Shown here: positions 1 through 64,000 of the stretch, one piece after another | Layout of the letters: the number at the start of each line of letters is the position of its first letter | How positions within the stretch are numbered: the first letter of the stretch is position 1 | NCBI GenBank assembly: GCA_005883575.1 | Contig: VBFH01000032.1 | Span: forward strand, 1-64,000 | Reading direction: 5' to 3' | DNA length: 64,000 bases | From: Chloroflexota bacterium | GTDB lineage: Bacteria; Chloroflexota; Dormibacteria; Dormibacterales; Dormibacteraceae | The notes under the pieces: generated by a model | Told to the model about the DNA's origin: nothing | Database searches by the model: none | What the model saw: only the letters and a program-made list of their open reading frames with translations | Made by a program: the position numbers and the translations under genes

Positions 1-309
1 GTTGCAATCGTCCGCAAGGCCCTCGAGGAGCCGCTGCGGCAGATTGCCGCGAACGCTGGCGTGGAGGGCTCGGTGGTCGTCGAGCAGGTTCGCAAGGGCA
101 AGCCAGGGCACGGCTACGACGCCTTGAACAACAAGTACGCCGATATGTTCACGGCCGGCATCGTCGACCCCGCCAAAGTCACCCGCTCAGCGCTCCAGAA
201 CGCCGCCTCGATCGCCGCCATGGTCTTAACGACCCAAGCCGTCATCACGGAGATTCCGGAGAAGAACGGCAACGGAATGCGCGGCGGCATGTCTCCCGAC
301 ATGATGTAG
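1..309 (+). CDS. groEL: chaperonin GroEL, C-terminal part (5' end outside window)
   Basis: The reading frame is open from base 1 and gives the last 102 residues of a 60 kDa chaperonin, which forms the cytosolic double-ring folding machine. The segment matches the GroEL C-terminal equatorial domain: the '[17 protein letters not shown]' helix, '[12 protein letters not shown]' and '[18 protein letters not shown]' are family signatures. It ends in a short Gly/Met-rich tail ([11 protein letters not shown]), the flexible tail typical of GroEL. A strong hairpin follows 67 bp later. No groES is visible, so this may be a stand-alone groEL copy or its groES may lie upstream of the window. Confidence 0.97.
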
Positions 310-376
310 GGCTCAACCACGACCCGAATTCCCGAGAGTGAGTAGGGTCACCGAAGACCTAAGAGGAACAAGAGAA

Positions 377-404
377 GGACCCGGCCCCGATGGGGGCCGG
401 GTCC
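377..404 (+). terminator. hairpin downstream of groEL
   Basis: A perfect 12-bp stem (377-388 with 393-404) closes a 4-base loop (GATG). It sits just after groEL and before an opposite-strand gene remnant, so it probably ends groEL transcription. No clear T-run follows, so it may be a non-canonical or bidirectional terminator. Confidence 0.7.
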
Positions 405-417
405 AAAGCATCGGTCG

Positions 418-605
418 TTAGACCGCGGTCGGCGCAGGGATGAGACCGAGCTGGGTCATCTGGTCGAGCTGGTCGAAGTAGATGCGGGCCCGCAATTCTT
501 TCCATTCTCGACCCGGAGGAGCTGGACGCCGTAGCCGGAGAGGCGGTCCGTTGGGGTCATTTCTTCCAGGCGACATGAAGTCAGCAGTTGGTGATCCTCG
601 GCCGA
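418..605 (-). pseudogene. SnoaL-like (NTF2-fold) remnant, truncated and frameshifted
   Basis: On the minus strand the end of the frame reads 'IYFDQLDQMTQLGLIPAP', the typical C-terminus of SnoaL-like polyketide-cyclase / ketosteroid-isomerase-fold proteins. The preceding conserved piece 'GYGVQLLRVENGK' lies in another frame, so a frameshift falls near 495-505. Upstream of about residue 60 from the end the family pattern is lost, and repeat copy A begins at 622. A complete protein of this family has about 130 residues, so most of the gene is missing. Family assignment rests on the C-terminal motif only. Confidence 0.6.
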
Positions 606-621
606 AATCAGGCCCTCCTCC

Positions 622-685
622 GAGTCGATACGTGAACTGGACGGAGGGCATGGTACTCGGGGCCGCGGAGCCCGTCTCCCGCTTA
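622..685 (-). repeat. dispersed ~65 bp repeat, copy A
   Basis: This aligns without gaps to copies at 1916-1980 and 2886-2950. There are 29 bases from the left edge to TGGTAC, then 14 bases, then CCCGTCTCCC. A CGGG-N9-CCCG dyad has a different loop in each copy. Read on the minus strand, the three copies differ mainly at third codon positions and share E-T-G-x3-P-[SG]-T-x3-V-[QE]-F-[TS]-[YF]-R-L. A GGAGG-like run follows the minus-strand end, next to the truncated SnoaL-like remnant. Confidence 0.7.
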
Positions 686-984
686 CTCGGTTTCCCACTC
701 TCGTCAGCACGGCGCCATGTCGGGCGACGGGCAGGCCGACCACTCAATACAGCACGGGCGAGGCGCTGGTCGACGACGCGTACGCCAAAAGCGTCCTGGC
801 CCCGCCGCGGGTCCGCTCCTTCAATTTGCCGGTCAGGGACATGAAAACCTGCCCGCAGGCGCAGCTTGGATGGGATCCTCGGGGCGGCGTCGTAGGGCGG
901 CCTTGCGGCGCTGGTGGAGGAGGCTTAGTGTTGCCTAATGGGTGGCGGTCATGGCATCCGCCACGTGCTCGAGGGATGCCCTCG
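686..984. other. gene-free stretch
   Basis: No reading frame here carries a recognisable domain or a convincing ribosome-binding site. The short open frames look like GC-rich chance frames. It is probably decayed DNA between repeat copy A and the hydrolase gene. Confidence 0.5.
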
Positions 985-995
985 AAGGAGGGGAC

Positions 996-1802
996 ATGAC
1001 CGTCTTACAGCGCGATGGGGTGAGACTGGCGTACGTCGATGAAGGCACGGGCGAGCCGGCCTTCGTGTTCATGCACGGCTGGACCTGCAACCGATCCTAC
1101 TTCAAGCCACAACACGACCACTTCAAAGCCAGGCATCGGGTCGTGTCCGTCGACCTTCGCGGCCACGGCGAGAGCGACAAGCCGAAGGGGCCTTACCCGA
1201 TCCGGCAGTACGCTGACGACGTGGCGTGGCTGATCGGCAAGCTCGGTCTCGACCGGCCGGTCGCGCTGGGCCACTCAATGGGAGGCGTCACTGCACTTGA
1301 GCTCGCGGCCGAGCATCCCCAATCCGTGCGCGCCATCGTGATGGTCGACCCGGCGCCATTTTTGTGGTCGCCCGATTTCATCAGCCTGCTCACGAACATG
1401 GCCGATTCCGCCGACGCGGGCAACCAACAGCCGCGTCGGGACTTCGTCAACATGCTGTTTCTACCGACATCGCCGGTCGACCTCAAGGAGCGAATCGTCG
1501 ATGAGATGTGCTCGGCTCCGGCCCACGTCGCCGCCGACGCGATGCGCGGGCTACTTTCTTATGACGGTGTGGCAGTGGCGAAAAAGGTGTCACTGCCCGC
1601 GTTGCACATCGCGGCTACCCCGCCACTCAACCCGCCTCACATGATGGCGGAGTGGCTGCCGCACGCCGTAAACGGCTGGACTGTGGGGGCGGGTCATTTC
1701 AACATGCTCGAGGCACCCAACCAGGTCAACGACATGATCGAGCGGTTTGTCGATCAGTACGTCATGCGTCCACAGCCGGCGGCCGCCGCCAGCGGCGGCT
1801 GA
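996..1802 (+). CDS. alpha/beta-fold hydrolase
   Basis: This 268-residue protein has the alpha/beta-hydrolase core: oxyanion-hole HGW (residues 27-29), the strand 'VVSVDLRGHGES' and the nucleophile elbow GHSMG with Ser94. The catalytic His is probably in 'GAGHFNMLEAP' near the C-terminus. The third triad member is less clear, because the usual D after 'LPALHIAA' is not obvious. ATG at 996 is preferred over the upstream frame start at 942 because AAGGAGGGG lies 5-11 bases before it. The protein has no signal peptide, so it is cytosolic. The substrate cannot be told. It stands alone between repeat copies A and B. Confidence 0.9.
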   Translation: MTVLQRDGVRLAYVDEGTGEPAFVFMHGWTCNRSYFKPQHDHFKARHRVVSVDLRGHGESDKPKGPYPIRQYADDVAWLIGKLGLDRPVALGHSMGGVTALELAAEHPQSVRAIVMVDPAPFLWSPDFISLLTNMADSADAGNQQPRRDFVNMLFLPTSPVDLKERIVDEMCSAPAHVAADAMRGLLSYDGVAVAKKVSLPALHIAATPPLNPPHMMAEWLPHAVNGWTVGAGHFNMLEAPNQVNDMIERFVDQYVMRPQPAAAASGG

Positions 1803-1828
1803 CAGGAAAGACTCGATCGGGTCGGCGG

Positions 1829-1848
1829 GGGACGGTCAGCCCCGTCCC
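1829..1848 (+). terminator. hairpin after the alpha/beta hydrolase
   Basis: The stem GGGACGG / CCGTCCC (1829-1835 with 1842-1848) closes a 6-base loop, 27 bp past the hydrolase stop. It is GC-rich and has no T-run. The rest of 1803-2071 holds repeat copy B and no gene. Confidence 0.5.
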
Positions 1849-1915
1849 TCGCTCCAGCGTTGCTTGCTGAGGTGCTGGCGCGGTACCACCTCCGGGCTGC
1901 CGGGGAGCCTTACCC

Positions 1916-1980
1916 GAGCCGATAACTGAATTCAACTCGGTCTTTGGTACCTGGGACGACAAACCCCGTCTCCCGCTCCA
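1916..1980 (-). repeat. dispersed ~65 bp repeat, copy B
   Basis: This copy has the same spacing as copies A and C and ends CCCCGTCTCCCGCTCCA. That end resembles the 3' end of typical bacterial tRNA-Gly genes, but there is no complete tRNA. The minus-strand reading keeps the shared peptide and then hits TAA. It lies between two unrelated genes. Confidence 0.75.
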
Positions 1981-2071
1981 GTTTGTGCCTTCACAGTCGC
2001 GGCACATGCGGCCGTTTGAGCGCCGCGTCAGGTCACACCGGCCAGCCGCGGAAAGAATTCGCCGATCGCCG

Positions 2072-2869
2072 CTACGGCGATGCCATCCGAGCCGCGCCAG
2101 AACCCACTCGGATACAGCCAATCGCTCTTCCACTCCGGCGGGTCGCGGCGGGCCTCAAAGTCAACCCAGCCTTTCGAAACGAGGCATGTCCGCGCGGTTG
2201 GAGGACGCCAATGTTGGCCAGAGTCATGATCAAGTGCCGGCGCTGAGACGCGTTGGAGGCCGGAAGGGCTGCCCGTATAGCCTCCGTCAGGCCGCCTGGC
2301 CGGAGCTGTGGGTTGTCCGCCGACGCTTCGCGCACGATGCCCAGCAGGCTGCGCAAGATGTCCCAATCGGCGGCGGCGGCAACCGGGTGATCCCCCGCTG
2401 CGAACTGCTCGAGGTCGAACGCGATGTAGTAAGGGTCGTGCAGCCAGACACCACCCCAATGGTGCCGCTCGAAACTGAACCGATTCCAGTCCGCGGGCTC
2501 ACGAACGAAAGATGCCGCCCCGCAGACCCCGCAAATCGCGAGATTGGACCGCTGGCGTTGGCGAAAGCCGTGGATTGGCAGCGCCCGGCCGACGATATAG
2601 CTGGCGAGTGCAGACCTCAGATCGAGGCGACGAGTCGAGAGGCTGGAAACGAAAGCTTCGACTACCTGTTCGAGCGCGATCCGGCGAACCAGTCCTCGGA
2701 TCTGCATGGCGAGTTCGTCGTGGCCGACCTGATGCGGATCAAACATTAAGCGGGAGTCGCGCGCGTACGCGAAGTCTTCGGCGGACGGCCATTGCGGGGG
2801 CACGCGCCAGCCACTCGACATCCAGAAAGTGGAAGTTAGGATTCGCAGTGCCTTGCGATCAACTGGCAT
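2072..2869 (-). CDS. hypothetical protein with a CxxC centre
   Basis: This 265-residue protein belongs to no family I recognise. The start is taken at 2869 because GGAGG lies 8 bases upstream (minus strand); the open frame reaches back to 2932. A single C-x-x-C motif ('AICGVCGAAS') is followed by an aromatic segment ('FERHHWGGVWLHDPYY'), which could be a small zinc- or nucleic-acid-binding centre. The C-terminal half is Arg/Ala-rich and helical. There is no membrane segment or signal. It is bounded on both sides by repeat copies B (downstream) and C (immediately upstream), which suggests it arrived as a module. Confidence 0.65.
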   Translation of the reverse strand: MPVDRKALRILTSTFWMSSGWRVPPQWPSAEDFAYARDSRLMFDPHQVGHDELAMQIRGLVRRIALEQVVEAFVSSLSTRRLDLRSALASYIVGRALPIHGFRQRQRSNLAICGVCGAASFVREPADWNRFSFERHHWGGVWLHDPYYIAFDLEQFAAGDHPVAAAADWDILRSLLGIVREASADNPQLRPGGLTEAIRAALPASNASQRRHLIMTLANIGVLQPRGHASFRKAGLTLRPAATRRSGRAIGCIRVGSGAARMASP

Positions 2870-2885
2870 GCTTGAGGCCTCCGCG

Positions 2886-2950
2886 CAGACGAAATGTGAA
2901 CTGGACTTGCTGATTGGTACTCGGGCCACCATGTCCCGTCTCCCACTCCA
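2886..2950 (-). repeat. dispersed ~65 bp repeat, copy C
   Basis: This third full copy ends (minus strand) about 16 bases before the start of the CxxC hypothetical gene, so it doubles as that gene's immediate upstream region. It shares TGGTACTCGGG, the 9-base variable loop and CCCGTCTCCC with copy A, and the CTCCA end with copy B. Confidence 0.75.
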
Positions 2951-3062
2951 CCTTCTACTCTGATTCCCCTAGCGATCCGGAACGGCAGCGTTCGCCGGGG
3001 CTTCGAGACGTCTCTTCTGTTCGACCGGCCGACCCACGTAACGCGATTGCGCTTTGCCATCA

Positions 3063-3087
3063 ATATGGCAATATGCATATATGGCAA
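3063..3087 (+). promoter_or_regulatory. probable VapB operator / leaderless start region
   Basis: Two direct copies of ATATGGCAA (3063-3071 and 3079-3087) flank the perfect palindrome ATATGCATAT (3071-3080), directly against the vapB ATG. Ribbon-helix-helix antitoxins commonly bind such repeats to repress their own operon. No ribosome-binding site fits between the palindrome and ATG, so the mRNA may be leaderless. Confidence 0.5.
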
Positions 3088-3338
3088 AGGTTAAGACGAC
3101 CCTCTCCATTGACGAGCGGCTGCTGCGCCAGGTGCGTGTTCGGGCGGCTCGGACCGGACGCCGCGACTCCGAGGTCTTGGAGGCGGCTCTTCGCGAAGGA
3201 TTGGGCATCATCGACCGCATCCGATCAAAGGCCGACCTCGGCGAGGAGGAGGCATATAAACTGGCGCACCGCCTCGTTCACGAAGGCAGGATCATCCCTC
3301 GGTCAAGGAGATCGCCGTCCCGATCCTCACGGTCCTGA
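3081..3338 (+). CDS. ribbon-helix-helix antitoxin (VapB-type)
   Basis: This 85-residue protein has an N-terminal ribbon-helix-helix module ('KVKTTLSIDERLLRQVRVRAA', 'SEVLEAALREGL'), which in this family dimerises on operator DNA. The C-terminal Arg/Ser tail would wrap the toxin. ATG at 3081 is preferred over the TTG at 3054 because the conserved domain starts at once. The PIN-domain toxin gene begins 7 bases after its stop, giving a standard antitoxin-toxin operon. It probably neutralises that toxin and autoregulates through the repeats overlapping its start. Confidence 0.85.
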   Translation: MAKVKTTLSIDERLLRQVRVRAARTGRRDSEVLEAALREGLGIIDRIRSKADLGEEEAYKLAHRLVHEGRIIPRSRRSPSRSSRS

Positions 3339-3345
3339 CCCCTAG

Positions 3346-3765
3346 GTGCAGCTCGTCATCGATGCGGATTGCTTGATCGCGGGAGTTCTCGCACCGGCCG
3401 GAGCGGCTACAAGACTGCTGGATCTGTGGCGGGATGGAATGTTCGAGATGATCGCCTGCCCACAGCTTGTGACGGAAGTCCGCAGGGCGCTGCTCGACCC
3501 AAGAATTTCGCGTCGTTACGGCATCTCTCGAGATGAGGTTGATGAATTCTGCCGGCACCTTGAGCAAGAGTCGATCTGGCTGTCCGATCCGATCGACCCG
3601 CCCAGGCTTGTGCCCGCCGATGCGGGCGACGACTACTTCGTCCAGCTCGCTAAAGACGGTGGCGCCGAAGCGCTGGTCACTCGCGACCACCACTTCGATG
3701 GCTTGCGAGTGCCGGGTCGAGACATCCTGCCACCGCGGGCGATCGTCCGCCGCCTGGGCGTCTGA
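3346..3765 (+). CDS. PIN-domain toxin (VapC-like ribonuclease)
   Basis: This 139-residue protein starts at GTG. The PIN acidic residues are visible: Asp in 'VIDADCLIAG', Glu in 'LVTEVRRAL', Asp in 'AGDDYFVQLA' and Asp in 'LVTRDHHF'. PIN toxins are Mg-dependent RNases that cleave tRNA or rRNA when not bound by their antitoxin. Length and motif order fit the 'putative toxin component, PIN family' branch. It is coupled to the ribbon-helix-helix gene just upstream. A GC-rich hairpin (3781-3799) follows. Confidence 0.88.
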   Translation: MQLVIDADCLIAGVLAPAGAATRLLDLWRDGMFEMIACPQLVTEVRRALLDPRISRRYGISRDEVDEFCRHLEQESIWLSDPIDPPRLVPADAGDDYFVQLAKDGGAEALVTRDHHFDGLRVPGRDILPPRAIVRRLGV

Positions 3766-3814
3766 CGTGGTGTTCCGTTGGCCGGATCCAAAGTCCGGCG
3801 AGGTGCCCTCAACC

Positions 3815-3830
3815 CAGACGAAAAATGAAC
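3815..3830 (-). repeat. possible fragment of the dispersed repeat (copy D)
   Basis: CAGACGAAAAATGAAC matches the left edge of copy C at 14 of 16 bases, then the similarity stops. It lies exactly where the following PIN-domain gene has lost its N-terminus. The match is short enough that chance is possible. Confidence 0.35.
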
Positions 3831-4292
3831 GTCATGAGCGCACTCGCGCGGACCGAGGTCGCAAGAGCGCTATTACCGCTGGGTCCAGCGGCGGTGCAAA
3901 GGGGCCATGAGGTGCTAAGCCGCGTCGAGCTGATCCGAGTCACCGACCGTATCCTCCTGGATGCCGGCTCGCTGCTGCCTGCCCGGCTTCGCTCGCTGGA
4001 CGCGATTCACATCGCGACGATGCGCCAGCTTGGTGGCAGCCTTCGCCAGGTGGTGACCTACGACAGCCGAATGGCGGAGGCAGCTTGGGCGATGGGGATG
4101 ACCCACAGTGGCGCCCACCTGATTAGCCAGCCGAGCGCCTCCGAACCCAGTGTCAGCGGTAAATGTCGTCGACAGGCTCCGAGAGCCGCGGCCGACTATT
4201 TGAATGTCGCGCGCGGGATTGACCGCGCCCGTGGCGCTCTACTCGCCTCGTCGCAGGGTAGCCTGCAGCTAACCCACCCGACCCATAGGTAG
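3825..4292 (+). pseudogene. N-terminally truncated VapC / PIN-domain fragment
   Basis: From about 3837 to 4120 the translation matches the C-terminal two thirds of a VapC toxin: 'SALARTEVARALLPLG', 'RLRSLDAIHIATM' and 'VVTYDSRMAEAAWAMGM'. The first ~40 residues, which should carry the first catalytic Asp ('YLDSSALVK'-like), are missing, and a repeat-like fragment stands at that point. After 'GMTHSGAHLI' the frame runs on ~55 residues without family similarity, so the natural stop is lost too. No antitoxin gene precedes it. It is probably an inactive relic. Confidence 0.75.
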
Positions 4293-4991
4293 CTTGGCCG
4301 GGTCGCGACTCCACTCGACGTAGGAGTAGATGAACAGGATCACGATCACGACCAGCGCTCCGACCCCAAGCGCGGCGAAGCCAAGCAACGGGAAAACCGA
4401 CGTCGCTGCGGCTGTCAGGCCAACGGCGATGAAGAGCCGCCCGCCCAGGCGGTGGGTTCTATTCCATGAGCGTTCACTCGATAGGGTCCACGGCGTGCGG
4501 ATGCCAAAGAAGAAGTTGCTCCGAACCTTGCCCAGGTAGTTGCCGACGACGGCCAGCACAACGCCCACAGCAGCGGGCGCCAGCCGCGCCATAGTCTCGG
4601 ACCTCGCCAGCCCTGTTGCGCTGAACACAACGGCGCCCTGCACGGCCGCCATCAGAAGCAGAAGAGAGATCCACACTGCCGTGTAGGCAGCGCCGCTCAT
4701 TTGAAGGTTGCGCCGCCGAGGCTCTATTGAAGGTAGGAGCGCAAGTCCTGCCGATATAGCCGCGGTCAGAACTGGAACCAGCAGGAAGGCGAAGACGGCG
4801 TCTGCGTATCCGTTGGCGCGTCCCACCGCGTCCCAGTGGATGGCGACCCGTGCGCCGCGCGGCACCTGCCAGAAGCCGTACGCGGCGACACCGAGCTCGA
4901 ACGCCAACGCGACGGCCGTCACCACCAGCGCCGGCCCACGATGCAGCACCGGCTCTAGCGGCGGATCTTGAAGCTTTCCAGCAGCGCCCAT
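4269..4991 (-). CDS. SdpI-like / DUF1648 membrane protein
   Basis: This 240-residue protein has about six hydrophobic segments. It contains the DUF1648 feature 'VAIHWDAVGRANGYAD' and the SdpI-family feature 'NYLGKVRSNFFFGIRTPWTLSSERSWNRTHRLGG' (key residues GIRTPWT and W-x-x-THR). SdpI in Bacillus gives immunity to the SdpC killing peptide and works with the repressor SdpR. Here the gene overlaps an ArsR-type repressor gene by 37 bp, the same pairing. No sdpABC-like toxin genes are nearby, so it may respond to outside toxins or have another envelope role. Confidence 0.85.
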   Translation of the reverse strand: MGAAGKLQDPPLEPVLHRGPALVVTAVALAFELGVAAYGFWQVPRGARVAIHWDAVGRANGYADAVFAFLLVPVLTAAISAGLALLPSIEPRRRNLQMSGAAYTAVWISLLLLMAAVQGAVVFSATGLARSETMARLAPAAVGVVLAVVGNYLGKVRSNFFFGIRTPWTLSSERSWNRTHRLGGRLFIAVGLTAAATSVFPLLGFAALGVGALVVIVILFIYSYVEWSRDPAKLPMGRVG

Positions 4992-5218
4992 AACGCCTCC
5001 TCCAGAACGGACACATTCAGCCGGTATTTGATCGACGTGCCGGTTCGGTCGCCATGAATCAGGCCGGCCTCGCGCAAGACCGCGAAATGACCTGACAGCG
5101 TGGGCTTGGCAAGGTCGAACTGCGTCGCGATCTCGCCCGCTGTCATGTCGTTCTCCCGCAGAAGCTCGAGGATTCGTCGCCGCGTCGGGTCCGAGAGGGC
5201 CCGGTAAACGCGGTTCAA
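4955..5218 (-). CDS. ArsR-family repressor, SdpR-like
   Basis: This 87-residue winged-helix protein begins at TTG ('MNRVYRALSDPTRRRILELL'), the typical ArsR/SdpR N-terminus. The recognition region is 'AKPTLSGHFAVLREAGLI' and the wing is 'GDRTGTSIKYRLN'. It has no metal-site cysteines, like SdpR. It is the first gene of a two-gene operon with the SdpI-like protein. A near-perfect inverted repeat at 5231-5260 lies directly upstream and is the likely autoregulatory operator. Confidence 0.9.
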   Translation of the reverse strand: MNRVYRALSDPTRRRILELLRENDMTAGEIATQFDLAKPTLSGHFAVLREAGLIHGDRTGTSIKYRLNVSVLEEALWALLESFKIRR

Positions 5219-5230
5219 TCGGTTCTGCCC

Positions 5231-5260
5231 TTATTCGTTATTTCGCTAATAACCGAATAA
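5231..5260. promoter_or_regulatory. inverted-repeat operator upstream of the SdpR-like gene
   Basis: The arms TTATTCGTTATT (5231-5242) and AATAACCGAATAA (5248-5260) are complementary apart from one extra base. The AT-rich dyad is 12 bp from the start codon, where an ArsR-type dimer would block transcription. Confidence 0.65.
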
Positions 5261-5338
5261 TACGCCAGCACCGGCTTGAGTCAACGTCGAATCGATAGCC
5301 GGATCCCTACGCGGCTCGCGATACCGTCGCCACTCCAT

Positions 5339-6397
5339 TCAAATCTCTAGTCGAGCCGTGGTTCCTTTGTCGGGCGTGCTCTCGATCGTCAGCCGACCCC
5401 CATGGGCGGCGGCGATGTCGTGCGCGATCGCGAGCCCGAGGCCAGACCCAGTGGAGTCCCGGCCTTTGGCAAACCTCTCGAAGACATGAGGCAGCAGGTC
5501 GGGCGCGATTCCCTCGCCCGTATCGGCCACCGTGACGGCCACGTCATCGCCCGCTGCCCCAACACCGACCTCGACCGAACCGCCAGACGGCGTATGGCGG
5601 ATGGCATTCGAGAGCAGATTCCCTATCACCTGACGGATTCGGGCTGGGTCAACTTCGACGGTCGGGATGTTGCCGGCGACCTCTGCGCTGAGCGAGATAC
5701 CAACCGACTCGGCTTGGGAGCGGAACGAATCGACAGTGTCGCGTACCAGTGCCCCCATGTCGGTCGGTTCTTTGTGCAGGACCAGGTTGCCGGCGTCGGT
5801 GAGGACAAGAGTGCGCAGGTCTTCGACGAGCCGGTCGAGCGCTTGTGTCGCATCGAGGATCGGCGCCAGGTGAGCTGAGTCGGCGGGGTAGACACCATCG
5901 CTGATCGCCTCCGCCTGCCCGCGGATCACAGACAGCGGCGTACGCAGCTCGTGGGTCACGTCGGCCAGGAAGCTCCGGCGCTGGTCGTCGATCGTTTTCA
6001 GGCGCGCCGACATCGAGTTGAACGCCCGCGCCACGGAGCGGATGTCTGGTGATCCCCACTCGGGAACTGTCGCGGAGTAGTCGCCCGCCTCGATTCGGCG
6101 CGCCGCATCGATGAGGCTGCTCATCGGCTGCGCCATCCGCCGCACCCCGCCGAAGACGCCCAGGGCGATCAGGGCGATCACCAAAAAAATCGGGAAGACG
6201 AAGAAGGGGTGAAACCCGATGCCTCTTCCGAACAAAGCACCGGCCATGGCGCCGGTCAGGAGCGCGACCCCCAGGACGGTCAGGAAGAAGCAGCCGATCC
6301 AGCGGATGAAAGGCGGAGGGCCGTAGCCATAGCGGCGACCCCAGCGGCGATATGGAAACGGTTCGCCTTCCGGCCACCATGGAGGCGGGCGCCTCAT
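5339..6397 (-). CDS. sensor histidine kinase, HAMP-containing
   Basis: This 352-residue protein has two membrane segments (about 31-56 and 64-84), a HAMP domain (about 86-138), a HisKA domain with phospho-accepting His149 in 'DVTHELRTPL', and a HATPase domain with the N box 'NLLSNAIRHTP', G1 'DTGEGI' and G2 'GSGLGLAIA'. The stretch between the two membrane segments is only about 8 residues, so it probably senses membrane or intramembrane signals rather than a ligand outside. Its start overlaps the upstream response-regulator stop by 4 bp, so the two are co-translated. Confidence 0.95.
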   Translation of the reverse strand: MRRPPPWWPEGEPFPYRRWGRRYGYGPPPFIRWIGCFFLTVLGVALLTGAMAGALFGRGIGFHPFFVFPIFLVIALIALGVFGGVRRMAQPMSSLIDAARRIEAGDYSATVPEWGSPDIRSVARAFNSMSARLKTIDDQRRSFLADVTHELRTPLSVIRGQAEAISDGVYPADSAHLAPILDATQALDRLVEDLRTLVLTDAGNLVLHKEPTDMGALVRDTVDSFRSQAESVGISLSAEVAGNIPTVEVDPARIRQVIGNLLSNAIRHTPSGGSVEVGVGAAGDDVAVTVADTGEGIAPDLLPHVFERFAKGRDSTGSGLGLAIAHDIAAAHGGRLTIESTPDKGTTARLEI

Positions 6398-7095
6398 CGC
6401 TCGGCTGGTTCGACGAAGCGGTAGCCCACGCCAAAGACCGTCTCGATGTACTGCTGGCCGACCTTCTTGCGGATGTTCTTGATGTGCGCGTCGATCGCGC
6501 GCTCGTAAGACTCGAAGGCCACACCGCGCACCGCGTCAAGCAGCTGCGAGCGTGTGAATACGCGGCCCGGCTGGCGTGCCATCGCCGAAACGATCTGGAA
6601 CTCGCTCTTCGTCAGGTCGACTCGGCGGCCGCCGAAGCGCGCTTCCATCCGCGGCACGTCGAGCTCCACATCGGTGCCTACTCGGATGACCTCTGACGGG
6701 GTGGAAGCAGCGTCCGCGCGGCGGAGCACCGCCCGAACGCGGGCGACCAGCTCCTTGGGGCTGAACGGTTTGGTCAGGTAATCGTCGGCCCCCAATTCCA
6801 GGCCGACCAGCTTGTCCGATTCCTCGGTCCGCGCGGTCAGCATGATGATCGGCACCTCGCCCTCGCGGCGCAGGGAGCGGGCGACATCCAGCCCATCCAG
6901 ACCAGGAAGGCTCAAATCCAGGACAACCAGGTCGGGACGGCCGGTCCTGGCGGTGCGCAAAGCGGCAGGCCCATCAGCAGCAGTGAGCACGGTGAACCCA
7001 CCGTGCTCGAGATAGTCGCGGACGAGCTGGACGATCCGCGGCTCGTCATCCACCACCAGGATGGTCGCCACGGCGACCATCCTAGGTTCAGTCAC
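6394..7095 (-). CDS. OmpR/PhoB-type response regulator
   Basis: This 233-residue protein has a receiver domain with acidic pair 'VVDDEP', phospho-acceptor Asp60 ('LVVLDLSLPG') and switch Lys in 'LTKPFSP', followed by a winged-helix DNA-binding domain ('RVDLTKSEFQIV', 'YERAIDAHIKNIRKKVG'). It is a transcription factor activated by the kinase encoded just downstream. ATG codons at 7095 and 7080 are both possible starts. The gene follows the small Gly-rich membrane protein by 5 bp, so the three genes form an operon. Confidence 0.95.
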   Translation of the reverse strand: MTEPRMVAVATILVVDDEPRIVQLVRDYLEHGGFTVLTAADGPAALRTARTGRPDLVVLDLSLPGLDGLDVARSLRREGEVPIIMLTARTEESDKLVGLELGADDYLTKPFSPKELVARVRAVLRRADAASTPSEVIRVGTDVELDVPRMEARFGGRRVDLTKSEFQIVSAMARQPGRVFTRSQLLDAVRGVAFESYERAIDAHIKNIRKKVGQQYIETVFGVGYRFVEPAER

Positions 7096-7100
7096 GACCG

Positions 7101-7529
7101 CTAAACGTTCCGGGTGTCAGGCGGTGGCGGCGGTGGCGTGGATTCCGACGGCGGCTGCTCGCCGTGCTGCTTGCGGTGCCACTCCTGCGCCATCTCGTCG
7201 AAACGCCCACCCTTGCCGGGGCCGTAGCCCCAACCGCGTCCGTAGCCCCAGCCGCCAATCATTCGGCGTCCGGCAAATCCCCAGAAGGCGAGACGGAACA
7301 GCCAGAAGATGCCGAACAGGATCAGCAGGAACCAGAAGATCCCGAAGATCCCGAAGCCTCCGCCGAAGTAGTGCGGGCCGTAGTAGTAGGCGGGCGCACC
7401 ACCCTGCGTCGCCGCCGGCAGGTGCGTGTTCACACCCTCCGACCAGCCGACGTTGTAAGCGATCGCTCCCACAATCACGAGGAGGATCACTGTCGCCAGC
7501 AATCCGATCAAACCGAAACCGCGTCTCAT
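7101..7529 (-). CDS. small Gly/Trp/Phe-rich membrane protein
   Basis: This 142-residue protein has a hydrophobic segment at about 6-27 and a second Phe-rich one around 'GIFGIFWFLLILFGIFWLF'. Between them is a Tyr/Gly linker and after them a 'GGWGYGRGWGYGPG' stretch with a charged, Pro-rich tail. A good ribosome-binding site (AAAGGAGTG) precedes the ATG. It is first in the operon with the two-component system, so it could be its target or an accessory sensor. This is an inference from position only; I do not recognise a defined family. Confidence 0.75.
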   Translation of the reverse strand: MRRGFGLIGLLATVILLVIVGAIAYNVGWSEGVNTHLPAATQGGAPAYYYGPHYFGGGFGIFGIFWFLLILFGIFWLFRLAFWGFAGRRMIGGWGYGRGWGYGPGKGGRFDEMAQEWHRKQHGEQPPSESTPPPPPPDTRNV

Positions 7530-7647
7530 CGAACTTCACTCCTTTGTGTGAATGAGATTTGCATGCTTCTCATCCTTCCCGGGAGTTGTGAGGGATTTGT
7601 GAATGACCTACGAGCGTGGGGTGGAGGATTGGGCTTCCCCTCCCGAC

Positions 7648-8400
7648 TTAGAAGCCGCCTTCCAGCTCGACCAGCTCCGCGCTCCGTTTCCACAGGGCGG
7701 CCTGCTGGTTGGCGTCCAGGGTTGATTTCGGTGGGTCGATCCGGCGCGTGCCCTTGAAGAACCATCCTGTCGTGCCGGCGTGCGCGGGGGAGAGGGCCAG
7801 CTCAGCCAGGTCTTCGCCCGTCCTGTTGGGACTACGCGCGATCAGGCGCGTGACCAACCGCAGCACGCGAGGTGACTCGCGCATCAGCTTCGACTTCACC
7901 ATGCCGGGATAGAAGGCGTTCGCGCGCACATCCCAACGTTTCGCTCGCCGCGCCAGTTCGAAGGTAAACATCAGGTTTGCGGCCTTGGTTGCGCCGAAAG
8001 AATGGAAGGCACCGAACTCATCGCGGTCCAGCAGCTTGTCGACGTCGACCCTGGTCGTCGACGGCGCCGTGACGGTGATGACGCGTCCACCGCCGGTGAG
8101 GTTGTCGCGCAGCAAGTTGGTCAACAGGAAGGGGCCGAGGTGATTGACAGCCAGCATCAGCTCGAGTCCGTCAGCCGACTTCCGATAGCGCGGCACGTAG
8201 ACGGCGGCGATATTCAGAAGCGCGTCGATGTGGCTCCTGGAGCGATTCAGCTCCCGGGCAGCCGCGCGGACCGACGTCATCGACGACAGGTCAAATGTCG
8301 GTCGCGACAGGGCAATGACCTGCGCTCGCCGCTTTTCCAGCGCAGCCACCGCCGCCGACCCGATGGCTCCCGTCGCTCCGGTTACGACAACCGTTGCCAT
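7648..8400 (-). CDS. SDR-family protein lacking the catalytic Tyr
   Basis: This 250-residue protein has a Rossmann fold with TGATGAIG (residues 7-14) for NAD(P) binding, 'NIAAVY' at the NNAG position and 'AVNHLGPFLLTNLL', as in retinol-dehydrogenase-like SDRs. The catalytic YxxxK motif reads F-G-A-T-K: the Tyr codon is replaced by TTC (Phe). The Lys and a Ser/Thr pair ('TAPSTT') remain. Without Tyr, normal dehydrogenase chemistry is unlikely, so it may bind nucleotide without turnover. It is divergent from the GDPD gene, with starts 9 bp apart. Confidence 0.88.
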   Translation of the reverse strand: MATVVVTGATGAIGSAAVAALEKRRAQVIALSRPTFDLSSMTSVRAAARELNRSRSHIDALLNIAAVYVPRYRKSADGLELMLAVNHLGPFLLTNLLRDNLTGGGRVITVTAPSTTRVDVDKLLDRDEFGAFHSFGATKAANLMFTFELARRAKRWDVRANAFYPGMVKSKLMRESPRVLRLVTRLIARSPNRTGEDLAELALSPAHAGTTGWFFKGTRRIDPPKSTLDANQQAALWKRSAELVELEGGF

Positions 8401-8409
8401 GATCTAAGC

Positions 8410-8961
8410 GTGTTGATCGTAAGCGCGCATCAGGGCTATCCACGCTGGCTCAACTCGGGTGCGGACTTCCTGGAAATCGACGTCCGCCGCTCAAAAGACG
8501 GCGTGTACGTGATATCTCACGACGAGCCGCGGCCGGGAGCGAGGTATGCGACGTTCGAAGAGGTTCTCCAGGCTGCCGCAGGACGCATCGGGCTGCACCT
8601 GGATCTCAAGGAGCCCGCTTACGACCTCGACCTCGTCGGCCGCGCGCTCGCGCGGCTCCCGCGGGACAAGCTTGTCGTCACCACCGACGACAACGAATCC
8701 ATTCGCCGGGTCAAGGGACACTTTCCCGGAGTTCGCGCGGGCGGCGGTCTCGAGCAACCCGATGCCGATTTCATCTCCCTCGATCAGCAGTACGCGACAA
8801 ACGAGAAGCTCAGCGTGTGCGAGCGGTCCGGCCGCAAGGTCTGGATCTGGACCGTCGACGACAAACGCCTCATGCGGCGCTTCATCGCTGATCCGCGTGT
8901 CGCGGGCCTCATCACCAATCGACCCGACCGGGCCCTGAAGCTCAGGTCGGCCAGATCGTGA
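8410..8961 (+). CDS. short glycerophosphodiester phosphodiesterase-like protein
   Basis: This 183-residue TIM-barrel protein has the GDPD features 'EIDVRRSKDGVYVISHD' (metal-binding E-x-D and the HD) and 'WTVDD' near the end. GDPDs hydrolyse glycerophosphodiesters to glycerol 3-phosphate. The usual N-terminal HRG...PENT block is reduced to H-Q-G at residues 7-9 followed at once by 'LNSGADFLE', so the PENT loop is missing. Total length is below the usual ~230-250. GTG at 8410 is the likely start. The C-terminus overlaps the opposite-strand gene by 20 bp. Confidence 0.8.
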   Translation: MLIVSAHQGYPRWLNSGADFLEIDVRRSKDGVYVISHDEPRPGARYATFEEVLQAAAGRIGLHLDLKEPAYDLDLVGRALARLPRDKLVVTTDDNESIRRVKGHFPGVRAGGGLEQPDADFISLDQQYATNEKLSVCERSGRKVWIWTVDDKRLMRRFIADPRVAGLITNRPDRALKLRSARS

Positions 8962-9430
8962 TGTCCTTCTCGCAGCAGAATGCGCCGAGGTCCGGCGTCC
9001 AGTGGAGGATGAAAGGCGGGTTGGAGTTGGTGACCCGAAAGCATATGTCGATCGGCCCGTAAAGCTCGCTGCTGCTGAACTCATGTCGGGCGAACGATTT
9101 GCACCCGGCAGCGTCCGTGATCGGGATCGACGAGCGCCGGCCAGCGTCGATGAGCTGGAGGTCTTCAGGCGAGGCGTGGGTGGCTGCGCTCGAGTTCTGA
9201 AACTTGACGGTCATGCGCACGACGTCGTTCTGCACCCTCACATTGGAGATCCAGATCGTGTACCCCTTGACGTTGGCGCACGGCCCCGGCGCGCAGTTCT
9301 CGGGCGTCAGGTTGCTGTTCGGCTGGGTCGACAATGGCGCCTTCAGCGCCATGTAGGCGCCGCCCGCGACAAGGGCGGCTACGATCAGGCCGGCGGTCAC
9401 GCCCAGGCTGGTCAACAGGCGGCGGGTCAT
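8942..9430 (-). CDS. secreted or membrane-anchored hypothetical protein
   Basis: This 162-residue protein has an N-terminal signal or anchor (residues 8-29), then a predicted beta-rich domain with 'NVRVQNDVVRMTVKFQNSS', which resembles DUF4352-type Ig-like extracellular domains. There are six Cys, including an adjacent pair ('AFCCEKD'), fitting disulphides outside the cell. It lies 39 bp downstream of the ABC ATPase and on the same strand, so it is probably the last gene of the exporter operon. The family assignment is tentative. Confidence 0.7.
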   Translation of the reverse strand: MTRRLLTSLGVTAGLIVAALVAGGAYMALKAPLSTQPNSNLTPENCAPGPCANVKGYTIWISNVRVQNDVVRMTVKFQNSSAATHASPEDLQLIDAGRRSSIPITDAAGCKSFARHEFSSSELYGPIDICFRVTNSNPPFILHWTPDLGAFCCEKDITIWPT

Positions 9431-9469
9431 CTATTTGCGTAACGGAGATTACTCGCCAGAAGGAACTGC

Positions 9470-10177
9470 TTAGGCGGGCAAGAGCTCCTTCTCCGGCAGC
9501 CACTCGTCGGTCAGCACCTTGCCGTCCTTGAGCTTGATCTGCCGCCTGGCCTGGCCGGCGAGGTCCAGGTCGTGGGTGACCAGCACGATTGTGACCTGGT
9601 CTTCGCTGTTCAGTCGCTTCAGGAGGTCGACCAGCTGCTGCGCCGTCTCGGTGTCCACCGCGCCAGTCGGCTCGTCGAGCAAGATCAGCGAGGGCTGGTT
9701 CACCATCGACCGGGCGATCGCCACGCGCTGCATCTGGCCGCCCGACAGCTCCGTTGTCCGGTGCTTGATCCGGTCGGTCAAGCCGACGCGTTCAATCAGC
9801 TCGAGCGCGCGCTGCTTACCGGAGGCTTTGCCGTCTTTCACGTAGCGAAGCGGCAGCATCACGTTCTCGAGCACATTCATCCCAGACAGCAGGTTGTACT
9901 CCTGGAAGACGAAACCGACCCTGCGCGCCCGCATCTGAGCGCGCTGGCGGTCACCGAGCTGGCTGGTGTCGATGTCGTCGATGAACAGGCTGCCTGCCGT
10001 CGGCTTCAGCAGCAGCCCGAGTAGGTCGAGCAGCGTCGTCTTGCCGGAACCTGAGCGGCCGACGACGGCGACGAACTCGCCCCTCTCAATGTCCAGGGTG
10101 ACGCCGTCGAGCGCGCGGATGATCTCCGAGCCTCGCTTGTAGTGCTTGGTCAGCTCGATGAGCCGCACATTGGCCAT
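9470..10177 (-). CDS. MacB/LolD-type ABC transporter ATP-binding protein
   Basis: This 235-residue ATPase has Walker A 'GRSGSGKTT', Q-loop 'FVFQEYNLL', signature 'LSGGQMQRVAIARS', Walker B 'LILLDEPTGAVD' and H-loop 'LVTHD'. 'YNLL...NVMLPLRY' is typical of the MacB/LolD branch, which drives mechanotransmission rather than simple transport. It directly abuts the FtsX-like permease gene (stop codon to ATG without a gap), so the two form one exporter. Confidence 0.95.
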   Translation of the reverse strand: MANVRLIELTKHYKRGSEIIRALDGVTLDIERGEFVAVVGRSGSGKTTLLDLLGLLLKPTAGSLFIDDIDTSQLGDRQRAQMRARRVGFVFQEYNLLSGMNVLENVMLPLRYVKDGKASGKQRALELIERVGLTDRIKHRTTELSGGQMQRVAIARSMVNQPSLILLDEPTGAVDTETAQQLVDLLKRLNSEDQVTIVLVTHDLDLAGQARRQIKLKDGKVLTDEWLPEKELLPA

Positions 10178-11380
10178 CTACTCGTTCCTCAGCGCTATTA
10201 CGGGATCAAGCCGAGCTGCGCGCCACGCGGGCAGCACGCCTGCGACGGCACCAAGCACCGTCGCAAAACCAATTGCAAAGATCGTGAGCGCGGGCGTGAT
10301 CAGAAATAAGGTGGAGCCGTCGGCCGGCGCAAACAAGGTATTGCGCGCCACCACGATGAGCACGCCAAGTCCATAACCGATCAGGCCTCCGATGAGGCCT
10401 ATCAGCGTTGCCTCCAGCAGGAATTCGCCCATCACGTTGAACGTCGTCGCACCAACGGCCTTCTTGAGCCCGATCTCACGCACGCGCTCGGCGACCGACA
10501 TGAACATCGTGTTCACGACGGACAGGCCGCCGATGATCAGCGCCAGAAGCGCGGCCGCGGTGGTGATGGCGGTGAAGATCGCGCCGCCGGACTTGAAACC
10601 GTTCACCAGATCACTGGGCTTGGTCGCTTTGACACCGGTGACCTGCGAGTTGATGCGGTCCGCGATCTTGTCCAGGTTCGACAGCGAGCTGCCCGGCTTG
10701 CCGTAGACCGAGATGCCCTCGGTGATCTGGGTGACGTCGATCGAGCTCTGCAGCGACGCGGGCAGGCTGTCTCTCAGGAGCATCTGGCCGTCGGCGATGT
10801 TGATGTAGGCGAAGCTGTCGGGAGCGGTCTTCGTCTCATTCAAGACGCCGACCACGGTGAAGGAGTGATTGACGAAGTCCGGCTTGGCGTCCGCGGGCCG
10901 CACCGGCAGGTCGATGGTGTCGCCAACCTTCTTGTTGAACTCGTGGGCGATGGTGGACCCGAGCGCGACCTCACCATGCGAGCTGGCGCTTGCCGGCCGG
11001 CCCTGCGCGTAGGTGACTTTGAGCGCGCTGTAGTTGTTCTCGTCAGGATCGCCGGCGACGATGGTGTCAGGAATTCCGAAGCTGACGACGATCGCTCCGC
11101 CGGGTTTTGCCGCGAATTGGTAGCCCGGAAACGCAGCTTCCACCCCGCCCACCTTCTTGATCTCGTCGATCTTCGACATGGGGAGGAGGTTGGCGGCCTG
11201 ACCATCGGGCGGTCCGACCTGGATGCTGCCGCCGAAGTACTTCACGCCTCCATCGATCAGAGCGTTGAAGTTCTCCGCCAGCGCGCCCATGGTGGTCAGG
11301 GCGAGCACGCCGATGACGATGCCCGAGATCGTCAGGAAGCTGCGGAGCTTGTGGCGGCCGACGTTGCGGATGATTTCCAC
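10178..11380 (-). CDS. MacB-like FtsX-family ABC permease
   Basis: The protein begins with an N-terminal membrane helix in 'LRSFLTISGIVIGVLALTT', then has a large extracytoplasmic domain (MacB_PCD-like, with 'PGYQFAAKPGG' and 'QGRPASASSHGEVALGSTIA') and three C-terminal helices with 'ERVREIGLKKAVGAT', the FtsX signature. It pairs with the ATPase just downstream. The frame is open to 11476, but this would overlap the preceding gene. GTG at 11380 ('VEIIRNVGRHKLRSF') is chosen, and the exact start is uncertain. Confidence 0.88.
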   Translation of the reverse strand: MEIIRNVGRHKLRSFLTISGIVIGVLALTTMGALAENFNALIDGGVKYFGGSIQVGPPDGQAANLLPMSKIDEIKKVGGVEAAFPGYQFAAKPGGAIVVSFGIPDTIVAGDPDENNYSALKVTYAQGRPASASSHGEVALGSTIAHEFNKKVGDTIDLPVRPADAKPDFVNHSFTVVGVLNETKTAPDSFAYINIADGQMLLRDSLPASLQSSIDVTQITEGISVYGKPGSSLSNLDKIADRINSQVTGVKATKPSDLVNGFKSGGAIFTAITTAAALLALIIGGLSVVNTMFMSVAERVREIGLKKAVGATTFNVMGEFLLEATLIGLIGGLIGYGLGVLIVVARNTLFAPADGSTLFLITPALTIFAIGFATVLGAVAGVLPAWRAARLDPVIALRNE

Positions 11381-11433
11381 GAGACTGTTGAGAATACGGC
11401 GCGCTGCCTCTAAGGCGGGTAAAGGAGTGGCCG

Positions 11434-11889
11434 CTAGGCGACGACGGTTCCCAGCTTGCCGATGTACAGCTTCCAACCCTCGCGATGGCTGGCGCGCTGC
11501 TCCTCACTCGGCAGGCCGCTGTGCCGGAGACGCAGCAGCGTGCCGTCTCCGTCCGGAGTGAGCGTGATCTCGACTGTCGTCGATCCCGGCGCGACCTCGG
11601 GGTCCCCTTCCCAGCCCCAGCTCATGAGGATGCGATAGGGCGGCTCGACCTCGCGATAGTCGCCGCTCGCGAAGTGCGCCCCGTCGACATCGAGGCGAAA
11701 GGCGCCGCCAGGCCTGGGATCTAGCTGTGCGCCGATGCCCATCCACTCGACGAACTTCGCCGGGTCGATGAGGTACGAGAAGACCGTCGCCGGCCGGGCC
11801 GCGATCCGCTGTTCGACTTCTACCTTTTCGATTTGGCTCGCTCCTCGGATTCGGCCAGCAAACGCAGCCGGTCGATCTTGCGCTCCCAC
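11434..11889 (-). CDS. SRPBCC / AHSA1-like protein
   Basis: This protein of up to 151 residues has the START/Bet v1-like fold: 'QRIAARPATVFSYLIDPAKFVEWMG', 'DPRPGGAFRLDVDG', 'ILMSWGWEGDP' and 'LRLRHSGLPSEEQRASHREGW'. These small hydrophobic-pocket proteins often accompany ArsR repressors. The ATG at 11889 lies inside the upstream ArsR gene (70 bp overlap), and no better start is visible nearer the domain. It is second in the ArsR operon and is followed by the exporter genes. Confidence 0.85.
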   Translation of the reverse strand: MGAQDRPAAFAGRIRGASQIEKVEVEQRIAARPATVFSYLIDPAKFVEWMGIGAQLDPRPGGAFRLDVDGAHFASGDYREVEPPYRILMSWGWEGDPEVAPGSTTVEITLTPDGDGTLLRLRHSGLPSEEQRASHREGWKLYIGKLGTVVA

Positions 11890-12149
11890 ATCTTGCGGAG
11901 AAAAGGCTCGAGCGGTTTGAGCGCCGCCCGGTCCGCCCGGTAGAGCCGGCTCGTGCCGACGCGGCGCTGTCGGATGAGCCCCGCGGCGTGGAGGACGCGC
12001 AGGTTCTGAGAAATCGCGGGCCAGGAGACATCGAAGGCTTTGGCAATGTCACCGGCGGACAGCTCGTCGCTCCAGACCAGGCGCACGATCTCGCGCCGGC
12101 GAGGACTCGCCAGGGCCATGAGTGGATCGCCAAGTTGCGCCATCGCCAA
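11820..12149 (-). CDS. ArsR-family transcriptional repressor
   Basis: This 109-residue winged-helix protein ('DPLMALASPRRREIVRLVW', 'AGDIAKAFDVSWPAISQNLRVLHAAGLI', 'RRVGTSRLYRAD') has no metal-binding cysteines. This ArsR subgroup usually pairs with SRPBCC genes, one downstream and one divergent here (12203). A 12-bp palindrome sits midway between the divergent starts. It likely represses both transcripts, which would include the exporter operon. Confidence 0.92.
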   Translation of the reverse strand: MAMAQLGDPLMALASPRRREIVRLVWSDELSAGDIAKAFDVSWPAISQNLRVLHAAGLIRQRRVGTSRLYRADRAALKPLEPFLRKMWERKIDRLRLLAESEERAKSKR

Positions 12150-12167
12150 GGTCTATTCTAAGATAGC

Positions 12168-12179
12168 GCTTAATTAAGC
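12168..12179. promoter_or_regulatory. palindromic operator between divergent ArsR and SRPBCC genes
   Basis: GCTTAATTAAGC is a perfect 12-bp palindrome in the 53-bp divergent spacer, with CTAAGAT / ATCTTTAG half-sites outside it. This is the expected place for autoregulation by the ArsR protein. Confidence 0.65.
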
Positions 12180-12202
12180 CGAATCTTTAGGAGGAACTGG
12201 GA

Positions 12203-12631
12203 ATGGCTGGGCCGCTGATGCACATGGTTTCCATCGACGCCGGCGCCAACAAGATCTACGACGCGCTGTCGACCACCAAAGGCCTGTCGAGCTTTTGGAC
12301 CGCCGACAGCCACGCCGAGCCGAAGGTCGGTTCGATCGCGAAGTTTGGCTTCCACGGACCCGTATTGGAGATGAAGGTGGACGAGCTCGAGCCCGGCAAA
12401 CGCGTCCGCTGGTCGACGCACGGTGGCTTCCCGGAATGGAAGGGCACGACCGTGACCTGGGACATCAAACCCGCGAAGGATGGCGCGCACGAGGTCACGT
12501 TCAACCACGAAGGCTGGCCGCAGGAGCTGGCGCCGGCGGAGCTTGCGTCGGTGAACTACACCTGGGGCGGGATCGTCGGGCGGCTCAAGAAGTACGCCGA
12601 GACGGGCGAGCCCTGTCCCTTCTTTCCCTAA
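12203..12631 (+). CDS. SRPBCC / AHSA1-like protein
   Basis: This 142-residue protein of the START-like fold carries 'YDALSTTKGLSSFWTADSH' and 'VGSIAKFGF', with a 'W-x-x-IVGRLKKYAETGEPCPFF' end typical of the activator-of-Hsp90-like group. A strong ribosome-binding site (TAGGAGGAACT) precedes ATG. It is divergent from the ArsR gene and shares its palindromic operator. It probably binds a small hydrophobic ligand; the ligand is unknown. Confidence 0.9.
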   Translation: MAGPLMHMVSIDAGANKIYDALSTTKGLSSFWTADSHAEPKVGSIAKFGFHGPVLEMKVDELEPGKRVRWSTHGGFPEWKGTTVTWDIKPAKDGAHEVTFNHEGWPQELAPAELASVNYTWGGIVGRLKKYAETGEPCPFFP

Positions 12632-12663
12632 ATTCCAGACCCCTCCGGCGCTTCGCGCCACCT

Positions 12664-12680
12664 TCCCCACACGGTGGGGA
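12664..12680. terminator. hairpin after the SRPBCC gene
   Basis: TCCCCAC / GTGGGGA with a 3-base loop lies 33 bp past the stop. It has no T-run and may be a weak terminator or mRNA-stabilising stem. Confidence 0.4.
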
Positions 12681-12722
12681 GGTGAAACCCCCAATACAAT
12701 GACTCCGCCATGAGGGGATGCG

Positions 12723-13343
12723 GTGTTCAGTCTTTTGCTCAGGGGATTCGCCCTGGGCTTTGCCATCGCCGCCTCGCCCGGCCCAATCTTCTTTCTGTGC
12801 GTTAGACGCACCCTGACGCAGGGCCGGCTCACCGGCCTCCTCTCCGGATTCGGAGTCGCCACGGCGGACGGTTTCTACGCTGCCATCGCGACGTTCGGCG
12901 TCGCAGCGTTAACCGCCGCCTTCGTCGCCGGCCGGCGCCCGCTCGCCGTGTTGGGCGGTGCTGTCCTGGTCTTGCTGGGGGCCCGCATCCTGATGGAGCG
13001 AAGGCAGGCGGCGCAGTCCGCGGCGGCACCGACAGGACGCGGACTCGTGTGGGCGTACCTCTCGACGCTTGGCCTCACGATCACAAACCCGGCGACGATC
13101 GTGTCCTTCGCGGCCCTGGCTGCGACGCTTGGGCTGGGTACGGGCGGGTCGCTCGTGCGCCCGGCCCTCGTGGTGGTCGGTGTCCTGCTCGGATCGGCGG
13201 TGTGGTGGTGCGTGCTGGTGATCGCCGCCTCGGTGCTGCGAACGCGGCTCACCCCGGCCGTCGTCGGTTGGATCAGCACGGTTAGCGGGCTCGCCATCGC
13301 CGGGCTCGGAATTTTGGCCGTGCTTTCGGCCTTTTCAGGTTAG
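12723..13343 (+). CDS. LysE/RhtB-family exporter
   Basis: This 206-residue protein starts with GTG and has about six membrane helices. The N-terminal 'GFAIAASPGPIFFLCVRRTL' is the LysE-family signature (G-x-x-PGP). Members export amino acids or related small compounds by proton antiport. The second half carries 'LGLTITNPATIVSFAAL', the internal repeat of that signature. The thioesterase gene starts 2 bp after its stop, so the cluster LysE - thioesterase - PhzF - GrdB/PrdB-like looks like one operon. Confidence 0.92.
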   Translation: MFSLLLRGFALGFAIAASPGPIFFLCVRRTLTQGRLTGLLSGFGVATADGFYAAIATFGVAALTAAFVAGRRPLAVLGGAVLVLLGARILMERRQAAQSAAAPTGRGLVWAYLSTLGLTITNPATIVSFAALAATLGLGTGGSLVRPALVVVGVLLGSAVWWCVLVIAASVLRTRLTPAVVGWISTVSGLAIAGLGILAVLSAFSG

Positions 13344-13345
13344 GT

Positions 13346-13849
13346 ATGGAGACGGAGATGAAGCGCACCCGCACCGTTACGTGGGAAGACCCTTTTGAGG
13401 TTCCGAAGGCGGCCGCCGGGCGCAGTGGCCTCGACCTTTTGAAGGACGTCTTCGAGGGTCGCTTGCCTCCGCCTCCGATCACCGCCACTCTTGGTTTCCG
13501 CGGCGTGCACGTCGAGGAGGGCAAGGCCGTCTTCGAGGGGGAACCGGGCGAGCACCTGTACAACCCGATCGGATCGGTCCATGGTGGATTTGCGATGGCG
13601 CTTCTCGATTCCGCGATGGGCTGCGCGATCCATTCGACGCTGCAGGCCGGAGAGCGTTACACCACGCTCGAGTTGAAGACCAACTTCGTGCGCCCGATCA
13701 CGGTCGAAACGGGACGCGTTCGCTGTGAGGGCGTGGTCGTGCATCGTGGGGCGACGATCGCGACAGCCGAAGGCAAGCTCGTCGCCGACAGCACCGGCAA
13801 GCTGCTCGCGCACGGCACGACGACATGCTTGATCGTTTCTCCCCCATGA
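13346..13849 (+). CDS. PaaI-type hotdog-fold thioesterase
   Basis: This 167-residue hotdog-fold protein carries 'NPIGSVHGGFAMALLDSAMG', the PaaI/4HBT active-site helix with HGG and the acidic residue in 'LDSAMG'. 'TLELKTNFVRPI' and 'EGVVVHRGATIATAEGKL' complete the fold. It probably hydrolyses an acyl- or aryl-CoA thioester in the cytosol. It overlaps the PhzF gene by 4 bp (ATGA), so they are translationally coupled. Confidence 0.92.
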   Translation: METEMKRTRTVTWEDPFEVPKAAAGRSGLDLLKDVFEGRLPPPPITATLGFRGVHVEEGKAVFEGEPGEHLYNPIGSVHGGFAMALLDSAMGCAIHSTLQAGERYTTLELKTNFVRPITVETGRVRCEGVVVHRGATIATAEGKLVADSTGKLLAHGTTTCLIVSPP

Positions 13850-14736
13850 GCCGGCCGATACGGATCGTCGATGTCTTCACCGACAAGCCTCTGGCGGGCA
13901 ACCAGCTGGCGGTCGTTCTTGACGGCAAGGACCTCTCCGCCAAGACCATGCAGCGAATCGCGCAAGAGATGAACTTCTCTGAAACAACTTTCGTGCTGCC
14001 GCCCGAGGATTCCAAGCACGCGGCGAAGGTGCGCATCTTCACGCCCGCGGCCGAGCTACCGTTCGCCGGCCACCCCACCATCGGCACGGCCTGGGTCCTC
14101 GCGGACGAAGGCATGGTCTCCGGCGACGCGACCGACTTCACTCTCGAGGAGAATGTCGGACCGGTCAAGGTTCGCAGCGTCAAGGAGCATGGCCGCGTCT
14201 TGTTCTGGATGACGCATCCGCCGCTGACCTTCGGCCCGGTGTTTCCGCACAAGGAGGTGGCGTCCGCGATCGGGGTTGAGGAGTCCGCGATCGTGCACGA
14301 CGTGCCGGCGCAGGTGGCGAGCACGGGCGCCCCGTTTCTCTTCGTCGCGCTGCGTGACGCGGGCGCCGTGGACTCGGCCGTGTCCGACTCGCCACGGGTG
14401 CGCAAACTTCTGCACGGCGATCGCGGTCATGGTGTGTTCTTGTTCGCGGCCGCCGGTGAAGGCCGGCTCTACAGCCGCATGTTCGCCGTCGACATCCCGG
14501 AAGATCCTGCGACCGGCTCGGCCAGCGGTCCACTCGGCGCGTTCGCGGTCAAGTACGGCCTGGTCGAGCGCGCGCCTCAAGTCTCAATCGTCAGTGAGCA
14601 GGGGGCGAAGATGGGCCGCCAGAGCTTCGTGCACATCGAGCTCACGTACGGCGAGTCGAAGGACGCCCCGGAGCGCATCGAGGTCGGCGGCGGCGTCATG
14701 CCCGTGCTGAGCGGGACGCTGGCAGATTTCGATTAG
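13846..14736 (+). CDS. PhzF-family isomerase-like protein
   Basis: This 296-residue two-domain DapF-fold protein has 'VDVFTDKPLAGNQLAVVLD' and the catalytic Glu in 'EMNFSETTFVLPPE', 'RIFTPAAELPFAGHPTIGTAW' and 'EDPATGSASGPLGAF'. PhzF isomerises a phenazine precursor. Most homologues have unknown substrates, and proline racemase shares the same fold. ATG at 13846 overlaps the thioesterase stop. Its own stop TAG overlaps the next start (GTG at 14736) by one base, tying it to the GrdB/PrdB-like gene. Confidence 0.92.
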   Translation: MSRPIRIVDVFTDKPLAGNQLAVVLDGKDLSAKTMQRIAQEMNFSETTFVLPPEDSKHAAKVRIFTPAAELPFAGHPTIGTAWVLADEGMVSGDATDFTLEENVGPVKVRSVKEHGRVLFWMTHPPLTFGPVFPHKEVASAIGVEESAIVHDVPAQVASTGAPFLFVALRDAGAVDSAVSDSPRVRKLLHGDRGHGVFLFAAAGEGRLYSRMFAVDIPEDPATGSASGPLGAFAVKYGLVERAPQVSIVSEQGAKMGRQSFVHIELTYGESKDAPERIEVGGGVMPVLSGTLADFD

Positions 14737-15602
14737 TGCAGGTCGACAGCTACAGGTTTCTGCCGCGCAGCTTCCGCCCTTTATATGAGGGGCGCGGGGC
14801 GTTCCCGGGCGAAGAGCATCCGGTGTGGGCGCCGTTCGAGAAGCGTCTGTCGGCGTCACGCATCGCGCTGCTGACCTCAGCCGGCATCTACCTGAAGACG
14901 AGCCAGCCCTCGTTCGACCTCGATGGCGAGCGGGAGCGCCCGGAATGGGGCGATCCTTCGTGGCGCGTCATCCCGTCGAACGCGAAGCCCGAGGACTTCG
15001 CCGTCGCGCACCTACATATAAATGACGAGGACCTGCTGGCCGATCCCGAGATTGCGCTGCCGGTGGGGATGCTGCGCCGGCTGGTCGAGGAGGGCGTCGT
15101 CGGCGCTGCGGCCGAGCGCCAAGTCGGGGTCATGGGCTACCAGGACCGGCGGCTGAAGGACTGGCGCGAGACCACTGCGCCGGCGATCGTCGGCCATCTG
15201 CGCGAGCAGGAGGCCGACGGGCTCATCCTCGCGCCGGCTTGACCCGACTGCTGCAGCAACGTGCCCGTGCTGGCACGGTGGATCGAGGCGGCGGGAATCC
15301 CAACTGTGACGGTGACCATGATGCCCGCGGTCGCTGAGGAGCGCCGGGCGCCGCGCATCGTCGGGGTCGAGTTCCCGTTCGGCCACGCGTTCGGCGTGGC
15401 GCACGACCGGTCCACGCAGCGGCATGTGCTCGAACTTGCGCTGCGCGTGCTGGCGGGGGCGTCGGGGTTCGGAACCCGAGTCGACCTCGACGTGGAGTGG
15501 CCGGTGCCGCTGCGGGAGGCCTACCGGGCCTGGCAGCCGAAGGAGCCGAGCCCGATCGTCAAGAAGATGTTGGAGGCGCGAGCGAATGCCGCAAGAAGCT
15601 GA
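14736..15602 (+). CDS. GrdB/PrdB-like reductase subunit with in-frame UGA (candidate selenoprotein)
   Basis: Two open frames, 14736-15242 and 15243-15602, are in the same frame and separated only by TGA at 15240-15242. Read through, they give 288 residues with the UGA at position 169, in 'DGLILAPA-U-PDCCSNVPVLARW' followed by 'IEAAGIPTVTV'. In D-proline reductase PrdB and glycine-reductase protein B, selenocysteine sits at this point, in D-G-x-x-L-x-x-x-U-x-x-C before an 'I-E-x-AGIPT' helix. The N-terminal 'IALLTSAGIYLK' and middle 'LRRLVEEGVVGAAAERQVGVMGY' also fit that family, as does the downstream 'GVEFPFGHAFG'. The UxxC redox pair (U169, C172) is preserved. A hairpin follows the UGA. The start is GTG, coupled to phzF. 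The alternative is a nonsense mutation splitting an old gene, but both halves keep family sequence. Confidence 0.8.
15260..15277 (+). promoter_or_regulatory. SECIS-like hairpin after the in-frame UGA
   Basis: CGTGCC / GGCACG is a perfect 6-bp stem with a 6-base loop CGTGCT. The stem begins 17 bases and the loop 23 bases after the UGA. Bacterial selenocysteine insertion elements are small hairpins placed roughly here, usually with a G in the first two loop positions, as seen. I see no clear bulged U, and in GC-rich sequence a 6-bp stem is weak evidence by itself. Confidence 0.45.
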
Positions 15603-15611
15603 GGACCCCTG

Positions 15612-16019
15612 TTACTTCGGGTCGAGTTTGATCGAGGCCGAGTTGATGCAGTAGCGAAGCCCGGTCGGCTCTGGCCCGTCGTCGAAGACGTGGCCCAGGT
15701 GCCCGCCGCAGCTCGCGCAGGTGACCTCGGTCCGGATCATGAAGTGCGAGTCGTCCACCGACTCCTCGATCGGCGCACCCTCCGCCGGCGCGTAGAAGCT
15801 CGGCCAGCCGCAGTGCGTGTCAAATTTGGTCTCCGACTCGAACAGCTTGGCCCCACAGCCCCCGCAGAGATAAACGCCAGGCGTCGTCGTGTTCCAGTAC
15901 TCGCCCGTGAAGGGCCGCTCGGTGCCCTTCTCGCGCAGCACGTGGTACTGGACGGGGGTTAGATCGCGCTTCCACTCGGCTTGGCTCTTCTGGACGGCGG
16001 CTTCGCTCTTCTTCTTCAC
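15612..16019 (-). CDS. msrB: peptide-methionine (R)-S-oxide reductase MsrB
   Basis: This 135-residue enzyme reduces methionine-R-sulfoxide in proteins. It has zinc-binding pairs 'CGGC' and 'CASC', 'THCGWPSFY' and the catalytic Cys in '[10 protein letters not shown]'. Here the catalytic residue is Cys, not selenocysteine. It is convergent with the GrdB/PrdB-like gene (9 bp apart) and cytosolic (no signal peptide). Confidence 0.97.
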
Positions 16020-16116
16020 GCTCCTACTTTGCCCTCAACTCTCAACGATCAAACTCGCTTGAACGTGGCGACCTGCGACTATATTCACCCCCTTCTCATC
16101 CCGCCAAACTAGAGGG

Positions 16117-16497
16117 GTGGCCGGCAAGGCGCGTCTGAAGAACGACCTCGTGGTCTGGCTGGTGACGGCCGACCACCAGTGCCGGCCGCATTCGGTCCTG
16201 GTCTGGTTCTATTGGGATGGCGAGTCATTTCTCGTCTACTCACTGCCGGGGCAGAAAGTGCGCGGCGTCCAGGCCAATCCCAACGTCGAGCTGCACCTGA
16301 ACAGCGACCTGGTGGGTGACGACGTGGTGCGCATCTCAGGCACCGCGAAGATCGCGCGCAAGGAACCACCCGCGTACAAGGTCCCGGGGTACGTTCGCAA
16401 GTATCGCAGCCAGATGAAAAACCTCGGCATGACGCCGCAGCAGTTCTCCGAGCAATACAGCGTGCCGATCCGCATCCGTCCGACGCGCTTTCACTAA
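16117..16497 (+). CDS. PPOX-class, probably F420-dependent flavin-fold protein
   Basis: This 126-residue split-barrel protein starts at GTG. It carries 'DLVVWLVTADHQCRPHSVLVWFYWDGE', 'VYSLPGQKVRGVQANPNVELHL' and a C-terminal 'PIRIRPTRF', matching the small actinobacterial-type PPOX F420 family. Such enzymes bind F420 or a flavin and reduce small substrates. It lies 10 bp before an LLM oxidoreductase, another F420-type family, which supports cofactor F420 in this organism. Confidence 0.88.
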   Translation: MAGKARLKNDLVVWLVTADHQCRPHSVLVWFYWDGESFLVYSLPGQKVRGVQANPNVELHLNSDLVGDDVVRISGTAKIARKEPPAYKVPGYVRKYRSQMKNLGMTPQQFSEQYSVPIRIRPTRFH

Positions 16498-16507
16498 CCT
16501 GAGCGAT

Positions 16508-17374
16508 ATGACGCATCCACTTCGCTTCGGGCTAAAAGCGTCCGGCCAGAACATCACCATCGAGCAGCTCCGCGCCGCCTGGCAGATTGCCGACGAAGGC
16601 GGCTTCGATCACCTCTGGGACTTCGATCACCTGGCTTCGATCGGGCCGACAGGTCCCGACCGTCCCATCTACGAAGGTTGGGCCTTGCAGGCCGCGATGG
16701 CCGAGGCGACCAAGCGCGTCCGCATCGGCTGCCTGGTCACCGGCAACACGTACCGCCACCCGGTCGTGCTCGCCAAGCTGGCGGTGACGGTCGATCATCT
16801 TTCCGGCGGCCGGCTTGAGCTCGGCATCGGTGCGGCCTGGGCTGAGATCGAGCACCAGATGTACGGAATCGAGGGTCTCGACCACCGTGTCGGCCGGCTC
16901 AGCGAGTCGCTGCAGATCATCAAGTCACTGTTCACCGAGGAACGCACGAACTTCGACGGTCGTTACTACAAGTTGACGGACGCGATCGCCAACCCCAAGC
17001 CGATTCAGAAGCCGTACCCGCCGCTCTGGATCGGCGCCCAGGGTGAGAGCACGCTCCGCTTGACCGCGCGTCACGCCGACGTGTGGAACATCTCAGGCGG
17101 AGATCCGGCCTTCGTCAAAGATGTGATCGGCAAGTTCGAGGACGCGTGCGGCGCGGTCGGTCGCGACCCGTCAGAGGTTCGGCGCTCTCTACAGTTCGGC
17201 TGGGAGAGTGGCGACCGCAGCGAGCTGATCGAGCTCTCGGGCAAGTACTACGAGCTCGGCGTGACCGAGCAGGTCATCTACCTGCGCGGCCACCATCCGG
17301 AGAAGCTGGCGGAGAAGATCGTCGAGGCGCTCCCGGACCTCCGCCGTTTGGAGCGGGTTCATTCGAGCTCCTGA
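16508..17374 (+). CDS. LLM-class (probable F420-dependent) oxidoreductase
   Basis: This 288-residue TIM-barrel protein of the luciferase-like superfamily carries 'GFDHLWDFDHL', 'RVRIGCLVTGNTYRHPVVLAK' and 'TVDHLSGGRLELGIGAAW', the hallmark of F420-dependent members, plus 'PPLWIGAQGES'. The reaction is probably hydride transfer with F420H2; the substrate is unknown. It forms a two-gene unit with the PPOX protein upstream and is convergent with the gutted sigma-factor gene. Confidence 0.93.
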   Translation: MTHPLRFGLKASGQNITIEQLRAAWQIADEGGFDHLWDFDHLASIGPTGPDRPIYEGWALQAAMAEATKRVRIGCLVTGNTYRHPVVLAKLAVTVDHLSGGRLELGIGAAWAEIEHQMYGIEGLDHRVGRLSESLQIIKSLFTEERTNFDGRYYKLTDAIANPKPIQKPYPPLWIGAQGESTLRLTARHADVWNISGGDPAFVKDVIGKFEDACGAVGRDPSEVRRSLQFGWESGDRSELIELSGKYYELGVTEQVIYLRGHHPEKLAEKIVEALPDLRRLERVHSSS

Positions 17375-17745
17375 ACAGCCGACCGCTCAGCAGAGCCCGC
17401 TCGGCGCTGTTCTGTGTGAGCTCCAGCGCTCGCTGCTGTGCCGCTCGCGCCAACTCTTGCCGTCCAAGCTCGGTCAACATCTGTCCAGGGGCCGCGTGGA
17501 ACAGGTGGTAGTTGCGTAGGGCAGGAGCCAGCGGGTCGATCTCTTCGAGTGCGGTCTCCGGCCCCTCCAGCTTGCCGAGCGCGATTGCGCGATTTAGGCG
17601 GACGACAGGTGACGGCGCCAGCACAAGCAGCATGGCGCTGAGGGCGAAGATCTGCTGCCAATCGGTCTCGGGCTGAGAGTCGCCGTCACCGGTCCTGCCT
17701 CTTCGCGGAAGGTGCGAGCGATGGCGGCGGCGCTGTCCAATGGGC
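17372..17745 (-). pseudogene. ECF sigma factor (DUF6596 type) with a large internal deletion
   Basis: Minus strand: the first ~26 residues ('SAAAIARTFREEAGPVTATLS') match the start of the large ECF sigma factors that neighbour YCII genes. The frame then jumps (near 17685) straight into their C-terminal helical domain: 'TDWQQIFAL', 'LAPSPVVRLNRAIALG', 'NYHLFHAAPGQML' and 'RALELTQNSAERALL'. Full proteins have about 400 residues, so some 270, including the DNA-binding regions, are missing and the joint is out of frame. The YCII gene next door is its usual operon partner and is intact. Confidence 0.82.
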
Positions 17746-18093
17746 TTACCGCTCCATCATGGGTCGGATCTCCAGCGTCCCGCCGCCCCGCCAAGATTTG
17801 GCCATCGCCAAAGCCTCGTCGAGGTGCGCCACCTCGACCTCGGTACACCCACCGACGATCTCCTTGCCTTCTAGAAACAACCCGTCCTTGACGATCGGGG
17901 GACCATCGCCTCTGAACTTGACCGTCGTCGCGGTCTCGGGGCCCTGGAGCTGACCTCCGTGGCCCAACCTGGCGCGGTTTTCCGCAAACCAGCGCCCGAC
18001 CTCCGCGTAGCGGCTCCTGAGCTCTTTGGGCGACATCGAGTCGAAGGCTGACTGATCGGCTGCTGTCCCGCAGAACAGAAAGACGTACTTCAT
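17746..18093 (-). CDS. YCII-related (DGPF) domain protein
   Basis: This 115-residue protein of the ferredoxin-like YCII fold has an N-terminal 'MKYVFLFCG', 'QLQGPETATTVKF' and 'DGLFLEGKEIVGGC' (the DGPF-region motif), then 'EALAMAKSWRGGGTLEIRPM'. ATG at 18093 is preferred over 18168 because the domain starts there. Such genes usually precede an ECF sigma factor; here that partner is a relic. Its function is not known; YciI-type proteins may be small enzymes or sensors. Confidence 0.9.
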   Translation of the reverse strand: MKYVFLFCGTAADQSAFDSMSPKELRSRYAEVGRWFAENRARLGHGGQLQGPETATTVKFRGDGPPIVKDGLFLEGKEIVGGCTEVEVAHLDEALAMAKSWRGGGTLEIRPMMER

Positions 18094-18150
18094 CCCTTCA
18101 CGTCCTAACCCGATACGACAAACAAGCATGGCCCCAAATCGACGCGTCAC

Positions 18151-18192
18151 GACATATTGTTGACACAATATATATTGTTGTAGTAATATGTC
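18151..18192. promoter_or_regulatory. operator region of the ArsR-VOC-SRPBCC operon
   Basis: An AT-rich block contains ATATTGT-TGAC-ACAATAT (18154-18171), a further ATATTGTTG (18173-18181) and outer arms GACATATT (18151-18158) / AATATGTC (18185-18192). It ends 3 bases before the GTG start, fitting a multi-site ArsR operator overlapping the promoter. Confidence 0.65.
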
Positions 18193-18195
18193 GTT

Positions 18196-18537
18196 GTGGC
18201 TGACATTTTCCAGATCCTGGCCGACCCGACCCGACGTCGTATGGTGGAGGCGTTAAGGCGCGGGGAGCGGTCGGTAGGCGAGCTCGTCGAAGTCGTCGAC
18301 ATCGGCCAGCCTGGCGTGTCACGGCAGCTGGCAATCCTCGGAGACGCGAACTTCGTGGTCATGCGACCCGAAGGCCGGCGGCGCCTCTATTCGCTGAGGC
18401 CGCAGCCGTTCCGTGAGCTGTCGGAGTTCGTCACCACCTACCGGGCAATCTGGGAACCGAGGCTGGACAGAATGGGCGCCGAGATCGACCGGCGTCACAA
18501 GAAACGAGAGATGAAAAGGAGAGACAGCGATGGCTAA
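18196..18537 (+). CDS. ArsR-family transcriptional repressor
   Basis: This 113-residue winged-helix protein starts with GTG: 'ADIFQILADPTRRRMVEALRRGERSVGELVE', recognition helix region 'GQPGVSRQLAILGDANFVVMRPEGRRRLYSL'. Its C-terminal extension is highly charged ('DRRHKKREMKRRDSDG'). It is first in an operon with VOC and SRPBCC genes, overlapping the next start by 8 bp, and probably autorepresses through the nested inverted repeats upstream. Confidence 0.93.
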   Translation: MADIFQILADPTRRRMVEALRRGERSVGELVEVVDIGQPGVSRQLAILGDANFVVMRPEGRRRLYSLRPQPFRELSEFVTTYRAIWEPRLDRMGAEIDRRHKKREMKRRDSDG

Positions 18538-19021
18538 CACCGTCCGACCCTGCATCACGTTCAAGGACCGCGCGGAAGAGGCGGTCAACTTCTACGTTTC
18601 GCTCTTCCCCAACTCGAAGATCCTGAGCATCGCTCGCGTCGAAACCGACGGCGGACCGATCCCGAAGGGCAAGCTGCTCAACGCGACCTTCGAGCTCGAC
18701 GGGCGGGAGTTTCTCGCGTTCGACGGCGGCGATGCGTTCAACTTCACCGAGGGCATCTCGATCCTCGTCAACTGCAAGACGCAGGAGGAGGTCGACAGGT
18801 ACTGGACGAAGCTGACCGCGAACGGTGGCGAAGAGGGACCATGCGGATGGCTCAAGGATCGCTTCGGGCTTTCGTGGCAGATCGTGCCCGAGGTTCTCGG
18901 CCAGATGCTGACTGACACAAGGTCCGGCAACGCCGAGGCGTGCATGAACGCGATGATGAAGATGAAGAAGCTCGACATCGCCACCCTCGAGAAGGCCTAC
19001 AAGGGCAGCCCGGTAGCTTGA
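18530..19021 (+). CDS. VOC-family (PhnB-like) protein
   Basis: This 163-residue glyoxalase-fold protein carries 'ITFKDRAEEAVNFYVSLFPNSKI', 'GREFLAFDGGDAFNFTEGISILVNC' and 'CGWLKDRFGLSWQIVPEVL', the PhnB / '3-demethylubiquinone methyltransferase' subgroup. It is probably a metal-dependent dimer of unknown substrate. It is in an operon with ArsR upstream and SRPBCC downstream, with overlapping stop/start codons at both ends. Confidence 0.92.
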   Translation: MANTVRPCITFKDRAEEAVNFYVSLFPNSKILSIARVETDGGPIPKGKLLNATFELDGREFLAFDGGDAFNFTEGISILVNCKTQEEVDRYWTKLTANGGEEGPCGWLKDRFGLSWQIVPEVLGQMLTDTRSGNAEACMNAMMKMKKLDIATLEKAYKGSPVA

Positions 19022-19500
19022 CCGAACGTCCCAAGCTCACCCTCGAGCGCACGTTCGAGGCCACCGCCGACGAGGTGTGGGAGCTGTGGACGACCAAGGA
19101 CGGAATCGAAGCGTGGATGGGCCCGGACGGATTCAGCGTCGTCGTGCAAGAGCTGGATCTTCGTCCGGGCGGGGACCTCGTCTACGCAATGAGCGCGATC
19201 GCTCCTGAGCAGATCGAGTTCATGACCAAGGCGGGGATGCCGCTCGTGAACGAGCACAGATTCACGTTCATCGAGATCGATCGTCCCCGCCGGCTCGTCT
19301 ATCGGGACATTGCGGATTTCATCCCGGGCGTCGAGCCGTACGAGGTCGAGACGGTTGTGGAGCTGCATCCGGTGGAGGGCGGAGTCCGCATGGTGCTCAC
19401 CTTCGACGCGATGCATGACGACCGGTGGACGCAGCTTGCGACGATGGGCCGGGAGAGCGAGCTGCGAAAGCTCGAGCAGCTCCTCGCGGCGCGCTCCTGA
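19018..19500 (+). CDS. SRPBCC / AHSA1-like protein
   Basis: This 160-residue protein has a TTG start at 19018 overlapping the VOC stop (TTGA). 'LTLERTFEATADEVWELWTTKDGIEAWMGPDG', 'LRPGGDLVYAMSAI' and 'VRMVLTFDAMHDDRWTQ' define the AHSA1-type START fold. It is the third gene of the ArsR operon. Such trios are common in GC-rich bacteria and probably handle a small hydrophobic or toxic compound. Confidence 0.9.
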   Translation: MTERPKLTLERTFEATADEVWELWTTKDGIEAWMGPDGFSVVVQELDLRPGGDLVYAMSAIAPEQIEFMTKAGMPLVNEHRFTFIEIDRPRRLVYRDIADFIPGVEPYEVETVVELHPVEGGVRMVLTFDAMHDDRWTQLATMGRESELRKLEQLLAARS

Positions 19501-19547
19501 ATCGCGCGAGAATGAGACATTCGCCTGCGGTTTGAAAGGAGGTCGTC

Positions 19548-19799
19548 ATGGCCGACAGCGTGTACCGGGTGACAGAGCTGATTGGTACCAGCAACCAGTC
19601 CTGGGAGGCGGCCGCACGAGGCGCCGTCCAGACCGCGGCCAAGACCCTGCGCGACCTTCGGGTGGCCGAGGTGTCGGAGCAGGACATGACGATCGAGAAC
19701 GGCAAGGTGACGAGCTACAGGGTGAAGCTGAAGGTCTCGTTCAAGTATCTGCCTGAGGCCAGCCCGAGCCGGACGAAAAGCACCAGCCGCAAGCGGTAA
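19548..19799 (+). CDS. dodecin-family flavin-binding protein
   Basis: This 83-residue protein of the dodecin fold carries 'VYRVTELIGTSNQSWEAAARGAVQTAAKTLRDLRVAEV' and 'YRVKLKVSFKY'. Dodecins form 12-mers that store riboflavin or FMN and protect it. A clear ribosome-binding site (AAAGGAGGTC) precedes ATG. A charged tail (RTKSTSRKR) follows the core. It appears monocistronic. Confidence 0.93.
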   Translation: MADSVYRVTELIGTSNQSWEAAARGAVQTAAKTLRDLRVAEVSEQDMTIENGKVTSYRVKLKVSFKYLPEASPSRTKSTSRKR

Positions 19800-19817
19800 C
19801 CGGCCGCCCCCTCCCGC

Positions 19818-20402
19818 CTACGGGGCTGTGGCGGCTTGCAGCTGGCAGCCCGCCGATTTCATCTCATCGAGGGCCTGCAGGCCGGTGGCCTCGTTGACTG
19901 CGGCGCACAGGTTGACCAGGACGCGGACCTGGAACTGATTCTTGCGCGCGTCCAGGGCGCTCGCGCGCACGCAGTAGTCGGTTGCGATCCCGCACACGTC
20001 GATGTGGTCGATGCGCTGCTCCTTCAGGACGTCGAGCAGGTCATGACCCCGCGGGTCCAGCGCCTCAAAGGCCGAGTAGGCGGCGGCGTTGCGGCCCTTT
20101 GTGACCACCGTCTGGATGTACTTCTCGCGTATGAGGTTCTGGATCGAAGGCACGAATGCGGCGCCCGGAGTCCCGACCACGCAGTGGGGCGGCCAGGTGT
20201 TGACGAAGTCCGGATGGTCGGAGATGTGCTCCGGAGCGCTCTCGTGGTAGTCGCGCGACGCGACCACGAAGTCGTACTCGTACCTGAAATGTCGGACGTG
20301 GCGGGCGATCATCGCCGCCACCTGCAGCCCGCCGGCCACGCCAAGGCTCCCACCCTCGACGAAGTCCACCTGGACGTCGACCACGAGCAACGCGTTTCTC
20401 AT
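19818..20402 (-). CDS. isochorismatase-family hydrolase, nicotinamidase-like
   Basis: This 194-residue protein has the cysteine-hydrolase triad: Asp in 'LLVVDVQVDFVEGGSL', Lys in 'VVTKGRNAAAYSAF' and Cys in 'GIATDYCVRASALDA'. 'ASRDYHESAPEHISDHPDF...WPPHCVVGTPGAAF' is typical of nicotinamidase / pyrazinamidase, which makes nicotinate for NAD salvage. The length fits. It is divergent from the thiolase gene. Confidence 0.92.
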   Translation of the reverse strand: MRNALLVVDVQVDFVEGGSLGVAGGLQVAAMIARHVRHFRYEYDFVVASRDYHESAPEHISDHPDFVNTWPPHCVVGTPGAAFVPSIQNLIREKYIQTVVTKGRNAAAYSAFEALDPRGHDLLDVLKEQRIDHIDVCGIATDYCVRASALDARKNQFQVRVLVNLCAAVNEATGLQALDEMKSAGCQLQAATAP

Positions 20403-20436
20403 TTCTCCGCGACCCTACTTAACTGCTAATTACACT

Positions 20437-20450
20437 GGCCATATATGGCC
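20437..20450. promoter_or_regulatory. palindrome over the thiolase start
   Basis: GGCCATATATGGCC is a perfect 14-bp palindrome containing the ATG at 20445. An AT-rich TAATTACACT lies just upstream and could be the -10 region, giving a leaderless or near-leaderless mRNA. A repressor site here is possible but unproven. Confidence 0.4.
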
Positions 20451-21640
20451 GCCGGCCCGATGGCCTCCGTGATAGTAGCGGGCGCGCGCACGCCGTTTGG
20501 CAAGTTTGGGGGCGCGTTCAAGGAGGTCCCGGCTAAGAGTCTCGGGGCGCACGCGATCCGGGCCGCTCTCGATCTCTCGGGAGTGCAGGGCGAGGACGTC
20601 GACTACGTGATCATGGGCCACGTCCTGCAGGCCGGCGCCGGCCAGATCACCGCCCGGCAGGCCGCGATCGAGGCCGGAATCCCCCAGCAAGTGCCGGCGA
20701 TCACGATTAACAAGGTTTGTCTCTCCGGCATCAACGCGATCGCGCTTGCCGACCAACTGATCCGCGCCGGCGAGGTCGAAGTCGTCGTCGCGGGCGGTAT
20801 GGAATCCATGTCCGAGGCGCCGTACCTGTTCCCCAAGGCACGCTTCGGCGCGCGCATGGGCAACAGCGAGGTGGTTGACTCGATGATCCACGACGGGCTG
20901 TGGTCGACCTTCACCGAGCAGCACATGGGGGAGAGCTCGGACGAGGTCAACCGGGAGCTGGAGCTGAGTCGCGAAGACCAGGACGAGTGGGCGGCGCGCT
21001 CGCACCAACGGGCCGAGAAGGCCTGGAACGAGGGCACGCTTCGCGACGAGATCGTGATGGTGGCGCTGCCGCGGAAACGTGGCGAGCCGGTCAGGGTGGA
21101 ACGCGACGAGGGGGTGCGGCCGGGCACGACCGTGGAGTCGCTGAGCAAGCTGCCTCCCGCCTTCAAGAAGGACGGCACGATCACAGCGGGCAACGCTTCC
21201 CAGATTTCGGATGGCGCGGCCGCGGTCGTCGTGATGTCGAAGGAGCGAGCCGAGAAGATGGGCGCCGAGCCGCTCGTCGAGATCGTCGCCCATGGTATGA
21301 GCGCGGACCGTTATGCCTGGCTGCACACGGTGCCCGCGCTGGCGCTGAGCAACGCACTGAAGAAGGCCGGCCTCGACGTCGACGACATCGACCTGGTGGA
21401 GATCAACGAGGCCTTCGCCGCCGTCGCGCTGAACGCGACCCGCATGCTCGCGCTCGACGAGGAGCGGGTGAATGTGAATGGCGGCGCCGTCGCACTCGGC
21501 CATCCCATCGGCGCCAGCGGCGCCCGGCTTGTGCTCACGGTCGCCCACGAGCTCAAGCGACGCGGGCTGCGCACCGGCGCCGTGGCCCTTTGCGGCGGCG
21601 GCGGTCAGGGCGACGCGTTGATCGTCAGACGCCTTCGGCA

Positions 21641-21644
<4 letters not shown>
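20445..21644 (+). CDS. acetyl-CoA C-acyltransferase (thiolase)
   Basis: This 399-residue thiolase has acyl-accepting Cys92 ('NKVCLSGINAIAL'), 'GGMESMSEAPYL', His353 in 'GGAVALGHPIGASGA' and the proton-donor Cys383 in 'VALCGGGGQGDA'. It either condenses two acetyl-CoA or cleaves 3-ketoacyl-CoA; acetoacetyl-CoA thiolase is the likeliest role. ATG codons at 20445 and 20463 are both possible starts. Its TGA overlaps the GTG start of the next gene. Confidence 0.96.
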
Positions 21645-23601
<1,957 letters not shown>

Positions 23602-23620
<19 letters not shown>

Positions 23621-23684
23621 ACCTCCACGCCCTTTCGGGCACCAGCTCCTAAGGCTGGCGCGTCTGCCATTCCGCCACGCCGAC
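23602..23684 (-). tRNA. tRNA-Leu (anticodon TAG)
   Basis: The acceptor stem GTCGGCG / CGCCGAC, anticodon stem CCAGC / GCTGG with loop CTTAGGA, a long variable arm and T-arm GGTTCAAATCC give a class II tRNA-Leu. CCA is not fully encoded (A-C-A follows). Its 3' end overlaps the S9 peptidase coding end on the other strand by 19 bp. Confidence 0.95.
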
Positions 23685-23778
23685 GCATTGCAACGATAGG
23701 GCGTATCGCGGGTTCCTAGTCGAATCTACGTTCGGGCAGTACGCCCGTACCCCGGCCTGTAGCCTAAAGTTCAGGTTC

Positions 23779-24714
23779 GTGGCCATGCCTCCGCACCCGA
23801 ACGGCTCGCGTCCGGCTGAAAACGGCAACGGGCACCGCAACATCGGCGGCTACCGCCTGCTCCGGGAGCTGGACACCGACAGCCTCGGTTCGGTCTACGA
23901 GGCCGAGCATCCGCGTCTGCACCGTCGGGTCGCCCTGCGCACCATCGGCACGGGCGTCGCGCGCGACGTGAGCTTCTCGCGCCGGTTCTTGCTCGAGCTG
24001 CGCTCCTATACCGCGCTCGAGCACGAAGCCATACCCAGGCTCTACGAGCTTGCCTACGAAGGCGACTCGCCGTACCTGGTGACCGAGTTCGTGGCCGGCA
24101 GCACATTCGACGGCATGCTCGGTGACGGCCAGCGATACGAGCCACTTGGCATCATCGACCTGCTGCGTCCGATCGCAAGTGCGCTGGACTACGCGCATTC
24201 GCGCGCGACAGTGCATCGCGACGTCAAGCCCGCGAACATCCTCCTCGCCGAGGATGGGCGGACGCTGCTGACGGGATTCGGGCTCGGCACCGTGGCTTCG
24301 TTCAACACCGGTCCCGGGGCCAGCGGTCCGGTCGCGCCTGACTATGTCGCGCCGGAGCGTCTCGTCGGCCGCGAGGTCGACGGACGCGCCGACGTCTATT
24401 CGCTCGCCGCGGTCATCTTCGAGGCGACGACCGGTCGCCGTCCGTTCTCGTCGAAGAGCTGGATCGAGACGCTGAGCCGGCGGCTCTACGAGCCGCCGCC
24501 CAACGTGCGCGAAGTCGCAGCAGACCTATCTCCGGCGTTTGCGGCGGTGCTGCAGCTGGCGATGGACCGCGATCCGGCGCGCCGTCCCGCCACCGCCGGC
24601 GAGCTGCTCGACCGACTGGAGGCGGCGATCACGTCGCCCAACGGCAAGGTTCAGCCCAACGGCGTGGTGCCGAAGCGCGCCAGGCGCGCGCTGAGGAAGC
24701 TGCTCCGCCGCTAG
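23779..24714 (+). CDS. Ser/Thr protein-kinase-fold protein, probable pseudokinase
   Basis: This 311-residue protein has the kinase fold with HRDVKPANILL (146 onward) and 'GPVAPDYVAPERL...DVYSLAAVIFEATTGRRPF'. Two ATP-site hallmarks are missing: the VAIK Lys is Arg54 ('VALRTIG'), and the DFG Asp is Gly166 ('LLTGFGLG'). The Gly-rich loop is also degraded ('LDTDSLGSVY'). This suggests no, or unusual, phosphotransfer, with the fold kept for binding. It has no membrane helix; the tail is basic. Its stop overlaps the convergent FecR-domain gene by 4 bp. Confidence 0.9.
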   Translation: MAMPPHPNGSRPAENGNGHRNIGGYRLLRELDTDSLGSVYEAEHPRLHRRVALRTIGTGVARDVSFSRRFLLELRSYTALEHEAIPRLYELAYEGDSPYLVTEFVAGSTFDGMLGDGQRYEPLGIIDLLRPIASALDYAHSRATVHRDVKPANILLAEDGRTLLTGFGLGTVASFNTGPGASGPVAPDYVAPERLVGREVDGRADVYSLAAVIFEATTGRRPFSSKSWIETLSRRLYEPPPNVREVAADLSPAFAAVLQLAMDRDPARRPATAGELLDRLEAAITSPNGKVQPNGVVPKRARRALRKLLRR

Positions 24715-26108
24715 GTTGGGGTCCGCCCGTCGACCATCATCACCGAGTTGCAAGTGAACAGACGATCGACGACAAATCCAGGATCCAGGTTCGACGGGTT
24801 CTGACCGATCACGGCCGCGATCTGCTCCACGACCTGCTGCGCCGGCACGTTCATGCCGAAGATCGTGCCTCCGGTGGGCATGATGTCCAAGACGCCGTTC
24901 TGGGCGACGAGCGCCGCGGAGCCGCTCCAGGTGAAACCGTTGTATATGCCCTTGGCCGTGATGATTGCGCCGGCGATCGAATTCTCGCTGAACGAGAGGC
25001 TGAGGTTGGAGATTCCAGAAGCCTGGCCCGACAGCTTTACGGCGCTGATCAGGTCCTGGGCGGTATAGCCGCGGTGGACGGCGCCGAACTGCTCCACATC
25101 GGCGCTCTTGCAATCCTCGACCGACGCCACCGCGACAAACGGTTCCTCGCCATCGTTGCCGAGACCACTGACGCCATCGACGAAGATCGTGTAGATGCCG
25201 GGCGGAGCGTTGTTGATAACGAGTGTCGGCAGCTTGCCGGTGGCGAGATACTGCTGGCCGTCAGGCGCCTTGACCGTGAGCTTCATCGCGCTGCCCGGAT
25301 AACCGAGCGACGCCTTGACGAGGCTGCCTCCGGCGTAGCTGTACGTGTACTGCTGCCGCTCGCCGTTGTGCAGCGGAGCGCCGACAAAGTCTTGCTCGGT
25401 GCCTGGAGTCGTCCCGACCTCGACGGCGTTCGACGCGTCGAGCGCGGGGCCGAACGGGTCTTCTGCATCCGGGGTGATGGGGCCGACAGCTCCGATCGTG
25501 CCGTCTGCGGCGACGGTCACCTCTTGCCCGCCGTGCAGGGTGACGCTGCCCTTGCTCGAGCTGACGGTGAGCGTGCCGATGAAGAGCCTGACGAGCATGC
25601 TCCCGTTGGGCTTGGTCCAGATCTCGAACTTGGTTCCGCGCACACTGGCCGTCGCCGACTTGCCATGTACGTCGAACGTCGCGCCCGAGACCAGGTGCTG
25701 CACGTTGGTCAAGGTGCGGCCGGCCGACTGCGTCAGCGACACGTCGTGAAGGTTGCCGCTCTTGCTGAAGTGCGCGGCGTCGAGCTTGATCGTCGTGTCC
25801 TTGGCGAGACGGGTGATCGTCCCGTCGGGCAGCGTGATCGCGGCCCGGCCCTTGGGGTCGGTCTGCACCGAATCGTTCGCCCGGATGACCGAGCCCGTGT
25901 TCGCGGAGCTGAAGTCGACCCCGTTGTGCGAGATCGAGGCCGCGGGCTGGTAGACGGTCAACGCCGCCGACGCGTTGACCTGGGCCTGGGCCGCGACGTT
26001 CAGCCATACGACCCCGCCCGCGATCAGCACGACGACGAGAAAAAGTGCGATCAAGATACGGCGCCCGCCCCGGCGTCTCGGCGGCGACTTGGCGGCTACC
26101 GTTCGCAT
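24711..26108 (-). CDS. FecR-domain membrane-anchored protein (paralogue 1)
   Basis: This 465-residue protein has a basic N-terminus, a membrane helix (about 18-37) and a FecR-type beta domain ('ANDSVQTDPKGRAAITLPDGTITRLAKDTTIKL', 'ATASVRGTKFEIWTKPNGS', 'LHGGQEVTV'), then a second domain with 'EPFVAVASVEDC'. The bulk would lie outside the membrane. FecR domains in this setting are surface or periplasmic sensors rather than iron regulators. It shares layout and motifs with the next gene upstream, pointing to a tandem duplication. Its C-terminus ends in 'VDRLFTCNSVMMVDG'. Confidence 0.85.
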   Translation of the reverse strand: MRTVAAKSPPRRRGGRRILIALFLVVVLIAGGVVWLNVAAQAQVNASAALTVYQPAASISHNGVDFSSANTGSVIRANDSVQTDPKGRAAITLPDGTITRLAKDTTIKLDAAHFSKSGNLHDVSLTQSAGRTLTNVQHLVSGATFDVHGKSATASVRGTKFEIWTKPNGSMLVRLFIGTLTVSSSKGSVTLHGGQEVTVAADGTIGAVGPITPDAEDPFGPALDASNAVEVGTTPGTEQDFVGAPLHNGERQQYTYSYAGGSLVKASLGYPGSAMKLTVKAPDGQQYLATGKLPTLVINNAPPGIYTIFVDGVSGLGNDGEEPFVAVASVEDCKSADVEQFGAVHRGYTAQDLISAVKLSGQASGISNLSLSFSENSIAGAIITAKGIYNGFTWSGSAALVAQNGVLDIMPTGGTIFGMNVPAQQVVEQIAAVIGQNPSNLDPGFVVDRLFTCNSVMMVDGRTPT

Positions 26109-26154
26109 GTTGCCCGGGAAAGATAGCTCAAGGCACCGCTACTAATAGGGATTT

Positions 26155-27593
26155 TCAGCGGTGGCCTTCGATCACCATCATGTGGTCGCCGTTGGCACCC
26201 GCGCAGGAGTAGACGCGATCGACGGTGTAGCCCGACGGAATCGAGCTGATGGCGGCGCCTCCGTAGGCGCCGAGGTACTTCAAAACCTGGGTGGTGACGT
26301 TGATGCCCCGCACGGTGACCTGGGTGATGACCGCGCCCAGGTTGGGTGTCGCGGCGTAGAAGACGATCGTCCAGGAGACGGGCGTCCCACCGATGTTCGA
26401 GGAATAGGAGAGCCGCGCCGACGTGGGCGAGGTGCCCTGGAACGTGATGCTCACCCCGCTCGCGCCGGAGTCCTCCAGTCCCCTCGCGAGCTGCGAGTTG
26501 CTGAGCGTCTCGCGGACGATGGTGCCTACCTCTGAGTCGCCGGAGGCGGCCGCGACACAGGGTGCGTTCGTGGCGAATGCGACCACGAACGCCTCGGCGG
26601 GGGAGACGCTGATCGCGTGCACGATGGCGCGGTAGCGACCGGCCGGGCCCTGCAGGTTGCCCATCACCGGCGAGGAGCCATTGTGATTGTCGTGCACGAC
26701 CCCATTCGGGTCGATGACCGAAAGCGTCATGAAGCTTCCCGGGTAGCACAGAGCGACGCTGACGACACCGCCCGACGAGTCGTAGTCAACCTCTTGTGTC
26801 TGGCCAGTGGAGATCGGGTCGCCCGTCGAGATTTGCATCGTGCCCGGGGTCGTGCCCAATGAGACGGCTTTGGCGCACTGCGCGGTGAGCGCATAGGGAT
26901 CCTGCGCATCGCGCTGGATGGCACGCACCGCGGACAGATTGCCGTTCGCGTCGGCATCGATCTCCTGCCCGGCGTTGACATTCGTCGTCTGCTTGCCATT
27001 GACCCGGACGGTTCCTTCGAAAACCTTGATTAGGTTTGTGTTGTTGGTCCGGACCAGGAGCTCGAACTGTGTCCCGCGCACCTCCGCGCTGACCGAGTGA
27101 CCGCCGACCTTGAACGTGGCGCCGCTCGCGAGATGCTGGACGTTCACGAGCGTCCGACCGGCCTTCTGCAGGAGGTCGGCGGACTGCAGGTTGCCCGATC
27201 TCTGCATTTGGACACCGCTGATCTGCACCGTGGTGCTCGGTGTCATGCGGACGTAGGACCCGTCGGGAAACTGGATGCCGGCGTGGCCGCCGGCCTGGGT
27301 GGCAACCTCGTCACCTGCGTTCAGCGCCTGCCCGGCGACGGCCGGGTTCTTGTCCACGGTGACAGGCTGGCTGAACAGGATCAGCGTCGCCGGGGCGGTC
27401 ACGGCCGCGGACGCCTGGGCGACGAAAAACCAGTAGCCGCTGCCGAGCAGGAGGAGGCTGACCAGGCCGATGACGCCAAGGCATCCAAGGCAGCTGCAGC
27501 CGCAGCTCCGGCCGAAGCAGCCCGACCTTCGTGGGGTACCGGGGACGGGTTGCTGAGGGACGAGGGCGGGGGCGGTGGCTGCTGCATCGCCAT
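26155..27593 (-). CDS. FecR-domain membrane-anchored protein (paralogue 2), probable frameshift near the start
   Basis: From about 27540 down the frame gives a Cys-rich juxtamembrane segment ('GCFGRSCGCSCLGCLG'), a membrane helix, a FecR domain ('QFPDGSYVRMTPSTTVQI', 'VSAEVRGTQFELLVR') and a second domain ending 'VDRVYSC...MMVIEGHR'. No start codon fits this frame, but ATG at 27593 in a neighbouring frame begins 'MAMQQPPPPPSSLSNPSPVP', a natural Pro-rich cytosolic leader. A one-base frameshift near 27540, real or a sequence error, would join them. It is paralogous to the gene downstream. Confidence 0.7.
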
Positions 27594-27605
27594 CGCCGCG
27601 GAAGG

Positions 27606-28202
27606 TTAGCTGGTAGGTGTCTGCAAATCGACGACTAAGCGCGCGGGATCGCTGAGCGTGAAAACCCTCATGCACGTGGGCTTGCTCACGCCGAGTCCCC
27701 AGGAGACGTAGCCCTCGAAGTCCTGAGTCTGGCGGGCCTCCTTGAGGACCCGAAACTCGGGATGGATCAGATCCGTGGGGCCCGTGAACGTAGTCGCGCC
27801 CGTGGCCGAGTGGACTGTGACCAGGACGCCGGCAGTGCCGCTTAGCGTCACCGTCTGGCCGCTCGCACCCAGCGAGAACACGGGCTTGGCCTGGCGCTTG
27901 ACGCTGAAGGTGGGGACGATCGAGTCGAACTGGAGGACGAAGCGGTCGTAGACGTCCTGCTCGGCGGCTCGCGCCGTGATCGCGTTGGCCACACCCGTCT
28001 TGCCACCCGAGGCGTCGGCACAAGCGAAGTCCGGTAGGTTCGAACCAGGAGGGCTGGGGGGCGTGACTGGAGGCGCCGAGGTGCGTGGACCGGACGCGTT
28101 TCGGGCGCTTGTTCCGCCGGGAGAGACGGCGGCGCTGGGGGCCAGCGCCGGACCACATGCGGTCACGATCGAGATCAAGATCAGGGCGAGACCCGTGCGC
28201 AC
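27606..28202 (-). CDS. AMIN-like domain lipoprotein
   Basis: This 198-residue protein starts with GTG at 28202. The N-terminal signal 'LALILISIVTAC' ends in a lipobox Cys, so it is probably a membrane-anchored lipoprotein. A Ser/Pro linker leads to a beta domain with 'YDRFVLQFDS', 'GVLVTVHSATGATTFTGP' and the terminal 'SDPARLVVDLQTP', the AMIN-type ending seen in envelope proteins that bind cell-wall or surface partners. It is upstream of, and co-directional with, the FecR paralogues. The start avoids the tRNA-Leu gene at 28238. Confidence 0.78.
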   Translation of the reverse strand: MRTGLALILISIVTACGPALAPSAAVSPGGTSARNASGPRTSAPPVTPPSPPGSNLPDFACADASGGKTGVANAITARAAEQDVYDRFVLQFDSIVPTFSVKRQAKPVFSLGASGQTVTLSGTAGVLVTVHSATGATTFTGPTDLIHPEFRVLKEARQTQDFEGYVSWGLGVSKPTCMRVFTLSDPARLVVDLQTPTS

Positions 28203-28237
28203 CGGCCAATGGTATGGTCGAGACCCTTTCCGGGAGC

Positions 28238-28324
28238 GCCGAGGTGGCGGAACAGGCAGACGCGTCGGTCTCAAAAACCGATGTCCGCAAGGACGTGCGG
28301 GTTCGACTCCCGCTCTCGGCACCA
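28238..28324 (+). tRNA. tRNA-Leu (anticodon CAA)
   Basis: The acceptor GCCGAGG / TCTCGGC (one G-T pair), anticodon stem TCGGT / ACCGA with loop CTCAAAA, the variable arm 'TGTCCGCAAGGACGT' and T-arm GGGTTCGACTCCC give a class II tRNA-Leu. The 3' CCA is encoded (28322-28324). It is divergent from the lipoprotein gene. Confidence 0.96.
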
Positions 28325-28357
28325 CGCTGGTATTGAACGGTCTGAGCAAGCATTAGG

Positions 28358-28837
28358 TTGCAGACGAGCGTCGAAGATCCAAGCCCGTCCGAGATCACGC
28401 GATCTCCCCGGGAACGCGTGCTGCTGCTCTCGCGCAAGATCGGCGAAGCGGCCGTGGCCCGCTGGTGCGTGGAGCTGCTGGTGGGCGGGACGTCGTATGA
28501 CGATCCGCGCTGGCCATCGATCAGCTGGATCGGCGGGCCGCATGCCGCGTCCGAACTGCGCCGGGGCGAAATCGACGCTCGAGGCCAGGAGTACTGGACG
28601 CGCGTGTGGGCCGCCCGCGCGCTTCTGTACGCGTGGCATCCCGCCGCCGAGGGCCCGGTGCTCGCCGGGCTGCATGATCCTGCCTGGCGGGTGCGCGAGA
28701 TGTGCGCCAAGGTCGCGCGGCGGCGCGGCATCGCCGCCGCCGATCCGGTCCTGACCCGCCTCCTGGACGATCCCGTCGCCCGTGTTCGCGCCGCGGCGGA
28801 GGCCGCGCTCACGGATAGTCCGGCCAAACCGACCTGA
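28358..28837 (+). CDS. small HEAT-repeat-like protein
   Basis: This 159-residue protein starts with TTG. Two C-terminal helical pairs, 'VLAGLHDPAWRVREMCAKVARRRG' and 'VLTRLLDDPVARVRAAAEAALTD', fit HEAT / PBS-lyase-type repeats. 'WTRVWAARALLYAWHPAAEG' looks like a third. Such scaffolds mediate protein contacts. The N-terminal part is unassigned. No operon partner is apparent, and it ends convergent with lactate permease. Confidence 0.72.
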   Translation: MQTSVEDPSPSEITRSPRERVLLLSRKIGEAAVARWCVELLVGGTSYDDPRWPSISWIGGPHAASELRRGEIDARGQEYWTRVWAARALLYAWHPAAEGPVLAGLHDPAWRVREMCAKVARRRGIAAADPVLTRLLDDPVARVRAAAEAALTDSPAKPT

Positions 28838-28853
28838 GGCCCGAAGCAAATCT

Positions 28854-28873
28854 CGGATAGTCCAGACTATCCG
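28854..28873. terminator. bidirectional hairpin between convergent genes
   Basis: CGGATAGT / ACTATCCG is a perfect 8-bp stem with a 4-base loop, placed between the HEAT-like gene and the end of the lactate permease gene. It could stop transcription from both sides. Confidence 0.55.
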
Positions 28874-28899
28874 GGCCTAACACTGTCGGGATTGACCGC

Positions 28900-30822
28900 T
28901 TACGGAGTCGGCACGATCCCCGGGATGACGTACGCCTCGATCATCGCCACCACGCCGACCGCCGCGGTGAGGATCAGGCTGTAGCGGATCACGCGGCGGA
29001 AGATGTCGCCCTCCGCTCCGACCCTGTTCACGCCCGCGGCTCCGACCGACAGGTTCTGCGGGCTGATCATCTTGCCCATCACGCCGCCTGATGAGTTGGT
29101 GGCGGCGGTGAGAATCGGGCTCACGTTGCCGAGCTGCTGAGCGGTCTGGGCCTGAAGTGGCCCAAACAGCGTGTTCGACGATGTGTCGCTTCCGGTCAGG
29201 AACACCCCCAACCAGCCGAGGAATGCTGCCACGAACGGGAAGATGAATCCCGTCTTGGAGAATGCGATGGCCAGGCTCGACGTCATGCCCGAGTAGTTCA
29301 TCAGATAGGCGATTCCAAGGATGAACGCGATGGTCACAATCGGCAGACCCAGCTGCCTGACAGTGCGCGCGTAAACCACGAAGAAATTCAGGCGACTGCC
29401 GGCCGCAATCATGAAAAGGAACGCCACAATCGCCGCGAAAAGCACCAGAGTGCCTGCGGCCGCCAGGAAGTCCCAGTTGAAGGGATTGTTGTACGCCGCC
29501 TCCTTCTTCACGATTGGCGGCTCGTTGAACACAACCGAAACCGGTTTCCCCTTGGCGTTCAGTTCGTACGTGCCGGGCCAGAAAAAGCTCCAGTAAGGAA
29601 ACTTGAACGCCTGCCTATCTTTGGCCGGGTCGGGGCCGATCCATGGTTGCGGGCAGAGTTTGAATCCCACATTGCCGCACTTGAAGTCGGCGGTGATGTT
29701 GACGGGAGCGGCCAGCGAAGTCTTGACGTCCCCCACGGGATGACCTGACCACCATGGGAGGTTCCCCATCTGTCCGATGAGGATGACAAGGACCAAGATG
29801 ATATACATCGAAAATGCGCGGACGATGCGCCCGGGTGGATCGAGTGCATCGAGCGGCGCCGCCGTTGTGGCAACAGCTCGAGCCGGAAGGTCAGAGCCAC
29901 CCATGACGCGTCGTGGTGCGCCCGGTGCAGAAGGGGCAGCCGTCTCATGGGCGAACTGCCACACCTCGCGCGGACGCCAGATGCGAAGCAAACCGGCCAG
30001 GCATGCCATGGAGACAAGCGCCGCAATGATGTCGGTGAGCTCGGCCCCGACGAAATTGGAGATGATGAACTGCACCACCGCGAACGACACGCCCGTTACT
30101 AGCACGGCGGGCAGGATCTCGGTCATGCGCCTCCAACCGGCCATGACAACGATCAAGTAAGCGGGAATGAGGATCGAGAACAGCGGCAGCTGCCGGCCGA
30201 CCATCGCCGACAGTGCCAGAGTGGTGGATGTGGGATCGGTGTGACCGAGCACCGGAGCGACGAGGCGGCCGAGGGTCACGACCGGGATACCGATCGATCC
30301 GAATGCGACCGGAGCGGTGTTGGCGAGCAGAGCGAGCACCGCCGCAGTGATCGGCTCGAAGCCGAGGCTGGCGAGAATTGAGGCCGAGATAGCCACCGGG
30401 GCGCCAAAGCCGGCGATACCTTCGATCAAGGCACCGAAGCTGAAAGCAACGAGCAAGGCCTGGATTCGGCGATCCGTGGTCAGGTGGGCGAGGGATCGTT
30501 TGATGACGTCGAAGTCGCCGCTGGCGACAGTCAGGTTATGGAAGAAGACCGCATTCAGCACGATCCAGCTGATGGGCCATAACCCGAATGCCATGCCTTC
30601 GGTGGCTGCCCCGACACCGACACCGAGCGGCACGCCCCAGACGACCCAGCCGAGCACGAAGGCAGTGAGCATTGCCGCCAAAGCGCAAATCCACGCCGGC
30701 AGCCGCAGGATCGCGAGCAAAACGAAGAGGACGTAGAGCGGAAGTCCCGCGACCAGCGCGGACAGAAGAATGCTGTCCAGCACCGGCTGGTACGTCTGAT
30801 GAAAAACCAAAAAGACCCCCAT
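28900..30822 (-). CDS. L-lactate permease (LctP family)
   Basis: This 640-residue protein has about 13 membrane segments. 'FGALIEGIAGFGAPVAIS', 'ALLANTAPVAFGSIGIPV' and 'FLGWLGVFLTGSDTSSNTLFGPLQ' are LctP signatures. It imports lactate (or glycolate) with protons. It is longer than the usual ~550 because of a soluble loop (about 365-445) with two Cys ('FKCGNVGFKLCPQP'). A ribosome-binding site (AAGGGGGGA) precedes the ATG. No lactate dehydrogenase gene adjoins it. Confidence 0.94.
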   Translation of the reverse strand: MGVFLVFHQTYQPVLDSILLSALVAGLPLYVLFVLLAILRLPAWICALAAMLTAFVLGWVVWGVPLGVGVGAATEGMAFGLWPISWIVLNAVFFHNLTVASGDFDVIKRSLAHLTTDRRIQALLVAFSFGALIEGIAGFGAPVAISASILASLGFEPITAAVLALLANTAPVAFGSIGIPVVTLGRLVAPVLGHTDPTSTTLALSAMVGRQLPLFSILIPAYLIVVMAGWRRMTEILPAVLVTGVSFAVVQFIISNFVGAELTDIIAALVSMACLAGLLRIWRPREVWQFAHETAAPSAPGAPRRVMGGSDLPARAVATTAAPLDALDPPGRIVRAFSMYIILVLVILIGQMGNLPWWSGHPVGDVKTSLAAPVNITADFKCGNVGFKLCPQPWIGPDPAKDRQAFKFPYWSFFWPGTYELNAKGKPVSVVFNEPPIVKKEAAYNNPFNWDFLAAAGTLVLFAAIVAFLFMIAAGSRLNFFVVYARTVRQLGLPIVTIAFILGIAYLMNYSGMTSSLAIAFSKTGFIFPFVAAFLGWLGVFLTGSDTSSNTLFGPLQAQTAQQLGNVSPILTAATNSSGGVMGKMISPQNLSVGAAGVNRVGAEGDIFRRVIRYSLILTAAVGVVAMIEAYVIPGIVPTP

Positions 30823-30869
30823 CGCGCCAACTCCCCCCTTAAAGGACGCGTACCTAAGCCGAAATCAAT

Positions 30870-31634
30870 TCAATCTGAATTGGGGGCGCTTTGCAACTTG
30901 CGCCACTGCCAGACCGTCACGCCGACGCCGGCCAGCCAGAAGAGTGCCGCTGCTGCGAGGAGGACCCATTCGGCACCGCGGGGAAACGCCGGCGGGACAT
31001 TGCCGGTGCGGCCATAGTCGGCGAACTGCGTCGAGTCGGGTGAGTCGGTCGATGCAAAGTAGAACGCGACGCTGAAAAGGCCGGCCCAGACGGCGCCTCG
31101 CAACCAGCCGTCCAGGCGCATGAGGCCGAAGCCCGGGATGGCTGTGAGTAACCAGACGTCCTCTCGCAAGGGCGCGCTCCGGCGCCGCAGCTCCCGCACG
31201 AGTGCGGCTGCCGCGACCAACAGCCCGATCGCCGCCGCGTACCAACCCGGACCCATGAGATCCGTGGCCATGAACGGAAACGGGAGGGCAGTAAAGCGTG
31301 GCGTCGTGACCACCCACATGGCCCAGGCGAACCACACCGCGAGGACTGCCTCTGTCAGCGCCAGCAGGACGACCGAGATGCGGAGATCCAGGACCAGGGC
31401 GGAGATAAGACCAACCGTGGCGAGCCAGCAGGCCGGCGATTCGTATCCGAACGTTTCGGAAAGGTGGGCCGGCGCGATGCTCACCGTCCACGGGGACAGA
31501 AGGGATGCGATCACGGAAACCACTACGAGCAAGTCGAGCACGGTCCGCGATCGATGGCCGAGGCTCCCGAGCGCCCGCAGCCTACCAGCTGCCGCCGCCA
31601 CCACCTCCTCCACCGCCGCCGGAGAAACCGCCAC
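30870..31634 (-). CDS. multi-pass membrane protein, unknown
   Basis: A protein of up to 254 residues with about five hydrophobic segments ('VLDLLVVVSVIASLLSPW', 'ATVGLISALVLDLRISVVLLALTEAVLAVWFAW', 'AAIGLLVAAAALV', 'FSVAFYF', 'WVLLAAAALFWLAGVGVTVW'). I recognise no family. The ATG at 31634 overlaps the end of the DUF2207 gene by 53 bp in its Gly-rich region; GTG at 31541 is an alternative closer to the first helix. It is probably co-transcribed with the DUF2207 gene. Confidence 0.6.
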   Translation of the reverse strand: MAVSPAAVEEVVAAAAGRLRALGSLGHRSRTVLDLLVVVSVIASLLSPWTVSIAPAHLSETFGYESPACWLATVGLISALVLDLRISVVLLALTEAVLAVWFAWAMWVVTTPRFTALPFPFMATDLMGPGWYAAAIGLLVAAAALVRELRRRSAPLREDVWLLTAIPGFGLMRLDGWLRGAVWAGLFSVAFYFASTDSPDSTQFADYGRTGNVPPAFPRGAEWVLLAAAALFWLAGVGVTVWQWRKLQSAPNSD

Positions 31635-33360
31635 CGCCGAATCCGCTCGAGCTTCCCGAGCTCGGCGGCGCCGACGCGATCGCGCTCGAGAGGCTGGAGT
31701 TCATCGACTCGAGGCTGCTCGACAGCAGACCTGCCTGGAATGGCGCGTTGCCGGCGTACCAGCTGTTCGTGGCGCTGGTGTCGATGCCCTCGAACGCCTT
31801 CGCCCAGCGTGCGACGCAGCCGAAGACGATGGCGTAGGGGAGAAGCTGGGTGAAGATCTCGGCCTTCTCGGCGAACTGCTGCCGGTACTTCTCCGCGGTC
31901 GTCATGTAGAGGCGGAAGCCGAGCGTCTTCTCCATCACCTCGCGGCCGGCGGCGGTCCGGCTGGCCATGGCCCGGTGCATGAAAAGAAGGACGAGGCCGA
32001 CCAGGATGACAGCCACGCCAATCAGACCGCCGCCGAAGGTCGCGCCGAGCACGAACGTCAAGGCGGCGCCGGCCAGCACGATCAGGATCGCGACGCCGAT
32101 CGTCGCCATGCGCACCAGGTCTGGCCGAGCGCGAAAGAACTTGCGGCCCATGGCGTCGGCGTACACGTCGCTCTCCGCGGACCTCAGCGTCGATTGAAGC
32201 GTGCCCTTGAGCTCGGAGACCTTAACCTGCTGGCGGCTGTTGGCGAACAAGCCATAAAAGAGCGTCCTCTCGAAGGGCAGCAAGCCGGAAACGTCTCCCG
32301 ACTTCCGTGTGAGGAGCCAGTCGTGCTTGCCGGCAATCTCGCTGATGGTCAGAAAGCCGCGCACGGCAAGGTCGACGATGGTCGCGGTCACGTCCTTGGT
32401 GTCGGCGGACTCGTCGAGGATCAACCCGAGCTGCGCGGGCTTGAGCTTTTCTGGGGGCTCGAACTCCACCACCAGGGGCTCGTGGTGGAAGACAGGCTCG
32501 GCGCGGTCGGCCGCGTCGTTCGTCTGGTAATAGCGCGTGAGGTATGCGCGGTCGCGGCCGTGCTGGAGCCAGAAGCGAACGATCAAGCCGATTCCGGCGA
32601 TCAAGAGCAGTAGACCGACGCCGATCGTGGGCGGATTGATGTCGAACGCGTCCTGCGGGAAAAGCCGCTTGCGGCCCTCGAGCAGCGGAGCGGGGACGCT
32701 CACCGAACCTTTGTTCAACGCCGTCACGATCGACATCTGCTCGCCCGACCCGAGCCGGCGTGTGGAGGTGTAGGTGAACGTGTTGTCGTTGCCCGCGACG
32801 TTGCACGTCTCGCGAGAGCCCGGTGGCCCCTCGTAGCACGCAGCCTCGCGAAACGAACCCGCCGGCATGGACACCGTGGCGCTGACCGTCTGCTTGGGCA
32901 CCGGCCACAGGGCGCCGTCGACGTTCCAGAACAGCTCGTCGTGGTCAGAGAAGGAGTTCATGGCTCCGGCGATTCGGTATTTGATGACGTAGCGGTTGAC
33001 GCCTCTCACGAGAACATTCGGATCGCCGATCTTGATCACCTCGTTGTCGTTGGTGATCGAGGTCGTATAGAGGACGGGTTTGGCTCCGTCGGTCACCGAG
33101 TCGACCGTCATCTGGTAATAGCGGTCATGGGTATCGTCGTAGCGATAGCGGAGTGGGATGGTGCGGAAGATGCCGTGCTTCTCCAGCGACCCGAAGTCGA
33201 CGTTGATGCTCTCGGTGATGGTCAGCGCGGAATTGGCCGCGATCTGGATGTCGGAATGAAACGACGTGATGACCCAGCCCTCGTCGGCACGCGCCGACAT
33301 TGATCCAAGGGCGGTCAGCCAGATCGCCGTGAGGATGGCAAGAACGGCTCGGGTGCGCAT
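31582..33360 (-). CDS. DUF2207 membrane protein
   Basis: This 592-residue protein has a signal peptide ('VLAILTAIWLTALGSMSARA'), an extracytoplasmic DUF2207 domain ('SALTITESINVDFGSLEKHGIFRTIPLRY', 'GAMNSFSDHDELFWNVDG'), a membrane helix, a cytosolic region, two more helices and a Gly-rich tail ('SSGFGGGGFSGGGGGGGG'). This layout is standard for DUF2207 / YlxW-like envelope proteins of unknown role. ATG at 33360 is preferred over 33387 because the signal peptide begins there and it frees the typA start. It is divergent from typA. Confidence 0.9.
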   Translation of the reverse strand: MRTRAVLAILTAIWLTALGSMSARADEGWVITSFHSDIQIAANSALTITESINVDFGSLEKHGIFRTIPLRYRYDDTHDRYYQMTVDSVTDGAKPVLYTTSITNDNEVIKIGDPNVLVRGVNRYVIKYRIAGAMNSFSDHDELFWNVDGALWPVPKQTVSATVSMPAGSFREAACYEGPPGSRETCNVAGNDNTFTYTSTRRLGSGEQMSIVTALNKGSVSVPAPLLEGRKRLFPQDAFDINPPTIGVGLLLLIAGIGLIVRFWLQHGRDRAYLTRYYQTNDAADRAEPVFHHEPLVVEFEPPEKLKPAQLGLILDESADTKDVTATIVDLAVRGFLTISEIAGKHDWLLTRKSGDVSGLLPFERTLFYGLFANSRQQVKVSELKGTLQSTLRSAESDVYADAMGRKFFRARPDLVRMATIGVAILIVLAGAALTFVLGATFGGGLIGVAVILVGLVLLFMHRAMASRTAAGREVMEKTLGFRLYMTTAEKYRQQFAEKAEIFTQLLPYAIVFGCVARWAKAFEGIDTSATNSWYAGNAPFQAGLLSSSLESMNSSLSSAIASAPPSSGSSSGFGGGGFSGGGGGGGGGGSW

Positions 33361-33386
33361 CGGCAGCCCGTATATTGCCAAGTCCA

Positions 33387-35225
33387 ATGACCGAGATCCG
33401 TCATGACATCCGGAACGTGGCGATCATCGCCCACGTCGACCATGGCAAGACGACGCTCGTCGACGCGCTTCTGAAGCAGAGCCACACCTTCCGCGAGAAC
33501 CAGGAGGTCGGTTCGCTGATCATGGACACGAACGACCTCGAGCGTGAGAAGGGCATCACGATCCTGGCCAAGAACACGTCGATCCGGCACGGCGACGTGA
33601 CCATCAACATCATCGACACCCCCGGGCATGCGGACTTCGGCGGGGAAGTCGAGCGTGTCCTCAACATGGCCGATGGATGCCTGCTGCTGGTTGATGCGGC
33701 CGAAGGCCCGATGCCGCAGACCCGGTTCGTGCTGCGCAAGGCGTTCGAGGTCGGGCTCCGGATCGTCGTCGTGATCAACAAGGTCGATCGCGCTCATGCC
33801 CAGCCCAAGGCGGCGCTGGAGCGGGTCCACGATCTGTTTCTCGAGCTGGCCGAGGACGCGGACCAGCTGGAGGCTCCGGTCGTCTATGCGATCGCCAAGC
33901 AGGGCCGCGCCGGCTCGCGGCCGGATGCTTTGGCCTCTGACCTCGAACCGCTTTTCCAGACCATCCTCGATCACGTGCCCGCGCCTGTCGTGCAGGAGGG
34001 CGGCTTCCAGATGCTGGTCGCCAACCGGGCGTATGACGACTACACCGGAACGATGGCGATCGGTCGGATCTCACGCGGCTCGGTGAGGCCGGGCGACGCG
34101 ATCACAGTGCTGGGCGCCGAAGGCGTCGCCCGGCCCGTCCGGGTCGTGCAGGTCATGCTCTACCGCGGCCTGGAACGCGTCCCCGTCCCAGCCGCAAGCG
34201 CCGGGGACATCGTCGTCCTGACGGGCCTGGAGGAGGTCGCCATCGGCGACACGCTGGCGGACCCCGAATCACCCGACCCCCTGCCGCGCATCGAGATCGA
34301 CGAGCCGACCGTGCGCATGACTTTTGGCGTCAACACGTCGCCCTTCACGGGTCGGGAGGGCAAGTTCTCGACCACTCGCCAGCTGCGCGCTCGCCTCTAC
34401 AAAGAGCTCGACATCAACCTCGGCCTGCACGTCGAGGACACGTCGCAGGCGGAGCGGTTCCTGGTCAGCGGCCGGGGTGAGCTGCACCTCGCAGTCCTGA
34501 TCGAGACCATGCGCCGCGAGGGCTATGAGTTCGAGGTCTCGCGGCCGGAGGCGATCGTCAAGGTCATCAGCGGCCAGCGGATGGAGCCTGTCGAGCGGCT
34601 GACGGTCGACATTCACGAAGAGCATCTCGGCGCGGTCAGTGAGGCGCTTGGCAAGCGTCGCGGCGAGATGATCGAGATCGTGTACGACCACAAAGGCGGC
34701 GTCCGGCTCGAGTACCTGATCCCGACCCGGGGCCTGATCGGCTTCCGCAACGCTTTCCTGACGCTGACCTCAGGGGAAGGCCTGATGGGCTCGATCGGGA
34801 TCGGCTACCGGCCCTGGATGGGAGAGTTCCGAGAGCAGCGCAACGGGGCGCTGACCGCGTCGTCGGCGGGCACCTCGCTCACCTACGGCCTGGCCGCCGC
34901 GCAGGAGCGTGGGACCACGTTCATTGAGCCAGGTGAGGAGGTCTACGAGGGCATGATCGTCGGCCTGCAGAAGCGGCCGGGCGACATCCGCGTCAACGTG
35001 TGCCGGGAGAAGAAGCAGTCGAACGTGCGTTCTTCCACCTCGGACATCTCGGTCCGGCTCACACCTGCGAGCCGATTGAGCCTCGAGCAGTCGCTGGACT
35101 TCCTTGCCGACGACGAGCTTCTCGAGGTGACGCCGAGGCATCTGCGCCTGCGCAAGCGGTACCTGACCGAGGTTGACCAATCGCGTGCCCGGAGGCTCTC
35201 GGAGGCGGCAGGAGTACGTTTCTGA
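33387..35225 (+). CDS. typA: ribosome-associated GTPase TypA/BipA
   Basis: This 612-residue translational GTPase has G1 '[10 protein letters not shown]', G2 '[12 protein letters not shown]', G3 'DTPGHADFG' and G4 'NKVDR', then domains II, III and V and the BipA-specific C-terminal domain ('[26 protein letters not shown]'). It helps ribosome assembly and stress adaptation, especially in the cold. ATG at 33387 lies 10 bases after TATATT, so the mRNA may be nearly leaderless. It precedes a cold-shock gene. Confidence 0.96.
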
Positions 35226-35234
35226 GGATCTGGG

Positions 35235-35264
35235 TATACTGGGAGCAGCCGGCGAAGCGCCGGC
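35235..35264 (+). promoter_or_regulatory. possible csp promoter -10 with adjoining hairpin
   Basis: TATACT (35235-35240) looks like a -10 element for the cold-shock gene. Immediately after, GCCGGCG-AAG-CGCCGGC (35248-35264) is a perfect 7-bp stem that could be the first structure of the leader or the end of the typA transcript. No convincing -35 box is seen. Confidence 0.45.
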
Positions 35265-35285
35265 GCTCACCGCAGGCTTCTATCT

Positions 35286-35327
35286 TCTCGAACGGGCCCG
35301 CTAGATGAGTAGGCCCGCCGTTCGAGA
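35286..35327 (+). promoter_or_regulatory. structured 5' leader of the cold-shock gene
   Basis: TCTCGAACGG (35286-35295) pairs perfectly with CCGTTCGAGA (35318-35327), and inner GGCCC/GGGCC segments can extend the stem. The hairpin ends 14 bases before the ATG, with GATAGGAGATAGG as the ribosome-binding region just outside. Long structured leaders regulate csp mRNAs by temperature, so this is a likely thermo-responsive element. Confidence 0.55.
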
Positions 35328-35341
35328 GATAGGAGATAGGA

Positions 35342-35539
35342 ATGCCTACTGGCACTATCAAGAAACTGGTTTCGGATCGTGGCTTTGGATTTATCAAGGC
35401 CGAGGACGGACAGGAATACTTCTTCCACCGCAGTGGCACCGAGGGCGACTTCGACGGCCTCCAGGGTGGCGAGAAGGTTCAGTTCGAAATCGAGTCGAGC
35501 CCCAAGGGCCCGCGCGCCAAGAGCGTCCGCGTCGCCTAA
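35342..35539 (+). CDS. cold-shock domain protein (CspA family)
   Basis: This 65-residue single cold-shock domain carries 'GTIKKLVSDRGFGFIKAEDG' (RNP1 GFGFIK) and 'EYFFHRS' (RNP2), ending 'GPRAKSVRVA'. It binds single-stranded RNA or DNA and melts secondary structure, acting as an RNA chaperone. A strong ribosome-binding site (AGGAGATAGG) lies outside the leader hairpin. It is followed by a textbook terminator, so monocistronic. Placement after typA fits a shared cold-adaptation theme. Confidence 0.97.
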   Translation: MPTGTIKKLVSDRGFGFIKAEDGQEYFFHRSGTEGDFDGLQGGEKVQFEIESSPKGPRAKSVRVA

Positions 35540-35556
35540 GTTCGACAACCAGAAGC

Positions 35557-35587
35557 AGCCCCGGAGAGATCCGGGGCTCTTTTTTTT
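35557..35587 (+). terminator. intrinsic terminator after the cold-shock gene
   Basis: AGCCCCGGA / TCCGGGGCT is a perfect 9-bp stem with a 4-base loop (GAGA), followed by CTTTTTTTTT. This is the clearest rho-independent terminator in the window. Confidence 0.93.
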
Positions 35588-35622
35588 GGGGGCTTGTCAG
35601 TAGGCCGGATTCACTCCGGCCG

Positions 35623-36453
35623 TCACCAGAGGCGCCTCACCAGGCGCGGGACGTCGAGCTTCGGTCGCGGGTACTTCGGATTCATCTGCCGCAGCGTCTC
35701 GACCAGGATCATCGACACCGCCCAGTTGCGGTAGACCTTGTCGTCGGCGGGGACGACGTGCCACGGCGCGCCGGCGGTCGAGCACCGCGCGACCGCCAGG
35801 CCGTACGCGCTCATGTAGTCGTCCCAGTAAGCGCGCTCGTCGATGTCGTGCTCGTTGAACTTCCAGCGCTTGTCGGGATCCTTCAGCCGGTCGATCAAGC
35901 GCTTGCGCTGCTCCGCGTAGGAGATGTGCAGGCAGAGCTTCACGATCTTGGTACCGCTGCGCACGAGCCCGGCCTCGAAGTCGTTGATCTGTCGATAGCG
36001 GCGTTCGAGGATCCGCTGCGGCGCCAGGTTGTGTACCCGGGCGACAAGGACGTCTTCGTAGTGCGAGCGGTTGAAGATGCCGATGTCGCCGGCGACGGGC
36101 AATCGTTTCCTGATCCGCCAGAGAAAGCCGCGCCGCCGCTCCTGCGGCGTCGGCTGTTTGAAAGCTGTGATCAGCACGCCCTGCGGGTTGAAGTTGCGCA
36201 TGACGTGGGTGACGGTGCCGTCCTTGCCCGACGTATCCATGCCTTGAAGGACGACGAGCAGCGAGCGTTTGCGCTCGGCGTATAGACGCTGATGGAGCTC
36301 GAAGAGAAGGTCTTGCCGCTTCTGTATGTCGCGAAGGGCTTTCTGTTTGCCGCCTTTCAGGCCAGGCGTCGAATCCGGGTCGACGTCGGCCATGCTGAAG
36401 CGACCGTTGCGGAGCGCCGCGCGCAGCAGATCGCGGATCTCTCCGGTCGCCAC
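35623..36453 (-). CDS. PPK2-family polyphosphate kinase / phosphotransferase
   Basis: This 276-residue P-loop protein carries 'VVLQGMDTSGKDGTVTHVM' (Walker A), 'FNRSHYEDVLVARVH' (lid/catalytic Arg region) and 'KFNEHDIDERAYWDDYMSAY', the PPK2 family core. It transfers phosphate between polyphosphate and nucleotides in the cytosol, charging AMP, ADP or GDP. Length fits the class using polyP for NMP/NDP phosphorylation. It is the second gene behind the HtrA-like gene on this strand, 10 bp apart. Confidence 0.95.
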   Translation of the reverse strand: MATGEIRDLLRAALRNGRFSMADVDPDSTPGLKGGKQKALRDIQKRQDLLFELHQRLYAERKRSLLVVLQGMDTSGKDGTVTHVMRNFNPQGVLITAFKQPTPQERRRGFLWRIRKRLPVAGDIGIFNRSHYEDVLVARVHNLAPQRILERRYRQINDFEAGLVRSGTKIVKLCLHISYAEQRKRLIDRLKDPDKRWKFNEHDIDERAYWDDYMSAYGLAVARCSTAGAPWHVVPADDKVYRNWAVSMILVETLRQMNPKYPRPKLDVPRLVRRLW

Positions 36454-36463
36454 GCCCGCGAGG

Positions 36464-37435
36464 TTACTTCAGTTCGACCGGTACGACGCCGAGTTTGACA
36501 AGCCCGTCCCCGCGCAGCACGGTAAGCGTGATCTTCGAACCGATCCGGGCCTCGACCATGAGCCTCTGCAGGTCGCCGGCCTTGCTCACGCCGACATCGC
36601 CGACGGAGACGATGACGTCGCCACCGCGCAGCGCACCGTTCGCGGCCGGACTCCCGCTGACGACCTCGTGCACCTCGACGCCGGCCCTGCGTCCGAGCTT
36701 CTCTGCAATCGGCGGCGGAAGCGGACGAGTCCCGCCGGCGATGCCGAGGTAAGCGCGACGCACCCGGCCATTGCGCATCAGTGCGGCGAGGATCGCCTCC
36801 GTCGTCGGATTCATCGGCACCGCGAGGCCGAGGCCCATCCCGGCGACGGCGGTGTTGACACCGATGAGCCGCGCGTGCGAGTCAGCGAGCGCGCCGCCCG
36901 AGTTGCCGGGGTTGAGCGCCGCGTCGGTCTGGATGACATCTTCGACGAAGCGGCGGTGCCCGTTGCCGTCGGCGGTCGCCAGCGAGCGGCCTAACCCGCT
37001 GACGACCCCGGACGTGACGGATCCCGAAAAGCCCATTGGGTTGCCGATGGCGACGACCAGCTGGCCGACCCGAAGCTGGTCGGCGTTGCCGATCCGGGCG
37101 GGGTGGAGGGTATCGGTGCGGGCGCGCACGATGGCAAGGTCGGATAGTGGATCCGCTCCGACGACGTCCACGTCGTGCTCGGTGCCGTCGATAAAGGATG
37201 CGCTGGCCGTGCCGCCCGCCGCGACCACGTGGGCCGAGGTGACAAGGAAGCCGTCGGGGGTGATGACGACTCCGGACCCGGCGCCCCCGAAACCGCGACC
37301 GCCGCGCCCGATGCGCAGGCTGGCCACCGACGGAAGGACCCTCTCCGCGACAGTGGTCACGATCGTCGAATAAGCGTCGAGCGCCTCTTGCTCGGTCGTC
37401 GCCTCGACCATGTTGCTTACAACATTACCAAGCAA
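36464..37435 (-). CDS. HtrA/DegP-like trypsin-type protease with PDZ domain, no signal peptide
   Basis: This 323-residue protein has triad His69 ('LVTSAHVV'), Asp99 ('DPLSDLAIV') and Ser179 ('NPGNSGGAL'), then a PDZ domain (about 230-320; 'PAANGALRGGDVIVSVGDV'). HtrA proteins degrade or refold damaged proteins outside the cytosol, yet here no signal peptide or membrane helix precedes the domain. The start at 37435 is the furthest in frame and still gives a soluble N-terminus. It may be cytosolic or have lost its anchor. Confidence 0.92.
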   Translation of the reverse strand: MLGNVVSNMVEATTEQEALDAYSTIVTTVAERVLPSVASLRIGRGGRGFGGAGSGVVITPDGFLVTSAHVVAAGGTASASFIDGTEHDVDVVGADPLSDLAIVRARTDTLHPARIGNADQLRVGQLVVAIGNPMGFSGSVTSGVVSGLGRSLATADGNGHRRFVEDVIQTDAALNPGNSGGALADSHARLIGVNTAVAGMGLGLAVPMNPTTEAILAALMRNGRVRRAYLGIAGGTRPLPPPIAEKLGRRAGVEVHEVVSGSPAANGALRGGDVIVSVGDVGVSKAGDLQRLMVEARIGSKITLTVLRGDGLVKLGVVPVELK

Positions 37436-37444
37436 CAGATCGGG

Positions 37445-38821
37445 CTAAACCTTGGCTTTGGCCGGCTTCCGCCCGGCAGCCGCCCGGAGGGCCTGGAGCT
37501 CGGCTCCGAAAGCGTCCACGATCCCCTCTGGGTCGGGGACCAGGCCCTCATCGCTCGCTATGCCGAGCATCACGCCCCCGGCGTAGCTGAGGATGCTGAT
37601 GCCGAGGCCGAGGTGGCCCGACTGCGGCACCCAGAACATCACCTTGTCCAGCTTGCGCCCGGCCAGGTAGAGCGGCTCGCGGGGACCGGGCACGTTGGTA
37701 AGCACGGCAGTCGCCTTGCTGCCGAAGAAGCGGAGGCCAAGCCTTTCCAGCTCCACCGGCGCCAGGCCCATCACGTTCAGCACGCCGAATGCGACCAGGG
37801 CCTCAGGCGACCGCTTCAGGTCGTCCATCTCCCTTTTGATGGCGCGGAGACGGCGTACAGGGTCGACGACGCCGACCGGCAGGGTGAGAAAGACGAGCCC
37901 GAATGAGTTGCCGAGCTTATGCGCCTCCTCCAGCGGCCGCAGGTTGACCGGGACCGAGGCGCGGATGGCGAGACCGCTCGTGGCCTCGCCGCGCTTCTCG
38001 AGGTAGCGGCGCAGGGCGCCCGTCGCGGCGGCGACGAGCACGTCGTTGACGGTCGCGCCGAAAGCTTGGCCGACGGCCTTGAAGTCATCCAGCGGCACCG
38101 GCCTCGACCACGCCGCCCGCTTGCGCCTTCCGAGCTCGCCTTTGAATGCCGTGGCGGGGTCCGGAGGCAGCAGCACCAGGCGGCCGAGTCGATACGCGCC
38201 GGTTGCGCCGAGTCTTGCAAGGTCGGCCAGGTGGCCCGGATTGTCCAGAAGCTGCTGGCCGGCGGTAACGCCGCGGCTGATCGCCGAAGGCAGCCAGTCG
38301 AGAGGACCCGCATCGTTTTGATGGTCCACTCGCCGGCGTGACGGCGTGGCAGTGGGCGACGAGTCGGTGAGCGATAGCATCACACGCACGAGCGCGATGC
38401 CGTCGGCGATGCTGTGGTGGATGCGGGCGAGCACGACCGAGCCGCCGTCGTAGCCGTCGATGAGGTGCACGTGCCACAGCGGCTTGCTCATGTCGAGAGG
38501 CGTGCTCAGTAGCTCGCTCACCAGGTCGCGCAGTGCTTTTTCCCCGCCCGGATCCGGAAGTGCCACATGGCTGACGTGGTTGTCGATGTCGAAGCGCGTG
38601 TCGTCCTGCCAGTGGGGCAGGTTGCCACGCAAGCGCGGCCGAACGACACGTTGATGAAACCTGCCGAATGGCGCGAGGCGCCTGTCGAGCAGCGTTCGGA
38701 GTCGCTTGACGTCGACTCTGCCGTCGAGAGCGAGGACGCCTGTGACCATCATCAGGTTGGTCGGGTCCTCCATCCCCAACCAAGCGGCGTCGACGCTCGA
38801 CATCGGGACCAGCCTGGTCAC
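37445..38821 (-). CDS. WS/DGAT-type wax ester synthase / diacylglycerol acyltransferase
   Basis: This 458-residue acyltransferase has the catalytic HHSIADG (135-141) of the HHxxxDG class. 'PVNLRPLEEAHKLGNSFGLVFLTLPVG' and 'NVPGPREPLYLAGRKLDKVMFWVPQSG' are WS/DGAT C-terminal signatures. It esterifies diacylglycerol or long-chain alcohols with acyl-CoA, building storage lipid. It lies 9 bp upstream of the HtrA-like gene and 12 bp downstream of modC on the same strand. Confidence 0.95.
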   Translation of the reverse strand: MTRLVPMSSVDAAWLGMEDPTNLMMVTGVLALDGRVDVKRLRTLLDRRLAPFGRFHQRVVRPRLRGNLPHWQDDTRFDIDNHVSHVALPDPGGEKALRDLVSELLSTPLDMSKPLWHVHLIDGYDGGSVVLARIHHSIADGIALVRVMLSLTDSSPTATPSRRRVDHQNDAGPLDWLPSAISRGVTAGQQLLDNPGHLADLARLGATGAYRLGRLVLLPPDPATAFKGELGRRKRAAWSRPVPLDDFKAVGQAFGATVNDVLVAAATGALRRYLEKRGEATSGLAIRASVPVNLRPLEEAHKLGNSFGLVFLTLPVGVVDPVRRLRAIKREMDDLKRSPEALVAFGVLNVMGLAPVELERLGLRFFGSKATAVLTNVPGPREPLYLAGRKLDKVMFWVPQSGHLGLGISILSYAGGVMLGIASDEGLVPDPEGIVDAFGAELQALRAAAGRKPAKAKV

Positions 38822-38833
38822 CGTGCGGTGATC

Positions 38834-39865
38834 CTACGCGCGATAGACGGAGATTTCCGTTGCCTTGACCGCCGCCCAGACCTCCGCGCCTGAGTCGAGC
38901 TTCAGCTCTCGCACGGCGGATGGAGTGACCTCAGCGACCAGGGGCAGGGCGCCGCTCAAGCGAACCCTCACCCGTTCGCCCTGGAGGTCGAGGTCTTCGG
39001 CCCGGGCCCGCCACACGTTGCGCGGCGTGCCTTGCGGTCTGGCGAGGTAGAGCGCGACCGCCCGCGGGTGGATGACGGCGAAGACGTCGCCATCGCCGGC
39101 ATCGGGCGCGGCGACGATCGCGCCGCCGGCGAGCTCGATGTGATCTCCGCGGGCGCGGCCGCGCAGGAGGTTGACCCCCGCAAGGTCGGCGACGAAGCGT
39201 GAGCGCGGCCTGGCCGTGACCTCGGCCGCGGTGCCGCTCTGCGTGATCCTGCCCTGTTCAAGTACGACCAAGCGGTCGGCCAGCGCCATGGCTTCCAGCG
39301 GATCGTGGGTGACCAGGATGCGGACGCCGTGGAATCCCGAAAGCTGGCGTGAAAGCTCACGGCGGACCTCAGCGCGAATGGTCACGTCGAGCGCCGAGAG
39401 CGGCTCATCGAGCAGCAGGAGGCGCGGCTCGGTGGCGAGCGTCCGGAGAATCGCCACTCGCTGTGCCTGGCCGCCGGAGAGGTCCCGTGGCAAGGCGTTG
39501 GCCTTCTCCCCCAGGCCCGCGCGATCCAGCCACTGCCGCGAGGTGGCGGACGCGTTGTGTCGCAGGCCAAAGGCCACGTTCTGCTGGACGGTCATGTGCG
39601 GAAACAGGACGTGGTCTTGAAATACCAGCCCAACGCCCCGGCGTTCGGTCGGAACATGCCGTCCGGCAGCGGAATCGTCGAGCACCTGGCCGTCGAGCTC
39701 GACGTGACCCTGGATCGGAATCAGGCCGGCCAGCGCGCGCAGCAGCGTCGTCTTGCCCGCGCCATTCGGGCCGAGGACGGCTACGGTTTCGCCTGCCGAG
39801 ACGAGCAGATCGACCTCGAGGAAGAAGCCGTTTTGCTTGACAGTGATGCGAGCGCTGAGACTCAC
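38834..39865 (-). CDS. modC: molybdate ABC transporter ATP-binding protein
   Basis: This 343-residue ATPase has Walker A 'GPNGAGKTT', signature 'LSGGQAQRVAILR', Walker B 'LLLLDEPLSALD' and H-loop 'VTHDP', then a C-terminal TOBE/molybdate-binding domain ('LDLQGERVRVRLSG', 'EVWAAVKATEISVYRA'). It powers molybdate uptake. It is the last gene of the regulator-modA-modB-modC operon, 13 bp after modB. Confidence 0.95.
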   Translation of the reverse strand: MSLSARITVKQNGFFLEVDLLVSAGETVAVLGPNGAGKTTLLRALAGLIPIQGHVELDGQVLDDSAAGRHVPTERRGVGLVFQDHVLFPHMTVQQNVAFGLRHNASATSRQWLDRAGLGEKANALPRDLSGGQAQRVAILRTLATEPRLLLLDEPLSALDVTIRAEVRRELSRQLSGFHGVRILVTHDPLEAMALADRLVVLEQGRITQSGTAAEVTARPRSRFVADLAGVNLLRGRARGDHIELAGGAIVAAPDAGDGDVFAVIHPRAVALYLARPQGTPRNVWRARAEDLDLQGERVRVRLSGALPLVAEVTPSAVRELKLDSGAEVWAAVKATEISVYRA

Positions 39866-39878
39866 GGCGCGCCGAGAC

Positions 39879-40664
39879 TCACGGCTCGCCGAGCCAGCGG
39901 TCGCGCAGCCCGATAAGGATCGCGAGCGAGACGCCGAGGAGGATGAGGCTTAGGACGATCGCTCCTTCCGGGCGTGTCTCCAACGCCACGTAGACGGCAA
40001 GCGGGACCGTCTGCGTGCGGCCGGGCAGGTTGCCCGCGAACGTGATCGTGGCCCCGAACTCGCCGAGCGCCCGGGCCCAGCACAGGACCGCGCCCGAGAA
40101 GACCGCCGGGCGCAGGAGCGGAAGGGTCACGCGCAGGAAGACTTTCCAGCTCCCAGCTCCGAGCGCGCGCGCGGCTTCCTCATAGCGGTGGTCGAGGCCG
40201 CGAAGGCCGCCCTCCACCGCGATCACCAGAAACGGCATGGCGACAAAGGTCTCGGCGATGACCGCGGCCGTGGTCGTGAATGGAATCTGAAGCCCGAAGG
40301 CCGCGTACAGCGGGGCCCCGATCAGCCCCCGGCGACCAAACGCGAGCAGCAGGGCGACGCCGCCTACGACGGGGGGCAGCACCATCGGCAGCGTGGTCAG
40401 GGCGCGGAGGATGCCGCGGATCGTCCCGCTCGTGCGCGACAGGAGGAGCGCGAGCGGAATCCCCAGCGCCAGCGCGACCGCCGTGGCTGTGAGCGAGCAG
40501 AACACCGAGAGACCCAGCGCTGTTGCGGTTTCAGGCGCGGTGAGCGCCGGCCAGACCTGATTCCAGGGCGCACGGACGATCAGCCCGGCAAGAGGGAGGA
40601 CGAAGAGGAGAAGTCCGGCCGCCGCCAGCGCCACAAGCGGCCCGGGGATCCGGGCCTGGCTCAT
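39879..40664 (-). CDS. modB: molybdate ABC transporter permease
   Basis: This 261-residue protein has five to six membrane helices. The BPD-type EAA loop is 'EEAARALGAGSWKVFLRVTLPLLRPAV', the site that contacts ModC. 'LRALTTLPMVLPPVVGGVALLLAFGRRG' is typical of ModB. The start overlaps the modA stop by 4 bp (ATGA), so expression is coupled. Confidence 0.95.
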   Translation of the reverse strand: MSQARIPGPLVALAAAGLLLFVLPLAGLIVRAPWNQVWPALTAPETATALGLSVFCSLTATAVALALGIPLALLLSRTSGTIRGILRALTTLPMVLPPVVGGVALLLAFGRRGLIGAPLYAAFGLQIPFTTTAAVIAETFVAMPFLVIAVEGGLRGLDHRYEEAARALGAGSWKVFLRVTLPLLRPAVFSGAVLCWARALGEFGATITFAGNLPGRTQTVPLAVYVALETRPEGAIVLSLILLGVSLAILIGLRDRWLGEP

Positions 40665-41410
40665 GCCTTCTCGAACCCCGCGCCGGTAATGATCGACTGT
40701 CCTTCAGGTGAAAGGAGGTAGGAGATGAATTCATCGGCGCCCTGATTGTTGGACGCCGACTTCAGCTTTGCGATCGGATAGTCAGCGATGACGTTCTGGC
40801 CGTCCGGTATCGCGACGCCGTCGACCTTGCCGCTAGACACGATGTCGCTCACGTACACGATGCCGGCGTCGGCTTCGCCGAGCGAGACCTTGCCCAGGAC
40901 GCCGGTGACCTGTGGTTCGAGGCTGGCTGGATGGACGGTCACATGAGCCCTGGCAAGCGCCTGCTGCGCGTATTTGCCCGCCGGCACCGAAGGGTCGGCG
41001 AGCACTGTCACGAGACCCGCGCGCGCCAGGTCAGCGAGGGTGTGGATACCTTTCGGGTTGCCCTTTTCGACGGCGATCTCGAGCCGGTTGTGCCCAAATA
41101 CCTGAGGCGATCCACCGATCAGGCCGGCGTCCTGCAGAGATTTCATGTGCGCGGTGTCGGCGGAAGCGAAGACGTCAGCCTGCGCGCCTTGCATCAGCTG
41201 CGAGCTGAGGGCCTGCGTCCCTGCGTAGTTGAACACGACGCCGAGCCGGTATTTCGGGCTGACGCGGCCCGCAACCTTGACAAATGCCGGCTCAAGAGAT
41301 GAGGCGGCGAAGACGACGATCGAGCTCACCGTGGGTGGTGGGCCGCTTCCCTGATTCCCCGCGCAACTGCCGAGTAGAAGCGCCGCGAGGCTGGCGACCC
41401 ACTTAGTCAC
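40661..41410 (-). CDS. modA: molybdate-binding lipoprotein
   Basis: This 249-residue protein has a lipoprotein signal 'VASLAALLLGSC' with lipobox Cys16, then a periplasmic-binding fold: 'VVFAASSLEPAFVKVA', 'VVFNYAGTQALSSQLMQGAQADVFASAD', 'GEADAGIVYVSDI' and 'NQGADEFISYLLSPEGQSII'. It captures molybdate (or tungstate) outside the membrane. A lipid anchor fits a single-membrane cell. It overlaps the upstream regulator gene by 8 bp. Confidence 0.95.
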   Translation of the reverse strand: MTKWVASLAALLLGSCAGNQGSGPPPTVSSIVVFAASSLEPAFVKVAGRVSPKYRLGVVFNYAGTQALSSQLMQGAQADVFASADTAHMKSLQDAGLIGGSPQVFGHNRLEIAVEKGNPKGIHTLADLARAGLVTVLADPSVPAGKYAQQALARAHVTVHPASLEPQVTGVLGKVSLGEADAGIVYVSDIVSSGKVDGVAIPDGQNVIADYPIAKLKSASNNQGADEFISYLLSPEGQSIITGAGFEKA

Positions 41411-41798
41411 GCGGCAGCTCGATGTGGACGTTGGTGGCTTTGACGACCGCGATCGCGGCCATCCCGGGTCTCAGATCGAGCTCGTCGACTGCGTCGCGCG
41501 TGATGAGTGACACGAGGCGATGGGGGCCGGCCTGGATCTCGACCTGGGCCGCGACTTTGTCTTTGATCACGCGGGTGATGATGCCGGGGAAGCGGTTGCG
41601 AGCGGACTGCTTGACCGACGCCTCGCTTCGGTCTTTGTGTTTCGGCTTGGCGATCGCCGCCAGGGACTCGCCGTCGATGAGCCGCTGGCCGCCTGAGGTC
41701 CGCACGGCGGTGAGTCGGCCGTCATCGACCATGCGCCGGACGGTGTCGACGCTGACCCCGAGAGTCTTCGCGGCTTCACCAAGGCGATAACCAGGCAT
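41403..41798 (-). CDS. HTH-TOBE molybdate-responsive regulator
   Basis: This 131-residue protein has an N-terminal excisionase/MerR-like helix-turn-helix ('YRLGEAAKTLGVSVDTVRRMVDDGRL') fused to a single TOBE domain ('NRFPGIITRVIKDKVAAQVEIQAG', 'RPGMAAIAVVKATNVHIEL') that binds molybdate. This differs from classical ModE (winged helix plus two TOBE). It is first in the molybdate operon and probably senses intracellular molybdate to control modABC. The upstream spacer (41799-41983) holds its promoter but no clear operator that I can name. Confidence 0.9.
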   Translation of the reverse strand: MPGYRLGEAAKTLGVSVDTVRRMVDDGRLTAVRTSGGQRLIDGESLAAIAKPKHKDRSEASVKQSARNRFPGIITRVIKDKVAAQVEIQAGPHRLVSLITRDAVDELDLRPGMAAIAVVKATNVHIELPRD

Positions 41799-41983
41799 AA
41801 CGCTGAAAATGCTAGCAGGCGCCAGCTAATCTGGCCAATTACGTGGCAAAGCCCACACCTCCGTCGGGCCCTCCCACTCCCATTGGGCTCCTCCCCCAGC
41901 CCGACCGACCGTACCGCAGCAACGTACCGCGCGATCTTCACAGCCACAATCCAGGTCGTTAAGACTCACTTCGTAAGCTCGGA

Positions 41984-42499
41984 ATGGACCAATCAATGGC
42001 CTGGCTCCGAGCGCACGTCGGCGAGTGGATCTCGATCCGCGCCCACGCGGAACGCGCGCCCCTGCGATTCACGCTCACCCTCACGCTCGGCGAATTGCCA
42101 GAGGGTTGGACGCGCGCGCGGGGTCACGCGCGCACGTGGGCCGGCATAGTCGGTCTGATTTGCATCACGCCGTTCGTCCTGCTGCTGGCCGCGACCCTGC
42201 TCCGCAGCGTTGGCCTCGGCGCGCCCTACGCATGGTTCTCGGCTTCGCCGATTGCCATCCTCGCCGCGACGGTCAGCCTCTTCATCGGCATCCCGGTTGC
42301 GATCGCGATCAACCTCTGGCGCATCACCCACGTCGGTTTCCAGCGTCGGTCCGGTGCCGTGGAGGGATTGGTCGCGCTCGAGTTCGCCCCTCTGCACCTG
42401 ATCGTCGTCCTCGCCGCCGTGGTCGTCGGGGGCCTATTCTTCGGTCACCTCGCCGCCGACTCTTACGCGTGCCTTCACGGAGTCCGGTCCGCCTGCTGA
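41984..42499 (+). CDS. small membrane protein, unknown
   Basis: This 171-residue protein has a soluble N-terminus (about 1-48, 'RFTLTLTLGELPEGW'), then three hydrophobic segments ('AGIVGLICITPFVLLLAATLL', 'ASPIAILAATVSLFIGIPVAIAI', 'HLIVVLAAVVVGGLFFGHLA'). I recognise no family. It stands alone, divergent from the molybdate operon. Confidence 0.65.
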   Translation: MDQSMAWLRAHVGEWISIRAHAERAPLRFTLTLTLGELPEGWTRARGHARTWAGIVGLICITPFVLLLAATLLRSVGLGAPYAWFSASPIAILAATVSLFIGIPVAIAINLWRITHVGFQRRSGAVEGLVALEFAPLHLIVVLAAVVVGGLFFGHLAADSYACLHGVRSAC

Positions 42500-42570
42500 G
42501 ACCGTAGCCGCTTACAAACTCTTCACATCCGGGTAATGCCAGAGTCGGTCGCCAGGGCTTGAATTGAGGC

Positions 42571-44022
42571 GTGAGCCTGGCCTCCGCAGAACAGCAGGTT
42601 GCCGCGACACGGACCGCCGCTCGCGGAATCACGCGACGTCAAGCTCTGGCCGCGGCGCTGGCCGCCGGAGTCGGTGTGGGTGCGATCCGTCTTCTGGGCG
42701 GATCGATGCAGCAGGTCGCGAGTCCGCGTACATCGTGGGCCAGCGGCTGGATCTCCCCGCTCGGCTCCGAGTCGGCGCGAGTCATGCATCTCCTTCGTCG
42801 CGCCACGTTCGGTTACACCCCGTCGCAGCTCGACGCCGCGCTGTCAGACGGATTCAGCAAGACCATCGATCGCCTGATCGAAACCAAGCCGGCGGAGCCG
42901 CCCCTGCTCCTGACCGCGGACACGCCCGGCGGTCGTTTTCCGATCGCCCAGCTTCAGCAGTGGTGGATCGATCACATGCTGACCACGCCGACGCCATTTG
43001 CGGAACGGATGACGCTTTTCTGGCACGGCCACTTCACCACCGATTACCGCAAGGCCGCCGACAACACCTTCATGTACTGGCAGAACCTGACCTGGCGCCG
43101 TATGTCCATCACCAACTTGCGCTCGATGCTCGTGGAGGTGACGACCGATCCCGCGATGCTTCGCTATCTCGACCTCGCGACATCGACCGGACAGAACCCC
43201 AACGAGAACTACTCGCGCGAACTCATGGAGCTCTTCACGATGGGGGCCGGCAACTACGGCGAGGACGACGTGCGCGACGGCGCCAAAGCCCTGGCCGGAT
43301 GGCAGCTGCCTCAACCTGATTCCTTCGCCACCAACAACATGAACCGGCGGCTGCCGGTCTACTCCACGCAGAAAACCGGTGTCTTCAACCCACGCCGCGC
43401 TTATCGAGGAAGCGTCACCTATCTCGGCCAGACCGGGCCGCTCGACACCCAGGGCGTGATCGATCGAATCCTCGCTCAGCCGGCCACCGCGGTCTTGATC
43501 GCGAGCAAGGTCGCACAGCATTTCGTGACCGCCCGGCCGACGACGACTTACATCGCGGGCCTCGCGGACACATTCCGGCGCAGCAAGTACGACATGAAGA
43601 CGCTGATACGCGCGGTCCTCACGAGCCCCGAGTTCACTGCCGACCGGGCCTATCGCGGCCTGGTGAAGTCGCCGACGGAGTTCATGGTCGGCGCCGCGCG
43701 TGCTCTGGGTGCGGCATCGCTTTCCAGGTTGATCGCCGGGTCGGGCGCGGGCATGGGACAGAGCCTGTTCGACCCACCCGACGTCAACGGCTGGCCGAAC
43801 AACGAGTCCTGGATCTCCTCCAACACGGTCGTCGAACGCGTCAACTTTGTGACCGCGGCGATGTCGCAGATGAAGGGGCCTTTGCCCTCGTCGTCTGAAT
43901 CCGTCCGCACCCATCTCGATGGCGTGATCAGCCAGCAGACCGCCAGCCTCCTGAACCAAGCCGCGGACGACCGGGCGCGCTGGTTCATCACTCTGGCCTC
44001 GCCGGAATTCCAGCTCAAGTAG
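42571..44022 (+). CDS. DUF1800 family protein
   Basis: This 483-residue protein starts with GTG and has a Tat-like N-terminus ('ITRRQALAAALAAGVGVG'). Family marks are 'HLLRRATFGYTPSQLDAAL', 'ERMTLFWHGHFTT', 'ENYSRELMELFTMGAGNYGEDDVRDGAKALAGW' and 'DPPDVNGWPNNESWISSN'. DUF1800 proteins almost always sit beside a DUF1501 gene, as here (11 bp apart), and are exported. Their role is unknown; a part in assembling an extracellular structure or enzyme is suspected. Confidence 0.93.
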   Translation: MSLASAEQQVAATRTAARGITRRQALAAALAAGVGVGAIRLLGGSMQQVASPRTSWASGWISPLGSESARVMHLLRRATFGYTPSQLDAALSDGFSKTIDRLIETKPAEPPLLLTADTPGGRFPIAQLQQWWIDHMLTTPTPFAERMTLFWHGHFTTDYRKAADNTFMYWQNLTWRRMSITNLRSMLVEVTTDPAMLRYLDLATSTGQNPNENYSRELMELFTMGAGNYGEDDVRDGAKALAGWQLPQPDSFATNNMNRRLPVYSTQKTGVFNPRRAYRGSVTYLGQTGPLDTQGVIDRILAQPATAVLIASKVAQHFVTARPTTTYIAGLADTFRRSKYDMKTLIRAVLTSPEFTADRAYRGLVKSPTEFMVGAARALGAASLSRLIAGSGAGMGQSLFDPPDVNGWPNNESWISSNTVVERVNFVTAAMSQMKGPLPSSSESVRTHLDGVISQQTASLLNQAADDRARWFITLASPEFQLK

Positions 44023-44033
44023 GTGGGCCAACC

Positions 44034-45329
44034 ATGAAGAAAGAAGTGGGCATCAACCAGCTCAAGCGCCGCGACTTTTTGAAGGCCGGCCTCGTCTTCG
44101 GGGCCGGCGCCTCCGGTCTTGCCGCTGGGTACGCGGCCGTGCCCGACGCATTTGCCCGCGCGGTCTACGCGGCCAAGAGCGAAGGGGTGAGCAACGACAG
44201 CGTGCTCGTCATGATCCAACTGGCCGGGGGCAACGATGGCCTGCGCACGCTGGTTCCGCTTGCCGATCCGGTACTGCACGACCTGCGCCCCAAGCTCGCG
44301 GGACCGATGGTCTCGCAGGCGCTACCGCTCAACTCCCAGTTCGGCCTCAACCACAACCTGGGCGGCATCAAAGGACTGTGGGACAGGGGCAAGGTCGCGA
44401 TCGTCCAGGGGGTTGGCTATCCGAACCCGACGTTCTCGCATTTCGAGTCGATCCGGATCTGGGAGACCGGCGATCCGACGCGCCGCCAGGTTGAGGGCTG
44501 GCTGGGACGAACTCTCGCCACAAGCTACGACAGCAACGGCCACCCGCTTACCGGGTGCGCGTGCGGTGCGACCGATACGCCGGGCGCGCTGCGCGACCTG
44601 CAGGCGACCTTGACCGTGATCCAGAACCAGAAGACCTTTGGCTTCACGGGTGGAAGCGAGGTTGAAGCGGCGGTAGGCGCTCTGTACAAAGGAACGCCAG
44701 GAATCTACGGCGCGCTCTTCGACACCGCCATCGCCACCGCGACTGAAACCATGGCCACGCTCCGCACCTCGTCTTCGACGTACCAGCCGATGGCCGACTA
44801 CACGGACAACGTCAAGCTCGTCTACTCCTCGAAGAACCAGCTAGCCGCCGCGCTCCAGCTGGCGGCGGAGCTGATCGTCACCGGTACCGGCGTCAAGCTG
44901 CTGCACGTCACTCTCGGCGGGTTCGACACTCACTACACGGAGCTGAATCGCCATGACGACCTGATGGGCTACCTCGACACGGCCGTCTCGGCCTTCTACC
45001 AGGATCTGTCAGCGCACAAGATGGCGGACAAGGTTTTGATCGCCACCTGGTCGGAGTTCGGCCGGCGGCCGAGGGAAAACGCCAGCGGGGGCACTGACCA
45101 CGGTGCAGCCGCGCCGATTCTGTTGATCGGCGATCCGGTGCATGGAGGCTTGTATGGCGCCGAGCCAAGCCTCACCAGCCTGGACGACACTGGGAACCTC
45201 AAGTTCGCGGTCGATTTTCGGTCGGTTTACCAGGAGATCTTGAGCGGACATCTCGGCGCTGACTCGGCGTCGATCCTGGGTTCCTCATTCGACCGCGTGC
45301 CGTTCCTCAAGGCGCCGGTCGCCGTCTGA
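44034..45329 (+). CDS. DUF1501 family protein, Tat-exported
   Basis: This 431-residue protein has a twin-arginine signal 'KRRDFLKAGLVFGAGASGLAAG'. The body resembles the sulfatase / alkaline-phosphatase-like fold: 'LVMIQLAGGNDGLRTLVPL', 'THYTELNRHDDLMGYLDTAVSAFYQDL' and 'WSEFGRRPRENASGGTDHGAAAPILLIG'. It is the usual partner of DUF1800, translated from the same operon. The Tat signal suggests it folds, possibly with a cofactor, before export. Confidence 0.93.
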   Translation: MKKEVGINQLKRRDFLKAGLVFGAGASGLAAGYAAVPDAFARAVYAAKSEGVSNDSVLVMIQLAGGNDGLRTLVPLADPVLHDLRPKLAGPMVSQALPLNSQFGLNHNLGGIKGLWDRGKVAIVQGVGYPNPTFSHFESIRIWETGDPTRRQVEGWLGRTLATSYDSNGHPLTGCACGATDTPGALRDLQATLTVIQNQKTFGFTGGSEVEAAVGALYKGTPGIYGALFDTAIATATETMATLRTSSSTYQPMADYTDNVKLVYSSKNQLAAALQLAAELIVTGTGVKLLHVTLGGFDTHYTELNRHDDLMGYLDTAVSAFYQDLSAHKMADKVLIATWSEFGRRPRENASGGTDHGAAAPILLIGDPVHGGLYGAEPSLTSLDDTGNLKFAVDFRSVYQEILSGHLGADSASILGSSFDRVPFLKAPVAV

Positions 45330-45333
45330 GGCG

Positions 45334-45564
45334 ATGCGGCCGCTCCTCCTCAAGATCGGGGCGACGGCGCTGACGCTCGGCGCGACCGCGGCTTCGGCAT
45401 TTTTCGTGAGCAGCCATTTGAAGAATCCGGCGGCTCCTCTTCAGCCTGCGGTGCTGTCCGCCGGCAACGGCTCGAGCACCTCCGTCCTCGGCGGCACTGT
45501 CGTGGTCGGGCCATCTGTGCAGCCGACCGACGAGGAGCCGATCACGTCGACCTATGCATCCTGA
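45334..45564 (+). CDS. small single-pass exported or anchored protein
   Basis: This 76-residue protein has an N-terminal hydrophobic segment ('IGATALTLGATAASAFFV'), then a short Ser/Gly/Pro-rich tail ending 'PTDEEPITSTYAS'. It lies 4 bp after the DUF1501 gene and overlaps the ApbE gene by 11 bp, so it is a real operon member. An FMN-attachment motif would be expected if it were the ApbE target, but I see no clear D-x-x-T-G-A-T/S. Its function is unknown. Confidence 0.7.
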   Translation: MRPLLLKIGATALTLGATAASAFFVSSHLKNPAAPLQPAVLSAGNGSSTSVLGGTVVVGPSVQPTDEEPITSTYAS

Positions 45565-46387
45565 AGCTGCGGTTGTTTCGCATCACTTCGAGGCCATGGG
45601 CACCAGCTGCGGTCTGTTCGCGGTCGCACTCCCGTTGCGTCGGTTGCTCGCCGCCGAGGCCTGGGTCCATGAGCTCGCCGCGCGCCTTACCCGGTTCTCG
45701 TCCCGCAGCGAGTTGTCTCGGCTCAATGCTGCCGCGGGGGAATGGGTCGTTGTCAGCGACGAGATGGAGGCGGTTCTTCGCGCGGCTCTGCGCGCGTACG
45801 AGCTGAGCTCGGGCCTGGTCAACGCGGCGGTGCTCCCGGCGATGCTTGCCGCGGGCTACACGCGGCCCCTGGCGCAAGGGCCGACGACGGCCATGCTGGG
45901 CGGTGCCGGAGCGCTTCCGCCGCTGCCCGAGGTGCTGCGAGTGCGCGATGGTTCGGCGCGGGTTGAGAACGGGACCGGCATCGACCTCGGCGGTATCGCC
46001 AAGGGATGGATGGCGGACCAGCTGTGCGAAATGCTCGGCCCGAACGCACTCGCCAACCTGGGCGGTGACCTTCGGGCAGTCGGCGACGGTCCCAGTGGCG
46101 GCGGTTGGCCGGTAGGTCTGACCGACGTGACTTTGATGTTGCGGGGCCAGGGTGCAGCCACCAGCAGCACGCGTCGCAGGAGCTGGCGCGAAGCGCATCA
46201 CCTGATCGATCCGCGGTCCGGGCTTCCGGCGAGGACGGGGTTGGACGAGGTTTCAGTCGTGGCCGAGAGCGGCTACGAGGCTGAGATCATCGCCAAGACG
46301 GCGCTGCTGCTCGGTCCGGAGCTCGCGCCGGCATACTGCGCGGCGCGCGCTTTCGCCTGGTGGTTGGGTGAGTCCCATGACGGCTGA
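45554..46387 (+). CDS. FAD:protein FMN transferase (ApbE family)
   Basis: This 277-residue protein carries 'HHFEAMGTSCGLFAV', 'RFSSRSELSRLNAAAGEWV', 'GIDLGGIAKGWMADQL' and 'HHLIDPRSGLPARTGLDEVSVVAES', the ApbE core with the Mg/FAD site. ApbE attaches FMN covalently to Thr/Ser of partner proteins, usually outside the membrane. No signal peptide is evident. Its stop overlaps the heme-type membrane protein gene, suggesting a shared electron-transfer job. Confidence 0.92.
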   Translation: MHPEAAVVSHHFEAMGTSCGLFAVALPLRRLLAAEAWVHELAARLTRFSSRSELSRLNAAAGEWVVVSDEMEAVLRAALRAYELSSGLVNAAVLPAMLAAGYTRPLAQGPTTAMLGGAGALPPLPEVLRVRDGSARVENGTGIDLGGIAKGWMADQLCEMLGPNALANLGGDLRAVGDGPSGGGWPVGLTDVTLMLRGQGAATSSTRRRSWREAHHLIDPRSGLPARTGLDEVSVVAESGYEAEIIAKTALLLGPELAPAYCAARAFAWWLGESHDG

Positions 46388-46913
46388 TCAGTTCTACTGG
46401 CTCCTGGCGCGAGTCACAGGTCTCGGCTCCTACGCTGCGCTGGCGATCGCACTGCTGACCGGAATCGCACTGCGCACCGCGGTGCTCGACTGGTTGGGCA
46501 GTAACCGCGCGGTGCGCTTGCTCCATGAGTTCACCATCGTGCTTTGGATTCCGCTCGCCGCGCTGCACGTGATGTCGCTGCTCTTGGACACGACTGCGCG
46601 AATTGGACCGGTCGATGTCGTGGTGCCGTTTCACTCCACCTATGGAACGCTGGCGATCGGTTTCGGTGCGCTCTCACTGGATGTGTTGATTGCGGTCACC
46701 GTGACCGCGTATTTGAAGCGCCGCCTGCGCAAAGACATCTGGCTGTGGGTGCATCGCCTGGCGTACTCAGCGTTCGCGCTGATCTTCTTGCACGCCGTGC
46801 TGAGCGGAACCGACTTCAGCGATCCCGCGGTGTCGGCGATCACGTGGGGGACGGCCGCTGCTGCCCTGACGCTCGGGCTGGCGCGAGTTCTGGGTGGCCG
46901 CCTGCCGGCCTGA
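46377..46913 (+). CDS. ferric-reductase-like transmembrane protein (b-heme type)
   Basis: This 178-residue protein has about five to six helices. Histidines in 'LLHEFTIVLWIPLAALHV' and 'WVHRLAYSAFALIFLHAVLSG' form two pairs spaced as in b-type heme-binding ferric-reductase / YedZ-like proteins. It could carry electrons across the membrane to a flavinylated partner made by ApbE just upstream. ATG at 46377 overlaps the ApbE end by 11 bp. A GTG at 46368 is an alternative. Confidence 0.85.
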   Translation: MTADQFYWLLARVTGLGSYAALAIALLTGIALRTAVLDWLGSNRAVRLLHEFTIVLWIPLAALHVMSLLLDTTARIGPVDVVVPFHSTYGTLAIGFGALSLDVLIAVTVTAYLKRRLRKDIWLWVHRLAYSAFALIFLHAVLSGTDFSDPAVSAITWGTAAAALTLGLARVLGGRLPA

Positions 46914-47017
46914 AAAGCTGCTCCCGCGGGCCCACCCTCTCCCGTCGGCACCCACCCCCAACCGACGCGCCTGGAAGCCAGTGAACCAGACAAAATTGCG
47001 GGGCGTAACGCTGGCTG

Positions 47018-48397
47018 TTAAGCGGCGATCCAATGCCGCAGCTGGATCACGCGCTCGCGCAACTGCTGCTCCGCCTCGAGCGGAGTGTCGATCTCCTGGC
47101 GCTCGCGATGCCAGCGCTCCATCGCCAGATCGAGCTGCGCCGTCTGCAAGCGCGAGACTCTGAAGTAGCCAGGCAGGCCCGCCCGGTTGAACGCCTGCAG
47201 TCGCTGGCGCAGGCGCCGCCATGGGCTCGCAAGCACCGGGACCTCATCGGCGAGGATCGCGCCCTGCCCGGTCGCCGCCTCCTTGCGCAGCTGGTCGACC
47301 AGATTCTGGCCCTCGTAGCGAATGCCGAACAGCAGCAGCGCGATGACTCCGGCGGTGAAAGGTCCGGTCATGATCAGCGTCCGCAGGTGGATCTCGACCA
47401 GACCAAAGATCGTGTTCTGAATCGGGAAGAGGTTTACCCACGCGTCCCACGAGAAGTGGCCCGCGATGGCAACGATGAAGCCGGCCACGATCGCAAAGAC
47501 TTTCTGGCGCATGGCCGGCAGCTGGCGCGCGATGCCGATGCCCGCCCCGATGTAGGCGGTGTATGTCGCGTGGCCGAAGAAAAGACCCAGCACCTGGCGG
47601 CCGTACCACTGAATCCCGGCGGCAATCCCACCCTGACCTTCGGGCGAGAAGATCGAGTACAGGTTGGTCATGTAGCTGACGGACTCCATGAAGTTGAATC
47701 CCAGCCCGACCGCCGCTCCGTAGACGATCCCGTCGACCACGTCGTCAAAGTCGTTGCGCATGACCAGGAAGAGGAGCAGGACCGCCAGGCCTTTGGCCAG
47801 CTCCTCGAGGATCCCGGCCATGAACGCGAGCGACGTGTCGAGGCCCGGTCCGGGGACGAGCGCGTGCTGTGCCGACGACTCCCAAATGGTTTCGCCCCAA
47901 ACCACCAGGCTCGTGGCGACGATGGCACCCCACGCCGCGGCCACCAGGACCAGGCGCCACGGCTCCTTGTGGTTGCGGTCCATCCGGCGCACCACCAGAA
48001 GTCCGAACGCCGTGGTGGGCAGGCAGGCGAGGGCGCAGACCGCGGCCACCCCTGGCCCCGCGGACTGCGTGTAGAGGAACACGTCGATCACCAGCAGCCA
48101 GAGCAGGACGCCAAGTCCGATCAGGACGCCGGCACGGATCAGCTGGTTGCGCCGCGTCGCCCGGTCGCGGTTGAAGGCGCGGACCAGGATGTAGGTGCCG
48201 AGCGTGATCAGCGCCACTGCGAGCAGTCCGTACAGCGATGCCCGACCCGGGATCGTGTCGAGAAAAACATAGTTGAGGATCGAGCTCGCGATCAGGGCCA
48301 GAACGACCAGGGCGGCCACAGCGACCGCGATCCGGTAGCGCGGCGGCCGCAGCCTGGATTCCGGATCGGCCGCAGGCGGCGTCGTCGAGGTGATCAA
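47018..48397 (-). CDS. PrsW-like intramembrane metalloprotease family protein
   Basis: This 459-residue protein has about nine membrane helices. Family marks are 'GILEELAKGLAVLLLF' (the EE pair), 'DGIVYGAAVGLGFNFMES' and 'GHATYTAYIGAGIGIA'; with 'AGHFSWDAWVN' these supply the Glu/His residues of the PrsW (CPBP-like) active site. PrsW in Bacillus cleaves an anti-sigma factor. A cytosolic C-terminal tail (about 390-459) is charged. It overlaps its upstream neighbour by 4 bp. Confidence 0.9.
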   Translation of the reverse strand: MITSTTPPAADPESRLRPPRYRIAVAVAALVVLALIASSILNYVFLDTIPGRASLYGLLAVALITLGTYILVRAFNRDRATRRNQLIRAGVLIGLGVLLWLLVIDVFLYTQSAGPGVAAVCALACLPTTAFGLLVVRRMDRNHKEPWRLVLVAAAWGAIVATSLVVWGETIWESSAQHALVPGPGLDTSLAFMAGILEELAKGLAVLLLFLVMRNDFDDVVDGIVYGAAVGLGFNFMESVSYMTNLYSIFSPEGQGGIAAGIQWYGRQVLGLFFGHATYTAYIGAGIGIARQLPAMRQKVFAIVAGFIVAIAGHFSWDAWVNLFPIQNTIFGLVEIHLRTLIMTGPFTAGVIALLLFGIRYEGQNLVDQLRKEAATGQGAILADEVPVLASPWRRLRQRLQAFNRAGLPGYFRVSRLQTAQLDLAMERWHRERQEIDTPLEAEQQLRERVIQLRHWIAA

Positions 48398-48885
48398 GAC
48401 CGGTCGACCACGACGAACCGGCGGCCGAGAACCTCGACCGGAACCCCGTCCTGCAAGCGCTCGACCACGAACGTATATCGACCGGGCAGCACTAAGTGGA
48501 AGCCTTCAGGCGCCTCGACTGGAACCACGCCGTGATCGGTCAGGGCGCTCGGATGCGCGGGTCCGACCGCCCCGCGCATCGACCCGAACGTGTCGTACCA
48601 ACGAGCGTCGACGATCAGGTTGGACGGGAGGGATGACCAGTCGACGACAGCCGCGAACTCTTCGCTGCGGGGAAACTCCGATCGGTCGGGCCCGACGGTC
48701 TTGTGGCTGGTCGGGTCGTACTCGTAGACGCCGACGATCCGGGCTGTGACACCGCTTGCCTGTCCAGGCCGCTCAAAGTAGGCGAACTGGACGATGCCGA
48801 TGGACAGGATCAGCACCCCGACCGTCGCGTAGACGAGCAGTGTGCGGTACAGAGTCCTCAGCTGGTCGTAGGTGGAGCCGCTCAA
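48394..48885 (-). CDS. single-pass membrane protein, unknown
   Basis: This 163-residue protein has one N-terminal helix ('LLVYATVGVLILSIGIVQFAYF') and then an extracytoplasmic, probably beta-rich domain ('ARIVGVYEYDPTSHKTVG', 'GFHLVLPGRYTFVVERLQDGVPVEVLGRRF'). It is translationally coupled (ATGA overlap) to the PrsW-like gene downstream, so it might be its substrate or partner. This is an inference from position. Confidence 0.7.
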   Translation of the reverse strand: MSGSTYDQLRTLYRTLLVYATVGVLILSIGIVQFAYFERPGQASGVTARIVGVYEYDPTSHKTVGPDRSEFPRSEEFAAVVDWSSLPSNLIVDARWYDTFGSMRGAVGPAHPSALTDHGVVPVEAPEGFHLVLPGRYTFVVERLQDGVPVEVLGRRFVVVDRS

Positions 48886-48948
48886 GCCCGATCAGTCGAA
48901 TGGATTTGCCGGCGCGTTGTCAAGGCAGAGACAAAGGAGGTAGGCCTC

Positions 48949-49275
48949 ATGCCACAACGCGCGTGGAGTGACAAGCGCGAGCGACAGTACGAACACATCA
49001 AAGAAGGGCTACTCGGGCGAGGTACCGGCGAGGACAAGGCCGAGGAGATCGCAGCCCGCACCGTGAACAAGGAGCGGGCCCAGCACGGCGAGGCTCGAGA
49101 GGCGAGCCAGACATCGATCAATGACCTCTCCCCGGGCCGCCGGGGCGGGCTGAGGTCTCACCGGGCTTCAGGCGGACGGACCTATGACCAGCTGCGCAAC
49201 GAAGCCAAAGAGCGCGGCATCAAAGGTCGCTCCCGGATGAACAAGGCCGAGCTGGAGAAAGTCCTCAGCCGCTGA
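48949..49275 (+). CDS. small protein with Rho-N/SAP-like C-terminus
   Basis: This 108-residue, strongly charged protein opens 'AWSDKRERQYEHIKEGLLGRGTGEDKAEEIAARTVNKERAQHGEA', as in the small proteins often labelled 'plasmid stabilization'. It ends 'YDQLRNEAKERGIKGRSRMNKAELEKVLSR', a Rho N-terminal / SAP-like helical motif that binds nucleic acid. A perfect ribosome-binding site (AAAGGAGG) lies 7-14 bases before ATG. It appears alone. A DNA- or RNA-binding stress protein is likely, but its precise role is unknown. Confidence 0.82.
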   Translation: MPQRAWSDKRERQYEHIKEGLLGRGTGEDKAEEIAARTVNKERAQHGEAREASQTSINDLSPGRRGGLRSHRASGGRTYDQLRNEAKERGIKGRSRMNKAELEKVLSR

Positions 49276-49356
49276 CCAAGGGCGACCCCTTCGAGGCCGT
49301 GCTGTACGCTGCAGACCTGCCGGCCGCGCCTCTGGAGGAGTGCGTCCCTGGTCCCC

Positions 49357-50133
49357 TTGGCGAACGCATCGCTCTCTGCAACACGTCTTTGGTCGGTCGC
49401 GCGCGAGCATCTGGCAAGCCTCTTCGGGGCCATGGGTCTTGGAGAGATGTTGCTGATCGAAAGGACATTGCTCGGCCTGACCGGCGGTCCGACGGCCGAT
49501 TTCAATCTCTGTCTCGCTGACGGCTCGGCCAACCTGGAGCTCGCTTTGAACCGTGCGGTCGAACACGCGCGCACTCGCTCGCTTCCAACCCTTTTCATGG
49601 TCTCGACCGAAGCGTCTAAAACGCTCACCGATCGGCTGAACCGGTTGGACCTGACCGCGGTGGGTGAGGCGCCGCTGATGGCCTTCACCGGCGCGCCGCC
49701 CGCAGTCGACCCGGCGTTTCAAGTCGATCTGGTCTCTGAGCCGGTTGCCTTGAACGAGGTCGCGGAACTGATTGCGAAGGCGTTTGAGTTGGATCGCCAC
49801 TGGGTGGGGCGGACATTCGCCTCCACCGCTTTGCTCGACAACACGTCCACGGTCGGCTTCTACCTGGTGAGACGCGAGGGGAGGCCGATCAGCACGGTAA
49901 CCATTAGCGGTGAAGGGTCTGTGATCGGGATCTGGTCAATGGCGACTGACCCGGAGCTTCAGCGTCAAGGCGCGGGTCGAGCCGCCCTGGCAGGCGCCAT
50001 GACACATCGATGGTCTCTGGGCGCGCGTGCCTTCTACCTCATCGCGACCCCCGCCGGGAAACCCCTTTACGACGCGGTGGGTTTCACGACTGTCGAAACC
50101 TTTCCGATGTTCATGCTTGCCCCCACGCACTGA
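49357..50133 (+). CDS. GNAT-family N-acetyltransferase
   Basis: This 258-residue protein starts with TTG (GGAGG at 49338-49342). The C-terminal GNAT domain (about 125-258) has 'GIWSMATDPELQRQGAGRAALAGAM' with the acetyl-CoA loop Q-x-x-G-x-G/A, then 'ARAFYLIATPAGKPLYDAVGFTTVETF'. The N-terminal half ('LVGRAREHLASLFG...LLIERTLLG' region) is related to acetyltransferases with a degenerate first domain. The substrate is unknown. It precedes a tRNA-Leu on the other strand. Confidence 0.85.
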   Translation: MANASLSATRLWSVAREHLASLFGAMGLGEMLLIERTLLGLTGGPTADFNLCLADGSANLELALNRAVEHARTRSLPTLFMVSTEASKTLTDRLNRLDLTAVGEAPLMAFTGAPPAVDPAFQVDLVSEPVALNEVAELIAKAFELDRHWVGRTFASTALLDNTSTVGFYLVRREGRPISTVTISGEGSVIGIWSMATDPELQRQGAGRAALAGAMTHRWSLGARAFYLIATPAGKPLYDAVGFTTVETFPMFMLAPTH

Positions 50134-50140
50134 CCCCTGG

Positions 50141-50223
50141 TGCGGCGGAGAGGAGTTGAACCTCCACGACCTTGCGGTCACTAGCTCCTGAAACTAGCGC
50201 GTCTGCCATTCCGCCACCGCCGC
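50141..50223 (-). tRNA. tRNA-Leu (anticodon CAG)
   Basis: The acceptor GCGGCGG / CCGCCGC, anticodon stem CTAGT / GCTAG (one T-G pair) with loop TTCAGGA, long variable arm 'TGACCGCAAGGTCGT' and T-arm GAGGTTCAACTCCTC give a class II tRNA-Leu. CCA is encoded at 50140-50138 on the minus strand. Confidence 0.95.
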
Positions 50224-50360
50224 GTATGGGGGCGAAAAGTGAGTATACCCACGCCCTCCTTCGGCCTTGATCCGCACCTGCCCACGCGTCGGGATCGCAT
50301 TGCTCGTCGTGCTCGCTTCACGCGGCTGTTCGCCGGCCGCCGGTCTAACCAGGCCGGCTG

Positions 50361-53195
50361 CTAGCTGGCGACGAAGAGGGTGTTCCAGGCGGCCTCGACC
50401 AGCTCCGGCGTCAGCTGGGGACGGACGCCGCGTGCGGACGAAACGTCGACGAGGCGCTCGAGCAGGTCCCGCGGATGGTTGCCGCGCAGCGGCCGGCCGC
50501 TGTACAGCGTCTGGATCATCTCCAGCGCTTGCGGCGCGGTCGGAATCGTCAACCGGGCTCGCTCGCGCTCGAAGATGCGGCACCACATCTCCCAGGTTGG
50601 ATCGGGCATCAAGACCTTGTAAGCCAGGCGCCGCATGTAGGCCTCATCGAGCAGCTCGGCCGGTTTCAGGTTGGTCGACAGTGCCAGCTGGGCGCGGAAG
50701 GGAATCTCGACCTTGCGCCCGCTGGAGGTCAGGTTCAGAAAATCCGTGTCCTGCTCGAGGGGCACGAGCAGCCGATCCAGGATCTGTTTGGGCGAGACGC
50801 GCTGGCGGCCCAGGTCGTCGATCAGCAGCACGCCGCCGTTCGCCTTCACCTGCAGGGGTGCGCCGTAAACTCGGCTTCCCTCTTCCCACGTCGGGTCGAA
50901 CATCTCCAACTGAAACTCACCACCGACCTGGATCAACGGTCGGGCCACCCGTCTCCACCTCCGGTCGGCGGGTTGGTTGGGCTCCAGCCGGTGCACCGCG
51001 GCGTCGAAGACCGCCATCACCTCGCCACCGCCGACGTCCAACGCCACCGGCAAGAGGACGGGCCCGCCAAGCAAAGAAGGGATACGGCGGGCGAGCGTCG
51101 TCTTGCCGTTGCCCGGCGCGCCATAGATGAAGATGGACGAACGCGAGTTGACCGCCGCTCGGACGGCCTCCATCACGCCGGGAGCAAGCTCGATTCCACT
51201 CAAGGCGAGGCTGACCTTGACCAGGTCGAGCGTCCCCGGCTTGGCCGCCTCGGCCAGCACCGCTTTGTACTCCTGCATCGAGACCGGCGCCGGTCCGAGA
51301 TAGCGGGTGCTCGCGTCGCCGATCTGATCGCTGCGCGTGCGTCCCTGTTTGGTGATCGCGTAAGCCATGCGTTCCGGCAGCGGGCGGCCGAGCCACGGTC
51401 CCTGCTCCTGCGCCAGCCCGAGGGCGTCGAGCAGGTTCGTGCCGGTCAGCGCCTTGAGGATCGGCTCGATCGCACCGAACGGCAGGGCAAGCGCCTCCGC
51501 CACCTCGTAGCCCGTGACCTTCGTGGCCGAAGCCGCGACCCGCAAAACCATGCCCTCGACGAGCGTGCGATTGATCTCGGGGGGCGGGGGAGGTTCGATC
51601 TGCCGGCTGTTGTTCGAGGGCACCGCCGAAGGAACGGGGCGCGGCGAGTCGACGTGCTCGAGGATGGCGGCGAACAGCTTTTTGCCGAAACGCGCGCGGT
51701 CGGCGTGGTCCGGCGGCTCGCCCTCACGCCGGCGGCTGATCCAGTCGGGCACGTCTTTGAAAACCACCGTGTTGCCGATCAAGAGCTGGACGATGTCCGG
51801 TTCGTCGGCCGCGACCCGCACTGCGATCCGGATGAGGTAGCCCTGGCTTTTCAGCGCCGCCCAGCTCCGTTCCCACGCCACGTCCTTCTGGCCCGACCAC
51901 GTCTGGCGCACTGTGCGGTCGCGGGCGATGGTCACGTCTTTGCGGCTCTGGTAGCGGCGGCGCACGAGCTCGGTCACATCCTTGTCGACGTCTTCCGCCA
52001 CCAAAGCCGCCAGCGGCAGCGCCCGGTCGTCGACCGCGGGCCGGTTTTTAATCTCGAAGATCGTGTTGGCGGTCGGCGCTAGGGCGCGGATGACGCTTGC
52101 ATGACGGGGGCAGAACGGCGTCCGTTCGATGAACTGGATGTGCCGGCGGCACCACCAGCTGTTGCACTTGCGACCGGTCATGTCGGTGTAGGCGCAAGCC
52201 CAGCCGCGGCGCTCGCTGCAGTCGCTGTAGGTGCAGACACCCGCCGGCTTATGGCCGTCGGTGCGCGTGGGCAGGGGCCTGGGTTCCTCGACCTCCTCCT
52301 CCACCGCCATCTCGTCGGAGATCGCCTCCGCCGGCGGATGCGCGACCGCCGCCTTCGGCATGTAGTGGAAGGCGCCGGCGAACTCCTCGCAGGTCTGGAA
52401 GCGCTGGCCGCGGTCCTTGGCCGTCGCCTTCCAGATGATCTCCATGATCGGGGAGGGAATCGCCGTGGAGGCGCGCGGCCGGTCGAAGACCTGGGAGTGG
52501 AGCACCGCGGGGAGCTGCCCCGTGAACGGAGGCTCGCCGTGCAGCAGCTCGTAGAGGATCATGCCCAGGGAGTAGATGTCGGCGGTGGCGTCGACCGGCT
52601 CGCCCTTCACCTGCTCCGGGGCCATGTAGGCGGGTGTTCCGACCATGCTTCCGGTCGCTGTCAAACGGTGCTTGTCGTCGATCAGCTTGGAGATCCCGAA
52701 GTCGAGGATCTTGGTCTTGCCCCGGTTGGAGATCAGGATGTTGTCCGGCTTCAGGTCGCGGTGGACGACCTGAAAATCGTGGGCGACCCCTACCGCGGAC
52801 AGCAGCTGCTGGATGAGGTCGACCGAGACGTCGACGGAAAAGCGCCCGTACTCGTCGAGCCATGAGCGCATCGAGCGACCGTCGACCCACTCCATGACGA
52901 TGAAGAGCACGGGGCCGTCCTCGTCGAAGTCGTAGACGCGGACGATGCCGGGATGATTGAGAGCGGCGACCGTCGCCGCCTCGCGGTGGAAGCGCTGGCG
53001 GAAGTTGGGGTCGCTCGAGTACTGGTCGGAAAGGACCTTGATCGCGACCGGGATCTCGAGCCTGGGATGGGTCGAGCGGTACACGACCCCCATGGCGCCT
53101 CGCCCTAGCTCGGCCTCGATCGGATAGCGCCCTAACTGTGTCGTGCTCACCTTTGGTTCTATGGGCATGTCAGTATGCCCGACAGAAACGGGCAT
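50361..53195 (-). CDS. Ser/Thr kinase - Cys-rich - AAA+ ATPase fusion protein
   Basis: This 944-residue protein has an N-terminal kinase (about 22-280) with all catalytic marks: Gly loop 'GRGAMGVVY', Lys53 (VAIK), HRD 145-147, DFG 165-167, APE-region 'GTPAYMAPE'. A Cys/His cluster (C321, C326, C334, C344, C349, H352, C362, H365) is probably a zinc module. After a linker region comes a ~250-residue helical part, then a MoxR/YifB-like AAA+ ATPase: Walker A 'GAPGNGKTT' (692-700), Walker B 'GGVLLIDDLG', sensor 1 'ALSTN', sensor 2-region Arg 'YMRRLAYK'. It is cytosolic, with no helix spanning the membrane. ATG at 53168 is an alternative start. The reading frame is unbroken, so the fusion is real in this sequence. 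Confidence 0.93.
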   Translation of the reverse strand: MPVSVGHTDMPIEPKVSTTQLGRYPIEAELGRGAMGVVYRSTHPRLEIPVAIKVLSDQYSSDPNFRQRFHREAATVAALNHPGIVRVYDFDEDGPVLFIVMEWVDGRSMRSWLDEYGRFSVDVSVDLIQQLLSAVGVAHDFQVVHRDLKPDNILISNRGKTKILDFGISKLIDDKHRLTATGSMVGTPAYMAPEQVKGEPVDATADIYSLGMILYELLHGEPPFTGQLPAVLHSQVFDRPRASTAIPSPIMEIIWKATAKDRGQRFQTCEEFAGAFHYMPKAAVAHPPAEAISDEMAVEEEVEEPRPLPTRTDGHKPAGVCTYSDCSERRGWACAYTDMTGRKCNSWWCRRHIQFIERTPFCPRHASVIRALAPTANTIFEIKNRPAVDDRALPLAALVAEDVDKDVTELVRRRYQSRKDVTIARDRTVRQTWSGQKDVAWERSWAALKSQGYLIRIAVRVAADEPDIVQLLIGNTVVFKDVPDWISRRREGEPPDHADRARFGKKLFAAILEHVDSPRPVPSAVPSNNSRQIEPPPPPEINRTLVEGMVLRVAASATKVTGYEVAEALALPFGAIEPILKALTGTNLLDALGLAQEQGPWLGRPLPERMAYAITKQGRTRSDQIGDASTRYLGPAPVSMQEYKAVLAEAAKPGTLDLVKVSLALSGIELAPGVMEAVRAAVNSRSSIFIYGAPGNGKTTLARRIPSLLGGPVLLPVALDVGGGEVMAVFDAAVHRLEPNQPADRRWRRVARPLIQVGGEFQLEMFDPTWEEGSRVYGAPLQVKANGGVLLIDDLGRQRVSPKQILDRLLVPLEQDTDFLNLTSSGRKVEIPFRAQLALSTNLKPAELLDEAYMRRLAYKVLMPDPTWEMWCRIFERERARLTIPTAPQALEMIQTLYSGRPLRGNHPRDLLERLVDVSSARGVRPQLTPELVEAAWNTLFVAS

Positions 53196-53234
53196 TCCGC
53201 CCGGATTGGGGCTTGAACTGCCCTACGCGACCAG

Positions 53235-54191
53235 TTAGCTGAAAACGCTCAGCGGCAAGTAGAAGGAGACTCCCCAGTTCGGCTGGTCGACGATCTGGCT
53301 GATCCGCAGGTCGCCGGCCAGGCTGCAGAGGATGTAGGCGTCCTCCCGGCTCAATCCGTGGTCTGCCACCACCCAATCGATGGTGTACCGCACCGCGTTG
53401 CGGGCGTTTTCCATGAGGTCGGGGCCGAGCGCACAGACCGAGTGGTAGCCGGCCGCGTCGCTGCGCGGCTGGAGAGGCGCCGCAGGCGTCAAAAAGTGGT
53501 AGCTCCAGGGGCGTGGCGAGCCGCCCTTGACCACTCCAAATCGGAGTGAAAAAGTCATGGGGCATTCGATCCCGGTAACGCAGACTTCCCCATCTCCCTG
53601 CGCGGCGTGGCAGTCGCCGGCGGAGAACAGCGCGCCGGGCACGAAAACAGGCAGGTAGAGCTTGGTCCCGGCGGTCAGGTGACGCGTGTCGATGTTGCCC
53701 GCGCCCTTGGTCGGAGGCAGGACGTCGATCGGTCCCTTGTCGTCGGTCGCCACGCCCATCGTGCCGCAGAACGGCGCGATCGGGATGTGAACGTCGTGGC
53801 GAAGCTCGGCCGACGTCCGGTCACCCAGGTCGAAGTAGCGGACGTACGGCTCCGGGAAATCCGCGGAGAGCAGACCAAGGCCTGGCAGGAGGGCGCTCCA
53901 GCCCCACGACCCCGGTTTCAGGGCGAGGATCTCGACCTCCAACGCGTCCCCTGGCTCAGCGCCGCGCACGTGGACGGGTCCACCCAGTGGATAGAGCCGG
54001 TTGAAGTCGAGGCTGCCGAGCTGCGACGCGGGGTCGCCTTTCTTCAGCTGACCCGCGGTGACCTCTTCAGTGTCGAAATGGACGATGTCGCCGGCGTCGA
54101 TCTCGACCGCCGGCGGCAGCGAGTTGTCCCACTTGAAGTGGAACTTGTCGCGGCCGATCTTGTGCTCTCGTACACCGGCTCGAGTGCTCAT
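53235..54191 (-). CDS. acetamidase/formamidase family protein
   Basis: This 318-residue protein of the FmdA/AmdA fold carries 'VHVRGAEPGDALEVEILALKPGSWGW', 'IPIAPFCGTMGVAT', 'GGNIDTRHL'-like 'GAGNIDTRHLTAGTKLYLPVFVPGALFSAGDCHAAQGDGEV' and 'CSLAGDLRISQIVDQPNWGVSFYLP'. It hydrolyses short amides such as formamide or acetamide, giving ammonia. ATG at 54191 overlaps the acyl-CoA ligase stop (ATGA), so they are co-translated. Confidence 0.93.
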   Translation of the reverse strand: MSTRAGVREHKIGRDKFHFKWDNSLPPAVEIDAGDIVHFDTEEVTAGQLKKGDPASQLGSLDFNRLYPLGGPVHVRGAEPGDALEVEILALKPGSWGWSALLPGLGLLSADFPEPYVRYFDLGDRTSAELRHDVHIPIAPFCGTMGVATDDKGPIDVLPPTKGAGNIDTRHLTAGTKLYLPVFVPGALFSAGDCHAAQGDGEVCVTGIECPMTFSLRFGVVKGGSPRPWSYHFLTPAAPLQPRSDAAGYHSVCALGPDLMENARNAVRYTIDWVVADHGLSREDAYILCSLAGDLRISQIVDQPNWGVSFYLPLSVFS

Positions 54192-55828
54192 TTGCGAACC
54201 CCCTCCTTCACCCCTTCCTGAATGGGCACCGCATTGGCGCGCAGCACCTTCTTGTCGAACTTTCCGACCGAGGTCTTGGGCACCTCGTCGATGAAGCGGA
54301 CCTCGTCCGGCAGCCACCACTTGGCGACCTTGTCTTTGAGGAATTCGATGATCTCCTCCTGCGTCACGTTGCCCTTGAACTCCGGTCGGGCCACGGCGTA
54401 GACCACCGGCCGCTCGTCCCATTTGGGGTGCGGAAGACCGATGACCGCCGCCTCGATGATCTTGGGATGCGCCATCACCGCGTTCTCGAGCTCAACCGAG
54501 GAGATCCATTCACCGCCGGACTTGATCACGTCCTTGGTCCGGTCGACGATCTGGATATAGCCGTCGGGACTGATCTTGGCCACGTCGCCGGTCCGGAACC
54601 AGCCGTCCTCGGTGAGCTTGTCGGGGTCGTATCCGTTGTGGTACGCGCGAGCGATCCACGGCCCGCGGACCTGGATCTCGCCAAAAGCGACGCCGTCCCA
54701 GGGCAGCTCCTCGCCGCTCGTCGGGTCGCTGATCCGGATCTCGACGCCCGGCGCGACGCGCCCCTGGGTCAGACGGAGCTTGAGCTCGTCGGCCGGCTTG
54801 CTCCCCGCCGACACGCGGGCGACGCTCCCCAGCGGCGATGTCTCCGTCATGCCCCACGCGTGCAGCATCCGCAGGCCGAGGGCGTCCATCGCCTCCATCA
54901 GGGCCTGCGGGATGGCCGAGCCGCCGCACACGACCGTGCGCACCTTGGGCAGGCTCTGGCCGCTTTCCTTTAAATAGCCGGCGAGCCCGATCCAGACGGT
55001 GGGCACGCCGGCGAGGAAGGTGACCTCCTCCTGCTGCGAAAGCTCGACGATCGACTTCGGGTCGGCCGAGAAGCGGCCCGCGAACACGACTTTCGAGCCG
55101 GCCATGCCCGCGGCGTAGGGGAGACCCCAGCTATTGGCGTGGAACATGGGCACGACCGGAAGCAGAGCGTCGTTCTCGGTCAGCCCGAGGTTGTCGCCCT
55201 GGAGGACGCCCATCGTGTGGATGAACTGGGAGCGGTGGGAGTAGACGACACCCTTGGGGTTGCCGGTGGTGCCGGACGTGTAGCACATGGCCGCGGCCAT
55301 CCGCTCTGAGAGTTTTGGCCAGGGGTAGCTTTCGCTCTCTGCAGCGAGCAGGGTCTCGTAGTCGAGAAAGTCGGCGAGGCCGTTCTCTTTGGCGGTCATC
55401 GCCGTGGCCGGGCCGTCTCCCATCAAGACCATCGTCTGGATGCTCGGGATCTTTCCCGCGAGCGGCTTCAGCAGTGGGAGAAGGGACTGATCGACAAATA
55501 AAACCTTGTCTTCCGCGTCATTGATGATGAATTCGAGATGCTGTGGGAACAATCGCAGGTTGAGCGTGTGCAGGACCGCACCCATGCAGGGCACGGCGTA
55601 GTACAGCTCGAGGTGGCGGTTGTTGTTCCACGCGAGGGTGGCGACCCGATCGCCAGGCTTGACTCCGATGCGCTTCAGCACGCCCGCGAGGCGGTTGATG
55701 CGCGGCACCATCTCGCCGTAAGTCGTGCGGTGGATGCCTTCGTCGCGCTTGCTCACGACCTCTTTCTTCTGGTGCAGTCGCTCAACTCGCCACAACACGT
55801 GCTGCAGAGAGAGCTCGTAGTCCTGCAT
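54188..55828 (-). CDS. medium/long-chain acyl-CoA ligase
   Basis: This 546-residue adenylate-forming enzyme has A3 '[17 protein letters not shown]', A5 '[12 protein letters not shown]', A7 'WFRTGDVA', A8 '[21 protein letters not shown]' and A10 '[10 protein letters not shown]' with the catalytic Lys. It activates fatty acids to acyl-CoA, and could feed the WS/DGAT and thiolase elsewhere in the window. ATG at 55828 ('MQDYELSL') with GGAAGG upstream is preferred over 55855. Confidence 0.94.
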
Positions 55829-55890
55829 CAAGCCTTCCACGGCAGCCACCTCCACCTTTCTTTACCCCAGACGCAGGTGTTGAAAGGTCG

Positions 55891-56613
55891 ATGGTAAGCC
55901 CGGCGGGCGTAGGATGCACACCCGTGGTTTCTCGAGGTAAGGCGGACCTCCACATGCACACGACGGCCAGCGATGGATGGCCCGAGCCCCGCCAATTGGT
56001 GGATTACGCGAGCGCCACGGGGCTCACCGTGATCGCGATTACAGACCATGACACGATCGAAGGCGCCCTGCGTGCGGCCGGGCACGCCGCCGGGCGGTCT
56101 CGATTCGAGGTCGTGATCGGAGAAGAGGTTTCGAGCCGCGACGGCCACATCGTGGGTCTGTTTCTCGAGCGGCGCGTGCGACCGGGCATGTCGGCGGCGG
56201 CTACCGTGCACGCGATCCACGATCAGGGCGGGCTGGCGGTGGCGGTCCATCCTTTCTGGCGCACGCAGCGGCGGACCCGTGGCGGGCCGGTGCATGGCGT
56301 GGGTTGGCTTGCGGCCGAGCTCGACTTTGACGCGATCGAGGTCGAGAACGCGACGCCTGGCTTTTACGTCTTCAACCACCTGGCGCGTCGCCTCAACATG
56401 GGGCTTGGAGCCGCCGAGCTTGGTGGCTCAGACGCGCACATCCTGGATGCCGTCGGCCGGGCCTTCACCGAGTTTCCCGGACGCACCGCCAAGGCCCTTC
56501 GAACGGCGATCGAGAATGGGACGACGGTTGCGGGCCGGCGCCGCTACCGGGCGATGGGTTTGGTGCGGTACGCAGCCTGGGGATTGAACCACGAGCGGTA
56601 CGCGGTAGTCTGA
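55891..56613 (+). CDS. PHP-domain phosphoesterase
   Basis: This 240-residue PHP fold has metal-binding motifs 'DLHMHTTASDGWPEP', 'AITDHDTIEGAL', 'IVGLFLE', 'AVAVHPFW' and 'GGSDAHILDAVG'. Stand-alone PHP proteins of this size are trinucleotide phosphoesterases (oligoribonuclease / PAP phosphatase-like, YciV group). GTG at 55924 ('VVSRGKADLHMHT') is a possible shorter start. It is divergent from the acyl-CoA ligase and followed by tRNA-Arg. Confidence 0.9.
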   Translation: MVSPAGVGCTPVVSRGKADLHMHTTASDGWPEPRQLVDYASATGLTVIAITDHDTIEGALRAAGHAAGRSRFEVVIGEEVSSRDGHIVGLFLERRVRPGMSAAATVHAIHDQGGLAVAVHPFWRTQRRTRGGPVHGVGWLAAELDFDAIEVENATPGFYVFNHLARRLNMGLGAAELGGSDAHILDAVGRAFTEFPGRTAKALRTAIENGTTVAGRRRYRAMGLVRYAAWGLNHERYAVV

Positions 56614-56648
56614 TTCGCCGGAGGGCGCCCCGCGTGCGCCCGGGCGGC

Positions 56649-56724
56649 GCCCGCTTAGCTCAATGGATAGAGCGCCTGACTTCGGATCAGGAGGTTGCGA
56701 GTTCGAGTCTTGCAGCGGGTACCA
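56649..56724 (+). tRNA. tRNA-Arg (anticodon TCG)
   Basis: The acceptor GCCCGCT / AGCGGGT (first pair G-T), D-arm 'TAGCTCAATGGATAGAGC', anticodon stem CCTGA / TCAGG with loop CTTCGGA and T-arm 'GCGAGTTCGAGTCTTGC' are all present. CCA is encoded (56722-56724). Confidence 0.96.
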
Positions 56725-56818
56725 GCTTCGTCAACAGCGATCAGGCGACCGTCTACTATCCGCATCGAAGCAATCGGCTTAAGCCGCCAATGAATAATTT
56801 ACTTTTCGTTTTCAAGCC

Positions 56819-57172
56819 GTGAGCTTGCCTCCGGACGAATCAGCTCGGCAAGCCAATGACCAGCGCCGTCGTGAAGGTGGCCCCGAGCCTCTCGTCCCCG
56901 CATCTCCCGGTTCCGTCTCGCTAACGAAAGGGACCTTGTCACCAGATGGCCGCTACCGATGGGACGGCCAGACCTGGGTACCGCTGCCTGCGGTTTTTGC
57001 AGCACCAAAGCAGCAGGTGGTTGTGTCGGCCGGCACTGCATTCAAAATCGGTTTTTTTGGGTTCTGGGGCGCGGCTGTGGCCAGCATAGTTGTGTGGATC
57101 CTGGCTTTCATTGTTCTAGGAGCCTGCGGAGCGATGTTGGCGGGGGCCATTCGCGGATCTCCTTCGCCATAA
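56819..57172 (+). CDS. DUF2510-like single-pass membrane protein
   Basis: This 117-residue protein starts with GTG. A Pro-rich N-terminus is followed by 'SPDGRYRWDGQTWVPLP', a DUF2510-like Trp repeat common in actinobacterial-type genomes, then one membrane helix ('FGFWGAAVASIVVWILAFIVLGACGAML'). The AT/GC balance is slightly lower than its neighbours. Its function is unknown. Confidence 0.75.
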   Translation: MSLPPDESARQANDQRRREGGPEPLVPASPGSVSLTKGTLSPDGRYRWDGQTWVPLPAVFAAPKQQVVVSAGTAFKIGFFGFWGAAVASIVVWILAFIVLGACGAMLAGAIRGSPSP

Positions 57173-57221
57173 GGCGCAAGCAATAATGCCTAACATCCAT
57201 CGGCCTGGCGGCGACCTTTGA

Positions 57222-57767
57222 ATGCCACGCCAAATAGTTCTGCTGCGGGGCATCAATCTCGTGAAGCGAAATCGCATCGCGATGCCCGAGCTGCGGACCG
57301 CCCTCGATGCCGAGGGGTTTGGTGGAGTGCAGACCTACGTGCAGAGCGGAAACATCGTGCTTTCCAGCCCAGCATCACCAGAACGTGTCGCCGAACAGGT
57401 GAACGCAACCATCAAGAAGCGTTTTGGCTTTGACATCGTCGTGATCGTCCGCTCGCACGCCGAGCTGGCGGCGGTCGTGCAGCGAAATCCGCTCGCCAAG
57501 ATTGCGACCAACCCGAGTCGCTACCTCGTCACGTTTCTTTCGGCCGAGCTCCCTTCCGGTTTTGGTGACCAGTTGGCCCGGGTCGCTAATCAGGAAGCGT
57601 TCGCGGTGATCGGCCGCGAGGTGTACTCATGGCACCGGGATGGTGTGGGCCGTTCACCGCTGTGGGAGAGGCTGGCGTCGAAGTCGTTGGGTGTCGCGGC
57701 GACGTCGCGAAACTGGGCCACCGTGACGACCCTGCTGGCCATGGCGGGCGATACAACCGCCCGGTAG
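57222..57767 (+). CDS. DUF1697 family protein
   Basis: This 181-residue protein has the family's N-terminal '[21 protein letters not shown]', '[18 protein letters not shown]' and C-terminal '[16 protein letters not shown]', all DUF1697 signatures. It is a cytosolic protein of unknown function, widespread as a single gene. A tRNA-Leu follows 18 bp after the stop. Confidence 0.93.
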
Positions 57768-57785
57768 AATCAACCGGCTGCAGCC

Positions 57786-57870
57786 GGGCGGCTGGCGGAA
57801 CTGGTAGACGCGCACGTTTGAGGGGCGTGTGGGGTAACCCATCCGGGTTCGAGTCCCGGGTCGCCCACCA
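57786..57870 (+). tRNA. tRNA-Leu (anticodon GAG)
   Basis: The acceptor GGGCGGC / GTCGCCC (one G-T pair), anticodon stem CACGT / GCGTG with loop TTGAGGG, variable arm 'TGGGGTAACCCA' and T-arm CGGGTTCGAGTCCCG give a class II tRNA-Leu. CCA is encoded (57868-57870). Confidence 0.96.
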
Positions 57871-57930
57871 ATCAAGATCACGGAACGATGGATGCCCGCA
57901 GTTTCGATTAGCCGTGCGCGATCTCCGCTC

Positions 57931-58398
57931 CTAGAGTTGTTTCTGCATGACCCACGACGGATGCGCGACAGGTTGCACTGTGCCGTCGGGCATCGGATCC
58001 GGCCACGTCTCCGCGGTCTCTCCAGAGCGCGTGTAACCGAGTCGCTCGTAGAGCCGGATCGCGCCGTCGTTTGCCTTCTCGACCATCAGCGTCGATCGGA
58101 TCACGCCTGCCTCGCGAAGAACCTTCTCGCCCTCGTCGATCAGGGCCGCGCCGAGACCCTGGTCGCGAAATCCGCCGAGCACGAGCAGGTGCGAGATGAT
58201 GCCGCTCAGGTCGATGAGCGCGTGGCCGATCGGGAATCGTCCGTTGGCGAGCGCGACCAGGAGCACGCGATCATCTCGCTCGAGCGCCGGGCCAAACACA
58301 GCGTTGACCTGGCCGCTCCAGGTGGCAAGTGACGGAAGGTCGCGCAGGGTCGCCGGGCGGATCTCCGCATCCACGCTCAGGCGAACCTTGCGAGACAC
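57931..58398 (-). CDS. GNAT-family N-acetyltransferase
   Basis: This 155-residue single GNAT domain carries '[17 protein letters not shown]', '[30 protein letters not shown]' (acetyl-CoA loop R-D-Q-G-L-G) and '[19 protein letters not shown]'. The substrate is unknown. It is divergent from the ECF sigma factor gene. Confidence 0.93.
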
Positions 58399-58487
58399 AG
58401 CTCAGGGGGCGGCGGGAATCGGCGAACCGACAATGTTCACCCGCGCACTTTATTCGCCAGGGCGGTCCTTGCCCTCACACTAAGCGG

Positions 58488-59039
58488 GTGACCGAGGCCG
58501 TCCAGCTCGATCCCAAGACCCAGTTCCGGCAGCTCTACGACCAGGAGTTCAACTCCGTCTACCGTGCGATCCGAGGTGTTGTGCTCGATTCGGCGGCGGC
58601 TGAGGACCTGACGCAGGAGACCTTCGTTCGCGCCTACCGTGCGCGACTCCGGTACACGCCGACCGCTCCGCCTGGCGCGTGGCTGCGAAGGATCGGCGTG
58701 AACCTCGCGATCTCCCATCTCCGGCGCCAAAAGCTCGCCCGGTTCTTGCCCGCTCGGCTGTACGTCGCCCCCGACCGCCGCGACTACGACAGGGCTGAGG
58801 CACGTGACGTGGTCGAGAAGGCGCTCGCCGCGCTCAGCCCGAAGCTGAGGGCCGCAGTCGTCCTTCACTACTACGAGGGCCTGACGCGAGAAGAGATCGC
58901 TGACGTGCTGGGAGTGCCGGCCGGAACAGTGGCGTCGAGGATCGCCAAAGCGGTGGCGATCATGCGAAAAAACATGGGAAACGACCAGCGACTCGAGACC
59001 GAGCGTTCGAGAAGTGAAGGTGCCCTACGTGGAAGATAA
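58488..59039 (+). CDS. ECF-type RNA polymerase sigma factor
   Basis: This 183-residue protein starts with GTG at 58488. Region 2 is 'LYDQEFNSVYRAIRGVV...AEDLTQETFVRAYR', region 4 'LRAAVVLHYYEGLTREEIADVLGVPAGTVASRIAKAVAIM'. It directs RNA polymerase to a small regulon in response to an envelope or stress signal. It overlaps the next small membrane protein gene by 26 bp, the standard sigma / anti-sigma arrangement. Confidence 0.93.
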   Translation: MTEAVQLDPKTQFRQLYDQEFNSVYRAIRGVVLDSAAAEDLTQETFVRAYRARLRYTPTAPPGAWLRRIGVNLAISHLRRQKLARFLPARLYVAPDRRDYDRAEARDVVEKALAALSPKLRAAVVLHYYEGLTREEIADVLGVPAGTVASRIAKAVAIMRKNMGNDQRLETERSRSEGALRGR

Positions 59040-59304
59040 AGCCACTCGGGGGGGGCAAAACACACCCTCCGAAGCAGACGTCAGCCGGATGATCCGGGCA
59101 GAGGTTGAAACCTGGAAGCCCCGGCACGGCCCGGACTGGTCGGATTTGATGATCCGTCTTGCCGCCGCCGGGCCATCGCCGTGGGTGGTGTACACGACCG
59201 CAAGCGCAGCCCTCGTCGTGATCCTGTTCGCGGCTTTTCTGGTCGGCTCATGGCTGCAGATCGGGGCTCTGGCTCCGCAGCCGGCCACGTTCCACGGCCA
59301 CTGA
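59014..59304 (+). CDS. probable anti-sigma factor (small membrane protein)
   Basis: This 96-residue protein starts with GTG. A soluble N-terminus (about 1-55, 'EADVSRMIRAEVETWKPRHGPDWSDLMIRL') is followed by one membrane helix ('ASAALVVILFAAFLVGSWL'). Its position and topology fit an anti-sigma factor holding the ECF sigma at the membrane. No zinc HxxxCxxC motif is present, so it is not a ZAS-type. The role is an inference. Confidence 0.65.
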   Translation: MKVPYVEDKATRGGQNTPSEADVSRMIRAEVETWKPRHGPDWSDLMIRLAAAGPSPWVVYTTASAALVVILFAAFLVGSWLQIGALAPQPATFHGH

Positions 59305-60258
59305 TCAGGTGAGGAACTCGATCTCTTCGTAGCCTCCGCGCTTGCGCGCGGCGTCGACCACCACTGACCCCGCGGCCAGATCCCACAGCGCGAGGCCGTG
59401 GGATTCGAAGAGCGTGATCCCGGGCCGCTCCGGGCGCTCCCACCGGCCGGCCACCACCGACGCCAACTCCACTGCCTGGCTCCAGTCGAACCGGCCCGCC
59501 TTCGCGGCCTGGATCAGATCCCCGCTCTCGAGCTGGGCGGCGGCGAGCTGGTCGACGACGACCGTCTGGGCGCGCTCGACGAGCTCCACGGGCACCTCGG
59601 CGCGGTTGCGGAAGTTCGAGCCGACGGCGGCCACCAGGGCGTGCGGCTCGACCCAATCGGCGTCGACCACAGGCGCCGGGCTGGTGGTGACCGTGACCAC
59701 GATGTCAGCGCCTCGCACGGCGGCCTCGGCGGTGGCGGCGTCGACGCTCTGGACGCCCAGCTGCTCTCCTTGTTCCTCGGCGAACATCGCGCGCTTCTCG
59801 GCGTTGCGGCTGAAGACGCGCAGCTCGTCGATCTCGACCACACGGGCAAGCGCGAGCGCCTGGGTCGCGGCCTGCCAGCCGGTCCCGATCAAGGCCACCT
59901 TCGCCGGGCGCGCCGTGCCGAGAGTCTTGGCCGCGACCGCGGTCGCGGCGCCGGTTCGATATGCGCCCATGAAGTCCGCCTCGATGAGCGCCTCGAGCGC
60001 TCCATCGAGTCTGAACAGGGCGACCATGAACCTAACCCGACCATCGCTGACCGTGTACCCCTTGAGGCCCGTGCATCTGCCTCCGGGATAGGAGGCGAAC
60101 ATCACGTTGAGCAGGCCTCCGGGGGCAAAGGCGCGGCGCCGGGGCTCGTTGTGCGCCTCACCTTCGCCCAGCTCGCGCATCGCGTTCTCGACTGCCGCGA
60201 TCACATCGTCCATCTCGATCAGGTCCTGGACGTCACTCTCACGCAGGATCAGGGCCAT
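59305..60258 (-). CDS. ornithine cyclodeaminase / mu-crystallin family protein
   Basis: This 317-residue protein carries 'RRAFAPGGLLNVMFASYPGG', 'GLKGYTVSDGRVRF', 'DFMGAYRTGAATAVAAKTL' and the Rossmann motif 'VALIGTGWQAATQALAL'. Family members are NAD(P)-dependent: ornithine cyclodeaminase, alanine dehydrogenase or imine reductase. Which one cannot be told. Its stop abuts the small anti-sigma-like gene. Its start is 20 bp from divergent hom. Confidence 0.92.
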   Translation of the reverse strand: MALILRESDVQDLIEMDDVIAAVENAMRELGEGEAHNEPRRRAFAPGGLLNVMFASYPGGRCTGLKGYTVSDGRVRFMVALFRLDGALEALIEADFMGAYRTGAATAVAAKTLGTARPAKVALIGTGWQAATQALALARVVEIDELRVFSRNAEKRAMFAEEQGEQLGVQSVDAATAEAAVRGADIVVTVTTSPAPVVDADWVEPHALVAAVGSNFRNRAEVPVELVERAQTVVVDQLAAAQLESGDLIQAAKAGRFDWSQAVELASVVAGRWERPERPGITLFESHGLALWDLAAGSVVVDAARKRGGYEEIEFLT

Positions 60259-60278
60259 CGCAGGGAGAATAACCGCCT

Positions 60279-61571
60279 ATGTCCGCCCGCCCCCTCAACG
60301 TCGGTTTGATCGGACTCGGGACAGTCGGCTCGCAGGTCGCCGAGCGGATGCTGTCCTGGGGTCCTCAGCTGTCTCGGCGCGCGGGGGTCGAGCTCCGCTT
60401 GAAGAAGGTTCTCGTGCGCGACGTAGGCAAGCGACGGCCGATCGAGGTCCCGTCCGACCTGCTCACGGCCGACGCATCCGAGCTGCTCGAGGACTCCTCG
60501 ATCGAGGTTCTGATCGAGGTCGCCGGTGGAGACGAGCCGATGCGGTCGTACATCGAGCGGGCGATCCAGGTGGGCAAGCACGTGATCACCGCCAACAAGG
60601 TCGTGATGGCCAAGCACGGGCCCGAGCTGCTCGACCGGGCGGCGGACCGCAACGTCGACATCTACTTTGAGGCGGCGGTCGGCGGGGGCATCCCGCTCAT
60701 CAGCACGTTCCGCGTCGATCTCCAGGCCAACCGGATCGAACGCGTGTCGGCGGTCATCAACGGCACCACCAACTACGTCCTCGGCCGCATGGCTTCCGCC
60801 GGCCTGACGATGGCCGACGCCGTGCGCGAGGCGCAGGAAGCCGGTTACGCCGAGGCCGACCCGACCGACGATATCGGCGGCTTCGACGCGACGTACAAAC
60901 TTGCGATCCTCGCCTCCATCGCCTACGAGATCAAGGTCCGGCCACGCGAGATCTACCGCGAGGGGATAGACGGCATCGAGCCCGTCGATTTCCGGTACGC
61001 GCGCGAGCTCGGATACGCGATCAAGCTGGTCGCGCACACGCAGAGGCACACCGGCCGGGTCGAGGCGCGGGTCCATCCGGCGATGGTCCCGCTCGACCAT
61101 CCGCTGGCCCGAGTCGAGGGCGCAGAGAACGCGGTGTTCGTGGAAGGCGACCTGGTCGGGCAGGTCTTGCTCGTCGGCCAGGGCGCGGGTGGACGGCCCA
61201 CGGCCTCGGCGGTCGTCGGCGACCTGATCGACCTCGCCCGCTCAATCCGCCGCGGCGTGCAGAGCCGGCCGTCGTTCAGCTTCGACGACCGCGTTGGCGT
61301 GATCCCGATCGGCGAGGTGACGACCCGTGCCTACTACCGACTCCGAGTTGCTGACCGGGCCGGCGTGGTCGCGGCCATCGGTCAGGTCTTCGCCGAGGAG
61401 GGAGTCAGCATCTCGAGCTTCATCCAGAAGGACGCGTGGTCGCACGACCAAACCGCCGAGCTCGTCGTCACCACCCACCCCTCGCTGGACGCCAGCCTTC
61501 AGAGGGCGCGGGAGCGGATGGCCGCGCTCGAGCCGGTCCACGCCGTCTCTTCGTACCTGCGCGTCTTCTAG
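60279..61571 (+). CDS. hom: homoserine dehydrogenase
   Basis: This 430-residue enzyme reduces aspartate semialdehyde to homoserine with NAD(P)H. It has the Rossmann motif 'GLIGLGTVGSQV', catalytic domain 'YFEAAVGGGIPLISTFR', 'INGTTNYVLGRM' and 'AQEAGYAEADPTDDIGGFDATYKLAILAS', and a C-terminal ACT domain (about 350-430, 'YYRLRVADRAGVVAAIGQVF') for threonine feedback. It is first in the hom-thrC-thrB-aspartate kinase operon, 8 bp before thrC. Confidence 0.97.
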   Translation: MSARPLNVGLIGLGTVGSQVAERMLSWGPQLSRRAGVELRLKKVLVRDVGKRRPIEVPSDLLTADASELLEDSSIEVLIEVAGGDEPMRSYIERAIQVGKHVITANKVVMAKHGPELLDRAADRNVDIYFEAAVGGGIPLISTFRVDLQANRIERVSAVINGTTNYVLGRMASAGLTMADAVREAQEAGYAEADPTDDIGGFDATYKLAILASIAYEIKVRPREIYREGIDGIEPVDFRYARELGYAIKLVAHTQRHTGRVEARVHPAMVPLDHPLARVEGAENAVFVEGDLVGQVLLVGQGAGGRPTASAVVGDLIDLARSIRRGVQSRPSFSFDDRVGVIPIGEVTTRAYYRLRVADRAGVVAAIGQVFAEEGVSISSFIQKDAWSHDQTAELVVTTHPSLDASLQRARERMAALEPVHAVSSYLRVF

Positions 61572-61579
61572 GCGGATTC

Positions 61580-62623
61580 ATGGGTGTGATTGCTCGCTAC
61601 CGCGAGCACCTGCCCGTCGGCCCCGCCACTCCTGACGTCGACCTGAACGAGGGTTCGACGCCGCTGGTTCCCAGCCGCAACATCGGACGGACCCTGGGTC
61701 TCAGCCGCCTCTACTTCAAGTACGAGGGGCTCAACCCGACAGGCTCTTTCAAGGACCGAGGCATGGTCGTCGCCGTGGCCAAGGCGCTGGAGTCGGGCAG
61801 TCGCGTCTTCATGTGCGCGTCGACCGGAAACACCTCGGCCTCGATGGCCGCTTACGCGGCGCGGACTGGAGTACGCGCGATCGTTGTCGTTCCGTCAGGC
61901 GAAATCGCGCTCAACAAGCTGTCGCAAGCGCTGATGTACGGCGCCAAGGTGGTGGCGCTCAAGGGCAATTTCGATTTCGCGTTAGAGACCGTTCGCGACC
62001 TGACGAGCCACTACTCCGTCGCGCTCATGAACTCGGTCAACCCGCACCGGATCGCGGGCCAGAAGACCGCTGCGTTCGAGATCGTCGACGAGCTGGGCGA
62101 CGCACCTGACTACCTGATGCTGCCGGTGGGCAACGCCGGCAACATCACCGCGTACTGGAAAGGCTTTCGTGAGTACCACGCGGCGGGCCGGGCCACGCGC
62201 TTGCCGCGCATGGTGGGAGCCCAGGCTGAAGGCGCCGCGCCCATCGTCACTGGGAGCCCGGTGCCGAACCCGAAAACCGTCGCCTCCGCAATCCGAATCG
62301 GCAATCCAGCCTCTTGGGAGGGCGCGACCTCAGCCCGGGACGAGTCGGGGGGGATGATCGCGGCGGTCACGGATACCGAGATCCTTTCGGCGCAGATCCG
62401 GCTCGCGGGCAGCGAGGGACTTTTCGCCGAACCCGCCTCAGCGGCCCCGCTGGCGCTTTTGTTCCGCCTCGTCCGCGAGCGCAAGATCGACAAGGACGCC
62501 ACTACCGTCGTGGTTCTGACCGGCTCGGGACTCAAAGACCCTGACGCCGCGCTGAAGAATGTCGAACCGCCCATCGAGCTCGACGGAGACGCGCGCACAC
62601 TCGCTAAGGTCTTGAAGCTGTGA
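61580..62623 (+). CDS. thrC: threonine synthase
   Basis: This 347-residue PLP enzyme (short, class I type) turns O-phosphohomoserine into threonine. PLP Lys is in 'NPTGSFKDRGM', then 'CASTGNTSASMAAYAARTGV', 'LPVGNAGNITAYWKGF' and the phosphate/PLP-ring site 'VVLTGSGLKDP'. ATG at 61580 is chosen because the conserved N-terminus 'YREHLPVG' follows. thrB begins 13 bp downstream. Confidence 0.97.
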   Translation: MGVIARYREHLPVGPATPDVDLNEGSTPLVPSRNIGRTLGLSRLYFKYEGLNPTGSFKDRGMVVAVAKALESGSRVFMCASTGNTSASMAAYAARTGVRAIVVVPSGEIALNKLSQALMYGAKVVALKGNFDFALETVRDLTSHYSVALMNSVNPHRIAGQKTAAFEIVDELGDAPDYLMLPVGNAGNITAYWKGFREYHAAGRATRLPRMVGAQAEGAAPIVTGSPVPNPKTVASAIRIGNPASWEGATSARDESGGMIAAVTDTEILSAQIRLAGSEGLFAEPASAAPLALLFRLVRERKIDKDATTVVVLTGSGLKDPDAALKNVEPPIELDGDARTLAKVLKL

Positions 62624-62636
62624 TGGGCGTCGCCAC

Positions 62637-63449
62637 GTGCGCATAAAGGTCCCTGCCTCGATCGCCAACATCGGTCCCGGCTTCGACTGCATGGCGATGG
62701 CCATCGACCTCTGGCTGGAGGTCGAGGCCAACGAGGCCCAGAGGCCGGCCTGGGACTACGAGGGCGAAGGCGCCGACTATCTGTACGCGCACGAGAACCC
62801 GTTCACCCGGCTGCACATGAAAGGCAGGGTCCGAAGTGAGATCCCGCTGGGGGTCGGTCTCGGCAGCAGCGCCGCCGCGCGGCTAGCTGCCTCCGCGCTC
62901 AGCAGCCCATGGGACGTGAAGAGCCACGTGATCGACGCGGGCGCAGACGAAGGGCACTACGACAACGTCGCCGCGTCCGCAGCGGGTGGCATTCGCATCG
63001 TGTCCGAAAAGGTCGATGAAAAATTGCCAAACCCCGGTTGGGGAATCGCGCTCTTCATCGCGCACCAGCCGCTGCCAACAGAAAAAGCTCGGTCCGTGCT
63101 GCCAGACGAGGTGCCTCTGGGCGACGCATCCTTCAACGCGTCCCGGACCGCGCTGCTCGTGCGTGCGATCGTCTCCAAACGCTCATCGCTGCTCGGAGAA
63201 GCCATGCGCGACCGGCTGCATCAGCCCCATCGCCTCCACCTCTATCCCTGGGTCGAAGAGATCATCCACGTCGCCGAGGCGGCGGGCGCCTATGGCGCGG
63301 CGATCTGCGGCGCCGGCCCCAGCGTCTTTGCTTTTTGCGCGGCTTCGCAGGCCAACCGCATCGCCAAAGCGATGGAGGAGGCGCACCCGCTTCGCGGTCG
63401 CGCGCTGGTCACCAAGATCACCGACAAGGGCATGTTCCGGACGTTGTGA
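62637..63449 (+). CDS. thrB: homoserine kinase
   Basis: This 270-residue GHMP kinase starts with GTG. It has '[22 protein letters not shown]', ATP loop '[16 protein letters not shown]', '[18 protein letters not shown]' (the usual GH-x-DN block has Tyr between) and '[18 protein letters not shown]'. It phosphorylates homoserine for threonine synthase, encoded just upstream. The stop overlaps the aspartate kinase start by 4 bp (GTGA). It is somewhat shorter than the usual ~300 residues. Confidence 0.96.
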
Positions 63450-64000
63450 TCGTCCAGAAATACGGCGGTACCTCGGTCAGCTCCGCCGCGCGCATCCATC
63501 GCGTGAGCCGCCGCATCGCCGAAACCGTCAGGCAAGGGCAGCAGGTCGTCGCAGTCGTTTCCGCTATGGGCCACACCACCGATCGCTTGATCGCGCTTGC
63601 CAACAGTGTCAACCCGGAGCCCCCGGCGCGCGAGCTCGACACGCTGGTGGCGAACGGCGAAACGATCACCGCGCCTCTGGTCGCCATGTGTCTCCAGGGC
63701 ATGGGCGTGCCGGCGGTCTCTCTTTCCGGGGCCCAGGCCGGCGTGCGCACCAGCGAGCACCACTCGCGGGCGCGGATCCGCGACATCAAGCCCGACCGGA
63801 TCGTCGAGGCCCTGCGTAAGCGGCAGGTGCCTGTCGTCGCCGGATTCCAGGGCGTGACCGAGGAGCTCGAGATCACAACCCTCGGGCGCGGTGGTTCCGA
63901 CACGACCGCGGTCGCGCTCGCGGCCTCGCTGGGAGCCGACTCGTGCGAGATCTACACCGACGTGGACGGGATCTTCACCGCCGATCCCCGGGTGGTGAAA
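63446..64000 (+). CDS. aspartate kinase, N-terminal part (3' end outside window)
   Basis: GTG at 63446 overlaps the thrB stop. The frame is open to the window end (185 codons). '[15 protein letters not shown]' is the aspartokinase N-terminal signature, and '[37 protein letters not shown]' the substrate/ATP region. It phosphorylates aspartate, the first step towards threonine, methionine and lysine, and completes a four-gene threonine operon. The regulatory ACT domains lie beyond the window. Confidence 0.97.

What the first reader, a model, noticed from the sequence alone, without database searches (positions are those of the whole stretch)
14736..15602. Candidate selenoprotein: UGA at the selenocysteine site of a GrdB/PrdB-like reductase
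Sequence: two frames in the same phase are separated by one TGA (15240-15242). Read through, the joint is D-G-L-I-L-A-P-A-U-P-D-C-C, followed within 20 residues by the I-E-A-A-G-I-P-T helix. Established knowledge: in glycine/betaine reductase protein B and D-proline reductase PrdB, selenocysteine lies in a U-x-x-C motif after a D-G-x-x-L strand and before an I-E-x-AGIP helix. Inference: UGA is decoded as selenocysteine here, in a GC-rich, probably aerobic soil-type bacterium where these mainly clostridial enzymes are not classical. The downstream half keeps clean family sequence, which argues against a dead gene.
Basis: partly seen in the sequence, partly recalled or inferred. Interest (0 to 1): 0.88.

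Follow-up and report, generated by a model that had tools for sequence, protein, structure and literature searches.

The report
Soil bacterium PrdB-like selenoprotein
A gene in an uncultured soil bacterium uses the stop codon UGA to insert the rare amino acid selenocysteine into the active site of an enzyme related to clostridial proline and glycine reductases; this is well supported by comparison, but selenoproteins of this family were already known from sea and gut bacteria.

Summary
In detail: one in-frame TGA (15240-15242, residue 169, U-P-D-C) joins two halves of one gene, 14736-15602. The selenocysteine reading is strongly supported. (1) The same genome holds selA, selB (same contig, 5.5 kb past the window), selD (itself with an in-frame TGA) and a tRNA-Sec(UCA). 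(2) All 21 full-length homologues from the same order (71-81% identical) carry TGA at this column. More distant homologues examined have TGA or Cys there, nothing else. (3) Directly after the TGA, codons lose synonymous variation (0.13 against a median of 0.45), exactly over a hairpin (15260-15277) placed like a bacterial SECIS. Most other Sec homologues have analogous hairpins; 15 of 16 Cys homologues do not. (4) The read-through protein folds as one confident domain (pLDDT 94.5).

It is homologous to D-proline reductase PrdB (TIGR04483, E 4e-34) but below that model's cut-off. No GrdE/PrdA-type partner was found in the genome, so "proline reductase" is not supported; the substrate is unknown. 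The host probably belongs to Candidatus Dormiibacterota. PrdB-type UxxC selenoproteins are already known to be abundant in marine metagenomes, so this is a new member, in a distinct UPDCC subfamily, of a known kind.

The parts
14736..15602 (+). PrdB/GrdB-like selenoprotein gene, GTG start, 288 aa with UGA read as selenocysteine, TGA terminator at 15600-15602
   Evidence: confident single-domain model
15240..15242 (+). in-frame TGA, predicted selenocysteine 169
   Evidence: TGA in 21/21 full-length homologues of the order, TGA or TGC/TGT in all distant homologues examined; aligns with the Sec codon of a clostridial PrdB
15249..15254 (+). Cys172 and Cys173; Cys172 is the second half of the U-x-x-C motif and is invariant across the 50-sequence alignment; Cys173 is specific to the UPDCC subfamily
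15260..15277 (+). predicted bacterial SECIS hairpin CGUGCC-CGUGCU-GGCACG, apical loop 15266-15271 beginning 23 nt after the UGA
   Evidence: almost no synonymous change here; kept in subfamily members of other phyla; better than synonymous shuffles; only one-sided pair changes
13825..14736 (+). PhzF-family isomerase-like gene whose TAG stop overlaps the GTG start (TAGTG); neighbour conserved within the order, possible translational coupling

Best explanation
The gene encodes a stand-alone, single-domain selenoprotein of the PrdB/GrdB superfamily. Shown by comparison: UGA 169 is kept as a selenocysteine codon under selection, with a SECIS-like hairpin just downstream, in a genome with a complete selenocysteine system. 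Inferred: SelB with GTP and Sec-tRNA(Sec) binds the hairpin and inserts Sec at the UGA, while the same codon at the end of the gene terminates. Inferred from the UxxC motif and from PrdB/GrdB chemistry: the selenolate of Sec169, at the N-terminus of a helix, is the attacking or redox-active group, Cys172 resolves the intermediate as a selenenylsulfide, and a thioredoxin-type donor regenerates it. No GrdE/PrdA-type (pyruvoyl) partner was found, so the substrate is probably not D-proline, glycine, sarcosine or betaine handled in the clostridial way; it remains unknown. The confidence given is for the selenoprotein part; the redox-pair mechanism I would put at about 0.6.
For: Sec machinery in the same genome: tRNA-Sec with anticodon UCA, selB, selA (selA and selB overlap in one operon), selD with its own in-frame TGA at GAGUACK. 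TGA at the same column in 21 homologues at 71-81% identity and in subfamily members from Actinomycetota, Acidobacteria and Anaerolineae at 39-65% identity. Cys codons at that column in all 16 TGA-less distant homologues examined. Lowest synonymous change of the gene right after the UGA, 0.13 against a median of 0.45 and 0.27 for the lowest window elsewhere. SECIS-like hairpins in most TGA members, 17 or 23 nt after the UGA, absent from 15 of 16 Cys members. Confident continuous fold. Homology to PrdB with the Sec columns aligned. No PF09338 partner in the genome, with the search positive in 9 other genomes of the phylum.
Against: No protein-level evidence. Isolated folding of the downstream RNA is not significantly more stable than shuffles, and the hairpin shows no two-sided compensatory changes among the close sequences. 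Three order-mates that carry the gene (G005, G008, G015) had no selB at E 1e-60; their assemblies are drafts, though G005 is estimated 95% complete. The catalytic roles and the electron donor are inferred from relatives, and no solved structure resembles the model.
Confidence: 0.95

Rival explanations
1. The gene is a true D-proline reductase PrdB subunit (or GrdB) working with a pyruvoyl partner in Stickland-type amino acid reduction.
For: Best family match is TIGR04483 PrdB, E 3.8e-34; the family-invariant residues are shared with a clostridial PrdB annotated in RefSeq.
Against: Score 118 against an equivalog cut-off of 300; no PF09338 partner in the own genome or in the same-family genomes shown, while the same search finds it in 9 other genomes of the phylum; no partner-subunit gene recognised among the neighbours examined.
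Confidence: 0.04
2. The TGA is a real stop and the gene is a pseudogene, or the TGA is a sequencing or assembly error.
For: Only that the TGA breaks the standard reading frame.
Against: Same TGA in 21 homologues from separate species and assemblies, with conserved protein sequence and synonymous substitutions on both sides; the column is otherwise Cys, the expected Sec counterpart.
Confidence: 0.01
3. Two separate proteins are made: translation stops at the TGA and restarts at the GTG of codon 176 (15261).
For: A downstream ORF of 113 aa exists from GTG 15261.
Against: Cys homologues are single continuous proteins; U169 and C172 form one conserved motif; the predicted fold is one domain with the site between a strand and a helix.
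Confidence: 0.01
4. UGA is read through here by a general suppressor or a different code (for example UGA = Trp or Cys), not as selenocysteine.
For: A stop codon is clearly read through.
Against: The gene itself ends in TGA, as do 8 of 21 homologues; homologues have Cys, not Trp; a full Sec system and a SECIS-like hairpin are present.
Confidence: 0.01

Closest known systems
D-proline reductase selenoprotein PrdB (TIGR04483)
   Same: Homologous over residues 27-254, Sec at the aligned column in a UxxC motif, family-invariant residues shared
   Different: About 32% identical, below the equivalog cut-off, extra C-terminal segment, UPDCC instead of UGTCH, no GrdE/PrdA-type partner found in the genome
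Glycine/sarcosine/betaine reductase selenoprotein B (GrdB, GrdF, GrdH; PF07355, TIGR01918)
   Same: Homologous to their C-terminal half, up to and including the UxxC region
   Different: Lacks the N-terminal half of the roughly 430-residue proteins; below every family cut-off; no PF09338 partner
PrdB-type UxxC selenoproteins of marine metagenomes (PMC1088965, PMC2398784)
   Same: PrdB homologues with Sec in UxxC in marine microbial communities
   Different: Those sequences were not compared directly here; this clade is from soil Dormibacteria and some Actinomycetota, Acidobacteria and Anaerolineae
UGSC family selenoproteins (NF041046)
   Same: Weak local similarity around the Sec site (E 0.11)
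   Different: Not significant; much shorter family (147-position model)

Membership tests
Bacterial selenoprotein | in-frame UGA conserved in homologues, replaced only by Cys | tested here: met
Bacterial selenoprotein | Sec machinery selA, selB, selC, selD in the genome | tested here: met
Bacterial selenoprotein | SECIS hairpin just downstream of the UGA with a small apical loop containing G | tested here: met
   the thermodynamic z-score alone is not significant
Bacterial selenoprotein | selenium present in the protein at that residue | not testable with these tools
   needs mass spectrometry or 75Se labelling
D-proline reductase PrdB | score above the TIGR04483 cut-off | tested here: not met
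   118 bits against 300
D-proline reductase PrdB | Sec in UxxC at the PrdB column | tested here: met
D-proline reductase PrdB | PrdA-type pyruvoyl partner in the genome | tested here: not met
   no PF09338 match in the own draft genome; that PF09338 also covers PrdA is own knowledge and PrdA's own model was not searched
GRDB (PF07355) | score above the gathering cut-off | tested here: not met
   19.4 bits against 22, profile positions 220-345 of 347 only

The most novel reading that the evidence does not exclude
The UPDCC clade is a distinct stand-alone selenoenzyme family of soil bacteria (Dormibacteria, with members in Actinomycetota, Acidobacteria and Anaerolineae) that uses the PrdB/GrdB selenolate centre without a pyruvoyl partner for a reaction not yet described.
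Probability: 0.55. Interest if true: 0.55.

Novelty: new member of a known kind. Interest (0 to 1): 0.38.

Why it matters
Reading TGA as a stop cuts this enzyme into two fragments at its active site, here and in 21 related genomes, so an oxidoreductase and its selenium requirement are easily missed in a soil lineage. A PrdB-like selenoprotein without its usual partner subunit also raises the question of what this catalytic centre does on its own.

Tried and rejected
Energy of the isolated hairpin: not significant, so the SECIS claim rests on synonymous constraint and comparison. Pair covariation in the hairpin: uninformative because the sequence barely varies. First structure model from 20 close sequences: poor, pLDDT 59; replaced by the 50-sequence model. 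Solved-structure searches by sequence and by fold: no convincing relative. Gene neighbourhood as a clue to function: conserved only inside the order; the window's neighbours do not recur beside the gene in the other phyla, and the flanking ORFs there, read by eye, show no common partner. selB co-occurrence: uninformative because 34 of 42 order genomes have selB. Scan of the window for further interrupted frames: 251 crude candidates, most expected from chance; not followed up. Literature search for Dormibacter and selenocysteine together: no paper in the library.

Full report
The observation. The window contains, in one frame from GTG 14736 to TGA 15600-15602, a single internal TGA at 15240-15242; read as selenocysteine it gives 288 residues with the site APA-U-PDCC. 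The start agrees with MxVDSY starts in relatives.

The genome can make selenocysteine. The window is contig C39:1-64000 of a 3.6 Mb draft genome estimated 95.5% complete. On the same contig, 5.5 kb beyond the window end, lie selA (69463-70515, PF03841 E 4e-126) and selB (70587-72410, TIGR00475 345 bits, above its cut-off of 242). A tRNA-Sec with anticodon UCA is on C42. selD is on C86 and itself carries an in-frame TGA in the motif GAGUACK, the usual Sec site of SelD (the last point from own knowledge). So UGA appears to be used for Sec at least twice in this genome.

The TGA is conserved. Of 42 genomes of the order, 24 have a match; all 21 full-length homologues besides the window, at 71-81% identity, carry TGA at the aligned codon. 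A scan of named genomes gave 31 loci: Candidatus Dormiibacterota and 'Chloroflexi' MAGs, and more distant ones in Actinomycetota, Acidobacteria and Anaerolineae (39-65% identity), again with TGA wherever the column could be read. The organism is placed in Candidatus Dormiibacterota because the same-genus genome G016 has a contig of the same length as JAMXLM010000005, a record titled Candidatus Dormiibacterota (inference). Across the phylum most of the more distant matches also carry one TGA. Sixteen of those without a stop were read: all have TGC or TGT at the column. In a tree of 50 sequences, the 13 Cys rows included form one group.

The RNA after the TGA is under selection. Among the 22 close genes, pairs with the same amino acid use different codons in a median of 45% of cases per 14-codon window, but in 13% just around and after the UGA; the lowest window elsewhere is 27%. 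The quiet stretch coincides with the hairpin CGUGCC-CGUGCU-GGCACG at 15260-15277, whose loop has a G in its first two bases and begins 23 nt after the UGA. The same hairpin persists in subfamily members of other phyla, with A to G changes that keep a U-G pair; one Anaerolineae sequence keeps five of six pairs. Most more distant Sec relatives have a different hairpin with its loop 17 nt after the UGA; only one of 16 Cys homologues has a comparable hairpin. Stability of the isolated RNA is not significant, and true covariation is lacking, so the SECIS is supported by constraint and position and not by energy.

What the protein is. It matches TIGR04483 PrdB (E 3.8e-34) and, more weakly, the C-terminal half of GrdB-type proteins, but below every curated cut-off. 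It aligns with a clostridial PrdB with the two Sec residues in one column. Fourteen positions are invariant across 50 relatives, among them R77, H92, D103, U/C169, C172, E184 and R207. The predicted structure is one confident domain, pLDDT 94.5, with residue 169 just before a helix (170-185) that follows a strand (162-166); nothing in the PDB resembles it convincingly. No GrdE/PrdA-type subunit was found in the draft genome, and the search was shown to work in nine other genomes of the phylum.

How it probably works. Sec insertion by SelB at the UGA is the well-supported part. That Sec169 and Cys172 form a redox pair, with Sec as the nucleophile, is inferred from the UxxC motif and from the reductases. 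The substrate is unknown. The PhzF-like gene overlapping the start (TAGTG) and the msrB on the other strand are conserved neighbours in the order but not beyond it, so they are weak clues.

Known or new. Selenoproteins of the PrdB family with UxxC have been reported in large numbers from the Sargasso Sea and the Global Ocean Sampling data (PMC1088965, PMC2398784), and Sec use in aerobes is established (PMC5029168). No paper in the library links Dormibacteria with selenocysteine. The finding is therefore a well-supported new member, possibly a new subfamily, of a known kind.

Noticed in passing
genome contig C86, L020 (match about 1501-2412, minus strand): selD of the same genome has its own in-frame TGA (GAGUACK), a likely second selenoprotein.
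   Followed up: partly
L048 (G006) and L047 (G024): A genome of the same genus and one of the same family carry a second, distant PrdB-like gene with an in-frame TGA (UTTC and UPVC motifs); G006 also has the UPDCC form.
   Followed up: partly
L083 / L046 / L049 (G020, contig C33): In one relative only the first 53 and last 68 residues of the gene match, so this copy may have lost its middle, including the Sec site, or is misassembled.
   Followed up: no
window 13825-14738: The PhzF-like gene ends in TAG overlapping the GTG start of the selenoprotein (TAGTG), which suggests coupled translation.
   Followed up: partly
window 15612-16019, minus strand: A methionine sulfoxide reductase B gene (Cys form) lies tail to tail with the selenoprotein gene and stays nearby in most order-mates.
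   Followed up: partly
L131 (Peptoclostridium acidaminophilum plasmid), 3938-4651: A Sec-containing gene annotated prdB has no annotated prdA among its neighbours in an 8.6 kb stretch, so partnerless PrdB-like selenoproteins may occur in clostridia too.
   Followed up: no
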